From: a virus
IMG/VR virus record: IMGVR_UViG_3300025102_000056
Location: 1 to 47,594 of that record
Length of the DNA stretch: 47,594 bases
Strand: one strand, 5' to 3'
Shown here: positions 1 through 47,594 of the stretch, piece after piece
Position numbering within the stretch: the first letter of the stretch is position 1
Layout: each line of letters begins with the position of its first letter
Program-made: the position numbers and the translations under genes
Notes under the pieces: generated by a model
Told to the model about the DNA's origin: nothing
Databases searched by the model: none
Seen by the model: only the letters and a program-made list of their open reading frames with translations

Positions 1-451
1 TGTTTGTATTAATTCTAAATATGTCTCCAGTGGCTATAGTTTTAGTAGCATCTAAAGCACCTATAAAGAGAACATTACCACCAGACCCCTCTGTATCCAA
101 AGAAGCACTTACATGCGTTGCTACAAACACATGACTTATTACATTGCTTGTACCAGTAGATGCTGGAAATTCTATATTTGCTGCATTTTTAATTGTTTGT
201 GCTTCAGTAGTATCAGAAGTTAAGGTCCATCCTGATGCTGCAACTTGTTGCCTTGCATAAGCACCAAAGGTTGCTTCTGTTATTGTAGGTGCATCTGTTT
301 CACCTGTAGTATCATTAAAGTTAGACACTGCCGTTGCAAGTCCTACATAAATGCCGTCACCGGGTGTACTAAAAGATGCTGCGTTATTTTTAAAAATAAA
401 ACTTAAAAGTCTATTTTCTAAAAAGGTGGTTGCTGCATTTGCTGTTGCCAT
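1..451 (-). CDS. Tail-fibre-like structural protein, N-terminal 150 residues (partial)
   Basis: The reading frame starts with ATG at 451 and runs off the left edge with no stop. The product begins MATANAATTFLENRLLSFIF and continues with a phage-typical pattern: a small beta-rich protein with 'YVGLATA', 'GAYARQQVAASGW', 'NAANIEFPAS' and 'GALDATKTIATGDIFRI'. From memory this matches short phage 'tail fibre' proteins, in which a G-A-L-x-x-x-K-x-I-A-x-G-D segment lies close to the C-terminus, so probably only a few residues are missing. It is the last gene seen of the leftward late operon, just downstream of an adaptor-like gene. A structural role is inferred; receptor binding is not shown. Confidence 0.6.
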   Translation of the reverse strand, partial: MATANAATTFLENRLLSFIFKNNAASFSTPGDGIYVGLATAVSNFNDTTGETDAPTITEATFGAYARQQVAASGWTLTSDTTEAQTIKNAANIEFPASTGTSNVISHVFVATHVSASLDTEGSGGNVLFIGALDATKTIATGDIFRINTN

Positions 452-460
452 TTTAAGCTC

Positions 461-1108
461 CTATGTTCTTTGTGCTTTTGGTAGACCTTCAGAATAAGCA
501 TCAGTATTTTCTCTTGCTTCTCCATAATCTTTAAGTCTTGTTAATTGATCTATAAATCTTTTTTCGTATTGCTGTATTAGGTCAGGCTCACCTTTCATAA
601 AAATGTACGCATCTACTAATGCACCAAACAATAATGCAAATGGTGCATTTTCACTTAACCATGTTGTAGCACTATCTGCACCTGCTGTTAAGCTAGTTGG
701 TCTATAATAATAGTGTAATTCTATTGCGTAATTTGAGTTTGGGGTAGGGGCAACTATAAAATTATCTTCGTCAAATTGAGCATAATATCTTGGAGTTGCT
801 GTAGATGTAGAGCCACTATAGGCTTCTTGTAAAAAGTTTACATCTTTTTGTAAAAGGAAAGCCTCGCTACCTGCAGTTGTGATTTGCATAGAAAATGTAG
901 ATAAATAATCAGCAGGAATTGTTAAAAACTTATCACTAGAGGTAAAAGCAGAGGTAACATTTTTTCTAAATATTTCTAGATCAACACTTTTAAATATTCT
1001 TTCTTCTGATGCTTTTATAAAATCAGAAAGATGAGAAACAAATGATGATTCTGAATTATCAGTGTAATCTTGTATTGCTGTCTTTAATTGTGCAAACGTA
1101 AAGCTCAT
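461..1108 (-). CDS. Head-tail adaptor-like protein (phage adaptor gp6/P22 gp4-like)
   Basis: This is a 215-residue protein with an N-terminal helical part ('FAQLKTAIQDYTDNSESSF', 'FIKASEERIFKSV') followed by beta-rich sequence and 'IELHYYYRPTSL'. The pattern is common in marine phages as an adaptor/connector-type structural protein that would sit between portal and tail. The start is supported by GGAGGC four bases before the ATG; that Shine-Dalgarno lies in the last codons of the upstream gene, so translation is probably coupled. The stop is 9 bases before the tail-fibre-like gene. The family call rests on recognition of the sequence pattern, not on a search. Confidence 0.6.
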   Translation of the reverse strand: MSFTFAQLKTAIQDYTDNSESSFVSHLSDFIKASEERIFKSVDLEIFRKNVTSAFTSSDKFLTIPADYLSTFSMQITTAGSEAFLLQKDVNFLQEAYSGSTSTATPRYYAQFDEDNFIVAPTPNSNYAIELHYYYRPTSLTAGADSATTWLSENAPFALLFGALVDAYIFMKGEPDLIQQYEKRFIDQLTRLKDYGEARENTDAYSEGLPKAQRT

Positions 1109-1630
1109 TTAAGCCTCCAAAGAAACTGGACCAACTGTAACAAATACACCTCCTCCAGTAACAGAACCTGTTGTAGAAGATGCAGAAATACTTATTGTAT
1201 ATGCATCATCTGTTGTTTTAGTTATAACATATCCTACAGCTAATTCAAAGTTAGCTTGAGTAATTCCATCAAATCCTACACAGTTTCTAAATCTAACTCT
1301 ATCTGATGTAGCTCTTCCGTGACTCTTTTCTACAACTGTAATTACTGTACTGCCACTATCTGCTGCAGCTGTTGTGAATGGGTCAACCAATAAAAGACGC
1401 TCTGTAGCAGGTTCTAATCTATCTGGTCTTGCATCTAACAAACTCTGCGTATCATCTATTTTAAGCCTACCTAAGAAGTTTTGTGGGTGATCTCTATCAA
1501 CAACATCATAACCTACCCTTAGACCCGTTCTAACGCCGTTCTCGACCTCAAATACAAGGTCTTTTATGTCATATCTAAATCCTGTTCTGTCACAGATACC
1601 AAATGCATGTTTTCCACTAGTATATGCCAT
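1109..1630 (-). CDS. Virion structural protein, unknown role
   Basis: This 173-residue protein has two parts. The first (about 1-70) contains 'SGKHAFGICDRTGFRYDIKD', a small Cys/Arg-containing module often seen at the start of marine phage structural proteins. The second (about 80-173) is Thr/Ser/Gly-rich beta sequence with 'SHGRATSDRVRFRN' and ends 'VFVTVGPVSLEA', similar in flavour to ubiquitin-activating-like repeats in phage tail or decoration proteins. It is tightly packed: its ATG overlaps the upstream stop by one base, and its final codons carry the ribosome-binding site of the next gene. A structural role is inferred from position. Confidence 0.55.
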   Translation of the reverse strand: MAYTSGKHAFGICDRTGFRYDIKDLVFEVENGVRTGLRVGYDVVDRDHPQNFLGRLKIDDTQSLLDARPDRLEPATERLLLVDPFTTAAADSGSTVITVVEKSHGRATSDRVRFRNCVGFDGITQANFELAVGYVITKTTDDAYTISISASSTTGSVTGGGVFVTVGPVSLEA

Positions 1631-2277
1631 TATTTTTCATCCTTACTTTTGTAAAAATAATCATCGCTATCACCATACCTGCTTAAACTAGGATTATTTT
1701 CTACTTGATATTCCATTGTACTCACTTTGAAGTCAGGCATCAAGGGCTTGTCTGGTGTTAAGCTGTTATCGTATATTCTCATTCTGTTATTAGGATACAT
1801 ACCAAACTGCCCATTTTCTAGTTCAAGTATATTATGAGACTTATGTTCTGCAGGTGTTTCGCTTGTGCTGTAGTCTATAGTATTTATATCTGCATGATAA
1901 TTATCTATAGTTGCTACATAAGTTCCTTTTAGCTTGCCTTGATCTCTTGTATATGCCTCAAACATCATTGAGCTAACAAATTGTTTATGTATAGATACAA
2001 CGCCATAATCCATACAATTCCAAAACTGCAGGTTATGAAGCTCTAAATCTTTTTTAGGTGTCTCTGGTTCAGAAACAAATGCACTAATTGGTAGCTTGTC
2101 GAACATGGCCCCATAATCAGGAAGGTAGGTTTCAAAATAGAAAGCTCTACCCGGCATAGATTTACAAGAAACCCATACACCTTTAACGAACTCTCCATGA
2201 CCATCTTCATGATCTCTAAGGTACTCTCTTCTTACCCAAACATGAATTGCAGGAAGATTGCATATAAGTTGCGACAA
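1630..2277 (-). CDS. Conserved phage structural protein, unknown function
   Basis: This 215-residue protein starts MSQLICNLPAIHVWVRREYL and is rich in aromatic residues ('WVSCKSMPGRAFYFETYLPDYGAMFDKLP'). It has no signal peptide or membrane segment and no motif I can assign. Its place in the late operon, between a Lys-rich protein and adaptor/tail genes, suggests a virion or assembly protein. The whole-length pattern recalls hypothetical proteins of uncultured marine phages in the same gene order. It overlaps the next gene by one base and follows the previous stop directly. Confidence 0.55.
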   Translation of the reverse strand: MSQLICNLPAIHVWVRREYLRDHEDGHGEFVKGVWVSCKSMPGRAFYFETYLPDYGAMFDKLPISAFVSEPETPKKDLELHNLQFWNCMDYGVVSIHKQFVSSMMFEAYTRDQGKLKGTYVATIDNYHADINTIDYSTSETPAEHKSHNILELENGQFGMYPNNRMRIYDNSLTPDKPLMPDFKVSTMEYQVENNPSLSRYGDSDDYFYKSKDEK

Positions 2278-3336
2278 TTAACGACCTCTATTAAAATTCA
2301 TTCCTCTAGTAGCTGCTCCGCCACCACGCATCTTTACAATGCCACCTTTTTTCATATAACCCATTTTATTACGAACTGGTGTAGGTAACTTACCTAATCC
2401 TTTATTGCCTTCAGGAACTGATTTTAAAGGCCCCCCAGTATTGAAATTCCCTGCAACACCAATCTTTCTTTCTTTTTCTTTTGTTGTTGATGCAAAATTC
2501 TTAGGTGACATAAAGTTTTTAGCTTTAAGGCCTCTTTTTTCTAAGCCTTTTCTAGTAAAGTCTGCATCATAAGATGAAGAATTAGATATATTGCTTCTGC
2601 TTTTTTTCTTTACTGGCTTTGATTTAAGAGGACCTTTTGATGGGCCCTGCTTAACGCTAGGTTTTTTAATTTGATCAGTTCCACCTAAACCAAAATTCTT
2701 TTTTGTCTTTTCCTTTTTCTTTTCTATTGTGTTAGCCACAGATTTTTTAGGTTTAATTACCTCACTTAAACCAGATGTAACAACTGCTCTATTTGCTAAC
2801 TGTTGAGAATTAGGACCTCTGTTAGAAGATATTTTATTTTGGTTTGGTCTGTTCACTAAAGATGTACTACGATTTTTTATATTAGTATTTTTTGGTTTAA
2901 CAGGAACATTTACTTTTTTAGGACTTTCTATTTCTTTAGGTTTATTTTTAGATCCAGAGGTTTTTTTAGATTTAAACATGTTAAAAATATTTTTCACAGC
3001 TTTTTTTCTTAAAAGTCCTGCTGGAGTTAATCCTATAAGGCTTTGTATATCTTCGCCAAAATTTCCCTTTTTAAGAACTCTTTTGTTCTCATTGGGTCTG
3101 CCTGTGTTTACTATTTTTGTATTTTTATCAAGACGTTCTTTCTTTCTTATTTTAGCATCTTTTATGTTCTTTTTTACATTTGTCTGATTATTTTTACTTT
3201 TTTGTATTTCACCTGACGCTACGTTATAATTAGGATCATTAATCTTTTTCTTAGCTTTTTCAAATTCCAACTTTCGTTTTTCTTTTGCTGTAAGAATTTT
3301 ACCATCTTTAACTGTTTTTTTTGTATTGTCTGCCAT
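2278..3336 (-). CDS. Large lysine-rich low-complexity protein with Gly-rich basic tail
   Basis: This 352-residue protein is extremely basic, with repeated runs of Lys and Asn and many Ser/Pro, and no obvious globular domain. The C-terminus is a Gly/Lys/Arg tail ('GYMKKGGIVKMRGGGAATRG'), a tail type that recurs in small late proteins of marine phages. It could coat or compact DNA or bind capsid interior, but this is only inferred from charge. Codon use is very A-rich because of Lys/Asn content. It ends where the next gene begins and starts two bases after the adaptor-like gene upstream. It is the largest of a series of basic proteins spread over 2278-7520. Confidence 0.55.
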   Translation of the reverse strand: MADNTKKTVKDGKILTAKEKRKLEFEKAKKKINDPNYNVASGEIQKSKNNQTNVKKNIKDAKIRKKERLDKNTKIVNTGRPNENKRVLKKGNFGEDIQSLIGLTPAGLLRKKAVKNIFNMFKSKKTSGSKNKPKEIESPKKVNVPVKPKNTNIKNRSTSLVNRPNQNKISSNRGPNSQQLANRAVVTSGLSEVIKPKKSVANTIEKKKEKTKKNFGLGGTDQIKKPSVKQGPSKGPLKSKPVKKKSRSNISNSSSYDADFTRKGLEKRGLKAKNFMSPKNFASTTKEKERKIGVAGNFNTGGPLKSVPEGNKGLGKLPTPVRNKMGYMKKGGIVKMRGGGAATRGMNFNRGR

Positions 3337-3338
3337 AG

Positions 3339-4022
3339 TTAAGCTCCATAAAATGTGTCGTAAGGTACAAATCTAGCAGATGCACTTTCTGAATCTTCAC
3401 CTGCTGCTAATTCAAATTGAAATTCATATTCTTGTTTAAGAGGTGTTACTCTATTTGCAACTTCTGGTCTTTTCATAGCTATATAATAAGCAAGTCCAGA
3501 TACTAGACAAGGAACAAATCTTGGTGGCACAAATGATGTAGTTGTTCCATCTATACCAGATGATATTCCATCAATTCCTGCAATTCTATAATAAGATAAA
3601 GTATATGTAGATGCGCTATCTGGAACAGGCCACAAGGTTACTGTTGTGGAAGCTGCAAGTCTTTGTATAAATATTTGTGTGGGTTTACCAGTTGTATTCT
3701 TTGCTGATTGCTTGGCATATGTTGAAACACTAACTCTCGTTAAGTTTGTATCTGTCTGACTGGTTCCAGTTCCTGTTCTAATTTGATGCTCTATTACATC
3801 AACGGTATCTGCAGGAAGAGTGTATGTTGCTGTACCAGCTGTTAATGCTTGAGTTCCTGCCTCTATAGTCCAAAGATTCAGGCCTCTATTCTGCCATTCC
3901 ATAGTTAATATATTAAAACTACGTCTGGCGTTTCTTAGGTCATTACCTGTTCTTAATTCTAATCCAGCTCTTTGATAAGCCTCTTCAAATAAATCTGGTA
4001 TATCTGGTACTACTACTGCCAT
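3339..4022 (-). CDS. Adaptor/head-completion protein (P22 gp4-like)
   Basis: This 227-residue protein contains 'LFEEAYQRAGLELRTGNDLRNARRSFNILTMEWQNRGLNLWTI' in its N-terminal half, the usual helical signature of gp4/gp6-type tail accessory or head-completion proteins. It continues with 'YTLPADTVDVIEH' and a beta-rich C-terminal half ending 'RFVPYDTFYGA'. The family binds beneath the portal ring and links it to the short tail. It is the second adaptor-like protein in the window (the other is at 461-1108), as is common in P22-like connectors. It starts one base after the stop of the upstream basic protein gene. Confidence 0.65.
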   Translation of the reverse strand: MAVVVPDIPDLFEEAYQRAGLELRTGNDLRNARRSFNILTMEWQNRGLNLWTIEAGTQALTAGTATYTLPADTVDVIEHQIRTGTGTSQTDTNLTRVSVSTYAKQSAKNTTGKPTQIFIQRLAASTTVTLWPVPDSASTYTLSYYRIAGIDGISSGIDGTTTSFVPPRFVPCLVSGLAYYIAMKRPEVANRVTPLKQEYEFQFELAAGEDSESASARFVPYDTFYGA

Positions 4023-4286
4023 TTAAGTGACCTTTCTATAAGACTTCGTCTTTCGTGCAATCTTAGTTGGCTGTTTAGCCACTTGTTTTCCTCGCTTAAT
4101 TGCTTTTCGCTTTTTAGCCGTAGTGGCGGCGTATTCAGAGGAAGATAAAGCTTTAATTGCTTTCGCAGGCAAATAACGCTCGCCTGTTGCTTTTGGCCCC
4201 TGTGTACTAGGTTTACCACTTTTTGTTCGCCACTTCTGTCTACCCCAAGCTTTTAAGCTCCTTTGTGGTTTTTTTAAATTAGACAT
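4023..4286 (-). CDS. Small highly basic conserved phage protein
   Basis: This 87-residue protein begins MSNLKKPQRSLKAWGRQKWR and contains 'TKSGKPSTQGPKATGERYLP', then 'AIKALSSSEYAATTAKK', and ends in a run of Lys/Arg. I recognise the pattern as a recurring small protein in marine phages, but not a function. The Trp/Arg block followed by an ordered central motif suggests a folded basic domain, perhaps binding nucleic acid. It overlaps the stop of the EF-hand gene by one base and ends next to the adaptor gene. Confidence 0.6.
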   Translation of the reverse strand: MSNLKKPQRSLKAWGRQKWRTKSGKPSTQGPKATGERYLPAKAIKALSSSEYAATTAKKRKAIKRGKQVAKQPTKIARKTKSYRKVT

Positions 4287-4597
4287 TACTTTTTATTCAT
4301 CCAAGCTGTTGTACCCATATAAGCTCCAACAATACCTGCCCCACTTAAATAAAACAAATTACTAATATCTGACAAAGCCTTTACTCTTTCAATATCAATA
4401 ATAAACATTGCAACTGTAAATACTCCCATTGCAACTAAAGTATATCTTGCCATCCTTAGTTGAGCAAGCTGTTTCCTTAATTGAGTTTCTGTCTCTTTCA
4501 TCATCTTAGCATGCTCTAACTCTTCATCAGTAACTACACCATCCCCGTCAATGTCATATTCATTGTATTTACTGTTATTTTCAAGTTTTTTGCTCAT
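4286..4597 (-). CDS. EF-hand protein with two membrane segments
   Basis: This 103-residue protein carries a canonical EF-hand calcium loop at residues 15-26 (D15, D17, D19, G20, T23, E26 in place). A short charged helix follows (about 30-50), then two hydrophobic segments (about 52-68 and 80-98). EF-hand loops bind Ca2+ and the two membrane segments imply inner-membrane insertion, so a Ca2+-sensing holin-like or virion membrane-contact role is possible but unproven. Small EF-hand proteins of this build occur in other marine phages. It overlaps both neighbours (four bases upstream, one downstream), so it is firmly part of the late operon. Confidence 0.7.
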   Translation of the reverse strand: MSKKLENNSKYNEYDIDGDGVVTDEELEHAKMMKETETQLRKQLAQLRMARYTLVAMGVFTVAMFIIDIERVKALSDISNLFYLSGAGIVGAYMGTTAWMNKK

Positions 4598-5358
4598 TTA
4601 GCTATACTCCTCAAGCTTTCCATAACCTGATCAATGCTAGGCTCTTTTCCATTGGGATTAAGTTTACATTTATACTTGCGAGGGCATCCTATATGAATGT
4701 CTGTAAACTCTAATTCATATGTTCTTTGTGCGCCTACATATACGCAAGCCATTTTATCTTTAAATACTTTTTGTACTTTTAACCTGCATGTTGTCATGAC
4801 TGGTTGTGTAATAGTACCATTATTAATTTTTTGTTGCCTTGTATAATCTTTTGGTGCGTTATAAATTTTACCTTTAGCATGCGCTTTCTTAAACCATATA
4901 GATGCTACTAACAGCATAAATCCGCTAACAACTAATACCAAAAATATCCAAGCAATACCTTCACCTACTTGTCTTCGTAATTGCTGTTGTTTGTAAACTG
5001 TTCTTTGACGGTCTTTCCTTATTTGGCCTTCCATCTGCAAAAGCTCATCATAGGCTTGTGGCCCATGAGTTAAGTTTAGAAACATCTTGAGTTCGTACCT
5101 TTGTTCCTCAAGTTTCTTCTTGGCTGCATAAGCAGCGAGAGCTGCCTCTTCAATAGAACCAGCTTTAAACAATTTGCCAAACAGGGGAGGATTTTTAGCT
5201 TGCTTTTCCGCATTATCAATATCTGAGACAGCTCCCATCCAACGACCTATGTCCCCACTCATTTGTTCTATATCTCTTGCTGCTGCAAATCCTGACTTAA
5301 TAGCGTTAAATGCGCTATTCGCAACTCCCATTGCGACAGATATAGTAACTGGGTCCAT
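4594..5358 (-). CDS. Virion-associated protein with coiled coil and one membrane segment
   Basis: This 254-residue protein has an Ala-rich hydrophobic N-terminus (about 1-30), a charged helical region (about 65-130), one clear membrane segment at about 135-156, and a C-terminal domain with Cys residues ('TTCRLKVQ', 'MACVYVGAQ', 'IHIGCPRKYKCKL') that could form disulfides outside the membrane. The sequence pattern is familiar from late regions of marine phages, but no function is known to me. Its position next to the EF-hand membrane protein suggests a joint role at the membrane, for example in ejection or lysis. This is inference. Confidence 0.6.
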   Translation of the reverse strand: MDPVTISVAMGVANSAFNAIKSGFAAARDIEQMSGDIGRWMGAVSDIDNAEKQAKNPPLFGKLFKAGSIEEAALAAYAAKKKLEEQRYELKMFLNLTHGPQAYDELLQMEGQIRKDRQRTVYKQQQLRRQVGEGIAWIFLVLVVSGFMLLVASIWFKKAHAKGKIYNAPKDYTRQQKINNGTITQPVMTTCRLKVQKVFKDKMACVYVGAQRTYELEFTDIHIGCPRKYKCKLNPNGKEPSIDQVMESLRSIAK

Positions 5359-5371
5359 AATGTATCATTCC

Positions 5372-5671
5372 TTATTTGTAGCCGCCACCTGCTTTCTTGT
5401 AAGCTTTAGCCATCATTTGTGCTTTACGAGCAGACCACTGACCGGGCGCACCGCCTTTGCCGCCTGCTTTAATTCTATTAAATATGCTTTTTCTAAGTCC
5501 GGGCTTAGTATAGTTACCTGCCTCATTGACCTTGCTTTTCTTTTTAACTCTACCACCAGCTTTCATGCCAGAGCCGTCATCTATATTCTTTGCTTTACGA
5601 AGTATGGCTAGATCACCTGCATCACTACCAGATGTTAAAAAGCCACCACTATTTAACCTTGTTACTTTCAC
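5372..5671 (-). CDS. Small basic protein with 'GQWSARKAQ' domain (DUF5872-like)
   Basis: This 99-residue protein has a Gly/Lys-rich first half and a well conserved second half, 'NYTKPGLRKSIFNRIKAGGK' followed by GQWSARKAQ and a 'YKKAGGGYK' end. This C-terminal pattern is widespread in viral proteins, from marine phages to giant viruses; from memory it is the DUF5872 type, but the accession should be checked. Function is unknown; the charge and shape suggest nucleic acid binding. It overlaps the upstream gene's stop by one base. Confidence 0.65.
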   Translation of the reverse strand: MKVTRLNSGGFLTSGSDAGDLAILRKAKNIDDGSGMKAGGRVKKKSKVNEAGNYTKPGLRKSIFNRIKAGGKGGAPGQWSARKAQMMAKAYKKAGGGYK

Positions 5672-5931
5672 TAAGCTCTCCTGTTAACTTTTTTTGCTTT
5701 ACTTGTTCTGGCAAATGATCTGTTAACTGACTTAGGCTTTACTGTAAGATTTTTTCTTTTGTTATCTTTAGGATTGCCATTCTTGTGAGCAACATCTTTA
5801 CCATCACCTTTTTTGACTTTACCTGCAGTTTTCATAGTAGACCTAGCTGTGTTTCTACTAGCTCTTCTTTTCTTCTGAACAGGTTTCTTGTGGTAATTAT
5901 CGTATTCACCACGATAGTTACGATTGGGCAT
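5671..5931 (-). CDS. Small basic protein with partial HNH-like motif
   Basis: This 86-residue protein is rich in Lys, Arg and Asn. Its centre reads 'KGDGKDVAHKNGNPKDNKRK' followed by 'NLTV...SVNRS', which resembles the H-x-N-G-N-x-x-D-N...N-L...N part of HNH endonucleases. The first catalytic His of the usual V-H-H pair appears to be Ala here (VAH), and the length is short, so it may bind DNA without cutting or be a minimal HNH fold. It sits in the run of basic proteins of the late operon and overlaps the end of the zinc-ribbon gene by 14 bases at its start. Confidence 0.6.
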   Translation of the reverse strand: MPNRNYRGEYDNYHKKPVQKKRRASRNTARSTMKTAGKVKKGDGKDVAHKNGNPKDNKRKNLTVKPKSVNRSFARTSKAKKVNRRA

Positions 5932-6088
5932 CTTGAATCTCTTTTAATTCTTTAACCCACTCATAACCAAAAGAACTTTCCCATCTTGCATCATCTGATA
6001 TAACAGCTTGGCATGTTGTGCATTCAACAGAGTTTTCTTTTGTTTCTTTTATAGCTGTTTTACAAATAGGGCATATTTGATCAATCAT
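5918..6088 (-). CDS. Zinc-ribbon protein, 56 residues
   Basis: I start this gene at ATG 6088, inside a TAATG junction with the upstream stop and eight bases after GAGGG. A longer open frame exists but lacks that support. The protein begins MIDQICPICKTAI and has two Cys pairs, C6-x2-C9 and C23-x2-C26, spaced as in a C4 zinc ribbon, then an aromatic-acidic tail. It probably binds one Zn2+ and a nucleic acid or protein partner. No specific family is recognised. Confidence 0.65.
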   Translation of the reverse strand: MIDQICPICKTAIKETKENSVECTTCQAVISDDARWESSFGYEWVKELKEIQDAQS

Positions 6089-6495
6089 TATACAGCCCTC
6101 GTCTTTCCCTTCATAGCACAACCATCTATTGACTTTTTTCTTCTCAATGGGCCACCAGCCATCATGCCTGTCATAGGAGTCATTCTATTGTTACCTGACT
6201 TACCTGCATTTCTTCCTGCAGCCATAGCCATTTTTCTTTTCTTTGCTTCTTCTCTTTTATCCAAAGCAAGAGAGCCAATAGGACTCATACCTGTTTTTCC
6301 TAATTGAGCTAAAGCACCAGATATTGGGCCTTTACCCTTCATAATACTATAGGCAGGAGAAAATGTTTCTAACATCTTTCCTATGTTTTTTCTTATAACT
6401 CCACCGCTTTTAGATTCTATAGGAGTTCTTTTCTTAGCAGGTGGTTTTGGAGGAGAATACTTTCCTGTTTTTCTTTTTTTAATTTCTATCGGCAT
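6088..6495 (-). CDS. Basic protein ending in a 'DGxAxKGKTR' tail
   Basis: This 135-residue protein is Lys/Pro/Gly-rich and ends 'RRKKSIDGCAMKGKTRAV'. The C-terminal I-D-G-x-A-x-x-G-K-T-R motif recurs at the ends of otherwise unrelated small late proteins in marine T4-like and podovirus genomes (family knowledge from memory), so it may be a shared docking or packaging signal. The centre has a helical Met/Ala segment ('RKMAMAAGRNAGKSG'). No enzyme motif is visible. It is separated from the upstream basic gene by one base and overlaps the zinc-ribbon gene by one base. Confidence 0.6.
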   Translation of the reverse strand: MPIEIKKRKTGKYSPPKPPAKKRTPIESKSGGVIRKNIGKMLETFSPAYSIMKGKGPISGALAQLGKTGMSPIGSLALDKREEAKKRKMAMAAGRNAGKSGNNRMTPMTGMMAGGPLRRKKSIDGCAMKGKTRAV

Positions 6496-6496
6496 T

Positions 6497-6973
6497 TTAT
6501 TTACCCCTCTTCATAGAGCCGCCATATCTTTTCTTAACAACTACGTTCCTTTTTTTGTCACCTGTTTTAACATTACCAGCACCTGCTGACGGAGCAACTC
6601 TCTTAGGAACTACAGGGCCTTTCTTTCTTGTTTTGCCTTGTTGAAAGTTCATGTAATCACGAAGACTTAATCCTGATTTCTTTAACTGTTCTTTAGTAAC
6701 TACAGGACCTTTTGTAGGTTTAGCTTTTTTTACTATACGAGGATCTACGGTTGCATTGGCTTTTTTACCTATAAATTTTGTAGACTCTTTTTGAGATTTA
6801 AGAGTTTTTTCTTTTTTAGCTTTTTTAGCATCAGCTAGTTTTCTAATAGGGCTTTTCTTACTGTTAGGGACTTTTTTCTTAGAACCGGTAAAGAAACTTT
6901 TAACCCCAGCAACAAAGTCGTCACCTATTTTTTTCTTTTTAAGATTCTTTGGTTTTGGTTTTGGTAATGCCAT
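6497..6973 (-). CDS. Lysine-rich protein of the late operon
   Basis: I choose ATG 6973 because AAGGGA lies seven bases upstream; the open frame extends to 7018 but without a comparable site. The resulting 158-residue protein begins MALPKPKPKNLKKKKIGDDF and stays very basic throughout, ending 'KKRYGGSMKRGK'. Apart from 'LKKSGLSLRDYMNFQQGKTR', which could be a short helical pair with an HTH-like look, it is low complexity. Charge suggests DNA or capsid-interior binding. It belongs to the run of basic proteins between 2278 and 7520. Confidence 0.6.
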   Translation of the reverse strand: MALPKPKPKNLKKKKIGDDFVAGVKSFFTGSKKKVPNSKKSPIRKLADAKKAKKEKTLKSQKESTKFIGKKANATVDPRIVKKAKPTKGPVVTKEQLKKSGLSLRDYMNFQQGKTRKKGPVVPKRVAPSAGAGNVKTGDKKRNVVVKKRYGGSMKRGK

Positions 6974-7017
6974 TTTATTTCCCTTCATTTGTTTGTTCAT
7001 TGTAGTTCTTGATATCA

Positions 7018-7233
7018 TTATTTAAGTAACGATAACAATTCAGTTACCGCTCCTGTATTAGTTACAGCTATCACTGCTAAAGCACCAATCAACATCCACT
7101 TAGCTTGAAATACAGCCCTTTTGATATCTGTCATATCTGATCTTAACTCATCAACATGTTTAACAAGATAATCTTGTTTGGACTTCCATTCGGCAAATTC
7201 TATTTGCAAAGACTGAACATTTTTTTGTGTCAT
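7018..7233 (-). CDS. Small coiled-coil/membrane protein, XhlA-like
   Basis: I start at ATG 7233, in a TAATG overlap with the upstream stop and with AAGGTGG eight bases ahead; a longer frame would need GTG 7245 inside the upstream gene. The 71-residue product has a charged heptad-like helix (about 1-45, 'EFAEWKSKQDYLVKHVDELR') and one C-terminal membrane segment (about 46-66). That layout is typical of XhlA-type haemolysin/holin helper proteins. A lysis or membrane role is therefore plausible, even though the main lysis cassette is at 45806-46751. Confidence 0.55.
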   Translation of the reverse strand: MTQKNVQSLQIEFAEWKSKQDYLVKHVDELRSDMTDIKRAVFQAKWMLIGALAVIAVTNTGAVTELLSLLK

Positions 7234-7520
7234 TAACATTTCCACCTTCTTCTAGCTTGTCGTAAACGACTATTGGGATTAGCTGCAGCTTTAGGGAATT
7301 GTTTCATTTGCCCTGCTGATCTTGCACAATAAGACTTACGTCTCTTTGCTGCAGTGCTACCTTTTTTTACTTTACCAGTAACAGCTGTCTTTAGTTTTGA
7401 TCCGGGATTATCTTTGCGATATTTAGCCACACCTTTTTTAGTCATGCCTGCGCCTGACTTAGTAGGGCGTTTGTGACCGCCCCCTATAGTGTGACCTTTC
7501 ATTGTGCCTTTTGTAGCCAT
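7233..7520 (-). CDS. Basic conserved phage protein (DUF6321-like)
   Basis: This 95-residue protein contains 'GVAKYRKDNPGSKLKTAVTG' and 'AAKRRKSYCARSAGQMKQFP', ending 'SRLRQARRRWKC'. The K-Y-R-x-x-N-P-G-S-K-L-K-T-A-V plus R-R-K-S-x-C-A-R combination is a recurring family in cyanophages and other marine phages (from memory DUF6321). It is strongly basic with a conserved Cys in the second block and a C-terminal Cys. Function is unknown; DNA binding is likely from charge. Its stop overlaps the start of the coiled-coil gene and its start overlaps the upstream stop. Confidence 0.65.
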   Translation of the reverse strand: MATKGTMKGHTIGGGHKRPTKSGAGMTKKGVAKYRKDNPGSKLKTAVTGKVKKGSTAAKRRKSYCARSAGQMKQFPKAAANPNSRLRQARRRWKC

Positions 7521-7804
7521 TATGACAAGAACAAGGTTAACTTATTACCTGAACCAGTAAAACCATGAACATAAGCACCATTCTCAGCTAATATTCCTTG
7601 ATCCGGCAAGTTCAGTGTATGTAACCCAGTAGGAAAACTTTGAAGTAATAAAGTTTCTCCACCTGATCCATCCTTTATTGTTAATACACCAGCAGCATTA
7701 CCAAATATAACAACCTGCCTAATTCTAGACCTTTGAGGGCCTAGAACAGCAGCGGCATCGCCTTGGTTAATGTTAAATGCCTTTGTGTCTGATCGACCTG
7801 ACAT
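7520..7804 (-). CDS. Small beta-rich virion protein
   Basis: This 94-residue protein has alternating hydrophobic strands and turns ('IRQVVIFGNAAGVLTIKDGS', 'GLHTLNLPDQGILAENGAYV'). It is the sort of sequence found in small phage decoration or head-fibre base proteins. It lies between a Thr-rich structural protein and the basic protein run. It resembles in style the 47084-47491 product, though I see no extended identity. A capsid-associated role is inferred from position two genes after the capsid gene. Confidence 0.5.
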   Translation of the reverse strand: MSGRSDTKAFNINQGDAAAVLGPQRSRIRQVVIFGNAAGVLTIKDGSGGETLLLQSFPTGLHTLNLPDQGILAENGAYVHGFTGSGNKLTLFLS

Positions 7805-7813
7805 ATAAACCTC

Positions 7814-8362
7814 CTATGCTACTTGTACATACTCAATAATGAATGTGAAAGACCCATCTGTTGTTGAATTCACAGTGTTTGTGATGTTACAAAATATAGT
7901 TCTTTCAGCAGAAGTATATTGCGGAGAAACTGGAGCAGTAGTCGCATTTTGTGTTGTTGCAACAAGCGTAGTGGTTGTTACATTACCAACAACAACAGTT
8001 GTGCCACCATCAAGAATCTCGTCAGTTACTGCTGCAACAATCTGTGCGCCAGAACTAGATGTACCAACTTCATATCCAATATCACCAGTTCCAATAACTG
8101 GAGCAGTAACGCAGAGTATCTTTATGTCAGTAATGATTGTGTTTGCAGGTTGGGTGAATTCACCAATAGCTGCACTGTCTCCTGCAGTACTATTTACAGT
8201 AACTCCAGTTGCAAAGCCAACATGTTTGGTAAATTTATTAGTTACAATTCCAGTTGAAGCAGTGCTTGCTACAGTGGTAACGGTGCCTGTGGTGGCATCT
8301 TTTGAAACTATTTGAAATCCGTTTTCGGAACGGACTGGTCCGTTAAAAGTAGTATTAGCCAT
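7814..8362 (-). CDS. Thr/Val-rich virion structural protein
   Basis: This 182-residue protein is dominated by Thr, Val, Ala, Gly and Ser, has a beta-strand pattern throughout, and ends 'TTDGSFTFIIEYVQVA'. The start is supported by AAGGAG six bases ahead. It is the first gene after the capsid terminator in the late operon, so it is probably a capsid decoration or tail-associated protein expressed at a lower level. No catalytic or binding motif is visible. Confidence 0.55.
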   Translation of the reverse strand: MANTTFNGPVRSENGFQIVSKDATTGTVTTVASTASTGIVTNKFTKHVGFATGVTVNSTAGDSAAIGEFTQPANTIITDIKILCVTAPVIGTGDIGYEVGTSSSGAQIVAAVTDEILDGGTTVVVGNVTTTTLVATTQNATTAPVSPQYTSAERTIFCNITNTVNSTTDGSFTFIIEYVQVA

Positions 8363-8388
8363 GTAAATCTCCTTATCGTGGCAAGTGT

Positions 8389-8407
8389 CAGTTACACAAT
8401 GTAACTG
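8389..8407 (-). promoter_or_regulatory. Perfect 8-bp inverted repeat before the structural gene at 8362
   Basis: CAGTTACA and TGTAACTG flank three bases. The repeat lies between the capsid terminator and the ribosome-binding site of the gene starting at 8362. It could be an operator, a second hairpin, or part of an internal promoter restarting transcription after the terminator. No clear -35/-10 pair was found nearby. Confidence 0.5.
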
Positions 8408-8410
8408 TTA

Positions 8411-8442
8411 AGGGAAAAAGTAAAGGGGCGATTTACGCCCCT
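8411..8442 (-). terminator. Intrinsic terminator after the capsid gene
   Basis: On the minus strand the sequence forms AGGGGCG-TAAAT-CGCCCCT, a 7-bp GC-rich stem with a 5-base loop, followed by TTTACTTTTTCCC. It begins 15 bases after the capsid stop codon. This is the classic layout of a rho-independent terminator and would lower expression of genes downstream of the capsid gene. Confidence 0.85.
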
Positions 8443-8456
8443 CTATATTATTTTAT

Positions 8457-9362
8457 TTATGCACCCGGTGATCCATACATACCTAATGGATCTGATACAC
8501 CGAATGAATATCTCTCACGGGCTTTGTATCTTACATTACCTGTGTTGAAATCTCCATCCATTGCAGTTGACATAGGTGTTCTTACGAACATCTTCATTCC
8601 ATTAGGAACATCTGTAGTCAAAAAGAAAGCATCTGAGTCTGTTAAATAGTGGTTAACAGAATAGCCTTCTGGGATTGACCCATTTGATCTTAATGCATTT
8701 GTGTCATTGTCTGCAGTCGCTACTCTTAATTCTGATTGTAGAATTCTTGTAGCAACAAACATTAATGCCGGTGGAATGATTAACTTTCTAGGTCTAGCTG
8801 CAATCAATAAGCCTCTTTCGTCTACGAAAGCTGCAATATCAATAACGGCTTGCTCTAATGAAGTTTCATTCAAGTCAGCACCAGATGTAGGTCTGTTACG
8901 GTTATTACCACCTGCTACAGTCGGATGATCTGTATCAAATAGGAATTGTCCGTCACCACTTGTGAAAGTGTCAAAACCTGTATTAAGCAATGAAGCTGCC
9001 TTTGTTTGCTTTGTATAAGCCATAGCTCTTGCTAATGCTTTTGTATATCTCGCTGATAGTGAGTCATACAAGTTGTCTTCCATCGCTTCTTCAGTGATGG
9101 AGAAACCCATTGCAACAGTTTCATGATTATATCTAGCAGTGAAAGACTCTTGAGCTGTATCATAAGATATAGCTGCGCCCTCTTGCTTGATTGGTGCTGC
9201 ACCAAATCCTGACAATTTGACTTCTTCTTCAAAGCTACGCTCTGAATTTTCAACGTCATAGATTTCTGCATGTTCGTCTTCGTACTTTTGGTACTCTAGA
9301 CCGAAAAGGGCGTTTAGACCCGGTAACAACTCTTTAAGGAGTTGCGCTCTTGAAATAGCCAT
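8457..9362 (-). CDS. Major capsid protein (Mu gpT-like/HK97-type)
   Basis: This 301-residue protein begins MAISRAQLLKELLPGLNALF. It contains 'YNHETVAMGFSITEEAMEDN', 'LARAMAYTKQTKAASLLNTG', 'FDTDHPTVAGG' and 'GMKMFVRTPMST', a pattern I recognise from Mu gpT-type major head subunits; these adopt the HK97 fold. It forms the icosahedral shell. It lies directly downstream of a decoration-like protein and scaffold and upstream of a strong terminator, which fits the most abundant virion protein. There is no obvious N-terminal delta domain, consistent with the separate scaffold gene at 10451-11401. Confidence 0.85.
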   Translation of the reverse strand: MAISRAQLLKELLPGLNALFGLEYQKYEDEHAEIYDVENSERSFEEEVKLSGFGAAPIKQEGAAISYDTAQESFTARYNHETVAMGFSITEEAMEDNLYDSLSARYTKALARAMAYTKQTKAASLLNTGFDTFTSGDGQFLFDTDHPTVAGGNNRNRPTSGADLNETSLEQAVIDIAAFVDERGLLIAARPRKLIIPPALMFVATRILQSELRVATADNDTNALRSNGSIPEGYSVNHYLTDSDAFFLTTDVPNGMKMFVRTPMSTAMDGDFNTGNVRYKARERYSFGVSDPLGMYGSPGA

Positions 9363-9377
9363 AGTTCAATCTCCCTA

Positions 9378-9980
9378 TTAAGCTGCTGATGGAGCGTTGC
9401 CAGAAACGACACCGATACCAAGTTGATGACCTGTATTAAACTTACAAACCATTATAGGAAAAGCTGTACCTTTCTCATCACCGTCAAATCCACCTCTGAA
9501 ATCAACAATTCTGATTGGTAAAGCCGCTGTAGTTGCTGCAGTGCTTATATCTAATGATACTCTAGAAATACCTAAAGTTGCATTTGATGTTCCTTGCACT
9601 AAAGCTGCGTTAGCTGCAATGTCATCATCATTAACACTGCCATCTGCTTGAATCTCAAACAAAATGTTTGGATCGTCAGCAACATAAACCATGCCATTGG
9701 TGTGAGCTGTGCCCGACCAAATTTGGCTGAATTGTGTTTGACCTGTGCTAATATCTGTATAACGACAACCCATGAAAATACCAATGGGTGTAGCTGATGT
9801 GGTACCAGTATCTTTTTGGATAGTGGTAGTACTTCCGGCGTCTGTTAACTTAACAACATCACCGAAACATATCCTTGTTGATTCAGTACTCAGTATTGGA
9901 TATTGACGAAAAGAACTATTGTAAGTTCCACCAAGGTTTCCAACTGGTCTTAAACCGAAAGGAGCTGCTGTTGCGGACAT
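9378..9980 (-). CDS. Capsid-associated (decoration-like) protein
   Basis: This 200-residue protein begins MSATAAPFGLRPVGNLGGTY, with 'FGDVVKLTDAGST', 'PIGIFMGCRYTD' and 'NTGHQLGIGVVSGNAPSAA'. The beta-rich sequence and its position just before the major capsid gene resemble the decoration proteins encoded beside Mu gpT-like capsids in marine phages. It probably stabilises the expanded head. It is separated from the capsid gene by 15 bases. The family call is by pattern and position only. Confidence 0.65.
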   Translation of the reverse strand: MSATAAPFGLRPVGNLGGTYNSSFRQYPILSTESTRICFGDVVKLTDAGSTTTIQKDTGTTSATPIGIFMGCRYTDISTGQTQFSQIWSGTAHTNGMVYVADDPNILFEIQADGSVNDDDIAANAALVQGTSNATLGISRVSLDISTAATTAALPIRIVDFRGGFDGDEKGTAFPIMVCKFNTGHQLGIGVVSGNAPSAA

Positions 9981-10019
9981 ATACTGTCTCCTTCATTTAA
10001 AAAAGTTAAAATTTATTTC

Positions 10020-10451
10020 TTATTTGCGTGTGCTTTTCTCTGGTGTGAGTACTGGCATACGTGGATCGGACTCTCTCATGTAATTATTATCAACGGCTGC
10101 CATTTGACTAGCAGTTTTTTGCTGATGATATTCCCTTCGAGCATCCATGTTTTCCTTTGAGTTCCTGCAAAGTAACAGTCCCCCAACCTCTACATTACCC
10201 TTAAATTTGGAATCGACATCTGGTAAAACTTTAAGTTCTGGGTGATCTTCTAGTTTTACTGGCTCCCAACCTTCACGAAATTTAGATGAAACATTAGTAT
10301 TATCATTCTGACCAAGTGTTGATGTGCGAATCCAACGGAATTCTACTCCCTCTTGTGGATCGGGGTCTGGTAAAGCATTAGCTCGTTTCCAAGTTACCTT
10401 ACGTTCTGATGTATCTCTTGTCTCAAGTGTGCGTGGGTCACGATTAGCCAT
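10020..10451 (-). CDS. Conserved late phage protein between scaffold and capsid genes
   Basis: This 143-residue protein is rich in Arg, Asp, Pro and Lys ('PDPDPQEGVEFRWIRTSTLG', 'NVSSKFREGWEPVKLEDHPE', 'VGGLLLCRNSKENMDARREY'). It has a central beta segment and a charged helical C-terminal part. It has a familiar place and composition in related marine phages but no known function; head assembly is likely from position. Its ATG overlaps the scaffold gene stop by one base. Confidence 0.55.
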   Translation of the reverse strand: MANRDPRTLETRDTSERKVTWKRANALPDPDPQEGVEFRWIRTSTLGQNDNTNVSSKFREGWEPVKLEDHPELKVLPDVDSKFKGNVEVGGLLLCRNSKENMDARREYHQQKTASQMAAVDNNYMRESDPRMPVLTPEKSTRK

Positions 10452-11401
10452 TATATTGACTCCTTCAATAGTTGCGCTGCATATTGTTCAGGTGTAACTC
10501 CCAGACGTTTAGCGAGTCCTATCTGGGTGGAGGTTAGCTGCACTTTGCGTGGTTTTTTTGCACTTCTATTAACAGGGGCAACCACGTTACCAGCAGGTCG
10601 TTGAGGTGCTTCTACCTCTTCTGTCTCAACATTCTGCTTGTCTTGGAAATGATCTGGGAAAGCTTTTCCCATAGCATCATCAATTCTTTTAAAATATTCT
10701 TCTGTATCTAGTTTAGGGTTAATTCCTGCTTTAACTAGTTTTTGGTGTACGCCCATTGCGAAACCTGTCATATCCTCATGACCCTCTTTTTGAAACCAGT
10801 CACTATTAGAATCAAGCCATTCTTTATCTCTTCCAGTAGGCGCTTGCACTTGCGGCTGTGCAGGAGCCTGATTGAGTGGAGGAGACACATCAGGCTCTTC
10901 TGCTCTTACAGGAGGCTTGTAGCTTTCTACTCTGAACTTTTCGTTTTGTACTGCACTTAATTCTTCTTGTGCTTCAACTAATTTGTCAGGGTCGCCTGCC
11001 TCATATGCTTCTTTATATTTATGTTTAGCCTGATCTAACTGAGCTTGAACTCTGCTTTTAGCCTGCTCAACTAAAACACCCTCACCCTCATCAAGGGTTT
11101 TTCTTAATTTTTTATTTTCTTCCATGAGCTTAGAAGCAGCACTAATTGCTTCTTCTTTAGTTCTAGCAGCTTCTTCTTTCTGCCGTCTTTCCTCATGATA
11201 CTCATATTTAAGCTGTTTAATTCTTTTTTGCACATCGCCTGAGTACTTAGATACCTCATCATCATCTGGTATTTGAGGCTCTACGTTTTCTGCTCTCTTA
11301 GGCTTTCTGTCTGCTTCTGGTGTGTCATTGATCTCTTCTATTTCTATAGGATCGTTAGACATATCAATTTCTTGTTCTATTTTTTCTGCTGTATTTTCCA
11401 T
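10451..11401 (-). CDS. Head scaffolding protein
   Basis: This 316-residue acidic protein has a long charged coiled-coil region (about 55-150: 'KRIKQLKYEYHEERRQKEEA', 'EENKKLRKTLDEGEGVLVEQ'), a Pro/Gln linker (about 160-190), and a basic C-terminal helical part ('KKPRKVQLTSTQIGLAKRLG') that would bind the capsid. This is the usual build of a phage scaffold: acidic coiled coil plus basic capsid-binding end. Its place between portal/GroES and capsid genes agrees. Internal scaffold is lost before or during DNA packaging; no protease gene was seen next to it. Confidence 0.75.
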   Translation of the reverse strand: MENTAEKIEQEIDMSNDPIEIEEINDTPEADRKPKRAENVEPQIPDDDEVSKYSGDVQKRIKQLKYEYHEERRQKEEAARTKEEAISAASKLMEENKKLRKTLDEGEGVLVEQAKSRVQAQLDQAKHKYKEAYEAGDPDKLVEAQEELSAVQNEKFRVESYKPPVRAEEPDVSPPLNQAPAQPQVQAPTGRDKEWLDSNSDWFQKEGHEDMTGFAMGVHQKLVKAGINPKLDTEEYFKRIDDAMGKAFPDHFQDKQNVETEEVEAPQRPAGNVVAPVNRSAKKPRKVQLTSTQIGLAKRLGVTPEQYAAQLLKESI

Positions 11402-11772
11402 TACACCCTCGTATATTCTCTAGGATCATCAACAACAGCTTCAACTGTATCGTCATTGATCAATCTAAATTCTTCACCTCTGAGTTTAAACCTTGTACCA
11501 GAATATGATCTGAATATTACAAAATCACCTTCTTTACAGTATGGTCCATCTGGAAACTTATCTGCATCATTATATGCAGCTTTTCCCAAAGCTATGACCA
11601 ATCCTATAATAGAGGCTGTTTGCTCCATTCCTTTTAATTTGTCTGGAATAATAACACCACCAATAGTTTTTTCTTCTAACTTTGGTATTGCTATTAATAG
11701 TTTGTAACCCTGTGGTTCAGGTAATTTACGAGTAGTTTCTTCGTCTAGTTCTATTTTTTCTGCAGAGTACAT
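11401..11772 (-). CDS. GroES-like co-chaperonin (Cpn10 family)
   Basis: This 123-residue protein has the Cpn10 signature: 'PEPQGYKLLIAIPKLEEKT' at the start of the barrel, 'IGGVIIPD' at the mobile-loop end, 'GLVIALGKAAYN', 'CKEGDFVIFRSYSGTRFKLR' and 'EEFRLINDDTVEAVVDD' at the C-terminal strand. Cpn10 caps GroEL and closes the folding chamber. A phage copy, like T4 gp31, can replace host GroES for folding the capsid protein. Its position between portal and scaffold supports a capsid-folding role. It is about 25 residues longer than GroES, with the extra mostly at the ends. It overlaps the scaffold ATG by one base. Confidence 0.85.
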   Translation of the reverse strand: MYSAEKIELDEETTRKLPEPQGYKLLIAIPKLEEKTIGGVIIPDKLKGMEQTASIIGLVIALGKAAYNDADKFPDGPYCKEGDFVIFRSYSGTRFKLRGEEFRLINDDTVEAVVDDPREYTRV

Positions 11773-11878
11773 CTCTGGTCCTTTTTGCAGTGATTTAGGT
11801 TCACAGTCACCTTGCAGACTCTATCGTCTGAAATATCGTTACTTTAAATATACACAGGTGTTGACTATTTGAAAACCC

Positions 11879-12073
11879 CTAATCTTCAATAAATCGTTTT
11901 TCAGCTTCCTGCAACAGTTCTTTGGAAATTGACAAGCCTTCGATTTTACCGACAAGTCTTTGATATTCCTCAAAGTTTTTAGGTCTGCCGGATGAAAGAT
12001 AGTCAGAGACAACATCTATTTCTTCCTGAACTTTTTTGATAATGTATGTGTATATAGTTTCATTTTTACTCAT
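11879..12073 (-). CDS. Small helical protein next to portal
   Basis: This 64-residue protein is all-helical in appearance ('IIKKVQEEIDVVSDYLSSGR', 'FEEYQRLVGKIEGLSISKEL'). It overlaps the portal gene's end by eight bases. Small genes in this place are common in marine podovirus genomes; the function is unknown, with a head-assembly role being likely from position. A 106-base non-coding stretch follows it before the GroES gene, with a small CAGAC/GTCTG hairpin. Confidence 0.55.
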   Translation of the reverse strand: MSKNETIYTYIIKKVQEEIDVVSDYLSSGRPKNFEEYQRLVGKIEGLSISKELLQEAEKRFIED

Positions 12074-14546
12074 TTGCTAAATCTTTTGCTATGTCTACAG
12101 CAATCTTCGTACCTTCTGCGACAGCTTCATTTTTAATCTTTTGAGATTGAATTTGAGCGTCTGAAGAATTTTTTGTAAGGGCAACACCAAGTCTCGCACC
12201 TTCTCTTTTGTTTTCAGACTCCAGTCTTTCGGTTTGATTTTTATCATTCATCATCGCTTTCTGAGCTTCCAGTTCTAGTTTAGCCATGTCCATTTGTTTC
12301 TTATGTTCAAGCTCTTGTTCTTTTATGGCAAGCTCTCTTTGTTGAATTTGAGTTAATGGGTCTTCTTGTTGTCTTTGTGCCTGTGCTTGTTGAGCTTCAG
12401 CTGTATTAGATTTCAATAACTTTTCTGCTGCTTCTGCAGTTATTCTTGACAACTCTTCTTCCGCATCTTCTGGTAATGGTTTTTCTTGATTAGGCATAGA
12501 AACGCCAAGATTTTTCTCTATCTCTTTTCTATATTGAAATGCCACATGCTCTGTTATGTGTGCAGATAAAGCTGCCTGTATTGCGCCTGCAAATGGTGAC
12601 TGCCCTACAATTTCTTTTATCTTTGGATCATTAGCTGCTGCCATATGAACTCTTATATGCGCTTCATGATCTTGATACTTGAATGCTTTTACTGGCTCTT
12701 GTTTTAACATTGCCATGTTTTCTGTAACTGGGTCTGCAGGCTTAATATCATCTTGTAGTTTAATTATTGAACTTGCATCTTGTATTCCAAGAACCTCAAG
12801 CATTTGTCTGTGAAGCTTACCCATGTCGTAAAGTTGAGGTGCTTGCTGTGCAAGCTGTAGAGCTGCTTGGTACTGCATAACTCTTTGTGACATTGTTGCT
12901 GCGTTAGGATCAGATACTGGTATTACATCTATGCGATCGTCAAAGTCTTTTGTTCTAGAAAAGTCTCCTTCCATCTCATAAGCATATGTATCATCCATGT
13001 AATCCTTGATAACATTAGCAAGTAATCTTAGCTCATTCTTTAATGCTGCATGAAGTCTAGCCTGTACACCAGACATAACTTTCATTGACCTTTCCATCAA
13101 AGCAAGAGTTGTCCCAACAGGTGCTTGGGCGTTGATGTCCCCAACCTGTATATCGGCTACCGACCCTATTCTTCTTCCTTCGTCAACGATATTTCCAAGT
13201 AATTGGTACAATACTGATGACGGCTCTTTGTAAGGAATGAAAGTAATAGCGTCACGGATCGCACCACCCGGGACATCAACGTCACGGAATTCACCCGGCA
13301 TGAGAGGCGAATCATCCCCTTTGATACGAAGACCCCTAGCTTTAAGACCAGCAGGCAGATTCGACAACGTACCGGCATCGATAAGTTGTCTGAGAATTGA
13401 GGTTGCACTTTTTGCAAGTCCTCCGATGAGGTGTATAAGTCCTGTACCGTAAAAGCCCAACCCGGGGAGATACCTGTAGTGGACAAAGTACTGTCTCTTT
13501 CTTTTCTTGTTGTCATCTTCGTAATAGTTCCTTCTTATGGATAATATCTCTCTGGATGATTTATCTATTGTGATAACGTAAGGTCTGGCTATACCGTCTT
13601 CTTCCTCAAACGGTTCTGGCATTTCCATTTCCACATGCATCTCAAGAAGAGTATGCCTGTCATCATCCTCAATAGTTGCAGATTCACCCTCTAATTCGTC
13701 ATATTTTTCCTGTATATCTGAGAAATCTGGCTCTGGTTCCGGTAACTCTATTTCACGATAAAAGCCATTATTCATTAACTTTGCGATATCATTGTATGAT
13801 TTTTTCATCACATGTGTGTATCTTTCACATGTCATAAGATCAGATGCGCCATATGAAACAACAAAGTCCTCTGCAGGTACAAACATTGCACAAGGCCTTT
13901 CCATGATTGGGTCATAATAAACTTTCTTAAAAGCTGAACCAGCTAATGGAAGTTTAAATAACATCTGTTCTGTTTCGTCACGGTATTCTGTCATCTCTTC
14001 AGTAAGAAGATAATTCATCTCATTCTCAACTCTAAGAGCCTGCTCTGTTTTTTCCACAGACATCTTGCCAAGTATCTTAGTTCTCACTGGGCCAGAAGCA
14101 GGGTATATCTCTCCCATAGCCTGTGCCTGAAATCTAACTATTGATTCTGTAAGTATTGGATGGAACACTCCTGATGAACCAGCCCAAGGTTGCTGTCTTT
14201 CTTCTATCTTCAATCCAAGTAAATCTAAACCCTTAACGTAACTCTTTGCCCATTCACTTCTTGATTGTTGGTCTGTTTGAAAATTACCAAGTAACTCACT
14301 AGCCATAGACTGCAAATCACTTTCATCTATTTCTTCTGCAAGGTTCCTGTCAAAATCACCTCCTGTAATTTCATCTACCTGCTCTCCAGTAAAATCTATT
14401 ATCATTCCTCCATCTTCTGTTTCCACTGAAACAGCATCAGGGTTTTTGGCTGTAACCTCTTCAGGATTTACTATTTCTACATTTATATCTTCATCAATAA
14501 CATCATCGTCAGCAGTAAATGGAATCATAGGTTTTTCAATAGCCAT
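12066..14546 (-). CDS. Portal protein (P22-like)
   Basis: This 826-residue protein forms the dodecameric ring at one head vertex through which DNA enters and leaves. Recognisable stretches include 'AKSYVKGLDLLGLKIEERQQ', 'PWAGSSGVFHPILTESIVRF', 'RYTHVMKKSYNDIAKLMNNG' and 'ALMERSMKVMSGVQARLHAA', matching the pattern of P22-like portal proteins, which are about 700-850 residues. The last 130 residues are a Gln/Glu/Lys-rich coiled coil (barrel-like, 'LTQIQQRELAIKEQELEHKK'), as in P22 portal. The start is supported by GAGGAAA upstream. It follows the large terminase by 11 bases. Confidence 0.85.
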   Translation of the reverse strand: MAIEKPMIPFTADDDVIDEDINVEIVNPEEVTAKNPDAVSVETEDGGMIIDFTGEQVDEITGGDFDRNLAEEIDESDLQSMASELLGNFQTDQQSRSEWAKSYVKGLDLLGLKIEERQQPWAGSSGVFHPILTESIVRFQAQAMGEIYPASGPVRTKILGKMSVEKTEQALRVENEMNYLLTEEMTEYRDETEQMLFKLPLAGSAFKKVYYDPIMERPCAMFVPAEDFVVSYGASDLMTCERYTHVMKKSYNDIAKLMNNGFYREIELPEPEPDFSDIQEKYDELEGESATIEDDDRHTLLEMHVEMEMPEPFEEEDGIARPYVITIDKSSREILSIRRNYYEDDNKKRKRQYFVHYRYLPGLGFYGTGLIHLIGGLAKSATSILRQLIDAGTLSNLPAGLKARGLRIKGDDSPLMPGEFRDVDVPGGAIRDAITFIPYKEPSSVLYQLLGNIVDEGRRIGSVADIQVGDINAQAPVGTTLALMERSMKVMSGVQARLHAALKNELRLLANVIKDYMDDTYAYEMEGDFSRTKDFDDRIDVIPVSDPNAATMSQRVMQYQAALQLAQQAPQLYDMGKLHRQMLEVLGIQDASSIIKLQDDIKPADPVTENMAMLKQEPVKAFKYQDHEAHIRVHMAAANDPKIKEIVGQSPFAGAIQAALSAHITEHVAFQYRKEIEKNLGVSMPNQEKPLPEDAEEELSRITAEAAEKLLKSNTAEAQQAQAQRQQEDPLTQIQQRELAIKEQELEHKKQMDMAKLELEAQKAMMNDKNQTERLESENKREGARLGVALTKNSSDAQIQSQKIKNEAVAEGTKIAVDIAKDLANE

Positions 14547-14557
14547 TCTAATTTCCT

Positions 14558-16078
14558 CTAGTAATATTCAACTGGTCTTCTATATTTCGGCTCATCATCC
14601 CAGTCATCCATAGTTGTTCTTATCCAGCCACCTTGCCTGAATCTTAACAGCGCTTGTGTGGTTGAGTCAACCAAGTCATCATGGTCTCCTGCTGGAAACG
14701 CTGCACATTCTTCAATAACTTCTTCCGCCCATCTTGTAGGTGGATACCAAACTACGCCACTTGCAAACAGATCAGTAACACCGTTTACCCTAGCTATCTT
14801 ATCCTGTCCACGGCTTGGTGTAAACTCTGTAACTGGTATTCCCATAGCACGAAGCTCAAAAATCAAGGGTGAGCCTGCTGCTTTTGCCTCAACAATCATC
14901 TGATCTGGCTCAAATTCCCAGTATTTATCATAAGCTGCACGCTTTAATTCAGGAAATTCAAGCTTTTCTTTGTAAGAATCTATCAATATTAGGTTAGGTA
15001 TCTCATTTCCGTCATCATCAGGGTGGTGAAAGATGCCCCACGTTGTGCAAGCACTATAATCCGCTCTTTGCGTTTTTAAGAAGGCTGTGTCCCATGATTG
15101 GATTATGGAGTCACATGGGGGTAAATCTTTTTTATCCCACTCCTGCCACCATTCACGCTTGATTAAAGCACCTTCTTCCGATGTAGGGTCCTGTTGGTAC
15201 TGTGCATTCCACTTTGATACAGGTAATTCAGCTTTTAGTGCGTCTAATTCTGCACCGCTCCAAAATTCAGGCCATAATGGCTTGCCTGAAGGCATAATTG
15301 CAGGTAATTGTATGACTTCCCACTCATTTGAGCCTTCTCTTTCGGTAGATTTGTTAATTATTTGCCCTGTTAGGTCTCTTTTTGACCATCTTGTCATCAC
15401 AAGTATGATTGCACCACCCGGTTGAAGTCTTTGACGGGGCCCAGAGGTGTACCATTCGTAAACTTTGTTATAAACTTCAGGATTATACTCACCCATTGTG
15501 GCTTCTTGCTCTGAATGTGGGTCATCAATGATAAGAATATCAGCACCTTTACCTGTAACGGCACCTCCAACACCTATCGCGAAGTAATCACCACGCTTAT
15601 TTGTGTTCCATCTACCTGCGGCTTTACTATCTGTGGATAATTCTATGCCGGGAAATACATTTTGGAAGTCTTCGTTCTGTATTAAGTTACGAACCTTACG
15701 GCCAAAGCCAACTGACAGCTCTGCAGTGTGTGCTGTCTGGATAACTTTCTTATCTGGATACATTCCCAAGAACCATGCAGGAAATAAATAACTGGCAAAC
15801 TCTGACTTGGTGTGACGGGGTGGCATATTTATTATCAATCTTTTTAATTCACCCCGGGCTACCCTCTCAAATGCCTCTGCCATAATCTCATGGTGCCTCC
15901 CATGAATAAATGAAGGCCACATCAAATTAACAAAAGGCAGAAACTCTTTTCGTGCCTGTTCCTTTTCCTGAATTTCACTAAGCTCTTCAACTAAAGCTAA
16001 AATCTCTTTTTGTTTCTCTGGAGAAAACTGGTCTAACTTCTTAGATGCCGATTTTATTATTTTAGATAGATCATTCAT
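14558..16078 (-). CDS. terL: Terminase large subunit
   Basis: This 506-residue DNA-packaging motor has both domains complete. The ATPase domain shows Walker A PPRHTKSE at residues 86-93, Walker B ILIIDD at 181-186 and the coupling motif MTRW near 228-231. The RNase H-like nuclease domain has its acidic residues at D330 ('QSWDTAF'), E397 ('VEAKAAGSP') and D468/D471 ('DHDDLVDSTTQALLRF'). It pumps DNA into the prohead and cuts the concatemer. The start overlaps the end of the small upstream gene by eight bases; the alternative is not obvious because the Shine-Dalgarno is weak. Confidence 0.93.
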   Translation of the reverse strand: MNDLSKIIKSASKKLDQFSPEKQKEILALVEELSEIQEKEQARKEFLPFVNLMWPSFIHGRHHEIMAEAFERVARGELKRLIINMPPRHTKSEFASYLFPAWFLGMYPDKKVIQTAHTAELSVGFGRKVRNLIQNEDFQNVFPGIELSTDSKAAGRWNTNKRGDYFAIGVGGAVTGKGADILIIDDPHSEQEATMGEYNPEVYNKVYEWYTSGPRQRLQPGGAIILVMTRWSKRDLTGQIINKSTEREGSNEWEVIQLPAIMPSGKPLWPEFWSGAELDALKAELPVSKWNAQYQQDPTSEEGALIKREWWQEWDKKDLPPCDSIIQSWDTAFLKTQRADYSACTTWGIFHHPDDDGNEIPNLILIDSYKEKLEFPELKRAAYDKYWEFEPDQMIVEAKAAGSPLIFELRAMGIPVTEFTPSRGQDKIARVNGVTDLFASGVVWYPPTRWAEEVIEECAAFPAGDHDDLVDSTTQALLRFRQGGWIRTTMDDWDDEPKYRRPVEYY

Positions 16079-16313
16079 TTTCGTTTATGCATTCACTAGG
16101 CTTGTTATCAACAATCCTCTGAGCAAGATCAATCATCCATAAACATTCTTTTGTGTCTACAGCAGAAACAATGTGCAAAGACCTGTCACCATTGTCATCA
16201 GTAACCCATCCAATAACAACAGGCTCTTCTAGCTCAGGGTAATCTCCCTCAACCTCTTCTGAGAAAATATTTTGTTTTCTAAAGTCGTCTAGATTTATAA
16301 CGTTGTCTGTCAA
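16071..16313 (-). CDS. Hypothetical acidic protein before terL (TTG start uncertain)
   Basis: This 80-residue acidic protein has 'PVVIGWVTDDNGDRSLHIVS' and 'WMIDLAQRIVDNKPSE'. No in-frame ATG lies at the head of the frame; the open frame begins at TTG 16313, so the start is tentative. The pattern of a small beta-hairpin then a helix is like conserved phage proteins that precede terL, but the function is unknown. It overlaps terL by eight bases. The upstream side is the ACTAGT repeat array, which may carry its promoter. Confidence 0.55.
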   Translation of the reverse strand: MTDNVINLDDFRKQNIFSEEVEGDYPELEEPVVIGWVTDDNGDRSLHIVSAVDTKECLWMIDLAQRIVDNKPSECINENE

Positions 16314-16326
16314 TCGAAAAATCCCA

Positions 16327-16402
16327 ACTAGTTATATAATACTAGTTATAACTAGTATTGTTATACTAGTATAAATAAACATATATACTAGTAATAACTA
16401 GT
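16327..16402. repeat. ACTAGT array A: six copies in 76 bp
   Basis: ACTAGT begins at 16327, 16341, 16351, 16365, 16387 and 16397. Two copies form the perfect 16-bp palindrome ACTAGTTATAACTAGT at 16341-16356, an exact match to one in the second array at 28063-28078. Spacers are A+T-rich, mostly TATA/ATAA, and contain -10-like sequence. It lies just upstream of the minus-strand gene at 16313, so an operator cluster over a promoter is the simplest reading; an origin-type repeat is the alternative. Confidence 0.8.
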
Positions 16403-16558
16403 AGGGAACCCCCTAAATCAATTTTTTTTTACTTTTTTTTATTGGTTTTTACATATATGGGCATGTGGGGGCATTAGATTCTAGAAAAATATTAGGGGTG
16501 ACCCCCTCTTGACAGAATTTATAATTTTAGTGTGCAACATAAACTACGCGCGTGCGTA

Positions 16559-16598
16559 GGGGGCGACCAACATACGGGGGTATACGGGGTAGGTGGGG
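16559..16598 (+). other. G-run cluster with quadruplex potential
   Basis: Four G-runs occur in 40 bp on the plus strand: GGGGG (16559-16563), GGGGG (16576-16580), GGGG (16586-16589) and GGGG (16595-16598), with spacers of 12, 5 and 5 bases. This fits a loose G-quadruplex pattern and is striking in an A+T-rich genome. A fifth G-run follows at about 16624. Confidence 0.5.
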
Positions 16599-16601
16599 TA
16601 G

Positions 16602-16627
16602 CTAGAAGTCGAAATTAACTTTTAGGG
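16602..16627. repeat. Dispersed AAGTT palindrome, degenerate copy
   Basis: This reads TAGAAGTCGAAATTAACTTTTAG on the plus strand apart from its flanks, so one half-site is altered (AAGTC for AAGTT). Further half-sites (AAACTTCTAG near 16641 and CAACTTTTG near 16666) cluster around the terS stop codon. Confidence 0.6.
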
Positions 16628-16653
16628 GAGGCGAAATTATACAAACTTCTAGG

Positions 16654-17169
16654 CTAATCACCTAGCAACTTTTGTAACTTATCTTTTAAATCTTGTTCTA
16701 TTTCTTCAGTACTGCGATCAGCTTGTTTTGTTTCCATCTCAACCTTATCACTAAACATTGAAACAGTTTTACCTAACAACTCTAACGCTCTTATTCTACT
16801 CGATGCATTGTCAGCCTGATCAGCCTCTTCAGTTAACCTTTTCAATACATACTCTTCACGCCTGACCGCTCTCGTCAACTTATCTTCCTCTAATCTCTTT
16901 TGAATATCTTTAATCCTCTTGGATACCTTATGGTTAGCCATTAAAGCGGATGCCATACTCCAAATAGTTTTATCTAATGTGTTAGGGCTTACATTATAGA
17001 CCGCTCTATAAGCATCGCTTGCAGTCTTTCCCTCTTCAGCTACAAGCCTCGCAAACTCTGACTGTTTTGCAGTTATTGGTTGTTCTTTTTGTCTTGTTGA
17101 TTTGAACTCTTTTTGAGTGCCTCCAACTATTTTCAACTTTGGTTTTTTATCGTCTTTTTTGTCCGCCAT
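16654..17169 (-). CDS. terS: Terminase small subunit
   Basis: I start at ATG 17169 (MADKKDDKKPKLKIV...) because GGAAGT lies seven bases upstream; the frame opens 11 codons earlier without such a site. The 171-residue protein has a basic N-terminal tail and then a typical TerS helix-turn-helix part: 'ITAKQSEFARLVAEEGKTAS', 'DAYRAVYNVSP' and 'ASALMANHKVSKRIKDIQKR'. A coiled-coil oligomerisation part follows and an acidic end 'EEIEQDLKDKLQKLLGD'. TerS recognises the packaging site and hands DNA to TerL. It is the first gene of the late operon. Confidence 0.8.
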   Translation of the reverse strand: MADKKDDKKPKLKIVGGTQKEFKSTRQKEQPITAKQSEFARLVAEEGKTASDAYRAVYNVSPNTLDKTIWSMASALMANHKVSKRIKDIQKRLEEDKLTRAVRREEYVLKRLTEEADQADNASSRIRALELLGKTVSMFSDKVEMETKQADRSTEEIEQDLKDKLQKLLGD

Positions 17170-17499
17170 AATTTTACTTCCTATTATTAAAAAATAAGCC
17201 ACTCAGAAGTTAGCACCTCATTCACTTACTGTAAATATTTTCTCATTTCGTGAAACTATCTTTAATAGCCCATACAAGCCCATACAGAGATAAAAGGTGT
17301 TATAGGCTACGATATATCATAAAAGTTTGTTTCGCAGTTTTTGGCTTGGGGCTTACGTTACAGAGCATCATTAAAAAAAGATTAAAATAATTCAATTTAT
17401 TTACAAGAAAAACAGTCTCTCAATCTTATTAATTATGAGTTCGGAAATTTTCTAAACTCATTCGTAATAGTTAGTACAACAACAAAAGAAAGCGAGACA
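17170..17499. other. Divergent non-coding region between terS and the early genes
   Basis: This 330-bp A+T-rich stretch should carry the divergent late (minus) and early (plus) promoters, but I could not pick a convincing -35/-10 pair. It contains a tandem repeat GCCCATACA-A-GCCCATACA (about 17269-17287), a GAGTT/AACTC inverted repeat near 17437-17459, and a half-site AGAAGTTAG near 17204. No gene is seen. Confidence 0.4.
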
Positions 17500-17739
17500 A
17501 TGAGAAAAAAACTTACAGTAAAAATAACATACGAAAACAAAATAAAAGAACTAGAGCAAGAAATACACGAAATCCTATTAGATCAGGAGATCGAAAACGA
17601 CATAAAGCCAAGTGATATCAGATGCCCTTATTATGGATGCGGGGCAACATTCCCAAGTTCTATATTACATGATACTGAGTTTTGTCCTGAGTGTGAAGAG
17701 CCTTTTGATCATGACGATATCGAACTGCATCTAGAATAA
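17500..17739 (+). CDS. Early Zn-ribbon-like protein
   Basis: This 79-residue protein has a charged helix (about 10-35, 'NKIKELEQEIHEILLDQEIE') and then 'RCPYYGCGATFPS' and 'FCPECEEPFDHDD', giving Cys residues at about 42, 47, 63 and 66. That is a C4 zinc-ribbon arrangement. It is the first rightward gene after the divergent region, so it may be made early and could act as a regulator or in host takeover; that is inference. AGCGAGA lies just upstream of the ATG. A strong hairpin follows the stop by four bases. Confidence 0.65.
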   Translation: MRKKLTVKITYENKIKELEQEIHEILLDQEIENDIKPSDIRCPYYGCGATFPSSILHDTEFCPECEEPFDHDDIELHLE

Positions 17740-17743
17740 AATA

Positions 17744-17773
17744 TTTTGGGGGCAGTTTTTATTGCCCCCAAAA
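17744..17773 (+). terminator. Hairpin terminator after the Zn-ribbon gene
   Basis: TTTTGGGGGCA and TGCCCCCAAAA pair perfectly over 11 bp with an eight-base loop, starting four bases after the stop codon. The downstream sequence is only partly U-rich (GTTTAATTTAAC), so termination may be partial. A dispersed palindrome follows directly. Confidence 0.7.
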
Positions 17774-17790
17774 GTTTAATTTAACTTTTA
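17769..17790. repeat. Dispersed AAGTT palindrome copy
   Basis: AAAAGTTTAATTTAACTTTT follows the terminator stem and overlaps its last bases. The half-sites AAGTT and AACTT are separated by six bases; a further half-site AGAAGTTTAG follows at about 17792. Confidence 0.7.
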
Positions 17791-17876
17791 CAGAAGTTTA
17801 GAAAAAAAAGATTTGAACGTCAGCAACAGTTACAAGGAACATTTACAATTATTTACATTTATTTATATATTTGGGC

Positions 17877-17905
17877 TTGCATATACATTAGCCAATTGCT
17901 ATATA
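17877..17905 (+). promoter_or_regulatory. Sigma-70-like promoter upstream of the structured leader
   Basis: TTGCAT, a 17-base spacer and TATATA (with TATAAA overlapping two bases on) lie just ahead of the structured region. Transcription would start near 17912, so the nested helices that follow would be in the RNA leader. Confidence 0.6.
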
Positions 17906-17918
17906 AATAGTGCGACCA

Positions 17919-18107
17919 AGTCAGCCCCTATTTGGCAACCCGTTTGATGCGAACCACAAACATCCCGATCTGACCTACATGGGAAACTAGGCAGAATTAA
18001 AGATCGGCAAGAGTGAACCGCCCCCCACAATTCACAGAGATGATCTGAGCGATATGGACTGAACATAAGAAGTTTAAAATTAAACGGGTTTCTCAATAGT
18101 GGCTGAC
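17919..18107 (+). ncRNA. Candidate structured RNA or 5' leader with nested helices
   Basis: Three complementary pairs are nested. The outer is GTCAGCC (17920-17926) with GGCTGAC (18101-18107). The middle is AACCCGTTTGAT (17937-17948) with ATTAAACGGGTT (18079-18090), 12 bp with one G-U. The inner is CCGATCT (17965-17971) with AGATCGG (18001-18007), capped by CCTA/TAGG (17974-17977/17988-17991). A further small helix GTGAA/TTCAC lies at 18013-18035. The region is more G+C-rich than its surroundings, has no open frame in the plus direction and a promoter at its start. It ends 36 bases before the next gene. No known riboswitch class is recognised. Confidence 0.6.
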
Positions 18108-18142
18108 ACTAACAAATCAATCAACAACTCAGGAGTACAATA

Positions 18143-18454
18143 ATGTACAAGAAATTAAATCAAGACGAGATCAAGTTACTAAGGCTTTTAGCTGATGCTT
18201 ATAACTTTGCAAATATCGCAGATGTTCATTCCTCATATGCTGAGGATGATGGATCAAGTGCTAAGTATAAAGGCAATTATGAAACAATGGAGATGGTCAA
18301 CGAATTAAATCCTAGAATTGTTTCAAGTGTATGCAATCCAATATCTAAAGCGGTAACTTCCATAATTGGGGAAGAGTTACATGAGTATTGGATCAATGGA
18401 TCAAATTACGATGTAGATGAGTTAATAAAAATAACAAATAGCGAGGGAGTTTAA
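18143..18454 (+). CDS. Hypothetical early protein
   Basis: This 103-residue protein begins MYKKLNQDEIKLLRLLADAY, is mostly helical and ends acidic. CAGGAGT lies nine bases upstream of the ATG, which supports the start. I do not recognise a family. It is the first gene downstream of the structured RNA candidate, so its expression may depend on that leader. It is followed two bases later by a 51-residue gene and then the 221-residue gene, suggesting one transcript. Confidence 0.55.
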   Translation: MYKKLNQDEIKLLRLLADAYNFANIADVHSSYAEDDGSSAKYKGNYETMEMVNELNPRIVSSVCNPISKAVTSIIGEELHEYWINGSNYDVDELIKITNSEGV

Positions 18455-18456
18455 AC

Positions 18457-18612
18457 ATGAGAAAATTATTATCAATTTTAGGAAGAAATTTATTTCCAAA
18501 TTTAATAGATGGAGATGGATATATAATTTTGACTAAGCCTAAAAAATTATCTCAAGAAGAGTTCATTAATCTAATGTCCTCAAAATCAACTGCAACAAAT
18601 GGAGTTTTATAA
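18457..18612 (+). CDS. Small hypothetical protein, 51 residues
   Basis: The ATG at 18457 follows GGGAG by nine bases and the stop TAA overlaps the next ATG by one base (TAATG). The product begins MRKLLSILGRNLFPNLIDGD and has a hydrophobic basic N-terminus then a polar C-terminus. No family is recognised. It fits exactly between two neighbouring genes, which is the main support for it. Confidence 0.5.
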   Translation: MRKLLSILGRNLFPNLIDGDGYIILTKPKKLSQEEFINLMSSKSTATNGVL

Positions 18613-19277
18613 TGCAGAAAAATATTATTCAAGACTATGCACTTTCAGACGATAGCATTAAGACAATAGCCTCTTCAGAGGTTTTAGTCTCAGGTCTCAA
18701 GGATACAAATAAAGAGAATGTCGCATCAATTAATGAGAGCAAAGTACAAGATCAGTATGTGCCTTTCATCGTTCATACTGCAAAGTTCCCAAGGACTGCA
18801 AGTGGTAACGTGGCAAAAGGTGTAACGGCTATCATGTATGATGACCTGATTAATCATTGCGGTTTGTCTAAGTCCTCAGCCAAGTTGCTCAAGGAAACAT
18901 GTGTAAAATTCTGCGAGTATTTCAATGTACCAACTCAGGCAACACCTGAGTACGTCAGGAATATTTTATCTGACAATAACCTTGAAAAGCAGACAGACAT
19001 TGTAGCTAAGGTCTCAGGTAAAAAAGAAGTAACTCTTGCTGAGAAGATTGCTAAAATGGTTTACGGCAAAGAGGTTACCAAAAAGATCGATGGTATTGAG
19101 CAAACTGTTTTCGTAGCGACAGATTTAAATATGGATGAGATCGAGGAGATCGAAAGCCATATGGCTGATATCAAGAGAGTTCGCATCGCAACTGACAAGG
19201 CTAATGAAAAGAAGTTGGCTGAGACTAACGAAGATAATCAAGAGACTAATGACGTTCTTGATGCTCTTACTGCCTAA
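18612..19277 (+). CDS. Hypothetical protein upstream of the MoxR gene
   Basis: This 221-residue protein has a disordered N-terminal part, a helical middle ('YDDLINHCGLSKSSAKLLKE', 'TCVKFCEYFNVPTQATPEYV') and an acidic C-terminal tail ('EDNQETNDVLDALTA'). The Shine-Dalgarno is GGAG eight bases before the ATG, shared with the end of the small gene upstream. The helix pair with three Cys-containing turns does not match a motif I know. It precedes the 89-residue protein and the MoxR-VWA pair and may belong to that operon. Confidence 0.55.
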   Translation: MQKNIIQDYALSDDSIKTIASSEVLVSGLKDTNKENVASINESKVQDQYVPFIVHTAKFPRTASGNVAKGVTAIMYDDLINHCGLSKSSAKLLKETCVKFCEYFNVPTQATPEYVRNILSDNNLEKQTDIVAKVSGKKEVTLAEKIAKMVYGKEVTKKIDGIEQTVFVATDLNMDEIEEIESHMADIKRVRIATDKANEKKLAETNEDNQETNDVLDALTA

Positions 19278-19361
19278 TCGAATGCACAAATTGAGACAGA
19301 TCAAAGCGGTCTGTCTCTGCTTGTTCAATCGAGCAATAACAACAACTATCATGGAGTAGAT

Positions 19362-19631
19362 ATGAATAAAAATCAGGAAATAACTAAACACTTTGGCGGT
19401 CGAATTATACGAGGTGTTTTTAAAAAAATTGATGGCTCTCGCAGAAAATTTTGGGGAGTTCTCAAATATGAGGATAGGGATATTCCTAACCTCGTAACAG
19501 TCTACGATTTCAGAATAGCTGAGTATCGTAGATTTAGGCTAGATCAAGGTGCTATTACATTAAATAGCGGTAAGATTTGGTACAAATACAATAGCCATAA
19601 TGGTGTAACTTTAAAAACTAGGAGTGCTTAA
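19362..19631 (+). CDS. Small basic beta-rich protein upstream of MoxR
   Basis: This 89-residue protein is strongly basic with a beta pattern: 'HFGGRIIRGVFKKIDGSRRK', 'FWGVLKYEDRDIPNLVTVYD' and 'AITLNSGKIWYKYN'. This looks like a small SH3- or OB-like barrel, although I cannot name a family. The start is preceded by TGGAG eight bases upstream. Its stop directly abuts the MoxR ATG, so the two are translationally coupled. It may bind nucleic acid or be an adaptor for the ATPase; both are guesses. Confidence 0.55.
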   Translation: MNKNQEITKHFGGRIIRGVFKKIDGSRRKFWGVLKYEDRDIPNLVTVYDFRIAEYRRFRLDQGAITLNSGKIWYKYNSHNGVTLKTRSA

Positions 19632-20678
19632 ATGAGATTATCATTAGCAAAAAAGATCATTGTCGAGGGCATCAAAAAGAATGTTGCTCAAACTTCAACT
19701 AAGCCAATTACTTTCCATTTAGATGGTAGTATGGGAATTGGTAAAACTGCACTAGCAAAACAGATTGCTCAGGACTTGGGCTTTTACATGCAGAATATTG
19801 CACTTGCTCAGCTAGAGCCTACAGACATTGGCGGTATGAGAATGCCTCAGGGCGATAAGATGATTACTCTTCAGCCTGATTGGTATATAGATGCTGATCG
19901 CATGGCTCAGCTAGAGGCTGAGGGCTTTAAAGGTGTACTTTATTTCTTCGATGAGTTGCCTCAAAGCCCCGTACTTAACATGAATATATTCGCTCAAATT
20001 GCTGACGAATATAGAGTTGGAGAGTACAAGCTAGACAGAACAAAATGCTATGTAATGTCAGCGGGGAACAAGCTATCAGATAAGGCGGGGACTAATACAA
20101 TGCCAAGCCACTTGATCGATAGACTTACGTTCCTAGAGATTGAGCCAAACCTCGAGGACACTTGCGGATACTTCGCTAAAAGCGGTGTTGATCACAGAGT
20201 TATATCGTGGTTGAGATTTCAGCCTGAGTTCTTGCATCAGTTTAAAGTTGGAGTGAATGCTTATCCAACTCCAAGGTCAATCGAGAGGTCAGCACAGATC
20301 ATGAATTGGGACTTGGATGACGAGGCAATGGCTGAGGCTATCAGCGGTCAAATTGGTCGCCCCGCTTATGCAAACCTTAAAACTCATATGGATGTACATG
20401 ACAAATGTCCTGACATTGATAAGCTGATCGCAAGCCCTGATACTGCTGAGATTGTTGAAGAGCCTGCGATTATGTATGCACTTTGTTCATCGTTATCAAC
20501 TAAGGCTAACGATAAGAACATAGGCAACATTTTGAAATACCTCAAAAGATTACCTAATGAGGAGTTTCAAGCTTTTGTTCTTAAGGATGCATTATCTAGG
20601 GACAACAGTCTTAAGCAAAATAAAGATGTCAGATTGTGGGCATCTGCAAAGGGCAACGGGAAATATCTCGTTGCCTAG
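19632..20678 (+). CDS. MoxR-like AAA+ ATPase
   Basis: This 348-residue ATPase has Walker A GSMGIGKT at residues 32-39, Walker B VLYFFDE at 102-108, a sensor-1-like AGNK at 144-147 and R164 in 'PSHLIDRLTFLEI', which could be the arginine finger. MoxR proteins are hexameric ATPases that remodel partner complexes, usually with a VWA protein encoded next to them. Here the VWA partner is the next gene, 31 bases on. The pair is like CobS/CobT-type chelatase subunits in layout, but no cobalamin gene is present, so a chaperone-like role in phage takeover or assembly is more likely. The TAG stop is the start of a dispersed palindrome. Confidence 0.85.
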   Translation: MRLSLAKKIIVEGIKKNVAQTSTKPITFHLDGSMGIGKTALAKQIAQDLGFYMQNIALAQLEPTDIGGMRMPQGDKMITLQPDWYIDADRMAQLEAEGFKGVLYFFDELPQSPVLNMNIFAQIADEYRVGEYKLDRTKCYVMSAGNKLSDKAGTNTMPSHLIDRLTFLEIEPNLEDTCGYFAKSGVDHRVISWLRFQPEFLHQFKVGVNAYPTPRSIERSAQIMNWDLDDEAMAEAISGQIGRPAYANLKTHMDVHDKCPDIDKLIASPDTAEIVEEPAIMYALCSSLSTKANDKNIGNILKYLKRLPNEEFQAFVLKDALSRDNSLKQNKDVRLWASAKGNGKYLVA

Positions 20679-20698
20679 AAGTTAACTTTAACTTTTAG
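20675..20698 (+). repeat. Dispersed palindrome between MoxR and VWA genes, best copy
   Basis: CTAGAAGTTAA and TTAACTTTTAG flank a CT spacer. The 11-base arms pair fully in RNA with one G-U, and the first TAG is the MoxR stop codon. The Shine-Dalgarno of the VWA gene (TTAGGAG) overlaps its 3' end. Confidence 0.85.
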
Positions 20699-20708
20699 GA
20701 GTGCAAAT

Positions 20709-21872
20709 ATGCATGATTTACCAAGGAAGATCGCAAGATCAAAGGTCAGGCTTATGCTTGATAAACTTTCAAAAGGTTGGGGCTTTTATGCCTCAGTCCT
20801 TTATCAAATGCCAATGGTTGAGAAAAGTTCTCTTCCTACTATGGCAACTGACGGCAAAAGTATTTTCTATAATGCAGAATTTACTGATGCCTTATCTGAG
20901 GCTGAGTTGGATGGAGTTAAAGTTCATGAGGCTTACCATCGTATCCTAAAGCATCATTTAAGGATGGGCAAAAGAGATGCTGAGTTATGGAATATTGCAT
21001 GTGATTATGCGATCAATCCAATAATAATTCAGTCAGGTCTTGTTCTTCCTGAGGGGGCTTTGATTGATGACAAGTTCAAAGGTATGTCAGCAGAAAAAAT
21101 TTACGACCTACTGAAACAAGATCAGGGCGATGATGGAAACGGCGGTGGCGGTAGCGGTCAGCCTCAACCTCAGGAGTGGGGCAATGTTGAAGATCAGGGC
21201 GGTGGTATGTCTGAAGATCAGATCAAATCTGAAGAGGCAACAATCAATGCTCAGGTTGTTATGGCGGTCAACTCAATGAAGACTGAGGCGGGTAAACTTC
21301 CCGCTAACATCAAGGAAATCATTGACGAGATGAAGAGGTCTCAGATTGATTGGAAAGATGTACTTCGCAGATTTGTTGGCGGAGATCAGCCTGAGGGATA
21401 TTCTTATCGCAGACCTAATCGCAGACAATGGTACTTAAACGAGGTTGTCACTCCCGTATCAAACAAGATCGGATGCGGAGACATTGTTGTTGGCATCGAT
21501 ACTAGCGGATCAGTTTCAAGTATTGAGTTATCCCACTTCTTGGGCGAGCTGAATGCTATCGCTGAAAGCTCAGGTGCTGAAAGTGTCACAATCATTACAT
21601 GCGACTATGATGTTCAAGATGTTGTCAGGTATGAGAAAGGCGATCAGATTGAGGACATATCATGTAAAGGTCGAGGCGGTACAAGAGTAATGCCCGTCTT
21701 CGATTATATTGCTGAGAACAATATCAATGTCGATAACTTCATTTACTTTACTGACATGGGCATTGGCGATTATCCTCAGCAAGATGTTGGATATCCTATC
21801 CTTTGGGTATCAAGCGATATGAGAGGGGAAGAGGCTCCCATTGGAGAGACCACTTACCTCAAAGTAGCCTAA
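20709..21872 (+). CDS. HExxH-VWA protein, partner of the MoxR ATPase (DUF2201-like)
   Basis: This 387-residue protein has two domains. The N-terminal one carries HEAYH at residues 73-77, an intact HExxH zinc-peptidase motif, followed by 'GKRDAELWNIACDYAIN', typical of the DUF2201 N-terminal metallopeptidase-like domain. A Gly/Gln-rich acidic linker (about 138-170) leads to a C-terminal VWA-like domain with a MIDAS site: D264-T-S266-G-S268, T325 ('GGTRVMPVFDY') and D349 ('FTDMGIGD'). VWA domains bind partners through a metal ion. MoxR ATPases commonly act on such proteins. The start is supported by TTAGGAG eight bases upstream. Confidence 0.82.
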   Translation: MHDLPRKIARSKVRLMLDKLSKGWGFYASVLYQMPMVEKSSLPTMATDGKSIFYNAEFTDALSEAELDGVKVHEAYHRILKHHLRMGKRDAELWNIACDYAINPIIIQSGLVLPEGALIDDKFKGMSAEKIYDLLKQDQGDDGNGGGGSGQPQPQEWGNVEDQGGGMSEDQIKSEEATINAQVVMAVNSMKTEAGKLPANIKEIIDEMKRSQIDWKDVLRRFVGGDQPEGYSYRRPNRRQWYLNEVVTPVSNKIGCGDIVVGIDTSGSVSSIELSHFLGELNAIAESSGAESVTIITCDYDVQDVVRYEKGDQIEDISCKGRGGTRVMPVFDYIAENNINVDNFIYFTDMGIGDYPQQDVGYPILWVSSDMRGEEAPIGETTYLKVA

Positions 21873-21886
21873 CAAAACTAAGTTAT

Positions 21887-21914
21887 CCACAAGCCCGCTA
21901 ATTTGGGCTTGTGG
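21887..21914 (+). promoter_or_regulatory. 10-bp hairpin after the VWA gene
   Basis: CCACAAGCCC and GGGCTTGTGG pair perfectly with an eight-base loop, 15 bases after the VWA stop. No U-run follows, so it may protect the 3' end or mark an mRNA processing site rather than terminate. The next gene starts 40 bases on. Confidence 0.65.
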
Positions 21915-21953
21915 TCAAATCATCAACTACTATCATTATTTGGAGTTACAATT

Positions 21954-22781
21954 ATGAGTAAGAAAAGACAAAGTGCCATAAAGCACAAAGTTCATTTAAA
22001 TATTATCAAAAACTTACAAACTTCTTTAAAAGATTTTGATCTTGATATTGCTGACGTTATGTCATCGATGTATCAGTACAGACAACATCCTTTATTTTGT
22101 AAGAAAAAAGCTGACAAGATGGAGCAATTAAAATCATATTTAGATTATGATCAGCAACAATCTATTAGCAATTTATCGACTATGCTTTCGTCTATAGTAG
22201 GATATAGAAAAGATCAAAAGAAAAATTCTATTCTCAATACTGAAGAGTTTAATAAGCAGTATGATGTTTACACTAAAGCAATACACTCGTCAAAAAATAC
22301 TGCTTATGATTGGTGGAGAAAAAACCATCAAAGAACTCAGGCAAAAGTTATCTGCGAAAAGGATACACAAAAAGGTATCGAGCAAGATGTAAACAGTACA
22401 TGGGGCGATAGAAAAATACATGTCCCGCCTTTGTGGTATCATAAGGTTTGGAAAAAAGGTTTGTCAGGTGTTGAGTATAAAGGCAGACCTCATTTTGTTA
22501 TCGATGTAAAGCCTTATCCTATTGCTAGGTTAGAGCAAGACAATATCAAAATGTACAAAGCTGATGTCGTCAGTTCTAAGGGCGGTGTACTTTCATACAT
22601 TGAAGACCTTTGGTTAGCATCATTTGAGACTAGCCCTTTTATTGTAGAAAAAAAAGGTGGTTCATTGTGGGATACTAAGCCCGCTGAGTGTATCGTTTCA
22701 TTAAGCCCTGAGTTAAGACGAGCAGAGACTAACGTCTCTCAGAGAATAACAAATGGTGTTATTAATAATTTGTTAGATTAG
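21954..22781 (+). CDS. Hypothetical protein, third gene of the MoxR-VWA group
   Basis: I start at ATG 21954 (MSKKRQSAIKHKVHLNIIKN), which follows TGGAG by eight bases; the frame opens earlier, inside the hairpin, without a ribosome site. The 275-residue protein has a helical N-terminal half (about 1-130, Gln/Lys/Ser-rich) and a C-terminal half with more beta character ('IHVPPLWYHKVWKKGLSGVE', 'GRPHFVIDVKPYPIARLEQD'). I do not recognise a family. Its position directly after the pair suggests a substrate or accessory of the MoxR-VWA system. Confidence 0.55.
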   Translation: MSKKRQSAIKHKVHLNIIKNLQTSLKDFDLDIADVMSSMYQYRQHPLFCKKKADKMEQLKSYLDYDQQQSISNLSTMLSSIVGYRKDQKKNSILNTEEFNKQYDVYTKAIHSSKNTAYDWWRKNHQRTQAKVICEKDTQKGIEQDVNSTWGDRKIHVPPLWYHKVWKKGLSGVEYKGRPHFVIDVKPYPIARLEQDNIKMYKADVVSSKGGVLSYIEDLWLASFETSPFIVEKKGGSLWDTKPAECIVSLSPELRRAETNVSQRITNGVINNLLD

Positions 22782-22791
22782 GAGGTATCAA

Positions 22792-23037
22792 ATGCAAATT
22801 AATTTAAATCAAAGCAATGTTAATCCAAGCGATTTAGTCGCTTGGGTTCATAAGGGGTATATGTATTGCCCCGTTCTAACTGTTGGAGATCAGATATTCA
22901 GCCATGAGATTGTTGACATGTCTGATCCTGACAAAGAGCCATTCTTTTATGAGGGCAGTCTTCAAAAATTTATGGATCGTGATACGTTTATTGATTTTGT
23001 AGATTACATGATCAGAGCAACTAAATCAGGTCTGTAG
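22792..23037 (+). CDS. Hypothetical acidic protein
   Basis: This 81-residue protein contains 'DLVAWVHKGYMYCPVLTVGD' and 'FFYEGSLQKFMDRDTFIDFV'. TAGGAGG lies six bases ahead of the ATG, the strongest ribosome site in the region. It is compact and mixed alpha/beta in pattern with no motif known to me. The TAG stop begins a dispersed palindrome. It is probably co-transcribed with the MoxR-VWA group. Confidence 0.55.
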   Translation: MQINLNQSNVNPSDLVAWVHKGYMYCPVLTVGDQIFSHEIVDMSDPDKEPFFYEGSLQKFMDRDTFIDFVDYMIRATKSGL

Positions 23038-23060
23038 AAGTTTAATTTAACTTTTGGGAG
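23035..23060 (+). repeat. Dispersed palindrome overlapping a stop codon
   Basis: TAGAAGTTTAATTTAACTTT followed by TGGGAG. TAG is the stop of the upstream gene, and the GGGAG at the 3' end is the ribosome site of the next small gene. Half-sites AAGTT and AACTT are six bases apart. Confidence 0.8.
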
Positions 23061-23066
23061 TTCAAA

Positions 23067-23192
23067 ATGAAGTACAATTTCAAGCACTATCAAAATAGAA
23101 TGTATCAAGATAATTATTTAAAAAATCTTTATTTAAAAATTATTTTCTTTTTATCAGTAATATTATCAATATTAATCATAGGAGTTTTATAA
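23067..23192 (+). CDS. Small membrane protein, 41 residues
   Basis: The start ATG at 23067 follows GGGAG by six bases and the TAA stop overlaps the next ATG by one base. The product begins MKYNFKHYQNRMYQDNYLKN and ends in a hydrophobic segment 'IIFFLSVILSILIIGVL' that would span the membrane with the basic end in the cytoplasm. Function is unknown; small early membrane proteins in phages often affect host membrane proteins or superinfection, but nothing specific is shown here. Confidence 0.55.
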   Translation: MKYNFKHYQNRMYQDNYLKNLYLKIIFFLSVILSILIIGVL

Positions 23193-23362
23193 TGACAGAG
23201 TTGGAGATAATTCAAAAATTAGATGGCATCATTGCTGATCTAATTAAGGATGGATTGCATGATATCGCAATCAATATTGAGATCGAAAAGCAAAAGGTCG
23301 CACAACAATTTAATCAAGCTGAATTTAATAGTCAGCAAATAGACTTGGAGGAATATCTATGA
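23192..23362 (+). CDS. Small helical hypothetical protein, 56 residues
   Basis: This product begins MTELEIIQKLDGIIADLIKD and is predicted all-helical and acidic. The Shine-Dalgarno is AGGAG eight bases ahead, in the end of the membrane-protein gene. Its TGA stop overlaps the next start (ATGA). The tight junctions on both sides are the support; I do not know a family. Confidence 0.5.
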   Translation: MTELEIIQKLDGIIADLIKDGLHDIAINIEIEKQKVAQQFNQAEFNSQQIDLEEYL

Positions 23363-23532
23363 GTAAAATAAAATGGAAAGAACTTCAGCCTGAGAAAATT
23401 TCTTGGGCTGAGGCTATATTGGAGGTAGAGGGGTTAGTTAATGCTGAGATATCGCACCTGAGAAAAAAAGGTAACGATAACATTGCTGATCTACTTCTTA
23501 AATCAATGCATGTAATCAAGAGAGGATATTAA
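23359..23532 (+). CDS. Small hypothetical protein, 57 residues
   Basis: This product begins MSKIKWKELQPEKISWAEAI and continues as two short helices with 'ISHLRKKGNDNIADLLLKSM'. TTGGAGGAA lies before the ATG, and the gene ends directly before the next ATG at 23533. No family is recognised. It belongs to a chain of at least six tiny genes with ATGA or TAATG junctions. Confidence 0.5.
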   Translation: MSKIKWKELQPEKISWAEAILEVEGLVNAEISHLRKKGNDNIADLLLKSMHVIKRGY

Positions 23533-23742
23533 ATGAATAAAGAATATCATTTAAAAAAATTAGATCGTCTTTATAAAGATTGGGTCTTGCATAGTAAATT
23601 TCATTTCATCCCAAAGCCTATGGAGATGGAAGAATTTATAGACGTAAATTACGAGCAGTTAACTCATGATCAATATAGGTTTTTGAGATCATTAATAAAC
23701 GTAACCGCACATGTTCAAAATTTTGAGGAGAATGAACAATGA
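23533..23742 (+). CDS. Small hypothetical protein, 69 residues
   Basis: This product begins MNKEYHLKKLDRLYKDWVLH and is rich in aromatic and charged residues, with a likely helical C-terminal part ('DQYRFLRSLINVTAHVQNFE'). GAGAGG lies seven bases ahead of the ATG. It overlaps the next gene by four bases (ATGA). Function is unknown. Confidence 0.5.
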   Translation: MNKEYHLKKLDRLYKDWVLHSKFHFIPKPMEMEEFIDVNYEQLTHDQYRFLRSLINVTAHVQNFEENEQ

Positions 23743-24092
23743 AAATAATATCATCTAGCTATAATTTTAATGAAGAAGAATGTAAAATAAAAACCACTAC
23801 ATCATATAATGAGATGCAAGATGTCATTAAAATGGACTGTCTAATTGATACAATATATGAATTAGAAAATTTGAGGGATAGCTTGCATGAAAAAATGTAT
23901 GGTAAAGAAAAAGATGAAGAATGTCCTGACGATTTAAGTAGGGTTAAAGTATGGCTTAAAGGAGAGGTTTCTGACGTAAGAAAACAATGTCACGAAGACG
24001 ATGTTGATGCTAGAGAACTTGGCATACTTGATGGAAGACTTGAATGTGCTGAAAATTTATTAGAGCAAATAGAAAAATGGGAGAATGAATAA
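23739..24092 (+). CDS. Hypothetical acidic helical protein
   Basis: This 117-residue protein has a short N-terminal beta part ('KIISSSYNFNEEECKIKTTT') and long acidic helices ('CLIDTIYELENLRDSLHEKM', 'ARELGILDGRLECAENLLEQ'). It has four Cys spread without a zinc pattern. It starts in an ATGA overlap with the upstream gene and ends in a TAATGG overlap with the membrane-protein gene. I do not recognise a family. Confidence 0.5.
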   Translation: MKIISSSYNFNEEECKIKTTTSYNEMQDVIKMDCLIDTIYELENLRDSLHEKMYGKEKDEECPDDLSRVKVWLKGEVSDVRKQCHEDDVDARELGILDGRLECAENLLEQIEKWENE

Positions 24093-24289
24093 TGGATAAT
24101 ATAGATAGAATTTTATTATTCTTGATGGGTATATGTGTAATGCTTATGTCCATTGTAACATTAGCTGATCCTGACGGATATTATATGCAAAGTATAGAGG
24201 GAATATTTATAACTTTGTTTATAGGCTCTATTGGATTAACAATGATACTTGTCAGTTTTGGCAGTATCTTTTTCAAGTCAAATAATTAG
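24092..24289 (+). CDS. Small two-segment membrane protein
   Basis: This 65-residue protein has two hydrophobic stretches, about residues 6-24 ('ILLFLMGICVMLMSIVTLAD') and about 38-60 ('IFITLFIGSIGLTMILVSFG'), separated by a short polar loop. It should insert in the inner membrane. The gene overlaps its neighbour by one base. It lies just before the structured region that precedes the cell-wall hydrolase operon, so it could be a holin for that hydrolase, but superinfection or envelope roles are equally possible. Confidence 0.55.
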   Translation: MDNIDRILLFLMGICVMLMSIVTLADPDGYYMQSIEGIFITLFIGSIGLTMILVSFGSIFFKSNN

Positions 24290-24592
24290 AGGGAGAGGTC
24301 ACTCCTATTAGGTGGGCAAAAGTGGATGCCTGAGGTTTTTTATATATATTCCCCTCTAACCTAAATGCTATACATCCCTAGATAATTATCCCCTCACATA
24401 TTTCTTTGAGATTTTTATTATGGGCAAAACCTAGACCTCTTTAAATTATGTCAGGTAAATGTATGGAAAGCCACAAACAAAGGCTCATTAGAGCCTTGTA
24501 CAGAGGGGTTGGCAGACCTCTCTGTACGAATACTAGTAAATTTAACAAACATCTCTGTACGAGCCGTGCATGGATAAAATGGAGAATATAAA
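24286..24592 (+). promoter_or_regulatory. Structured leader with alternative hairpins
   Basis: TTAGAGGG (24286-24293) pairs with CCCTCTAA (24352-24359). Further on, AAGGCTC (24480-24486) pairs with GAGCCTT (24491-24497), and GTACAGAGGGGT (24498-24509) pairs with ACCTCTCTGTAC (24516-24527). A second CTCTGTAC at 24553-24560, followed by GAGCC, can pair with GTACAGAG and GGCTC instead, so the two states exclude each other. The repeat CTCTGTACGA occurs twice. The region ends at the next gene's ATG (24593). It resembles an attenuator layout. No known riboswitch is recognised. Confidence 0.55.
24448..24591 (+). CDS. Possible 47-residue ORF inside the structured leader
   Basis: An open frame begins MSGKCMESHKQRLIRALYRG and ends 'SRAWIKWRI', two bases before the next ATG. 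It is strongly basic. There is no good ribosome-binding site, and much of its sequence coincides with the hairpin arms, so it may be an accident of the structured RNA or a leader peptide. Confidence 0.25.
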   Translation: MSGKCMESHKQRLIRALYRGVGRPLCTNTSKFNKHLCTSRAWIKWRI

Positions 24593-24844
24593 ATGAACAA
24601 AAAAGGAAAAGGCGGTCACTCAAGCACTTATGAATTTTTAAATAAGGATGTTAGAAATTCTCATAAAGACCTTGTTGAACGTAACAAAAAAATGACACCT
24701 CAGGAATTGGGGATGGATGAAAAATTTGAAGATGTTCCTACTAGCTTATCAGATAAAGATAAAGAAATAGGAAGAGTTAATAAAGTGTCATCGTCAGGCA
24801 TTCAACACATGCGGGGCGGTAGTGCATTTGAGGAGGTTTCATAA
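24593..24844 (+). CDS. Hypothetical polar protein before the cell-wall hydrolase
   Basis: This 83-residue protein is highly polar (Lys, Ser, Asp, Glu) and begins MNKKGKGGHSSTYEFLNKDV. It has no hydrophobic core pattern and may be largely disordered. TGGAG lies nine bases upstream. Its stop overlaps the hydrolase ATG (TAATG), so the two are made together. No family is recognised. Confidence 0.5.
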   Translation: MNKKGKGGHSSTYEFLNKDVRNSHKDLVERNKKMTPQELGMDEKFEDVPTSLSDKDKEIGRVNKVSSSGIQHMRGGSAFEEVS

Positions 24845-25293
24845 TGCTGACAACATCATTAATGTGCTTGGCTCTCAACATATATCATGAGGCTAAAAAT
24901 CAAAGTTTCATAGGGCAAGTTGCAGTTGCACAAGTTGTCATGAATAGAGTAAATGATACAAGGTATCCCAATACAGTTTGTGAGGTAGTCAAACAAGGCT
25001 TAACTTACAAATGGAAACCATCATTCCCTATCAAAAATAAATGCCAATTTAGTTGGTACTGTGATGGCAAGAGTGACAAACCTAAACAAGGTAAGGCATG
25101 GGAAGATGCTAAACATGTTGCCAATGGTGTTTATAATGAGCATCTATCTGACTTTGTTGAGGGGGCAACACATTACCATGCTGACTATGTCAATCCTAGT
25201 TGGGCTGAAACTAAAACATATGTAATGAGAATTGATGACCACATATTTTATAGGTGGGACATTGAGGAAAATAAAAACTACCTATACGACTAG
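24844..25293 (+). CDS. Cell-wall hydrolase, SleB/CwlJ-like
   Basis: This 149-residue protein matches the SleB/Hydrolase_2 pattern: 'LALNIYHEAKNQSFIGQVAV' with the likely catalytic E16, 'QVVMNRVNDTRYPNTVCEVV', 'CQFSWYCDGKSDKP', and the end 'GATHYHADYVNPSWA'. Family members cut peptidoglycan (lytic transglycosylase-like activity) in spore germination and phage lysis. It has no convincing signal peptide. It sits in the early-type region, away from the T4-type lysozyme at 45806-46252, so the phage encodes two different wall enzymes. AGGAGG lies seven bases before the ATG. Confidence 0.82.
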   Translation: MLTTSLMCLALNIYHEAKNQSFIGQVAVAQVVMNRVNDTRYPNTVCEVVKQGLTYKWKPSFPIKNKCQFSWYCDGKSDKPKQGKAWEDAKHVANGVYNEHLSDFVEGATHYHADYVNPSWAETKTYVMRIDDHIFYRWDIEENKNYLYD

Positions 25294-25313
25294 AAGTTAA
25301 ATTAAACTTTTAG
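25291..25313 (+). repeat. Dispersed palindrome overlapping the hydrolase stop
   Basis: TAGAAGTTAAATTAAACTTT followed by TAG. The first TAG is the stop codon of the hydrolase gene. Half-sites AAGTT and AACTT are six bases apart with AATT at the centre. Confidence 0.8.
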
Positions 25314-25398
25314 ATAATTACCTACCTTAACAGAACCAAATATACACAACAGTCCTTTCTGAGGGCATCGTAAGTTCAACTATAAAAGGAAAAAGGTA

Positions 25399-25539
25399 AT
25401 GAAAAAATCTATTAATAAAGATAAGAAAAAGTTTTTACGTTTAATTTGTTTAACTGAAAATGAAAAGAGAATTATGCAAAAATATAAATGCACTAATCTA
25501 GCAATAAATAAATTATTCTTAAAAAGAGTTAATAGATAA
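25399..25539 (+). CDS. Small basic protein, 46 residues
   Basis: The ATG at 25399 follows AAAGGAAAAAGGTA, a good ribosome site. The product begins MKKSINKDKKKFLRLICLTE and is strongly basic with a helical middle, possibly a small DNA-binding or ribbon-helix-helix-like protein ('ICLTENEKRIMQKYKCTNLA'). It is the last rightward gene before the convergent terminator. No family is confirmed. Confidence 0.5.
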   Translation: MKKSINKDKKKFLRLICLTENEKRIMQKYKCTNLAINKLFLKRVNR

Positions 25540-25549
25540 AAAAAAGAAT

Positions 25550-25576
25550 GAGGGCGGTATTGGAGTTACCGCCCTC
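25550..25576. terminator. Bidirectional hairpin terminator between convergent operons
   Basis: GAGGGCGGTA (25550-25559) and TACCGCCCTC (25567-25576) form a perfect 10-bp stem with a seven-base loop. Read on the minus strand it is followed by ATTCTTTTTTTTTATC, a strong U-run, so it ends the leftward primase operon. On the plus strand it lies 11 bases after the last early gene and would also end that transcript, less efficiently. Confidence 0.88.
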
Positions 25577-25644
25577 TTGCGTAAGAAGTGAGATGCTGAG
25601 AAAACAATCACTTTCACAAAACATAATCCCACCTTTTAATTAAG

Positions 25645-26109
25645 TCAACTATTTCCCCAACTTTCATAAAAGTTTTTTATTGGCTTAACAATCCCACCTA
25701 TATTATTTTCAATAAATTCAATATCAATACGACTTAAATCCTTATCAGTTATTATTTTTAACAGAGTGTCGTAAACCTTAGATCCACCTGCTGATCTAGA
25801 CGATCGTAAGCATTCAAAAACTTTTGTTCTTAAAATCTCGTTGTCATTGCTATTGGTGTCGTGGCTAGCGATAATTCTTGGATTGTAATTGGATGCCCTT
25901 ATCCCCACCATACCTGATCTATTGTAGTCCATTTGGAGTTTATCTAATATCATGAAGTGATCTAGCGATATACTATCATGGAGTAGCAACTTGTCTAAAC
26001 AAGTCTGATCAACCACTCGCATCCTTACTTTATTTGATTTGCCTATAAACTCAGGCTTAACTGTTTTATTTTCAAAATGGTAAGTCTTCGTCATCTTCTT
26101 CTTTTTCAT
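25645..26109 (-). CDS. Hypothetical protein after the primase-helicase
   Basis: I start at ATG 26109 (MKKKKMTKTYHFENKTVKPE), five bases after AGAAG, overlapping the end of the primase-helicase gene by 38 bases; ATG 26094 is an alternative. The 154-residue protein has 'RMRVVDQTCLDKLLLHDSIS', 'LDHFMILDKLQMDYNRSGMV' and 'VFECLRSSRSAGGSKVYDTL'. The pattern of a basic start then helices recalls small alphaproteobacterial/phage DUF6456-type helix-turn-helix proteins, but only loosely. It ends 69 bases before the convergent terminator. A replication or regulatory role is inferred from position. Confidence 0.55.
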   Translation of the reverse strand: MKKKKMTKTYHFENKTVKPEFIGKSNKVRMRVVDQTCLDKLLLHDSISLDHFMILDKLQMDYNRSGMVGIRASNYNPRIIASHDTNSNDNEILRTKVFECLRSSRSAGGSKVYDTLLKIITDKDLSRIDIEFIENNIGGIVKPIKNFYESWGNS

Positions 26110-27901
26110 AATAACTTCTAGGCGGAGATTTTGCTTTTGGCATATTGTATCCGCTTGGTGCAAGCATGTCCTCAGCATGAGAACTTTTGTCTACACTATT
26201 ATACCTAGATGTTATTTTGTCAAAAGACAAGTCACAATCCCCAATAGAACCCACCCAAGAAAATCTACATTTCCAAATCATTATCTGACTTATGCTTGAC
26301 GTTGATGGCTTAGGTCTATGAACAGTTAGTCCTATGTCAGCTTTAGCAAACCAACTGGCTGAACCTGATATATCGTATCCTTTTGGTGGTGGAACAGTCC
26401 CGTCATCTTTCCTCATCATTTTTGTTGGATGAGCAACAAACCAAATATGTATGCCATGTGCCTGAGCAAAAACTCTCAGGGCAGTCAACATATCTGAAAT
26501 CCAATCTGTCTCAGAAGTTAAATTATCTTTTGAGATATAATTGTATGGATCAATTACAACTCCCCTAACTCCATGCCTCATTACCGCAACTTTCATTCTT
26601 TCCATAATGCTATCTAACGTAGATAGCGAGCCATCTGCCTGATACAAAAATGAAAAATGATCTTGCACAAATTTCTTCCCCTCAATCAAATCTTCCTTAT
26701 TTAATTTTGGTGTAATGCCATCAAAAAATGGCTTGCCTACATGCTTACTTATTAACTTGGCTATATGTATTCTAGGCTCATTTTCAAAAGAACATATTCC
26801 AAATTTCCATCCTTTTTCTTTTGCTATGTTTACCATTATCTGATCAACAAACTCTGACTTACCGCTTGATGGATGCCCCGTAACAACTGTTAGCTGACCC
26901 TCGACAATCGTATATAGCGGGTCTACTTCCTCATATCCCGTTGATGCCCCTGAGCCTACACCTTTCTCATATATCTCATCGACTTCCTCATAAAAATGCG
27001 ATGCATCGTAAAGACCTGAAACGGGATACGGCTTAGGATTTGATGCAATCTCATCTAACTTTGTTTTGCCGTGCTTTACTAAAACTTCATTAGCATCCTT
27101 GCAGTCCTCAGGATAATCTAATTTGTAACATCTGTCCTTACCAACTCTTCTAGCTATCTCTTCAGCCATTGCCTGACCTGACTTGTCGTTATCCATAGCT
27201 ATAACAACCTTGTCACACAGTTCTAATTTCTTCTTGGCATTCCAAATAAACTTAAATTTCCCGTCTTCATGTGCATCTATCTTGCCATCAACCACTTTCA
27301 TTACTGCTCCATGTGGTATCGAAACAACAGATTTGTACCCCGCCTCGATAAATGAAAGTGCATCCATTTCCCCCTCGCAAATAATAATCCAATCGTTAGT
27401 CTCAACATTATCTATATTGAAAAAATTAACCGCTGATCCCTGAGAAGAAAATCCCTTACTTGGAAACGACCTCAGCTTTGCAAATTCAGTATTGCCCTTG
27501 TTGACATACGGAAAAACCAAACAAGGCATCTCTTTTTTCTCTGATGCAATGTAATGTTTTTTAAATTTTACCCCTACTATTTTTGCGGTATTTTCTGATA
27601 TCCCTCTGCTTTTTAAATAATCTATACTGCCATTCTCAACTGATAAATCATCCCATCTTTTGTCTACAGCATGAACCACATTGCTCCTCCTTATCAGCCT
27701 AAAGTTATTATCTCCAATTTTTACAGACCCGTTTTGATTGCAATGCCAACAATTATAAATAACAAGACTGCTATCTACTTTTAATGACATTGTTTTCTGA
27801 TCTTTTTTCTTTCGCTTATGCGAACAAAAGGGGCAGTTAACCTTGTGTTGACCGCTACCTAATCTGAGGGCATTAGCCCTGATGTTTGATGCTAGTTCCA
27901 T
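26072..27901 (-). CDS. Primase-helicase (T7 gp4-like)
   Basis: This 609-residue replication protein joins primase and helicase. The Zn-binding domain has C23, C26, C51 and C54. The TOPRIM domain has EGEMD at 176-180 and DND at 237-239. The RecA-like DnaB-type helicase domain has Walker A GHPSSGKS at 342-349 and a Walker B 'GVVIDPYNYI' near 440-450. It primes lagging strands and unwinds the fork. The C-terminus ends EKEEDDEDLPF, resembling the acidic tip of SSB proteins, which recruits replication partners. No phage DNA polymerase is present in the window. The promoter and GCGTAAGGAG ribosome site lie just upstream. Confidence 0.92.
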   Translation of the reverse strand: MELASNIRANALRLGSGQHKVNCPFCSHKRKKKDQKTMSLKVDSSLVIYNCWHCNQNGSVKIGDNNFRLIRRSNVVHAVDKRWDDLSVENGSIDYLKSRGISENTAKIVGVKFKKHYIASEKKEMPCLVFPYVNKGNTEFAKLRSFPSKGFSSQGSAVNFFNIDNVETNDWIIICEGEMDALSFIEAGYKSVVSIPHGAVMKVVDGKIDAHEDGKFKFIWNAKKKLELCDKVVIAMDNDKSGQAMAEEIARRVGKDRCYKLDYPEDCKDANEVLVKHGKTKLDEIASNPKPYPVSGLYDASHFYEEVDEIYEKGVGSGASTGYEEVDPLYTIVEGQLTVVTGHPSSGKSEFVDQIMVNIAKEKGWKFGICSFENEPRIHIAKLISKHVGKPFFDGITPKLNKEDLIEGKKFVQDHFSFLYQADGSLSTLDSIMERMKVAVMRHGVRGVVIDPYNYISKDNLTSETDWISDMLTALRVFAQAHGIHIWFVAHPTKMMRKDDGTVPPPKGYDISGSASWFAKADIGLTVHRPKPSTSSISQIMIWKCRFSWVGSIGDCDLSFDKITSRYNSVDKSSHAEDMLAPSGYNMPKAKSPPRSYYEKEEDDEDLPF

Positions 27902-27925
27902 GTTTTCTCCTTACGCAATTTGAAA

Positions 27926-27954
27926 AAGATAGTGCCATAAAAAATAATCGTCAA
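27926..27954 (-). promoter_or_regulatory. Promoter of the primase-helicase operon
   Basis: On the minus strand TTGACG (27954-27949), a 17-base spacer and TATCTT (27931-27926) are followed by GCGTAAGGAGAAAACATG. This closely matches the plus-strand promoter at 28725-28753, which has TTGACA, 17 bases, TATCTA and GCGTAAGGAGAAA. Confidence 0.7.
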
Positions 27955-28031
27955 TGAAAAAAAATATTATTTTTATAAGTTTGGGAACTAAATACTTTCT
28001 TTCTCATACGCCCCATACTTGCCCATGTACT

Positions 28032-28059
28032 CCAAAAGTTAATTTTAACTTCTACTAGT
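28032..28059 (-). repeat. Dispersed palindrome beside ACTAGT array B
   Basis: On the minus strand it reads AGTAGAAGTTAAAATTAAC then TTTTGG; the arms AAGTTAA and TTAACTT flank AA. It abuts the first ACTAGT copies of array B and lies about 80 bases upstream of the primase promoter. Confidence 0.75.
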
Positions 28060-28135
28060 ATTACTAGTTATAACTAGTATATATATAACTAGTTTATATT
28101 ATATATATTTATAACTAGTTCTTGTTATAACTAGT
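28054..28135. repeat. ACTAGT array B: six copies in 82 bp
   Basis: ACTAGT begins at 28054, 28063, 28073, 28088, 28114 and 28130. The palindrome ACTAGTTATAACTAGT at 28063-28078 is identical to that of array A at 16341-16356. The last copy contains the TAG stop of the gene ending at 28131, and both arrays end ATAACTAGTAGGG. Spacers are A+T-only. It sits upstream of the primase-helicase gene, again on the 5' side of a leftward gene. Confidence 0.82.
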
Positions 28136-28457
28136 AGGGGGAACTTCTATTTTGAATTGTCTTCTTCAACTTCTCGCCCAAGTATCTAGCAACGATAGGT
28201 TTACTGTTTGCAATTTCAAATAAATATTTTTTCAGTCTACTCGCATTTAACTCTGCCATATCGCAAACCTGATCATAGTCATCGCTGATAATCCACTCAG
28301 CCACAGATAGCTTTTCTTTTGCAGTCCCTAAATACAAATCAGAAATCGCTTGGCACATCACATGTTTCCAGAGTCGACACTCTGACATGAGTTCTTGGTC
28401 TTTCTCTATCCAATCCCCAATATATATACTTTTGTTTAACTTGTCTGTCGTTAGCAT
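28131..28457 (-). CDS. Conserved small phage protein overlapping the RusA gene
   Basis: I start at ATG 28457, four bases after AAGGAAAG; that start gives 108 residues and an overlap of 119 bases with the end of the resolvase gene. A later ATG at 28388 would shorten the overlap but has a poor ribosome site. The conserved core 'ECRLWKHVMCQAISDLYLGT', 'LSVAEWIISDDYDQVCDMAE' and 'LNASRLKKYLFEI' matches a small helical family often found in phage replication regions, of unknown role. The stop lies in ACTAGT array B. Confidence 0.65.
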   Translation of the reverse strand: MLTTDKLNKSIYIGDWIEKDQELMSECRLWKHVMCQAISDLYLGTAKEKLSVAEWIISDDYDQVCDMAELNASRLKKYLFEIANSKPIVARYLGEKLKKTIQNRSSPY

Positions 28458-28731
28458 ATATCTTTCCTTGCATACAATCCAAGATAACACTCTCATCTAG
28501 ATCAGGTCTTCTTGAAGAGTAATATATAACTAACTCTACTTTGACATCTTTTTCAATAAGATTTTCTAATTGTGGGCATTGAAGAGCAAAAATCTTTTCG
28601 TAATTTCTAGCTTTATCTGATTTTATCAGGGCGGGTCTTTTGCCAAATGTAACTATTTTTCTTGAGTTTGACTTACTTGCGGGTTCGCCCTCGATAATAA
28701 AATTTATTTTTTTTTGGGTTTCTGTTGACAT
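28339..28731 (-). CDS. rusA: RusA-like Holliday junction resolvase
   Basis: This 130-residue protein shows the RusA pattern: an N-terminal strand 'INFIIEGEPASKSNSRKIVT', then 'YYSSRRPDLDESVILDCMQG' with the acidic D-x-D catalytic cluster and 'KIYANDRQVKQKYIYWGLDR', where the usual D-D is N-D. RusA cuts four-way junctions, which fits recombination-dependent replication and concatemer processing. It is the first gene of the leftward replication operon, diverging from the exonuclease. Its start codon overlaps the -35 element of the opposing promoter. Confidence 0.78.
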   Translation of the reverse strand: MSTETQKKINFIIEGEPASKSNSRKIVTFGKRPALIKSDKARNYEKIFALQCPQLENLIEKDVKVELVIYYSSRRPDLDESVILDCMQGKIYANDRQVKQKYIYWGLDRERPRTHVRVSTLETCDVPSDF

Positions 28732-28753
28732 AAATTGGTATTCCTATTATCTA
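28725..28753 (+). promoter_or_regulatory. Promoter of the recombination operon
   Basis: TTGACA (28725-28730), a 17-base spacer and TATCTA (28748-28753) are followed by GCGTAAGGAGAAA at the ribosome site of the exonuclease gene. The -35 element overlaps the start codon of the diverging resolvase gene. The layout copies that of the primase promoter on the other strand. Confidence 0.75.
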
Positions 28754-28777
28754 TAAAAGTGCGTAAGGAGAAATGAC

Positions 28778-29683
28778 ATGAAAATAACCAATAACTTTGG
28801 TATGCCACAACCTTTTGTGGACTTTGCCATAAACGACAAATACAGTAAAGGTAAAGCTGACATATCTGTCACTACCTTAATCGATAGCCCCAAGATAAGA
28901 TTAATGAAAGAAAAGCATGATCATCAGATAGAGGTGGATGCGGTTGATATGGTTTGGGCATTGTTTGGTACTGCGGTGCATTCAGTTCTAGAAAATTCAA
29001 AACAATCAGAAGATAGCATAACAGAAGAGAGATTGTATTCTACTGTTAGTGGTTGGGTTTTGTCAGGTGCGGTTGATAGGCAAGAGATAAAAGACGACAA
29101 AATAACCATAGTTGATTACAAGGTTACGTCAGTTTGGTCTGTAATATACGGAAAGCCTGAGTGGGAAAATCAATTAAATTGTTATGCCTATTTGGTAAAT
29201 GACAAACATGCTTTCAATAAAAGCAAAGTAACTAATCTTAAAATATGTGCAATCTTGAGAGATTGGAACAGAAGAGACGCAGAGAGAAAAGAAGACTATC
29301 CAAAAGCACCTATAGTTTTTGTTGATATACCTTTATGGGATCACGAAAAAGCATCAAAATATATAATTGACAGAATGGCTTTACATCAAGAGGCACAGAT
29401 TTTGGCTGATGTTCATGGGGATTTAGGTCTTTGTAGTTCTGAAGAAATGTGGAAAAAGAACGACACATGGGCAGTAAAGAAAAAAGGGCAGAAGAGGGCA
29501 TTGAGAGTTTTAGATAGCGAAGAAGAGGCTATCAAATACATTGAATGGCACAATGAAACGGACAAAGCATATGCCAAAAAAACTCATTTAGAAATTGAAT
29601 TTCGTGGTGGCGAGTACACACGATGTGGCAACTATTGTTCAGTTGCTGATTTTTGTAACCAATATAAAGGAAGATCGATATGA
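28778..29683 (+). CDS. PD-(D/E)XK exonuclease, RecB/Cas4-like
   Basis: This 301-residue nuclease has the RecB-like active-site order: H68 ('GTAVHSVLE'), D100 ('LSGAVDRQE'), D113 and K115 ('TIVDYKVTS'). The C-terminal region has three clustered Cys ('TRCGNYCSVADFCNQY'), as in Fe-S-containing Cas4/AddB-type nucleases. It probably resects DNA ends to make single strands for the annealing protein encoded two genes on. AAGGAG seven bases ahead of ATG 28778 supports the start. It leads the rightward recombination operon and overlaps the next gene by four bases. Confidence 0.82.
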   Translation: MKITNNFGMPQPFVDFAINDKYSKGKADISVTTLIDSPKIRLMKEKHDHQIEVDAVDMVWALFGTAVHSVLENSKQSEDSITEERLYSTVSGWVLSGAVDRQEIKDDKITIVDYKVTSVWSVIYGKPEWENQLNCYAYLVNDKHAFNKSKVTNLKICAILRDWNRRDAERKEDYPKAPIVFVDIPLWDHEKASKYIIDRMALHQEAQILADVHGDLGLCSSEEMWKKNDTWAVKKKGQKRALRVLDSEEEAIKYIEWHNETDKAYAKKTHLEIEFRGGEYTRCGNYCSVADFCNQYKGRSI

Positions 29684-29916
29684 CAGAAAAAATAAAGATA
29701 CCTAAAAGAGTTGTTAGGAAAGTTAAAAAAAGTGGTCTTGTAAAATTAAAGCCTAGAGTAATAAGCGAAAGACCAAAGGATAGGTCTTTAATAGCAGAGC
29801 ATATTGCAGAGGCTACAGGCAAAGCAAATGCAGTAGAGAAAAATATTTTCATAAGGGCATATCTTTATGTAAGTAATGCATGGAATAATTTTATTAATAA
29901 AATGTTTGGTATGTAG
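29680..29916 (+). CDS. Hypothetical basic protein in the recombination operon
   Basis: This 78-residue protein begins MTEKIKIPKRVVRKVKKSGL and is strongly basic in its first 30 residues, then helical with a hydrophobic end ('YLYVSNAWNNFINKMFGM'). It starts in an ATGA overlap with the exonuclease gene. No family is recognised; a nuclease cofactor or DNA-binding role is plausible from charge and linkage only. Confidence 0.5.
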   Translation: MTEKIKIPKRVVRKVKKSGLVKLKPRVISERPKDRSLIAEHIAEATGKANAVEKNIFIRAYLYVSNAWNNFINKMFGM

Positions 29917-29925
29917 GGGATTAAA

Positions 29926-30618
29926 ATGAAAAGCAATATACCTGATAAGGTTGTAGAAACCTTAAAAGAAATAGGAATGAACCACACAGATGCGGGATGG
30001 AACTGTCACGGAACTTATGTTCTTTTACATAAGGCTTTGGAAAAAGTTGCGGTGGCTCGAAACATTAAGTTTGATGCCCCTCAAATATTAGAAAATGACA
30101 GTAGCAAAAGAGTTGTTAGTCTAATGGTCATGGGTCATATGGGCGATAAGTCAGAATGGTCTATAGGCGAGGCATCCCCGTCAAATAATAAAAATAGCTA
30201 TCCATATGCTATGGCTGAGAAGAGGGCTAAGGACAGAGTTATACTAAAATTAGTTGGTCTTCATGGAGACGTATATGCAGAGGATGAGGCTGACAGTTTT
30301 AAAGAGGAACGACCTGAGGAAATAAAGGGCGGTACTAATGAAACTCAAGATAAAGATAATCTGCCTAAAGCAACATTTATAAATTTAGATAACACTAAAG
30401 AAACTATAAAAGGCATAGAGTTTATTAAAGAAGTCTTCATTCAGTTTTTACCAAGCAAAACTAGTAGAGCAGATATAGTTGGCTTTTGGAAAAGCAATAA
30501 AGAGGCACGGGAAGTTTTAGAAAACCTATCCCCAAAGGACTACGAAGACGTAGAAAAGGCTTTCAAGAAGAGAGCAGAAGAAATTGTCAATGATAAAGGA
30601 GAAGATAATGGACAATAA
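29926..30618 (+). CDS. Putative single-strand annealing protein (ERF/Rad52-like)
   Basis: This 230-residue protein contains 'SEWSIGEASPSNNKNSYPYA' then MAEKRAKDRVILKLVGLHG, a stretch I recognise from phage proteins beside recombination nucleases that resemble ERF/Rad52-type annealing proteins. The first 120 residues form the conserved part; then comes an acidic linker and a C-terminal helical domain ('FKKRAEEIVNDKGEDNGQ'). With the exonuclease upstream and the SSB-like gene downstream it makes a complete Red-like set. GGGGATT precedes the ATG. The family call is moderate because there is no single diagnostic residue. Confidence 0.65.
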   Translation: MKSNIPDKVVETLKEIGMNHTDAGWNCHGTYVLLHKALEKVAVARNIKFDAPQILENDSSKRVVSLMVMGHMGDKSEWSIGEASPSNNKNSYPYAMAEKRAKDRVILKLVGLHGDVYAEDEADSFKEERPEEIKGGTNETQDKDNLPKATFINLDNTKETIKGIEFIKEVFIQFLPSKTSRADIVGFWKSNKEAREVLENLSPKDYEDVEKAFKKRAEEIVNDKGEDNGQ

Positions 30619-30940
30619 TCAATATCCCGCAACGGGTGGGCTATTTGCCCAAAGAGAAAAAAGGTCAGACAAAAGTCCTGATTACTCAGGAATGCTTTCA
30701 TTGGAAATGGAAGTTGTTAACGACATAATAAAACAAAAGGAAGAGGGCATAAGCCAACCTAAAATTAATTTAGTTGGTTGGAAAAAGATGAGTAAGGCGG
30801 GTTCTCCTTATTTAAGAATCATAGGGAATGTTGAAAGAGAAAGACAAGAGCAACAACATGGCTACACTAAAAGCAATGCCCCTCAGCAACAACAACAATC
30901 ATCATCTAGTGCTATATTAGATGATGAAATACCATTTTAA
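30608..30940 (+). CDS. SSB-like protein with DDEIPF tip
   Basis: I start at ATG 30608, six bases after AAAGGAGA; a longer frame exists without such a site. The 110-residue protein has 'DYSGMLSLEMEVVNDIIKQK', 'KINLVGWKKMSKAGSPYLRI' (OB- or DUF736-like beta part), a Gln/Ser-rich linker and the C-terminus AILDDEIPF. That tip equals the bacterial SSB end (acidic plus I-P-F) that binds replication and repair partners. It probably coats single strands or competes with host SSB. It overlaps the annealing gene by 11 bases. Confidence 0.7.
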   Translation: MDNNQYPATGGLFAQREKRSDKSPDYSGMLSLEMEVVNDIIKQKEEGISQPKINLVGWKKMSKAGSPYLRIIGNVERERQEQQHGYTKSNAPQQQQQSSSSAILDDEIPF

Positions 30941-30951
30941 GGGAGAGTTAA

Positions 30952-31182
30952 ATGGAAGAAGAAAATAAAATTGCTAATGTCCATTTTGAAGCAGTCAAAA
31001 CATCCATGATGCAAGACAAAAATGGAACGAACATACGTTTAACAATACATCCAAATGATGTCCCTGAGGCTTTGCACAAAGATTGGATTGGCTCAAGATA
31101 CATGGTTGCTATGGTTAAGCTTAATGAAGATGGCACACCTGATGAAAGGCAAGAAAATGACAAAGAAAAAGTCGGAGAATAA
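30952..31182 (+). CDS. Conserved phage protein of the replication region
   Basis: This 76-residue protein contains 'IRLTIHPNDVPEALHKDWIG' then SRYMVAMVKLNEDGTP. I recognise 'L-x-I-H-P-x-D-V-P-x-A-L' followed by 'G-S-R-Y-x-V-A-x-V' as a small family common in alphaproteobacterial phages next to recombination genes; its job is unknown to me. GGGAGAG lies just ahead of the start. It overlaps the HTH gene that follows. Confidence 0.65.
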   Translation: MEEENKIANVHFEAVKTSMMQDKNGTNIRLTIHPNDVPEALHKDWIGSRYMVAMVKLNEDGTPDERQENDKEKVGE

Positions 31183-31390
31183 TGCTGATATTCAATCAGA
31201 CTATTTGACTTTAGATGGTGTTGCTAATTATCTTTCTATAAGTCGAATGACATTATATAACATAATCAATGATGAGAACTCTACTTTCCCAAAAAGTTTT
31301 GAAATAATTAAGTCTGAAAAGAACAGACCTAAAAGACTTTATAAGAAATCAGACGTAATTGCTTGGTTAGAAAAAAGTCCTAGAAGTTAA
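31157..31390 (+). CDS. AlpA/MerR-type HTH protein
   Basis: I start at ATG 31157 (MTKKKSENNADIQSDYLTLD) because the longer frame lies inside the upstream gene. The 77-residue protein has the helix-turn-helix 'LDGVANYLSISRMTLYNIIN' and the wing 'RPKRLYKKSDVIAWLEKS' characteristic of the AlpA/excisionase HTH_17 group. It should bind DNA, perhaps at the palindromic sites scattered in this genome, which would be a natural operator for a dimer. There is no integrase, so an excisionase role is unlikely. Its stop lies inside a dispersed palindrome. Confidence 0.75.
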   Translation: MTKKKSENNADIQSDYLTLDGVANYLSISRMTLYNIINDENSTFPKSFEIIKSEKNRPKRLYKKSDVIAWLEKSPRS

Positions 31391-31403
31391 ATTAAACTTA
31401 TGG
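31381..31403 (+). repeat. Dispersed palindrome between HTH and nuclease genes
   Basis: TAGAAGTTAAATTAAACTTA followed by TGG. It contains the TAA stop of the HTH gene and runs into the ATG of the next gene at 31400. Core and central AATT equal the copy at 25291. Confidence 0.8.
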
Positions 31404-31846
31404 CTAGGTCTTTATATGAAACTTCACAAGATAGAAGATCAGAAAAACAAGTTCTAGACTATGTCTCAAAATGTTGGGGCATAGTCTATCACAAACTTCC
31501 AATGTCCTATAAGTTAGATTATTCTATGTATCGATCAGAATTGCTGGTTGGCTGGGCAGAAGTAAAATGCAGAACACATAATTTTGGAACATTCCCAACA
31601 TACATAATATCACTAGCAAAAGTTTTAGAGGCTAGGAGATTAGGAAAAGAAACAAATACAACTCCAATACTATTGGTGTCGTGGCTAGATGTATTAGCTT
31701 ATTTGGATTTTTTTTCCCCTTTCACCATCAAGCAAGGTGGTAGATCAGATAGAAACGATTGGCAAGATCAGGAGCCAATGGCACACTTTGAATTAAAATA
31801 TTTTAAAAGAGTAGGAGAAATAAATGAGACTAGCAGATGGGTTTGA
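31400..31846 (+). CDS. Second PD-(D/E)XK-like nuclease
   Basis: This 148-residue protein shows 'QVLDYVSKCWGIVYHKLPMS', 'YKLDYSMYR' and 'VGWAEVKCRTHNFGTFPTYI', giving the D...E-x-K arrangement (D at 'LDYSMYR', E and K in 'AEVKCR') of small VRR-NUC or resolvase-type nucleases. It probably processes branched or single-stranded intermediates. It is separate from the RecB-like nuclease at 28778 and the RusA-like one at 28339, giving three nucleases in the module. It lacks a strong ribosome site because the dispersed palindrome abuts the ATG. Confidence 0.65.
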   Translation: MARSLYETSQDRRSEKQVLDYVSKCWGIVYHKLPMSYKLDYSMYRSELLVGWAEVKCRTHNFGTFPTYIISLAKVLEARRLGKETNTTPILLVSWLDVLAYLDFFSPFTIKQGGRSDRNDWQDQEPMAHFELKYFKRVGEINETSRWV

Positions 31847-32084
31847 AGATGCGTTTGTAGGCACAACTATAAGTGCCTTCGGTAGAAAACAAGTGGCGAT
31901 ATATGATTACGATAAATGCATATTAATACTTATGCATGACAATCATATGAAAGAAGATGATGCCATAGAATATTTTGATTACAACGTAATTGGGTCTTGG
32001 GTAGGCGAAGATACCCCCATATACATCAATCAGCATACAATTTTAAACATAGAAGATTATTTGGAGGATCAAGATGAAAGCTAA
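31824..32084 (+). CDS. Conserved phage protein ('GFEDAFVG' family)
   Basis: This 86-residue acidic protein has 'ADGFEDAFVGTTISAFGRKQ', 'VAIYDYDKCILILMHDNHMK' and 'YFDYNVIGSWVGEDTPIYIN'. The pattern G-F-E-x-A-F-x-G then Y-D-Y-D-K-C-I-x-I-L-M is widely seen in phages and their hosts with no known function. It overlaps the nuclease gene by 23 bases and the DUF3310 gene by 11. It starts after GTAGGAGAAA. Confidence 0.65.
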   Translation: MRLADGFEDAFVGTTISAFGRKQVAIYDYDKCILILMHDNHMKEDDAIEYFDYNVIGSWVGEDTPIYINQHTILNIEDYLEDQDES

Positions 32085-32295
32085 AGATAACGTAAACAGA
32101 CCTAGCCACTACAGAAAAGGAAAGGTTGAATGTATAGACGCAATCAAAAGTGCTACGGGAGATGGCTACCAATTTTACCTACAGGGGAACGTCATCAAGT
32201 ACATGTGGAGATTTAATCATAAGAATGGGCTAGAGGATTTGCAAAAGGCTCAATGGTATCTCTCAGAGTTAATCAAACTAAAAAAGAAAAAATGA
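32074..32295 (+). CDS. DUF3310 protein (T7 gp1.7-related)
   Basis: This 73-residue protein is a clear DUF3310: 'VNRPSHYRKGKVECIDAIKS', then 'FYLQGNVIKYMWRFNHKNGL' and EDLQKAQWYLSEL. The domain is found in T7 gp1.7, a nucleotide kinase involved in dideoxythymidine sensitivity, and in many phage replication regions. At this length only the domain itself is present, so kinase activity should not be assumed. GGAGG lies nine bases before the start. It is the last gene of the rightward operon. Confidence 0.85.
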   Translation: MKAKDNVNRPSHYRKGKVECIDAIKSATGDGYQFYLQGNVIKYMWRFNHKNGLEDLQKAQWYLSELIKLKKKK

Positions 32296-32527
32296 TAGTA
32301 TGATAGTAGTTGGTGCAAGATGGTCGCTTTTATACTTATTTATATGATCCCTAGATCGAAGACCATCTTAAACCAATGTTAGAAAATGTGGCGGAGGCTG
32401 CGTAAAAAAATGTATCTAGAAACCCAAACTTTTAGCTACATCTTGAACAAGCATGTTTAGATAACGGCTGCAGTATAAATTACTTACTATATTGCAAACT
32501 TTTAGACCTAAAAGTTAAAATTAACTT
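32296..32527. other. Convergent non-coding region with long inverted repeat
   Basis: This 232-bp gap lies between the ends of converging operons. The arms TTGGTGCAAGATGGTC (32310-32325) and GACCATCTTAAACCAA (32361-32376) pair over 16 positions with two mismatches, around a 35-base loop that itself holds GATC-CCTA-GATC. Such a cruciform could stop transcription from both sides. AAACTTTTAG occurs twice (near 32425 and 32497) before the full palindrome at 32507-32530. No open frame of note and no canonical tRNA is seen. Confidence 0.55.
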
Positions 32528-32530
32528 CTA
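32507..32530 (-). repeat. Dispersed palindrome at the end of the giant gene
   Basis: On the minus strand TAGAAGTTAA-TT-TTAACTTTTAG: the first TAG is the stop of the 3131-codon gene. Arms are 10-11 bases with one G-T. It mirrors exactly the placement of the copies after plus-strand genes. Confidence 0.8.
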
Positions 32531-35500
32531 GCCTGCCTTTTTATATCCCGCAGACCTCATAAGAATAAGACCCATTTGCTGAAGCTCGTTTATCTTATCT
32601 CTTCTAATTCTTATAATTTTTCTTTTTGTATTCTCAGGTATTTGTGGATTTCTTTCAATCTCTTTTATCTGCCTTTGCATCCTATTTCTTGCATTATCTA
32701 TGGCTTTCATTCTTCCAACTATACTTATTTGTTTCTTATTATTCTCGTAGATAGATGCGACTGCTTCTTTATCCCCAGACCTCTTTGCCATATCTAGTTG
32801 TGCTATTAACGTAAATAGGTCTTGTCTGTTATCTAAATAATTACCCGTGTCTGCTCTTGGAGACGGAGTTGTTATAACCTTTCTTGCTAAAGGTATACTG
32901 TTTATTAGACTGCCTTCAAAGTCTCCTTGTAGTGCATCGTATATGTCTACGGGAGCTTCAAGGCTTCTCATCGCAAATCTTCCTGCCCCACCCGTAAAAG
33001 TTCCAAACCAATACTCTATAATGTCAGGCGACATATCTATTAGTCCGCCTTTTATATCGTCTCCACCAGTTAAGCTATTAACACTAGAAGCTATTGTCTT
33101 AGCTATAGAACTAGTATTAGACCAATATTGAGAACTGTTTGCTTTTGCTACAGATGCGTAGGTAGGCGATTCTTTGTAAATAGGATCGCCTTTGTAATCC
33201 TCATTTATTCCTACTGATATAAATGGGTCAAATACTGTAGGGGCTGCGAAGTTTAAGAAGTTATCATAAGCACCTATAGGACTAATGCTTTCAACAGTTG
33301 TTCCAACGATACTCCTCATTGCTTCGCCCGGGGTGTATTCGCCTCTGCCCATCCTACTCAAACTTCTACCAAAATTAACTGCCATATTAAGACCATAAGC
33401 CATTGGGATTGTTATATGCTTGTCGCCTGTAAGACCTAAAGTTGGTACAATTATATTGTGTTCAAGTATATGTCTTGGTATCTCATCATAATCACTAATA
33501 CCATCTTCGTCTTCATCTCCAGAAAATAGTCCGTTAATAGTATCTTGCATAATGCCGTACACCATTAATCCCGCCCACATTTTTCTTACTTTGGATGATC
33601 TAGTAGCCGCGTTAACAAGTGCCATAGAACCTTGTAAAGAAGCATTATAAAATAAATACATGCTATTCATTACTGCTTTATTCTCTCCGCCTTTCGCAAA
33701 GTTAACAGTGATGTTCCTCGCTGCCAACGCAGCTCTTGACTTAGACACGCCTCTATCACGAAGTGATTTATACAAAGATACCCTGACACCATTCTCAACT
33801 GCAGTATTTGCATTATCTAACATAGATAGCAGTGATCTAGCATTCTTACCTACAAATTGATTTCTATTTAATCCTAATTTTTGTTTAATACCACTATCAG
33901 ATATATCTCCTATTATATTATCAATATTATCTATCTGATCTTTAACATCTCCCATTTGGTTAGTGGCATTCTTTCCACCAGCAGAAACAAACTCTTTATA
34001 TATATCTGTCCATTTGTTCACTGCATTTTTATCAAATAATAATTTACCAATACCTATAACTGCTGAAGGAGTTCCTTTCATTACTTCTTTAGTAAAACCC
34101 TTTTCGTCATACTCTTGTGCATTTATGCCTGCCGTCTCAAGGTCTCTTGCAAAGTTTGGAATAACAAATGACGGGTTATAGGTTGTATTTACCGCAGATA
34201 GAAATCTGTTAAACTTTCCCATGTATCTAAATATTGCGGCATTTTGTTGTGGTGTTAAAGCGCCGTTCATAGACTTAGCTATTCTTGGGTCTTTTATAAG
34301 AAAATCTCTCTCTACTCCATTTTCTTTATATGTAAAAATATTTTCTGGCTTTACTCCTCTTTGATTTCTTTGCTGACTGTTTAGATTTGTTATTTCTTCA
34401 GCAATCTCTTTCATTTCTTTTGCAAGAGAGTCGTTTATAGCCATACTGCCATCAGGTTGTTCTTCAAGGCCCTCAACAAGCCTACCAAAAGATTGTCCTA
34501 CTTTATTTCTTTCGCCTCTGTCTATAGAGTTATTATTTTGTGCCATCAATGATGCAACAATATTTTCAGCATAATCGTTTATGCCTGCTCTACCTCTTGC
34601 TGATTTATCTTCCCTACCTTTTGCTCCAAAAAAGTTAGTAAATACTCTCTTCCTTCCGTACTGACTATCTAATATAGACTCAACTTCTATGTCGCTGTCG
34701 CCTTGAAGCGGTACATAAGAACCATCAGTGTAAATAATAATAGGAGGTTGTCTGTTAGGGTCTCTTGCATCTGCCGGTAATAAACCTGCCTCTATACGTC
34801 TATCTATAGTGTCTTCATTTATTTTTCTAGCAAACTCTCTTATTTCTTCAAATTTAGCAATTTCTGTTTTATCTAAACTATTATACCAATCAATAATTTG
34901 ATCAGCCTCAGTGCCAGTCATTCCTGATCCTGTGACTGTTTTGCCTCCAGTTTTTTGCTTTATATATGCGTTTCTTTGTCTTGCATGAAATGCGTATAAA
35001 ACGGCATCTGTCATAGCTAATTTTTTACCAACATAATCTTTTTCAATACTGTCGTAAAATCCAGTAGAGCCTGCTGAACCTTTTATGTCTCTTAATTCTT
35101 GTATTTTCTCTTCACTAATATTTAATGTGTCCATTACATTAATCATAGGCTCGAATAACTCTTCTTGTACTTTAGTAACCTTATCTCCTACTATTCCTGA
35201 ATAGTTAGCCTCTTGCATATAAGAGTCCATAGCATCTGTTATAGTAAAGCCATTCTTTCTTAACTCGTCTATCATAGACCCAACGGGTAACATGGCATCT
35301 TGAAAATATGTAAGTATTCTCTGGGCTCTTGCCTTAGCAACATCTTCTTCATAAAAAACACCCAAACCTTTAGCTATGAATTTAGACAAATTATCATAAG
35401 TCATATTCTGAGCTTTTTGATTCATGTCTTGAACAAACTCTTCTGAGTTAGGGCTTGTTGTTTGTGCTGGGTTAGAGCTAATAGTAGAATATTTAAACTT

Positions 35501-38500
35501 ATCTTTTATTGCTGTATTCTGTGGCTTGGTAAAAAAAGTTCTAACTTGATATAAAGACCTCCACTCATATTCTCTTGGAGCAAAAGCTTGGGCAACGTTA
35601 TCAGCAAAACTCTTTGGAGAAACTTTCTTTACTGATTTAAATCCTTTTGGCTCAAATTTTAATGAAAGAACAAGAGTTCTTTCTTGAGGCTTTATCTCTT
35701 GAGGTCTAGGATTTTGTCTTGTCCAAGGCTTCCCATATTTGTCTTTTGACATAGAAGAGCCGTCTGGAAATCTGCCATTTGCATTAGGTATCATCTTCAC
35801 AGGCAACGCTAAAGGAGCATTGTCCCACTCAATTCTAATGTCATTATTGCCTACACCACCATCAGGAAAAACTCTTATACCATAATCTTTAGGTCTTCTT
35901 ATAGAGCCATCTTTATAAAGACCCTCTGATATATCTCTGTTGTATTTTCTGTATTCTTCCATTGTATCAAATAGTAAATTTAATGGATCACCATCAATAA
36001 CAGTGTGGTATTTTAGTATACTTTCAGCGTGAGTAGGCAGCTTAATGCCATCCTCATTAAATCTTTCTCCAAAAATATGTTGATAACCATATCCACCATA
36101 TTTACCTTTTCTATTTTCTAAAGGAAAATGATCTCCTTGAGGCACAACAACTATTTCATTTACGCCGTTCATAGTCTTTGCATAACCATATTGATTTGGA
36201 TTTCCATATGGATAAGATGGTTTATATTTATATCCGCCTAATCCTGCAGTTTTTCTGCCTAAAAATCTTTGAGGCAGTCTTATTGGATAGTTAGGGTCAT
36301 CTAAGGCTCTTGGATTTCCTGCTATTTGAGAATATTTATAATCTAAACTAGCTTCTTCAAGTCTAGAAGCTTCTTCTGCAGGTAAATTTTCATAAGGATC
36401 AAAGTCAGGGTCTACTGGGAGAGCTTCTTCTTTTTGTTCTCTTTCAATAATTGAATCATCGCCTTCGCGAAGTTGTCCATCTCCTCTTCCGGCACTGATT
36501 CTACTATAGACTCTAGTTCGCTCTGCTTCGGGGAGTGTATCTGAGATTTCTCCATTTTCAAATCCTTTCAATTTTAATAAATATATTGCTCCATCAAGAT
36601 AGTCATTGTCATCGCCTGTGCCCTTTGAAACACCCTGCTTCTCAAAAAACCTCTTCTCTGCGTACCATAACAATGCTTGAAAATCTGCATTAGTAATTTT
36701 AATTCCAGTATCTGCTTCTAATATAGCTCTTGCTCTATTTACTATTTCTCGCATAGCGGCTCTATCAGCCGCGCCTCTTGGAGCTTCTTGCTCTTGCGTT
36801 TGTGTATTATTAAAATGTGTTTCAGTAGCTAATTGTAATTCTGATTTGTCAGGCAGTTTAGTGCCAAATCTCATATTGCCTGCTTGGTATCCTTCACTTT
36901 CAAATTCTTTTCTAAAAGATTGATACTCCTTAACAAATTGTTCAGAAAAAAGTAAAGCATTATTTGCATTAGTTATATCCATACTCAATGCTTCTTGAGT
37001 TCTGTCTATTAGCTCTCTATCTAATTCTGTTAATTCATTATCAGTAGGCTCTTCGTTTTGTTTTGCGCTTTGTTTTCTTCCATCAAGAGCCAATAAAACT
37101 CTTTCTAGGTTTCTGTCTAATGTTTTTTGTGTAGGTGGTTTTTTAAATACGTCACCAGTCAATCTGTTTATGGCTCTCATAAACCATATATCCATTGTCA
37201 AGTTATCGTAATTTCCTCGTAAGTTTTGATAAAAGCCATGTCCTATCTTAGGCCCTATTACAAAAGCGCCCGTAACTGGCGTGTTGGCTGATTCTCCACC
37301 TGATATCGTAATTTTTAATTCTTTTACAAATTGATTTTGTTTTAATTGACTAGGAGTTGTTTCCATGTCCATAAAATCTATAAATTCTTGAGTTGATACT
37401 CCATTATCTTTCATTGCATTATAAAATAAAAATGCTTTTTTCATTGCAGATGATCTCTTGCCCCAGCCTTTTTTAGGAAATCTGCCGTTTGTAGATGCTT
37501 TCCATGCAGCATATTGTTCTTCAGCATGTTTAAAATTAAATAATACGCCCATGCCATTTGATGTAACTGATAAAGCAAAATCAAAAGCTAAGTTTGCATC
37601 TTTATCTGTTAATATTTCAGGATGTATAATTGATACGGCTTTTTTAGCAGCTTTTAACGTTTTGTCATACCAGCCAATGGCATTATCGCCTTGCTCTAAA
37701 GCTTTTTCAGCTTCAGCCGCCATCATAATGGCTACGTTTTCCCTAGCTTCTTCTCTTTCTACGGCTTTTTTTGAATGAATATCAAATACTATACCGCCTC
37801 TTTTAATTTGATGATTGGCAAGAGCATCTAATTTAAGAACTTTATTAGCTACAGCTATATTAGCTTTTGTAGGATCAGTTTGATACTCAGGTTGAGGTAG
37901 GATATTTCCTTTTTTATCATATTCATTAACAATAGTGCTATCAATTAATGGTCTACCATTTGGATCAAGGGTAGATTTAGCTCTTGCTATAGATGAATAC
38001 TTTTTATCTATTTTTTGCTCGGCAGAACCTCTATCCCTTGCCTTTGAAAATTCTTCAGCAAGTTTTCGTATATCTCTTCCACTGATTGCTCTGGCTTCAC
38101 TACTGTAAGTACCGGCATTTTTGAGTCCTTCGACTCCTTCTGGTGTTTGGATTTCATTAAACTCTCCTAAATCAAATATTGCTAACTGATTACCTTCTTC
38201 AGCAACATAAAGAGCCTCATTGAGGTCTTCTATAACCATAGTTGCATCTAAATAATATATTCCATCTGATGCCCATCCACCAGCATATAGTTTTTTACCA
38301 GATATTTCTGTCATTAATTTTAAGTTTTTAGCAAATTGCATTACATCATCAAGAGTAAGATTTTCTGCTCTTATAACCATTTCAGCTTCTTTTACTGGGG
38401 CCACAGCAAAGCCTTTGTTAGGAACTTCTAATGTATCTGGGTCTACAGTAAATCCATCAGGATTATCTCTTATAAAACCTAACAATCTATTTTCTAATGA

Positions 38501-41500
38501 TTGTGGCTTATTTGATATTTTAGAGTATTTAAATTGTTCTTTGCCTTCAAACACAGGGTTTTTAGCTAGTACAAGTGGTCCAACTTGTATAACACGCTCC
38601 GCTGAAACAACTGGTTGTGTTGTTGTTCTATCGTAAAAATAAGAATGTCTTTCAGGATCAAAGCCAACTTGTATAAATGTAGGATCATTCATAGCGGCTT
38701 GAGCTTCTGCAAAAGAATTATCAGGAGTTGTTTGAACTAAATCACCAGAAATTGTAGCATAAGGAGATTTTGTCATTCTTTTAGCTTTAGTAATATCTCC
38801 TGTTTCTCTAAATTCAGCACCAAATGGCTTTCTTCTAGCTATATCTAATCCTTTATTTTGATCTGCTTCAGACATTGTAAAGTCTGCATTTGTTATTATA
38901 GCAGTAGATTCATGTGATATAGCTTTCCCTGCCATATTATGTATAGTTGGAACCCATGTGCCTTTTGTTGTGTAAGCTGGAATATCCAATCTTAATTTTA
39001 TTCTTGTTCCTTCAGGTATTTCTTGTAATTTGTTTATAATTGCTTTTTTCTTTTCTCCAGCTAAAGCCTCTCTCATTTCATTAATTGTTGCAGGAGCAGG
39101 AACAGTTTCATAAGGAACTATAGGCTTTACATCATTAACTAACTTATCATATTGTGCGTAGTTTATTTTGCCTTGATATAATTTTTCAGAGGCTTCAGTT
39201 AGGGCATCTATTCTTGTTGTTACATCTTTAAATGATTGTTTTATTCTTTCTGTGTTACCTAGCTCAGGTCTTATGTACCCGGCAGCTATACCAGCGGTAG
39301 AGTATTTTGTTAAACTTCTAGCAGACTTTGGAACAGATTGTTTTCTTTTGATTTCAACTTCTGTTTTAGTTGAAAGAATGTTTGCAAATATTTGATTTGA
39401 CTCAGTAAATCCAGCATCATAATTGCTAGTAAATATTGCTTTTAAGAATCTGATTATCTTATCAAATATACTTTTTGGCTTTGCAACAACTTTTAATTTA
39501 CCATCTGCGTAGTCACGAAACATTTCTGCTACGGCTTCTTCTTGTATTCCTTCTTCAGTCAATCCTTGGTCTTTATAAAGTGCGCTTGCTCTTTCCATAT
39601 AAGAATATTCTTTTTTAACAAACTTACCTTTTTCTAATCCAACATACTTCCTCTTTATGGCCGCCTTAACGAGGATGTCATATTCTGCATCTGTAAACGC
39701 TCCCATGTTTTTAAGAGCGTGTATAATCTCATGGTTCATAACGCCAGAAAGTTTTTTTGTTAACTGAGCCTCTGTAAGATTAGGATCATACAAATCCATC
39801 GCCAGTCCAATAATACGTTTTCCTTCAGGGGTAGAGCCAAAATAACCTTCTAACGAAGCATCTTCTTTGCCATATTGGTTAGAAATAATAGATTCGCCTT
39901 CTAATCTAATATCGCCAAGACCCATATCATTTAATTGTTGCTTTAAATTATTAAGCACAGAAGTTAATTTTAACTTATAGGCATCTGTATATGGAGATTT
40001 TGAGGCTTGATCTGATGTTCTTTTAGATGTGTAGTCAGGAATAACGTCTTCAGATTTTACCTGCTCTGTTTTTTCTGTCTTAGCTTTCTCTGAGGCCGAC
40101 TCTAATGCATCGGCTTCATTTTTTAGTGCCATGTATTCTATAGCTAAATTATCTATCTCTTCTTCTGACATAGCTTTATTCTGCAGGTTCAGTATTTCTT
40201 TACCTCTTTGCTTAATAGCTTCTGACTTGGCTTTAATGTCTAACGCTCGTTGATCGGCCTTTACATATCTACCTTTTTTATCTTTTAAAACAACTCCATC
40301 TTCTTCCAATAACTTTAAATAAGTATCAACATCTGTATTAGTTATTTTAATTGATCCACCAAAACTATCGTTCAATGCTTTTCTTAAAGTATTTTTATTT
40401 AACTTGCCATTAACAGCAAGGTCTTCCACTATTATTGAAGCTTCTTTGTTTTTTGAATCCACTTCTTGATCTGTCATTTGGTTTTCTTGACCAGATGGAG
40501 AGTAATAAATATCTTTTTCTTGTTCAGTTAATATTGGTTTTTGTTTTGCTGTCTCTCGTCTTGCAGCTGAAGCGCCTATAGTATTTTCTAATTCATCAAT
40601 AGATACATCTGCGCTTGGATCAGCTCCACGCATTTGTCTACGTTGTGCAATTCTTAAAGCCTCGTCTTTAGGTAAGTTTTGCAATGAAATATTATTTAAT
40701 GGCTGAGTGGTTTCTCTAGCGGCGGCCATAGTTGCTGATGCACTTTTCTCTCCTCTAGTCCTTAAGTCCTCTATAGCTCTTGGTGCTATAGACTTTTCTA
40801 TCTTTTGACTAGGCCCTTGAAGGAGACGTTGCTCTTGTGTTTCAGGTATGTCTTTCTTAGGTCCTTCTAATAGCAAAGTAGGCTTCAAAGACTCGGCATA
40901 ATTTTCATAATTCTTTTGACGTTGTGTAGCTTCTCTATTTAAGTTTTTAAGGTCTTCGTCTAGTTGCATTCCTTTTTTATAAAACTTATTTAACTGCCTA
41001 CCTCTAACGCTATCTACAATTAAGTTTAAAGCAGCACCTGCACCACCACCGTATACAGCATCATCGTAAGCACTTTGTCCTACCTCAAGGTCAGGATTAT
41101 ATAAACCTTGCTCAATCAAATCTTGAACAATTCCAGCACCTAGTTCTTGCGCCCCCTCTGCAATACCAGCACCAAAGGATCTTTTTAATTTACCACCTAT
41201 CGTCATTAATGCTTTATCTATATCGGCTTTAGGAACCTTTTTGAGTATTCTCATTGTAGTGCCAAGTGTTCTGAACATAGGAGCAAAAGGCAATGCCTCG
41301 GTTGTTCCTAACAGTGCACTTAAACCAACTGCATCTCTTTTAGTTTGTTCATCAATTTCACCACCATTCTCAATAAAATTAGCCATTCTATTTAATTGAT
41401 CAGATGTTTGTAAAGCTGCACCTTGCGTTGCCATCGTTCCTAAAGCAGATGCTCCAGCTACTCTTGCTCCAGCGCCTAATAAAGAGGCTCCTTTAGCCAC

Positions 41501-41923
41501 AAATGTTCCGGGAATAAAGAAAGAAAGCAATGAACCAGCAGCTTGACCTGATTTACTTGATATACTTTCATTCATATCAAAAGTATCTTGTAAGCCTAAC
41601 GCTGCTTCATTAGACCAGTTTTGAGCAGCTTTACCAAAATCAGTAGAGCCTATATCATAGCCACCAACATATTCTCCTAATGCAGATATACCTCCGGGAA
41701 TTTGAGCTAGACTAGATAAAAATCCTCCAGCAGTAGACTTACCAAAAGTTAGTAATCCGCCTTCATCTTCTTCGGGCGCAGCGGGGACTTCTTGATTATA
41801 ATTTCCATCAGTAGAAATATAGTTTTGAATCTTATCAAATTCTTCTTGATTAGGTGTTTCACCTTCTATTTCAAAGTCATATAGCTTCCCAGATAAAGGA
41901 CTAATCGTAGAGTACATTCCCAT
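32528..41923 (-). CDS. Giant polyvalent virion protein with metallopeptidase and LPD38-like regions
   Basis: This 3131-residue protein fills 20% of the window. A hydrophobic Gly/Ala-rich stretch (about 125-175) could insert in membranes. A zinc peptidase motif HEIIH lies at 731-735, with a plausible third ligand in 'IQEEAVAEM' (about 795-800). Modules known from phage polyvalent proteins follow: 'RLDIPAYTTKGTWVPTIHN' to 'VGPLVLAKN' (to about 1120), 'DGFTVDPDTLEVPNKGFAVA' (to about 1300), 'GPKIGHGFYQNLRGNYDNL' and 'QALLWYAEKRFF' (1308-1863), and 'YGGYGYQHIFGERFNEDGI' (about 1930, possibly PBECR nuclease-like). The C-terminal 700 residues match the LPD38 pattern. (K/M)YS-x-I motifs precede each module. 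It is probably packaged in the virion and injected. Confidence 0.8.
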   Translation of the reverse strand: MGMYSTISPLSGKLYDFEIEGETPNQEEFDKIQNYISTDGNYNQEVPAAPEEDEGGLLTFGKSTAGGFLSSLAQIPGGISALGEYVGGYDIGSTDFGKAAQNWSNEAALGLQDTFDMNESISSKSGQAAGSLLSFFIPGTFVAKGASLLGAGARVAGASALGTMATQGAALQTSDQLNRMANFIENGGEIDEQTKRDAVGLSALLGTTEALPFAPMFRTLGTTMRILKKVPKADIDKALMTIGGKLKRSFGAGIAEGAQELGAGIVQDLIEQGLYNPDLEVGQSAYDDAVYGGGAGAALNLIVDSVRGRQLNKFYKKGMQLDEDLKNLNREATQRQKNYENYAESLKPTLLLEGPKKDIPETQEQRLLQGPSQKIEKSIAPRAIEDLRTRGEKSASATMAAARETTQPLNNISLQNLPKDEALRIAQRRQMRGADPSADVSIDELENTIGASAARRETAKQKPILTEQEKDIYYSPSGQENQMTDQEVDSKNKEASIIVEDLAVNGKLNKNTLRKALNDSFGGSIKITNTDVDTYLKLLEEDGVVLKDKKGRYVKADQRALDIKAKSEAIKQRGKEILNLQNKAMSEEEIDNLAIEYMALKNEADALESASEKAKTEKTEQVKSEDVIPDYTSKRTSDQASKSPYTDAYKLKLTSVLNNLKQQLNDMGLGDIRLEGESIISNQYGKEDASLEGYFGSTPEGKRIIGLAMDLYDPNLTEAQLTKKLSGVMNHEIIHALKNMGAFTDAEYDILVKAAIKRKYVGLEKGKFVKKEYSYMERASALYKDQGLTEEGIQEEAVAEMFRDYADGKLKVVAKPKSIFDKIIRFLKAIFTSNYDAGFTESNQIFANILSTKTEVEIKRKQSVPKSARSLTKYSTAGIAAGYIRPELGNTERIKQSFKDVTTRIDALTEASEKLYQGKINYAQYDKLVNDVKPIVPYETVPAPATINEMREALAGEKKKAIINKLQEIPEGTRIKLRLDIPAYTTKGTWVPTIHNMAGKAISHESTAIITNADFTMSEADQNKGLDIARRKPFGAEFRETGDITKAKRMTKSPYATISGDLVQTTPDNSFAEAQAAMNDPTFIQVGFDPERHSYFYDRTTTQPVVSAERVIQVGPLVLAKNPVFEGKEQFKYSKISNKPQSLENRLLGFIRDNPDGFTVDPDTLEVPNKGFAVAPVKEAEMVIRAENLTLDDVMQFAKNLKLMTEISGKKLYAGGWASDGIYYLDATMVIEDLNEALYVAEEGNQLAIFDLGEFNEIQTPEGVEGLKNAGTYSSEARAISGRDIRKLAEEFSKARDRGSAEQKIDKKYSSIARAKSTLDPNGRPLIDSTIVNEYDKKGNILPQPEYQTDPTKANIAVANKVLKLDALANHQIKRGGIVFDIHSKKAVEREEARENVAIMMAAEAEKALEQGDNAIGWYDKTLKAAKKAVSIIHPEILTDKDANLAFDFALSVTSNGMGVLFNFKHAEEQYAAWKASTNGRFPKKGWGKRSSAMKKAFLFYNAMKDNGVSTQEFIDFMDMETTPSQLKQNQFVKELKITISGGESANTPVTGAFVIGPKIGHGFYQNLRGNYDNLTMDIWFMRAINRLTGDVFKKPPTQKTLDRNLERVLLALDGRKQSAKQNEEPTDNELTELDRELIDRTQEALSMDITNANNALLFSEQFVKEYQSFRKEFESEGYQAGNMRFGTKLPDKSELQLATETHFNNTQTQEQEAPRGAADRAAMREIVNRARAILEADTGIKITNADFQALLWYAEKRFFEKQGVSKGTGDDNDYLDGAIYLLKLKGFENGEISDTLPEAERTRVYSRISAGRGDGQLREGDDSIIEREQKEEALPVDPDFDPYENLPAEEASRLEEASLDYKYSQIAGNPRALDDPNYPIRLPQRFLGRKTAGLGGYKYKPSYPYGNPNQYGYAKTMNGVNEIVVVPQGDHFPLENRKGKYGGYGYQHIFGERFNEDGIKLPTHAESILKYHTVIDGDPLNLLFDTMEEYRKYNRDISEGLYKDGSIRRPKDYGIRVFPDGGVGNNDIRIEWDNAPLALPVKMIPNANGRFPDGSSMSKDKYGKPWTRQNPRPQEIKPQERTLVLSLKFEPKGFKSVKKVSPKSFADNVAQAFAPREYEWRSLYQVRTFFTKPQNTAIKDKFKYSTISSNPAQTTSPNSEEFVQDMNQKAQNMTYDNLSKFIAKGLGVFYEEDVAKARAQRILTYFQDAMLPVGSMIDELRKNGFTITDAMDSYMQEANYSGIVGDKVTKVQEELFEPMINVMDTLNISEEKIQELRDIKGSAGSTGFYDSIEKDYVGKKLAMTDAVLYAFHARQRNAYIKQKTGGKTVTGSGMTGTEADQIIDWYNSLDKTEIAKFEEIREFARKINEDTIDRRIEAGLLPADARDPNRQPPIIIYTDGSYVPLQGDSDIEVESILDSQYGRKRVFTNFFGAKGREDKSARGRAGINDYAENIVASLMAQNNNSIDRGERNKVGQSFGRLVEGLEEQPDGSMAINDSLAKEMKEIAEEITNLNSQQRNQRGVKPENIFTYKENGVERDFLIKDPRIAKSMNGALTPQQNAAIFRYMGKFNRFLSAVNTTYNPSFVIPNFARDLETAGINAQEYDEKGFTKEVMKGTPSAVIGIGKLLFDKNAVNKWTDIYKEFVSAGGKNATNQMGDVKDQIDNIDNIIGDISDSGIKQKLGLNRNQFVGKNARSLLSMLDNANTAVENGVRVSLYKSLRDRGVSKSRAALAARNITVNFAKGGENKAVMNSMYLFYNASLQGSMALVNAATRSSKVRKMWAGLMVYGIMQDTINGLFSGDEDEDGISDYDEIPRHILEHNIIVPTLGLTGDKHITIPMAYGLNMAVNFGRSLSRMGRGEYTPGEAMRSIVGTTVESISPIGAYDNFLNFAAPTVFDPFISVGINEDYKGDPIYKESPTYASVAKANSSQYWSNTSSIAKTIASSVNSLTGGDDIKGGLIDMSPDIIEYWFGTFTGGAGRFAMRSLEAPVDIYDALQGDFEGSLINSIPLARKVITTPSPRADTGNYLDNRQDLFTLIAQLDMAKRSGDKEAVASIYENNKKQISIVGRMKAIDNARNRMQRQIKEIERNPQIPENTKRKIIRIRRDKINELQQMGLILMRSAGYKKAG
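39958..39980 (-). repeat. Intragenic copy of the dispersed palindrome
   Basis: CAGAAGTTAA-TT-TTAACTTATAG inside the giant gene, encoding K-L-K-L-T-S on the minus strand. The match to the intergenic copies is as good as between those copies. Confidence 0.6.
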
Positions 41924-43402
41924 TTAAGATGCCTTTTGTGTTGACGGTAACTTTCCTACATTAATTGAAGGCCTTGGTCTTATCTTAGCCTCTCCAAATA
42001 ATTGACTTTTTTGAAATTCTAAATCTTTTATAGATTCTCTTAACGCTGCTATTTCATTTTTCTGTTCTTCGCTTGGAGAGTTATACGAATCTTTCATAAT
42101 ATCTGAAATTAATTTTTCTTTAGATGATATAGAAGTGCTAAAGCTATTCAAAGCTTGTATAGCACCAGATCGAGTTAATTTTCCTTTAGCTCCAGCGGCT
42201 ATTCTAGCTTGTTGTATCTTGCTGCGCGCGTTAAGGATGTCGGTAATACCTTCTTCGTATCTTTTATTAGCTGCATTAAAAGCATCTAGACCCTGCATTC
42301 CACCTTCACCAATAGCACCAGCTAATGTTGGCTTCTCAGATGCAAGTATGCCTAAACCAGCTTGAGCAAGTGCCATGTATTTATCAAAGTTTCTGCTCTT
42401 ATCTAATCCAGCCTGTCTTTTAAGAAGCTCTTCTTCTATTGATAACGTTTTATTTTCATCGCCAGAAGTTAAATTTAACTTTGGCTGATTTTTATTTTCT
42501 GTTTGATTTATTATTGCATCATTTAAACCTTGATCAATACCTTCAGCGTCTATTGTTTCTTCTTTTTCTTTCTCATTATCTAAAGTTGCATCAGTTGCAG
42601 GACTAGATAATGCTCCTAACATCCCGAATGGATTTCTTTTTTCAATTCTTCCCATAACAGTTTCTAAATCTGGATTTAATGCCTCTGATATGTATGAGCC
42701 AAATTTAGATAAATAACTTTCTTCATCAGGCAATCCATCCTGCGCTCTTATAACCCCACCTTCTGCAAATCTTCTCGCCTCTGTCCCAAAAGGTTCATTT
42801 ATTCTTGCGCTTGTAAAATATTTATCTCTTCCATTCCTTAACACTGCTGGTTCTGGTCTAGCCATACCTTTACCACCAAAACCTATTTGTGTTGGAGGGC
42901 CTCTATATCCGGGTCTAGGAAACGCAGGCATAGGAATGGTAGGTCTAGGAACAATTCCGGTCTGTATATTCCCCATATTATTATTTAAATCAATATTAAA
43001 CTTTTGCTCTGCTTCTTGTTGCACACCATCTAGATAAGGATCTATCTCTTGACCCATACTGTTTCTTATCTCATTACCAAACTGCATTAATCCACCAGAA
43101 GCCATCTTCATAGGCGCACTTGTGCCTACACCTTCTGACACTGCACTCTGAGGAGCCATTGCTTCAGGCATACCCATCATGCCTTGTTGAGGCACACCTG
43201 CTGCAGCAACGGCTTCTTCTGCTACTGTAGGTTGGTTTTGTGCTTGTCTAGCTTCTAAGTCACCCTTAACTCTTTTTCTTCTGTTTAGTTCAGATAAAAC
43301 AAGAAACTGTGGTGTAGTTCCACTAGGTTGTTGCATTTCTTTTACAAGTTGATCTTGAGAGAAATTTTTTAAGTCATCTTGAACTTGTAATAGATTCATC
43401 AT
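41924..43402 (-). CDS. Internal virion or structural protein, Gly/Pro/Gln-rich
   Basis: This 492-residue protein begins MMNLLQVQDDLKNFSQDQLV, with a helical start, a long Gly/Pro/Met-rich region ('VPQQGMMGMPEAMAPQSAVS') and several 'FAEGGVIRAQDGLPDEESYL'-type motifs that recur in marine phage virion proteins, then a coiled-coil C-terminal part ('NEIAALRESIKDLEFQKSQL'). It is directly upstream of the giant gene (one codon apart), so the two probably share a role in the internal body or ejection apparatus. It contains an intragenic copy of the dispersed palindrome. The function is inferred. Confidence 0.6.
   Translation of the reverse strand: MMNLLQVQDDLKNFSQDQLVKEMQQPSGTTPQFLVLSELNRRKRVKGDLEARQAQNQPTVAEEAVAAAGVPQQGMMGMPEAMAPQSAVSEGVGTSAPMKMASGGLMQFGNEIRNSMGQEIDPYLDGVQQEAEQKFNIDLNNNMGNIQTGIVPRPTIPMPAFPRPGYRGPPTQIGFGGKGMARPEPAVLRNGRDKYFTSARINEPFGTEARRFAEGGVIRAQDGLPDEESYLSKFGSYISEALNPDLETVMGRIEKRNPFGMLGALSSPATDATLDNEKEKEETIDAEGIDQGLNDAIINQTENKNQPKLNLTSGDENKTLSIEEELLKRQAGLDKSRNFDKYMALAQAGLGILASEKPTLAGAIGEGGMQGLDAFNAANKRYEEGITDILNARSKIQQARIAAGAKGKLTRSGAIQALNSFSTSISSKEKLISDIMKDSYNSPSEEQKNEIAALRESIKDLEFQKSQLFGEAKIRPRPSINVGKLPSTQKAS
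42463..42484 (-). repeat. Intragenic copy of the dispersed palindrome
   Basis: The core AAGTTAAATTTAACTT is a perfect 16-bp palindrome inside the 492-residue protein gene, encoding K-L-N-L-T-S on the minus strand. Confidence 0.6.
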
Positions 43403-44337
43403 TATCCTGTTATCCCTTTATATAAACCAAGACCAGCTATACCTGTTCCTAACAAGTCTTGGAAAGGGTCTCTGTTTTGTAGCTTGGTTGTCTCTGTAGA
43501 CGGTTGAACTGGAACACCTCTTAATATTGAAGACAAGAATGTAAGGTCTTCTCTTGGCATATCTCTTTGCCTTACAAAATCTTCATATGATAAGTCTAAT
43601 CCTGCTTGCTCCCTAGCCATTCTATCTTTTGATATCTTTTCTAATAATTGAGCTGACTCTATATCACCTGCTCTAGCTTTTTCACCAAGAGCAGCAAGTT
43701 GAGCAGATTGCCCAGATAAGCTTTCTGCTGCAGATAAGCCCATCTTCTCTGCCTGCGCTCTTGCATCTCTGTCTGCGCCAAATTGTTGTTGTGCTTGCTC
43801 AAATGCTTTCTGTTGTCCTGTTGCCTGTATATCTGCAAGTTGTCTTTGTAGACCTTCACCTGCAAGTGCTTGTTGAACACCTTGTCTAGAGCCACCAAAT
43901 GCACCAGCTTGATTAGCTGCAAAGTTACGATCAGCTTGACCTCTGTTAAAATCTAATACAGCTTGATTTTTTTGTACATCTAATACGTTTTGTAAATATG
44001 GAGACATATATTTTTGAGCTTGTGCAGAATCAAAATCTTGAGACTGATATCCCATACCAGATAAAGCTCTATTCATACCTGCAGATGTACCTGCTTGTGC
44101 AGTGTCTAATCCAGCTATGCCACCTTCTGCAGCTGATCTTGCCATCTCTCTTGATCTTGCAGTATCTGTATTCTCATCAGCAAGTCTTTGTCCTTCATAT
44201 GGAGTATATTCACGCTTAGACTCAGCTTCAGCCCTTTTCATCATGTCAATGGCATATGGCTCAAAGTATTTAGGTAAATTACTTTGTACTATATTTTGCT
44301 CTGTTTGTTGTGGCGGTGCCTTAGAACCTTTACCCAT
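43402..44337 (-). CDS. Internal virion protein, Ala/Gln-rich helical
   Basis: This 311-residue protein is mostly helical with many Ala, Gln and Gly ('NQAVLDFNRGQADRNFAANQ', 'AGAFGGSRQGVQQALAGEGL', 'AQAEKMGLSAAESLSGQSAQ'). The A-G-A-F-G-G-S-R motif followed by Gln-rich helices is a familiar feature of proteins between lysis and internal-virion genes in marine podoviruses, where DNA ejection proteins are expected. The function is inferred. It overlaps the acetyltransferase-like gene by eight bases and the next gene by one. Confidence 0.6.
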   Translation of the reverse strand: MGKGSKAPPQQTEQNIVQSNLPKYFEPYAIDMMKRAEAESKREYTPYEGQRLADENTDTARSREMARSAAEGGIAGLDTAQAGTSAGMNRALSGMGYQSQDFDSAQAQKYMSPYLQNVLDVQKNQAVLDFNRGQADRNFAANQAGAFGGSRQGVQQALAGEGLQRQLADIQATGQQKAFEQAQQQFGADRDARAQAEKMGLSAAESLSGQSAQLAALGEKARAGDIESAQLLEKISKDRMAREQAGLDLSYEDFVRQRDMPREDLTFLSSILRGVPVQPSTETTKLQNRDPFQDLLGTGIAGLGLYKGITG

Positions 44338-44761
44338 TATCTATCTCCATTTTGTAAGCAATATAATCTGGCTCCCAGTTATATCTTTTTAATACTCTAC
44401 CCCATGCTTTTCTACCATAACCCTCTAAAGCACAACAGTCACAGTCTGTAGCAAATTTTGTTAATTTTTCCATAGCAAGTGGCATCCATTCAGCCATTCT
44501 ATTGCCACCTATCCAATCCATAGCTAAAGATTTCTTGTTAGGATATGCAATTACTCTTGTTGTTATACCAGCTACCACTTTGTTTCCTTCTAATTCTTTG
44601 TCTATAGCAAGCCATAAACTATAAGTGCCATTCTCTATATCACGGTAAATATCATCTATGTGAAACTTACCATTACTTGTAGCAACTGCCTTTGCAAGCA
44701 TCGAAGCTACATCCTGCCAAACAACGTCTAGAGCTTCTCTAGGTATTGCTGTAAAGATCAT
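44330..44761 (-). CDS. GNAT acetyltransferase-like protein
   Basis: This 143-residue protein has the length and strand-helix order of a GNAT fold: 'GKFHIDDIYRDIENGTYSLW', 'NKVVAGITTRVIAYPNKKSL', 'AMDWIGGNRMAEWMPLAMEK' and 'LEGYGRKAWGRVLKRYNWEP'. The classical acetyl-CoA loop (R/Q-x-x-G-x-G/A) is not clear, so it may be a virion or assembly protein with a GNAT-like fold rather than an enzyme. Similar proteins occur in the internal-protein region of T7-like and marine phages. It overlaps both neighbours by four to eight bases. Confidence 0.6.
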   Translation of the reverse strand: MIFTAIPREALDVVWQDVASMLAKAVATSNGKFHIDDIYRDIENGTYSLWLAIDKELEGNKVVAGITTRVIAYPNKKSLAMDWIGGNRMAEWMPLAMEKLTKFATDCDCCALEGYGRKAWGRVLKRYNWEPDYIAYKMEIDNG

Positions 44762-45804
44762 GCAGGTAACATCATCTCGTCAGGTATTGCAGGTGGCTGT
44801 GTAGTTCCACCAGTTCTTAATTCTCTAACTCTATCCATCATATCTTCTAACTTATTAGAGCCTGCATCAGACGAGCCGTTTCCTATACCACTAACAACAT
44901 CAGCAGGAACAACAAACTCCCCGTCACTAAGTAAAACATCTTGATCACCTTCCATAGTAGCTGGAACCATGTCTGCCATACCGTCACCAGCACCTTCTAT
45001 CTTACCATCTCCTTCTTGCGGACCAGCTGGAATGTCACCAGATTGAACTCTTGCTACAAGGTCTTGTAATGCCTCTTGACCAAACTGTGATACAAACTGT
45101 GCTAGTATTACTTTTTGTTGATCAGGATCGCTTATTTCGCCTTGTATAACGTCTATAGCACCACTTATTAGCTCTTTGTCATTCATGCCATCTTGAGTCA
45201 TACCACCAAGGCCCATGTCCATAGGAGCCATACCCTCATCTTCTAGTGGGCCACCTTCTGCAAAGTTCTTTGCAATTCTATAATCAAACTCACCTTTTTT
45301 GCCTCCATCATAACCCATCTCAGGAAAGACTGACGTATTCTTAATAGGCATACCTCTTGGCATTTCAGGATCGTCTTCTTCTGGTTTTTTATATTCTGGC
45401 ATTTGCATTGAGCTTGCAGCTAAACCACCAAGACCTGTTCCTATTGCCTCTGGCCTAGTTAAACCTTGCATAAATAAATCTCCAGACATTGTACCTGCTG
45501 TAGCTGGGCCACCACTTTGTGCAACTAAATCAGCATAATTCATACCACTTGGCAAACTAGAACCTATTCCTTCATTAATAACTGGAGCAGTTGGGTTACC
45601 GCCAAATGCACTTGAGCCGCCACCTATTTGACCGCCTAAATATCCACCAAGTCCACCAAGAGCTGCACTCTGTAATGCATCTTGTCCGCTACCACCTTGT
45701 AATAACGTTCCTATTCCTGTTCCTAAAGCAGATGCCATAAAGGCAGGCATAACAGTTGATGGTATTAATGAGGATGCTGCCATCCCTAAAATTGCTGGTA
45801 ACAT
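44758..45804 (-). CDS. Internal virion protein with Gly-rich N-terminus
   Basis: This 348-residue protein begins with a hydrophobic Gly/Ala region ('MLPAILGMAASSLIPSTVMP', to about residue 70) that could interact with membranes. A conserved acidic second half has 'GDGMADMVPATMEGDQDVLL', 'SDGEFVVPADVVSGIGNGSS' and 'DMMDRVRELRTG'. I recognise the 'LSDGEFV-x-P-A-D-V-V-S' stretch as common in marine phage virion proteins of unknown function. The location next to lysozyme and other internal proteins fits an ejection or internal-body protein. It starts one base before the end of the lysozyme gene region. Confidence 0.65.
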   Translation of the reverse strand: MLPAILGMAASSLIPSTVMPAFMASALGTGIGTLLQGGSGQDALQSAALGGLGGYLGGQIGGGSSAFGGNPTAPVINEGIGSSLPSGMNYADLVAQSGGPATAGTMSGDLFMQGLTRPEAIGTGLGGLAASSMQMPEYKKPEEDDPEMPRGMPIKNTSVFPEMGYDGGKKGEFDYRIAKNFAEGGPLEDEGMAPMDMGLGGMTQDGMNDKELISGAIDVIQGEISDPDQQKVILAQFVSQFGQEALQDLVARVQSGDIPAGPQEGDGKIEGAGDGMADMVPATMEGDQDVLLSDGEFVVPADVVSGIGNGSSDAGSNKLEDMMDRVRELRTGGTTQPPAIPDEMMLPA

Positions 45805-45805
45805 A

Positions 45806-46252
45806 TTAGGCTCCTACTGCTTTCATTCTGCTTATTAATCTTTCTGCTCTATTAGGCACTTGCACTCTCCATTTTGAGTCATGCATCTCTTTTGATGCAG
45901 ATTCCCAATCACCTTTATTTACAGCCAGTTTTAGTTTACTAAACTTTGAGAGTCTTGTGTACCCCAAATTATACATCATATTGCATAATATTAATTTTAC
46001 TTCTTCTGGTAGCTTATAAAAATCTTTATATAACTTTTCACAATCTTCTATAGTTCCAATTATATCATCATTAAAACAGCTGTTTATACGCTTCCTGCTT
46101 ACTGGTGTACCTACTGGCATACCATATTCTAGGTCTGTCTTTTTTACAAGGTGACCTATTCCAAAAGTTGGTAATTTTAAATGATCGAGATATATTTCAG
46201 GTACATTACCCTCGTCTGCTTCTATCTCTTCTCTTAATTGCTCTATATCCAC
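45806..46252 (-). CDS. T4-type lysozyme (GH24 endolysin)
   Basis: This 148-residue protein has the GH24 triad E14 ('EADEGNV'), D23 ('YLDHL') and T29 ('PTFGIGHL') with exactly the spacing of T4 lysozyme E11-D20-T26. The rest follows the family ('VKLILCNMMYNLGYTRLSKF', 'SKWRVQVPNRAERLISRMKA'). It cuts peptidoglycan glycan strands at the end of infection. There is no signal peptide, so it needs a holin, and the holin gene lies just upstream. AAGGGAGA is in place before the ATG. Confidence 0.92.
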   Translation of the reverse strand: MDIEQLREEIEADEGNVPEIYLDHLKLPTFGIGHLVKKTDLEYGMPVGTPVSRKRINSCFNDDIIGTIEDCEKLYKDFYKLPEEVKLILCNMMYNLGYTRLSKFSKLKLAVNKGDWESASKEMHDSKWRVQVPNRAERLISRMKAVGA

Positions 46253-46355
46253 GACTATCTCCCTTGTCTTTTTCTTAAACAGCTTACATGTTTGTAATAA
46301 AAATAATTACCTATTTTGTTAAAAAACTTTGATAACGTAAGCCAATGCCACAACA

Positions 46356-46751
46356 TCATTTAGTTAGCCCCTTATATTTCTCAAAACTACGAAGCCCTCC
46401 CAATCCGAGCATTCCCATCAAGACCGTCATAAGTGAACCCATGTCAAAAGTTGGAAGCTCTGGTATTTCTACTGCTAAATACGCACATACAAACATAGTA
46501 ACGGGCGCAAGCACGAAATGCCAACATAGAGCAATGCCACATGTCCAACCAATAAAGGGGCGCCATCCGGCAACAAAAATTGATTTATGTTTTGCTTCAG
46601 TTTGATTTATAGCTAACTGACCTTTAGCCAATTCTTGCGCATGATTCTCAGCCATCGTTGCCACCTGATGTGCCAACTTATTTTTCATATCTTTGTCTTC
46701 TATAAACTTACCAAGAAGATTAGATACAGGTCCTATTAACGCTGTGAGCAT
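46356..46751 (-). CDS. Holin, three-membrane-segment type
   Basis: This 131-residue protein has an amphipathic charged N-terminal half ('IEDKDMKNKLAHQVATMAEN') and hydrophobic segments at about 60-82, 84-96 and 105-122. The motif 'AGWRPFIGWTCGIALCWHFV' is the hallmark of the 3TM holin family (Holin_3TMs, shared with gene-transfer-agent holins). It would form the membrane pore that lets the lysozyme reach the wall. It precedes the lysozyme gene by 103 bases. It overlaps a 48-residue gene by 16 bases at its start. Confidence 0.85.
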   Translation of the reverse strand: MLTALIGPVSNLLGKFIEDKDMKNKLAHQVATMAENHAQELAKGQLAINQTEAKHKSIFVAGWRPFIGWTCGIALCWHFVLAPVTMFVCAYLAVEIPELPTFDMGSLMTVLMGMLGLGGLRSFEKYKGLTK

Positions 46752-46882
46752 TTACATTCCTTCCCTTTAAACTTGCTGTCTATCCATACTTTGCCATAAT
46801 AAAGCACAAATAACCAGACAGTAAATAAAACACCTTCAACATAACTTAGCTCATTCCAAGCATCTAATACCATGTTTTCCAT
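46736..46882 (-). CDS. Small membrane protein next to the holin
   Basis: The 48-residue product begins MENMVLDAWNELSYVEGVLF, has one hydrophobic segment (about 16-32) and ends in a basic Cys-containing tail ('FKGKECKCSQR'). The frame fits between two genes with overlaps of 19 and 16 bases, as in other compact lysis cassettes. It may be an antiholin or spanin-like piece; nothing more can be said from sequence. Confidence 0.55.
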   Translation of the reverse strand: MENMVLDAWNELSYVEGVLFTVWLFVLYYGKVWIDSKFKGKECKCSQR

Positions 46883-47082
46883 TTTAATCTCCCTGCTGGT
46901 AGTTTTTTACATTGATATCTAAATGGTTTCCACAAAGGATATGACCTATTAACTTGTCTGCTAATAGCCAAAGCTCTTTGTTTACAATCAAACTCTGTTT
47001 CATAAGGCCCATATTGATCCTCTAATGTTACGCAACTATTAGGCGCTCCAATTACGCACATAGTTACCAAAGCTTTAAACAT
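46864..47082 (-). CDS. Small Cys-containing exported protein candidate
   Basis: I start at ATG 47082, directly after the upstream stop, giving 72 residues (MFKALVTMCVIGAPNSCVTL...). The first 12 residues are hydrophobic after a single Lys, like a short signal segment, and Cys residues at about 9, 17, 33 and 60 suggest disulfides or a lipid attachment. The pattern 'C-V-x-L-E-D-x-x-G-P-Y-x-T-E-x-x-C' is familiar from small periplasmic-type proteins in phage lysis regions. Its position between a tail and holin gene supports an envelope role such as a spanin helper. Confidence 0.55.
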   Translation of the reverse strand: MFKALVTMCVIGAPNSCVTLEDQYGPYETEFDCKQRALAISRQVNRSYPLWKPFRYQCKKLPAGRLKWKTWY

Positions 47083-47083
47083 A

Positions 47084-47491
47084 TTATAAAGCGCTTTGTG
47101 GCGTTCTATGTAAAGCAAACTCTTGTATGCTTGCTATAACATGCAATCTACCGCCTGTAGCTGCCGTTGCTTTTAATATATCTCCACTTTGTAATACTAA
47201 ATCTCTTGTTAATAACTCTATTGATGTATTTGCTGCAACTGCTTTAACTTGAAACAAACTAAATGCTTGATTAGTAAGAGTCCCAGTTGAGCTTAATCCA
47301 TCTCCAGTAATCGTTAATGTTATTGTATCTGCACTACCAGAATCATTAGATATTATTATACTGCTTACAATAGAAGAGTTAAAATCTGCATTAGAAGGCG
47401 CTGTATATACAGTTGTTTCAGCAGTTGTTGTTAAGTCAACTTTAGCGTTTGTAAGACCTTGAACATACTGTGGTATACCTACAACTAACAT
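47084..47491 (-). CDS. Beta-rich virion protein, unknown role
   Basis: This 135-residue protein begins MLVVGIPQYVQGLTNAKVDL, with Thr/Ser/Ala-rich strands ('VYTAPSNADFNSSIVSSIII', 'DTITLTITGDGLSSTGTLTN'). This is the composition of small phage head or tail decoration proteins with an Ig- or jelly-roll-like fold. It starts in a TAATG overlap with the upstream tail gene, so both are made together. No motif gives a specific function. Confidence 0.55.
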   Translation of the reverse strand: MLVVGIPQYVQGLTNAKVDLTTTAETTVYTAPSNADFNSSIVSSIIISNDSGSADTITLTITGDGLSSTGTLTNQAFSLFQVKAVAANTSIELLTRDLVLQSGDILKATAATGGRLHVIASIQEFALHRTPQSAL

Positions 47492-47594
47492 TATCTTCTT
47501 CCATCTGGCACCACATGTACTTGCGGTGTTCCTAATTTAAATTTTGTTCCTACAGTAGTGGACTCAACTCTAAGAGCAAATGTTCTGCCTCTAA
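47491..47594 (-). CDS. C-terminus of a tail protein (P22 gp10-like?), partial
   Basis: Only the last 34 codons are present. The visible end, RGRTFALRVESTTVG followed by 'TKFKLGTPQVHVVPDGRR', matches a pattern I know from the C-terminus of large phage tail or DNA-stabilisation proteins (R-G-R-x-x-A-L-R-x-E-S-T ... L-G ... P-D-G-R-R). The body of the gene lies beyond the right edge of the window. It may be P22 gp10-like (packaged DNA stabilisation); confidence in that is low. Confidence 0.55.
   Translation of the reverse strand, partial: RGRTFALRVESTTVGTKFKLGTPQVHVVPDGRR

Follow-up and report, generated by a model that had tools for sequence, protein, structure and literature searches.

What does a canonical EF-hand calcium loop do on a small phage membrane protein? 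The question is raised by the minus-strand gene of protein P0001 in the window, by which is meant the whole stretch of 47,594 nucleotides of the viral record IMGVR_UViG_3300025102_000056. The loop, its conservation and the gene context of P0001 are observed directly. From the sequence comparisons below we suggest, in a judgement that is evenly balanced, that P0001 might be a calcium-responsive accessory of lysis timing, of second-holin or antiholin type. The coordinates of the features are collected in Table 1.

Table 1. Features at the EF-hand gene and at the lysis genes of the window.
Feature	Position	Strand	Basis
P0003, small basic protein, phrog_14910 (unknown function), downstream neighbour	4023..4286	-	ORF list, PHROG match
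P0001, EF-hand protein with two predicted membrane helices, 103 aa	4286..4597	-	ORF list, translation; relatives found
Second hydrophobic helix of P0001, about aa 80-98 (by eye)	4304..4360	-	model helix 69-102; hydropathy weaker than in the first
First hydrophobic helix of P0001, about aa 50-68	4394..4450	-	hydropathy scan; within model helix 24-66
EF-hand loop DIDGDGVVTDEE of P0001, aa 15-26	4520..4555	-	translation, pattern scan; in 276 of 277 distinct members
P0002, upstream neighbour, 254 aa	4594..5358	-	ORF list; neighbour of the EF gene in several groups
Phage_lysozyme (PF00959), probable endolysin, beside GTA_holin_3TM	45806..46252	-	Pfam match
P0004, GTA_holin_3TM (PF11351), recognised holin of the window genome	46356..46751	-	Pfam match
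P0007, small ORF, TTG start	46864..47118	-	relatives between EF gene and GTA holin in 7 loci

The EF-hand gene

The loop DIDGDGVVTDEE precedes both predicted membrane helices of P0001, and minus-strand translation confirms the canonical ligands listed in the original prediction, namely D15, D17, D19, G20, T23 and E26. It has the 12-residue form with ligands at positions 1, 3, 5 and 12 and a glycine at position 6, and by translation and pattern scan it is the single EF loop of the protein, which has no paired EF hands. The broad EF-loop pattern is found once, in P0001, with 0.12 occurrences expected per shuffled set (51 chosen window ORFs with 13,759 aa, the full ORF list having 199), and shuffling the P0001 sequence 100,000 times produces it 53 times. 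Pfam EF-hand_1 matches P0001 with E=0.0019 and 18.1 bits, under the gathering cut-off of 25.4 bits. The start of the gene overlaps P0002 by 4 bases and its stop overlaps P0003 by 1 base, which suggests that it is translated and belongs to a tightly packed operon; it sits within the structural region, and structural genes follow it.

The structural-gene region also has a match to phrog_3704, labelled 'ferredoxin', at 1630-2277 on the minus strand (E=4.5e-109), a label that may be wrong. Elsewhere in the window an ejection-protein-like gene at 43402-44337 matches phrog_4287, and downstream of it lies a single ORF of 3131 aa (32528-41923, minus strand). Positions 19632-21872 on the plus strand contain an AAA ATPase-like ORF, whose matches are below the cut-off, and after it a DUF2201 metallopeptidase/VWA-like protein with strong matches, a pair that we take to resemble the MoxR-VWA systems.

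Distribution of the family and conservation of the loop

A tblastn search at E<=0.1 located the family in 19 phage records, among which several are GenBank and RefSeq copies of one phage, and three scans of IMG/VR gave at least 590, at least 591 and at least 595 relatives, in sets that may overlap. The named members infect hosts of the Roseobacter group (CRP-1, -9, -207 and -345), Pelagibacter (HTVC008M), Methylophilales (Melnitz), Limnohabitans (DC31, freshwater), Sinorhizobium (phiN3, phiM12 and others) and Stenotrophomonas (DLP6), and the groups of relatives are about 24-43% identical to the window protein. The PHROG of the same family, phrog_27150, carries no assigned function and matches the window protein at 7.7e-7, CRP-9 at 5e-11 and phiM12 over the full length at 1.9e-96; among the divergent members DC31 matches weakly (0.003) and CRP-207 has no match at E<=0.01. 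Four loci with an EF relative on bacterial genome contigs were among the matches listed. Two of these are full-length with 72-75% identity, one on a Maricaulis MAG contig and one on a SAR116 single-cell contig, and the other two match the EF end only. On the SAR116 contig, which is 263 kb long, the relative (72%) lies near the contig end and adjoins an ORF of a lysozyme-like family, and could belong to a prophage, an infecting phage or an assembly artefact.

Conservation of the loop residues in homologues, on which the original prediction made itself depend, was borne out: the loop is kept in 276 of the 277 distinct full-length members, an unfiltered count that includes the window protein, and the lone exception is the DLP6 homologue, which is without the loop. 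The count omits 13 of the 415 matched loci, with contig-edge cuts, frame misreads or odd lengths, and in three of these the loop is visible in a neighbouring ORF. Each group consists of the best 80 loci per query and its members are close, so that independent support comes from comparing one group with another. Several search seeds overlapped the loop; those of the HTVC008M query touched only its last two residues, and this group has the loop in 62 of 62 members. D15, G18, G20, E26 and Q46 are invariant in an alignment of 15 rows with 24-88% identity to the window protein, and D15, D19, G20, E26, Q46, M49, V90 and A92 in one of 63 rows. The ligand codons vary synonymously in all five groups and loop positions 2, 7, 10 and 11 change residue, in a codon set that was prefiltered for a loop match and whose invariant columns are partly due to its construction. 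As a control, 1246 distinct small ORFs from the neighbourhood were scanned for the broad loop; only 4 contain it, and three of these lie at places where the EF gene itself was misread. The family profile matches EF-hand proteins in PDB, the best at 3.7e-10 and calmodulins from 6.8e-10, with E-values that sum several hands, the best single hands shown reaching only 0.056-0.25, and EF-hand_5 matches 43 of the 63 members at E<=0.01. The conservation is the strongest evidence that the loop matters; together with the synonymous ligand codons and the profile match it is what a functional calcium site would be expected to show, and the loop very likely binds calcium.

Membrane topology

The small membrane protein with two segments that had been proposed is predicted by a lax hydropathy rule and by AlphaFold, but in a strict 19-residue scan only the first helix of the window protein exceeds 1.2. 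With the lax rule (17 residues, 0.9) exactly two TM helices are predicted in 400 of 400 members of 95-140 aa, duplicates included. The AlphaFold model of P0001, made with 63 rows, has a mean pLDDT of 77.9 and a pTM of 0.50, and consists of a short helix of five residues (10-14), the loop, a helix 24-66 that begins where the EF loop ends and includes TM1, and a helix 69-102; the confidence over the loop is modest, with a mean pLDDT of 65 for residues 11-20 and 70 for residues 21-30. A fold search with this model gave no match at E<=0.001 in PDB and the viral structures. The mean number of K+R is 2.85 in the N-terminal flank, 1.05 between the TM helices and 2.38 in the C-terminal flank, and from this charge bias both ends, the EF hand included, are predicted to be cytoplasmic. 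P0001 probably forms a membrane hairpin of two helices whose EF hand faces the cytoplasm.

At rest, the cytoplasm contains far less calcium than the surroundings of the cell. The original prediction had tied the loop to the high calcium of sea water, an argument that is not needed, since phages of freshwater Limnohabitans (DC31) and of soil Sinorhizobium keep the loop and the EF hand is predicted to lie in the cytoplasm.

Genes surrounding the EF-hand gene

Neighbouring ORFs were taken from our own ORF caller and clustered by single linkage, and cluster representatives were identified with Pfam and PHROGs. An endolysin, spanin or GTA holin is located at most four genes away from the EF gene in 76 of 80 loci of the DC31 group, 67 of 70 of the CRP-9 group, all 10 of the CRP-1 group and 37 of 84 of the window group, the last including the four genome-contig loci. 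The cluster labels behind these counts were checked on representatives only, and cluster 41 ('Rz2') was left out of the scan; the lysozyme label of cluster 35 comes from reading the sequence and from the GTA-holin-seeded loci, and cluster 6 is a weak match to an Rz-like spanin. The typical order is EF - Rz-like spanin - M15 endolysin in DC31, EF - endolysin - lipoprotein with TM in CRP-9, EF - spanin2 - endolysin in the CRP-345 record, and EF - P0007-like - GTA holin - lysozyme in the window relatives. The EF gene is next to the endolysin in the DC31, CRP-9 and CRP-1 groups and not in the window, HTVC008M and CRP-207 groups. The neighbouring genes support a possible link to lysis in three groups and in some of the loci of a fourth; against a role in lysis timing, such genes are near in only 1 of 79 loci of the HTVC008M group and 0 of 80 of the CRP-207 group.

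In the HTVC008M (T4-like) group it is instead a tape measure gene that lies at most four genes away (61 of 79 loci), with the EF gene preceding it, and the same holds for distance in 15 of 80 loci of the CRP-207 group; the tape-measure label is based on the PHROG matches of HTVC008M and phiM12 and on record annotations, the cluster representative having only a weak match to phrog_790 'endolysin'. The T4-like records HTVC008M, phiN3, Melnitz-3, DLP6 and phiM12 all have the EF gene between gp51 and the next large gene. For HTVC008M and phiM12 this large gene has hits to tape-measure PHROGs, for DLP6 to phrog_315 'endolysin'. The CRP-207 record gives the name 'putative lysozyme' to the gene immediately upstream of the EF gene, a label that the PHROG scan, with only a weak tape-measure match, does not confirm.

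The upstream P0002 has a helical N-terminal part, a hydrophobic stretch at about aa 130-155 (by eye) and a Cys-containing beta domain, and its fold search against PDB gave no match at E<=0.001. This beta domain, the C-terminal third, is an extra part of the window P0002 and most of its close relatives and is absent from the aligned relatives of other groups. Relatives of P0002, including the related cluster 27 (profile match 98%), occur at most four genes from the EF gene in 49 of 84 loci of the window group, 46 of 70 of the CRP-9 group, 4 of 10 of the CRP-1 group, 26 of 80 of the DC31 group, 11 of 80 of the CRP-207 group and 3 of 79 of the HTVC008M group. They lie directly upstream of the EF gene in 47 of 83 loci of the window group. 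Of 13 records searched, six have a match to them, and the five T4-like records have none.

In two sets of loci seeded with relatives of P0002, the EF gene comes next in 22 of 55 usable new loci of the first and 13 of 74 of the second, and neither it nor a GTA holin is present within 1.5 kb in 22 of 55 and 58 of 74; these counts omit the loci fetched earlier (10 of 80, nine with the EF gene, and 1 of 80, also with it). Genes similar to phrog_2524 are near in 34 of 74 loci of the second set. Loci seeded with the GTA holin contain the EF gene in 15 of 75 new cases, omitting five of 80 fetched earlier that all have it, or in 20 of all 80 returned. The seeded counts indicate a neighbourhood whose genes are reshuffled and in which the EF gene may be present or absent. 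A relative of P0003 adjoins the EF gene in 26 loci of the CRP-9 group as well. Five loci (L434, L452, L475, L491 and L492) have the order P0002-like - GTA holin - P0003-like - lysozyme, the GTA holin being placed where the window has the EF gene, as if the two were mutually replaceable.

Holins of the window and of related phages

In the window record PF11351 matches only at 46401-46742 and not in the EF protein, and the other 10 phage records tested gave no match. With a GTA_holin_3TM and an adjacent lysozyme encoded in the window itself, P0001 cannot simply be called 'the holin' of this genome, and this pair is the strongest point against such an assignment. Identification of the EF protein as a holin by homology was tried and rejected, with a profile probability of 0.8% against the GTA holin and 39% at best against phrog_2524. 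The matches to the holin family PF07332 were likewise discarded as evidence, being weak (5 of 63 members and the EF gene of three records) and unspecific, as 12 of the 14 control genomes are matched too and the family's cut-off is exceeded in no record. The T4 holin PF11031 gave zero matches in the records and equally zero in the controls.

Possible roles of P0001

In the proposed role, P0001 would be expressed late and oligomerise in the inner membrane, with the N-terminal EF hand in the cytoplasm and its exit helix running straight into TM1. When calcium enters the cell, the EF hands of neighbouring copies would bind it and pair, and this should alter the assembly of the hairpins. P0001 might in this way help to set the moment of host lysis, in the manner of an accessory such as a second holin or a regulator of antiholin type; in phages that have no other holin it could even be the holin, and the P0002-type membrane protein that is often encoded adjacent is a possible partner. 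The single EF hand, the short entering helix, the modest model confidence over the loop, the Pfam score below cut-off, the loopless DLP6 homologue, the place of the gene in the structural region of the window and the many seeded loci without the EF gene speak against it. A more specific form, a calcium-gated lysis switch with the EF hand wired into a pore-forming or pore-regulating hairpin, is put forward tentatively; such a switch would be shared by phages whose proteobacterial hosts live in the sea, in fresh water and in soil, and would be a holin candidate for the Melnitz-like and pelagimyophage-like viruses, a suggestion of the same tentative kind. The original prediction of calcium control of a holin-like or ejection protein gains from the lysis neighbourhood, but 'the holin' is doubtful with a GTA holin elsewhere in the genome, and ejection has no direct support, although the EF gene precedes the tape-measure gene in the T4-like relatives.

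That tape-measure context, the position after gp51 and the structural genes that follow P0001 in the window would also fit a virion or tail-assembly protein, membrane-active and calcium-stabilised, that travels with the tail and tape-measure machinery or helps to assemble it. We consider this rather unlikely, the EF gene being found among endolysin and spanin genes in the DC31, CRP-9 and CRP-1 groups; a virion proteome of phiM12 was looked for in the literature and none was found. A further possibility is that in every phage of the family the P0001-type protein is the only or principal holin, of class II-like build with two TM helices and both ends inside and with an added calcium gate. The EF gene adjoins endolysin or spanin genes in CRP-1, CRP-9, CRP-345 and DC31, all without PF11351, and Melnitz carries the EF gene, annotated as a hypothetical protein in its record, and has no named holin in the available text of its paper, where 'holin' occurs only inside 'pinholin' and a curli pore is proposed as pinholin or secretin (PMC9004378). 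The PF07332 matches point the same way but are as unspecific as described above, and the window and 28 of 84 loci of its group also carry a GTA holin, so a family-wide holin is unlikely. Least probable, and in our opinion very unlikely, is a sensor of superinfection or membrane stress whose EF hand reads calcium that enters with phage DNA or through damage, with altered lysis or exclusion as the equally improbable outcome. The predicted cytoplasmic EF hand and the optional, accessory nature of the gene agree with it, and P0002 has a SieB match at chance level (E=0.18); beyond this the scans of the EF protein, P0002 and P0003 found no exclusion family.

Comparison with known systems

If the loop binds cytoplasmic calcium, a widespread phage family reads host calcium, a property of which we found no description in the open-access literature: titles and abstracts on EF-hand or calcium combined with phage, holin or lysis gave none of the P0001 family. 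Both 'holin' and 'EF-hand' are absent from the main texts of the CRP-9/CRP-13 and HMO-2011-type papers (PMC8528129, PMC9038755), and in the available text of PMC5107563 EF-hand is mentioned only in citing Slt35. T7 is reported possibly to possess a holin activity in addition to that of its known holin gene (PMC8365609). Should the lysis-timing reading be true, the moment of lysis could be triggered chemically, and phages such as Melnitz would gain a candidate holin or antiholin that can be tested.

With calmodulin and other EF-hand proteins P0001 has the canonical 12-residue loop in common, and the family profile matches calmodulins, but its loop is unpaired and is fused straight onto a membrane hairpin of two predicted helices. 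The bacterial EF-hand protein EfhP of Pseudomonas aeruginosa, according to its abstract, has two EF hands in contrast to the one of P0001. The GTA_holin_3TM family (PF11351) and phrog_2524 share gene neighbourhoods with the EF gene; the former has three TM helices by its Pfam title, in contrast to the two predicted in P0001. Class II holins have two TM helices and both ends inside. P0001 is likewise small, with two predicted TM helices and its ends predicted inside, and is encoded beside the endolysin in several groups, but its charged part is N-terminal and holds the EF hand, and the window has another holin.
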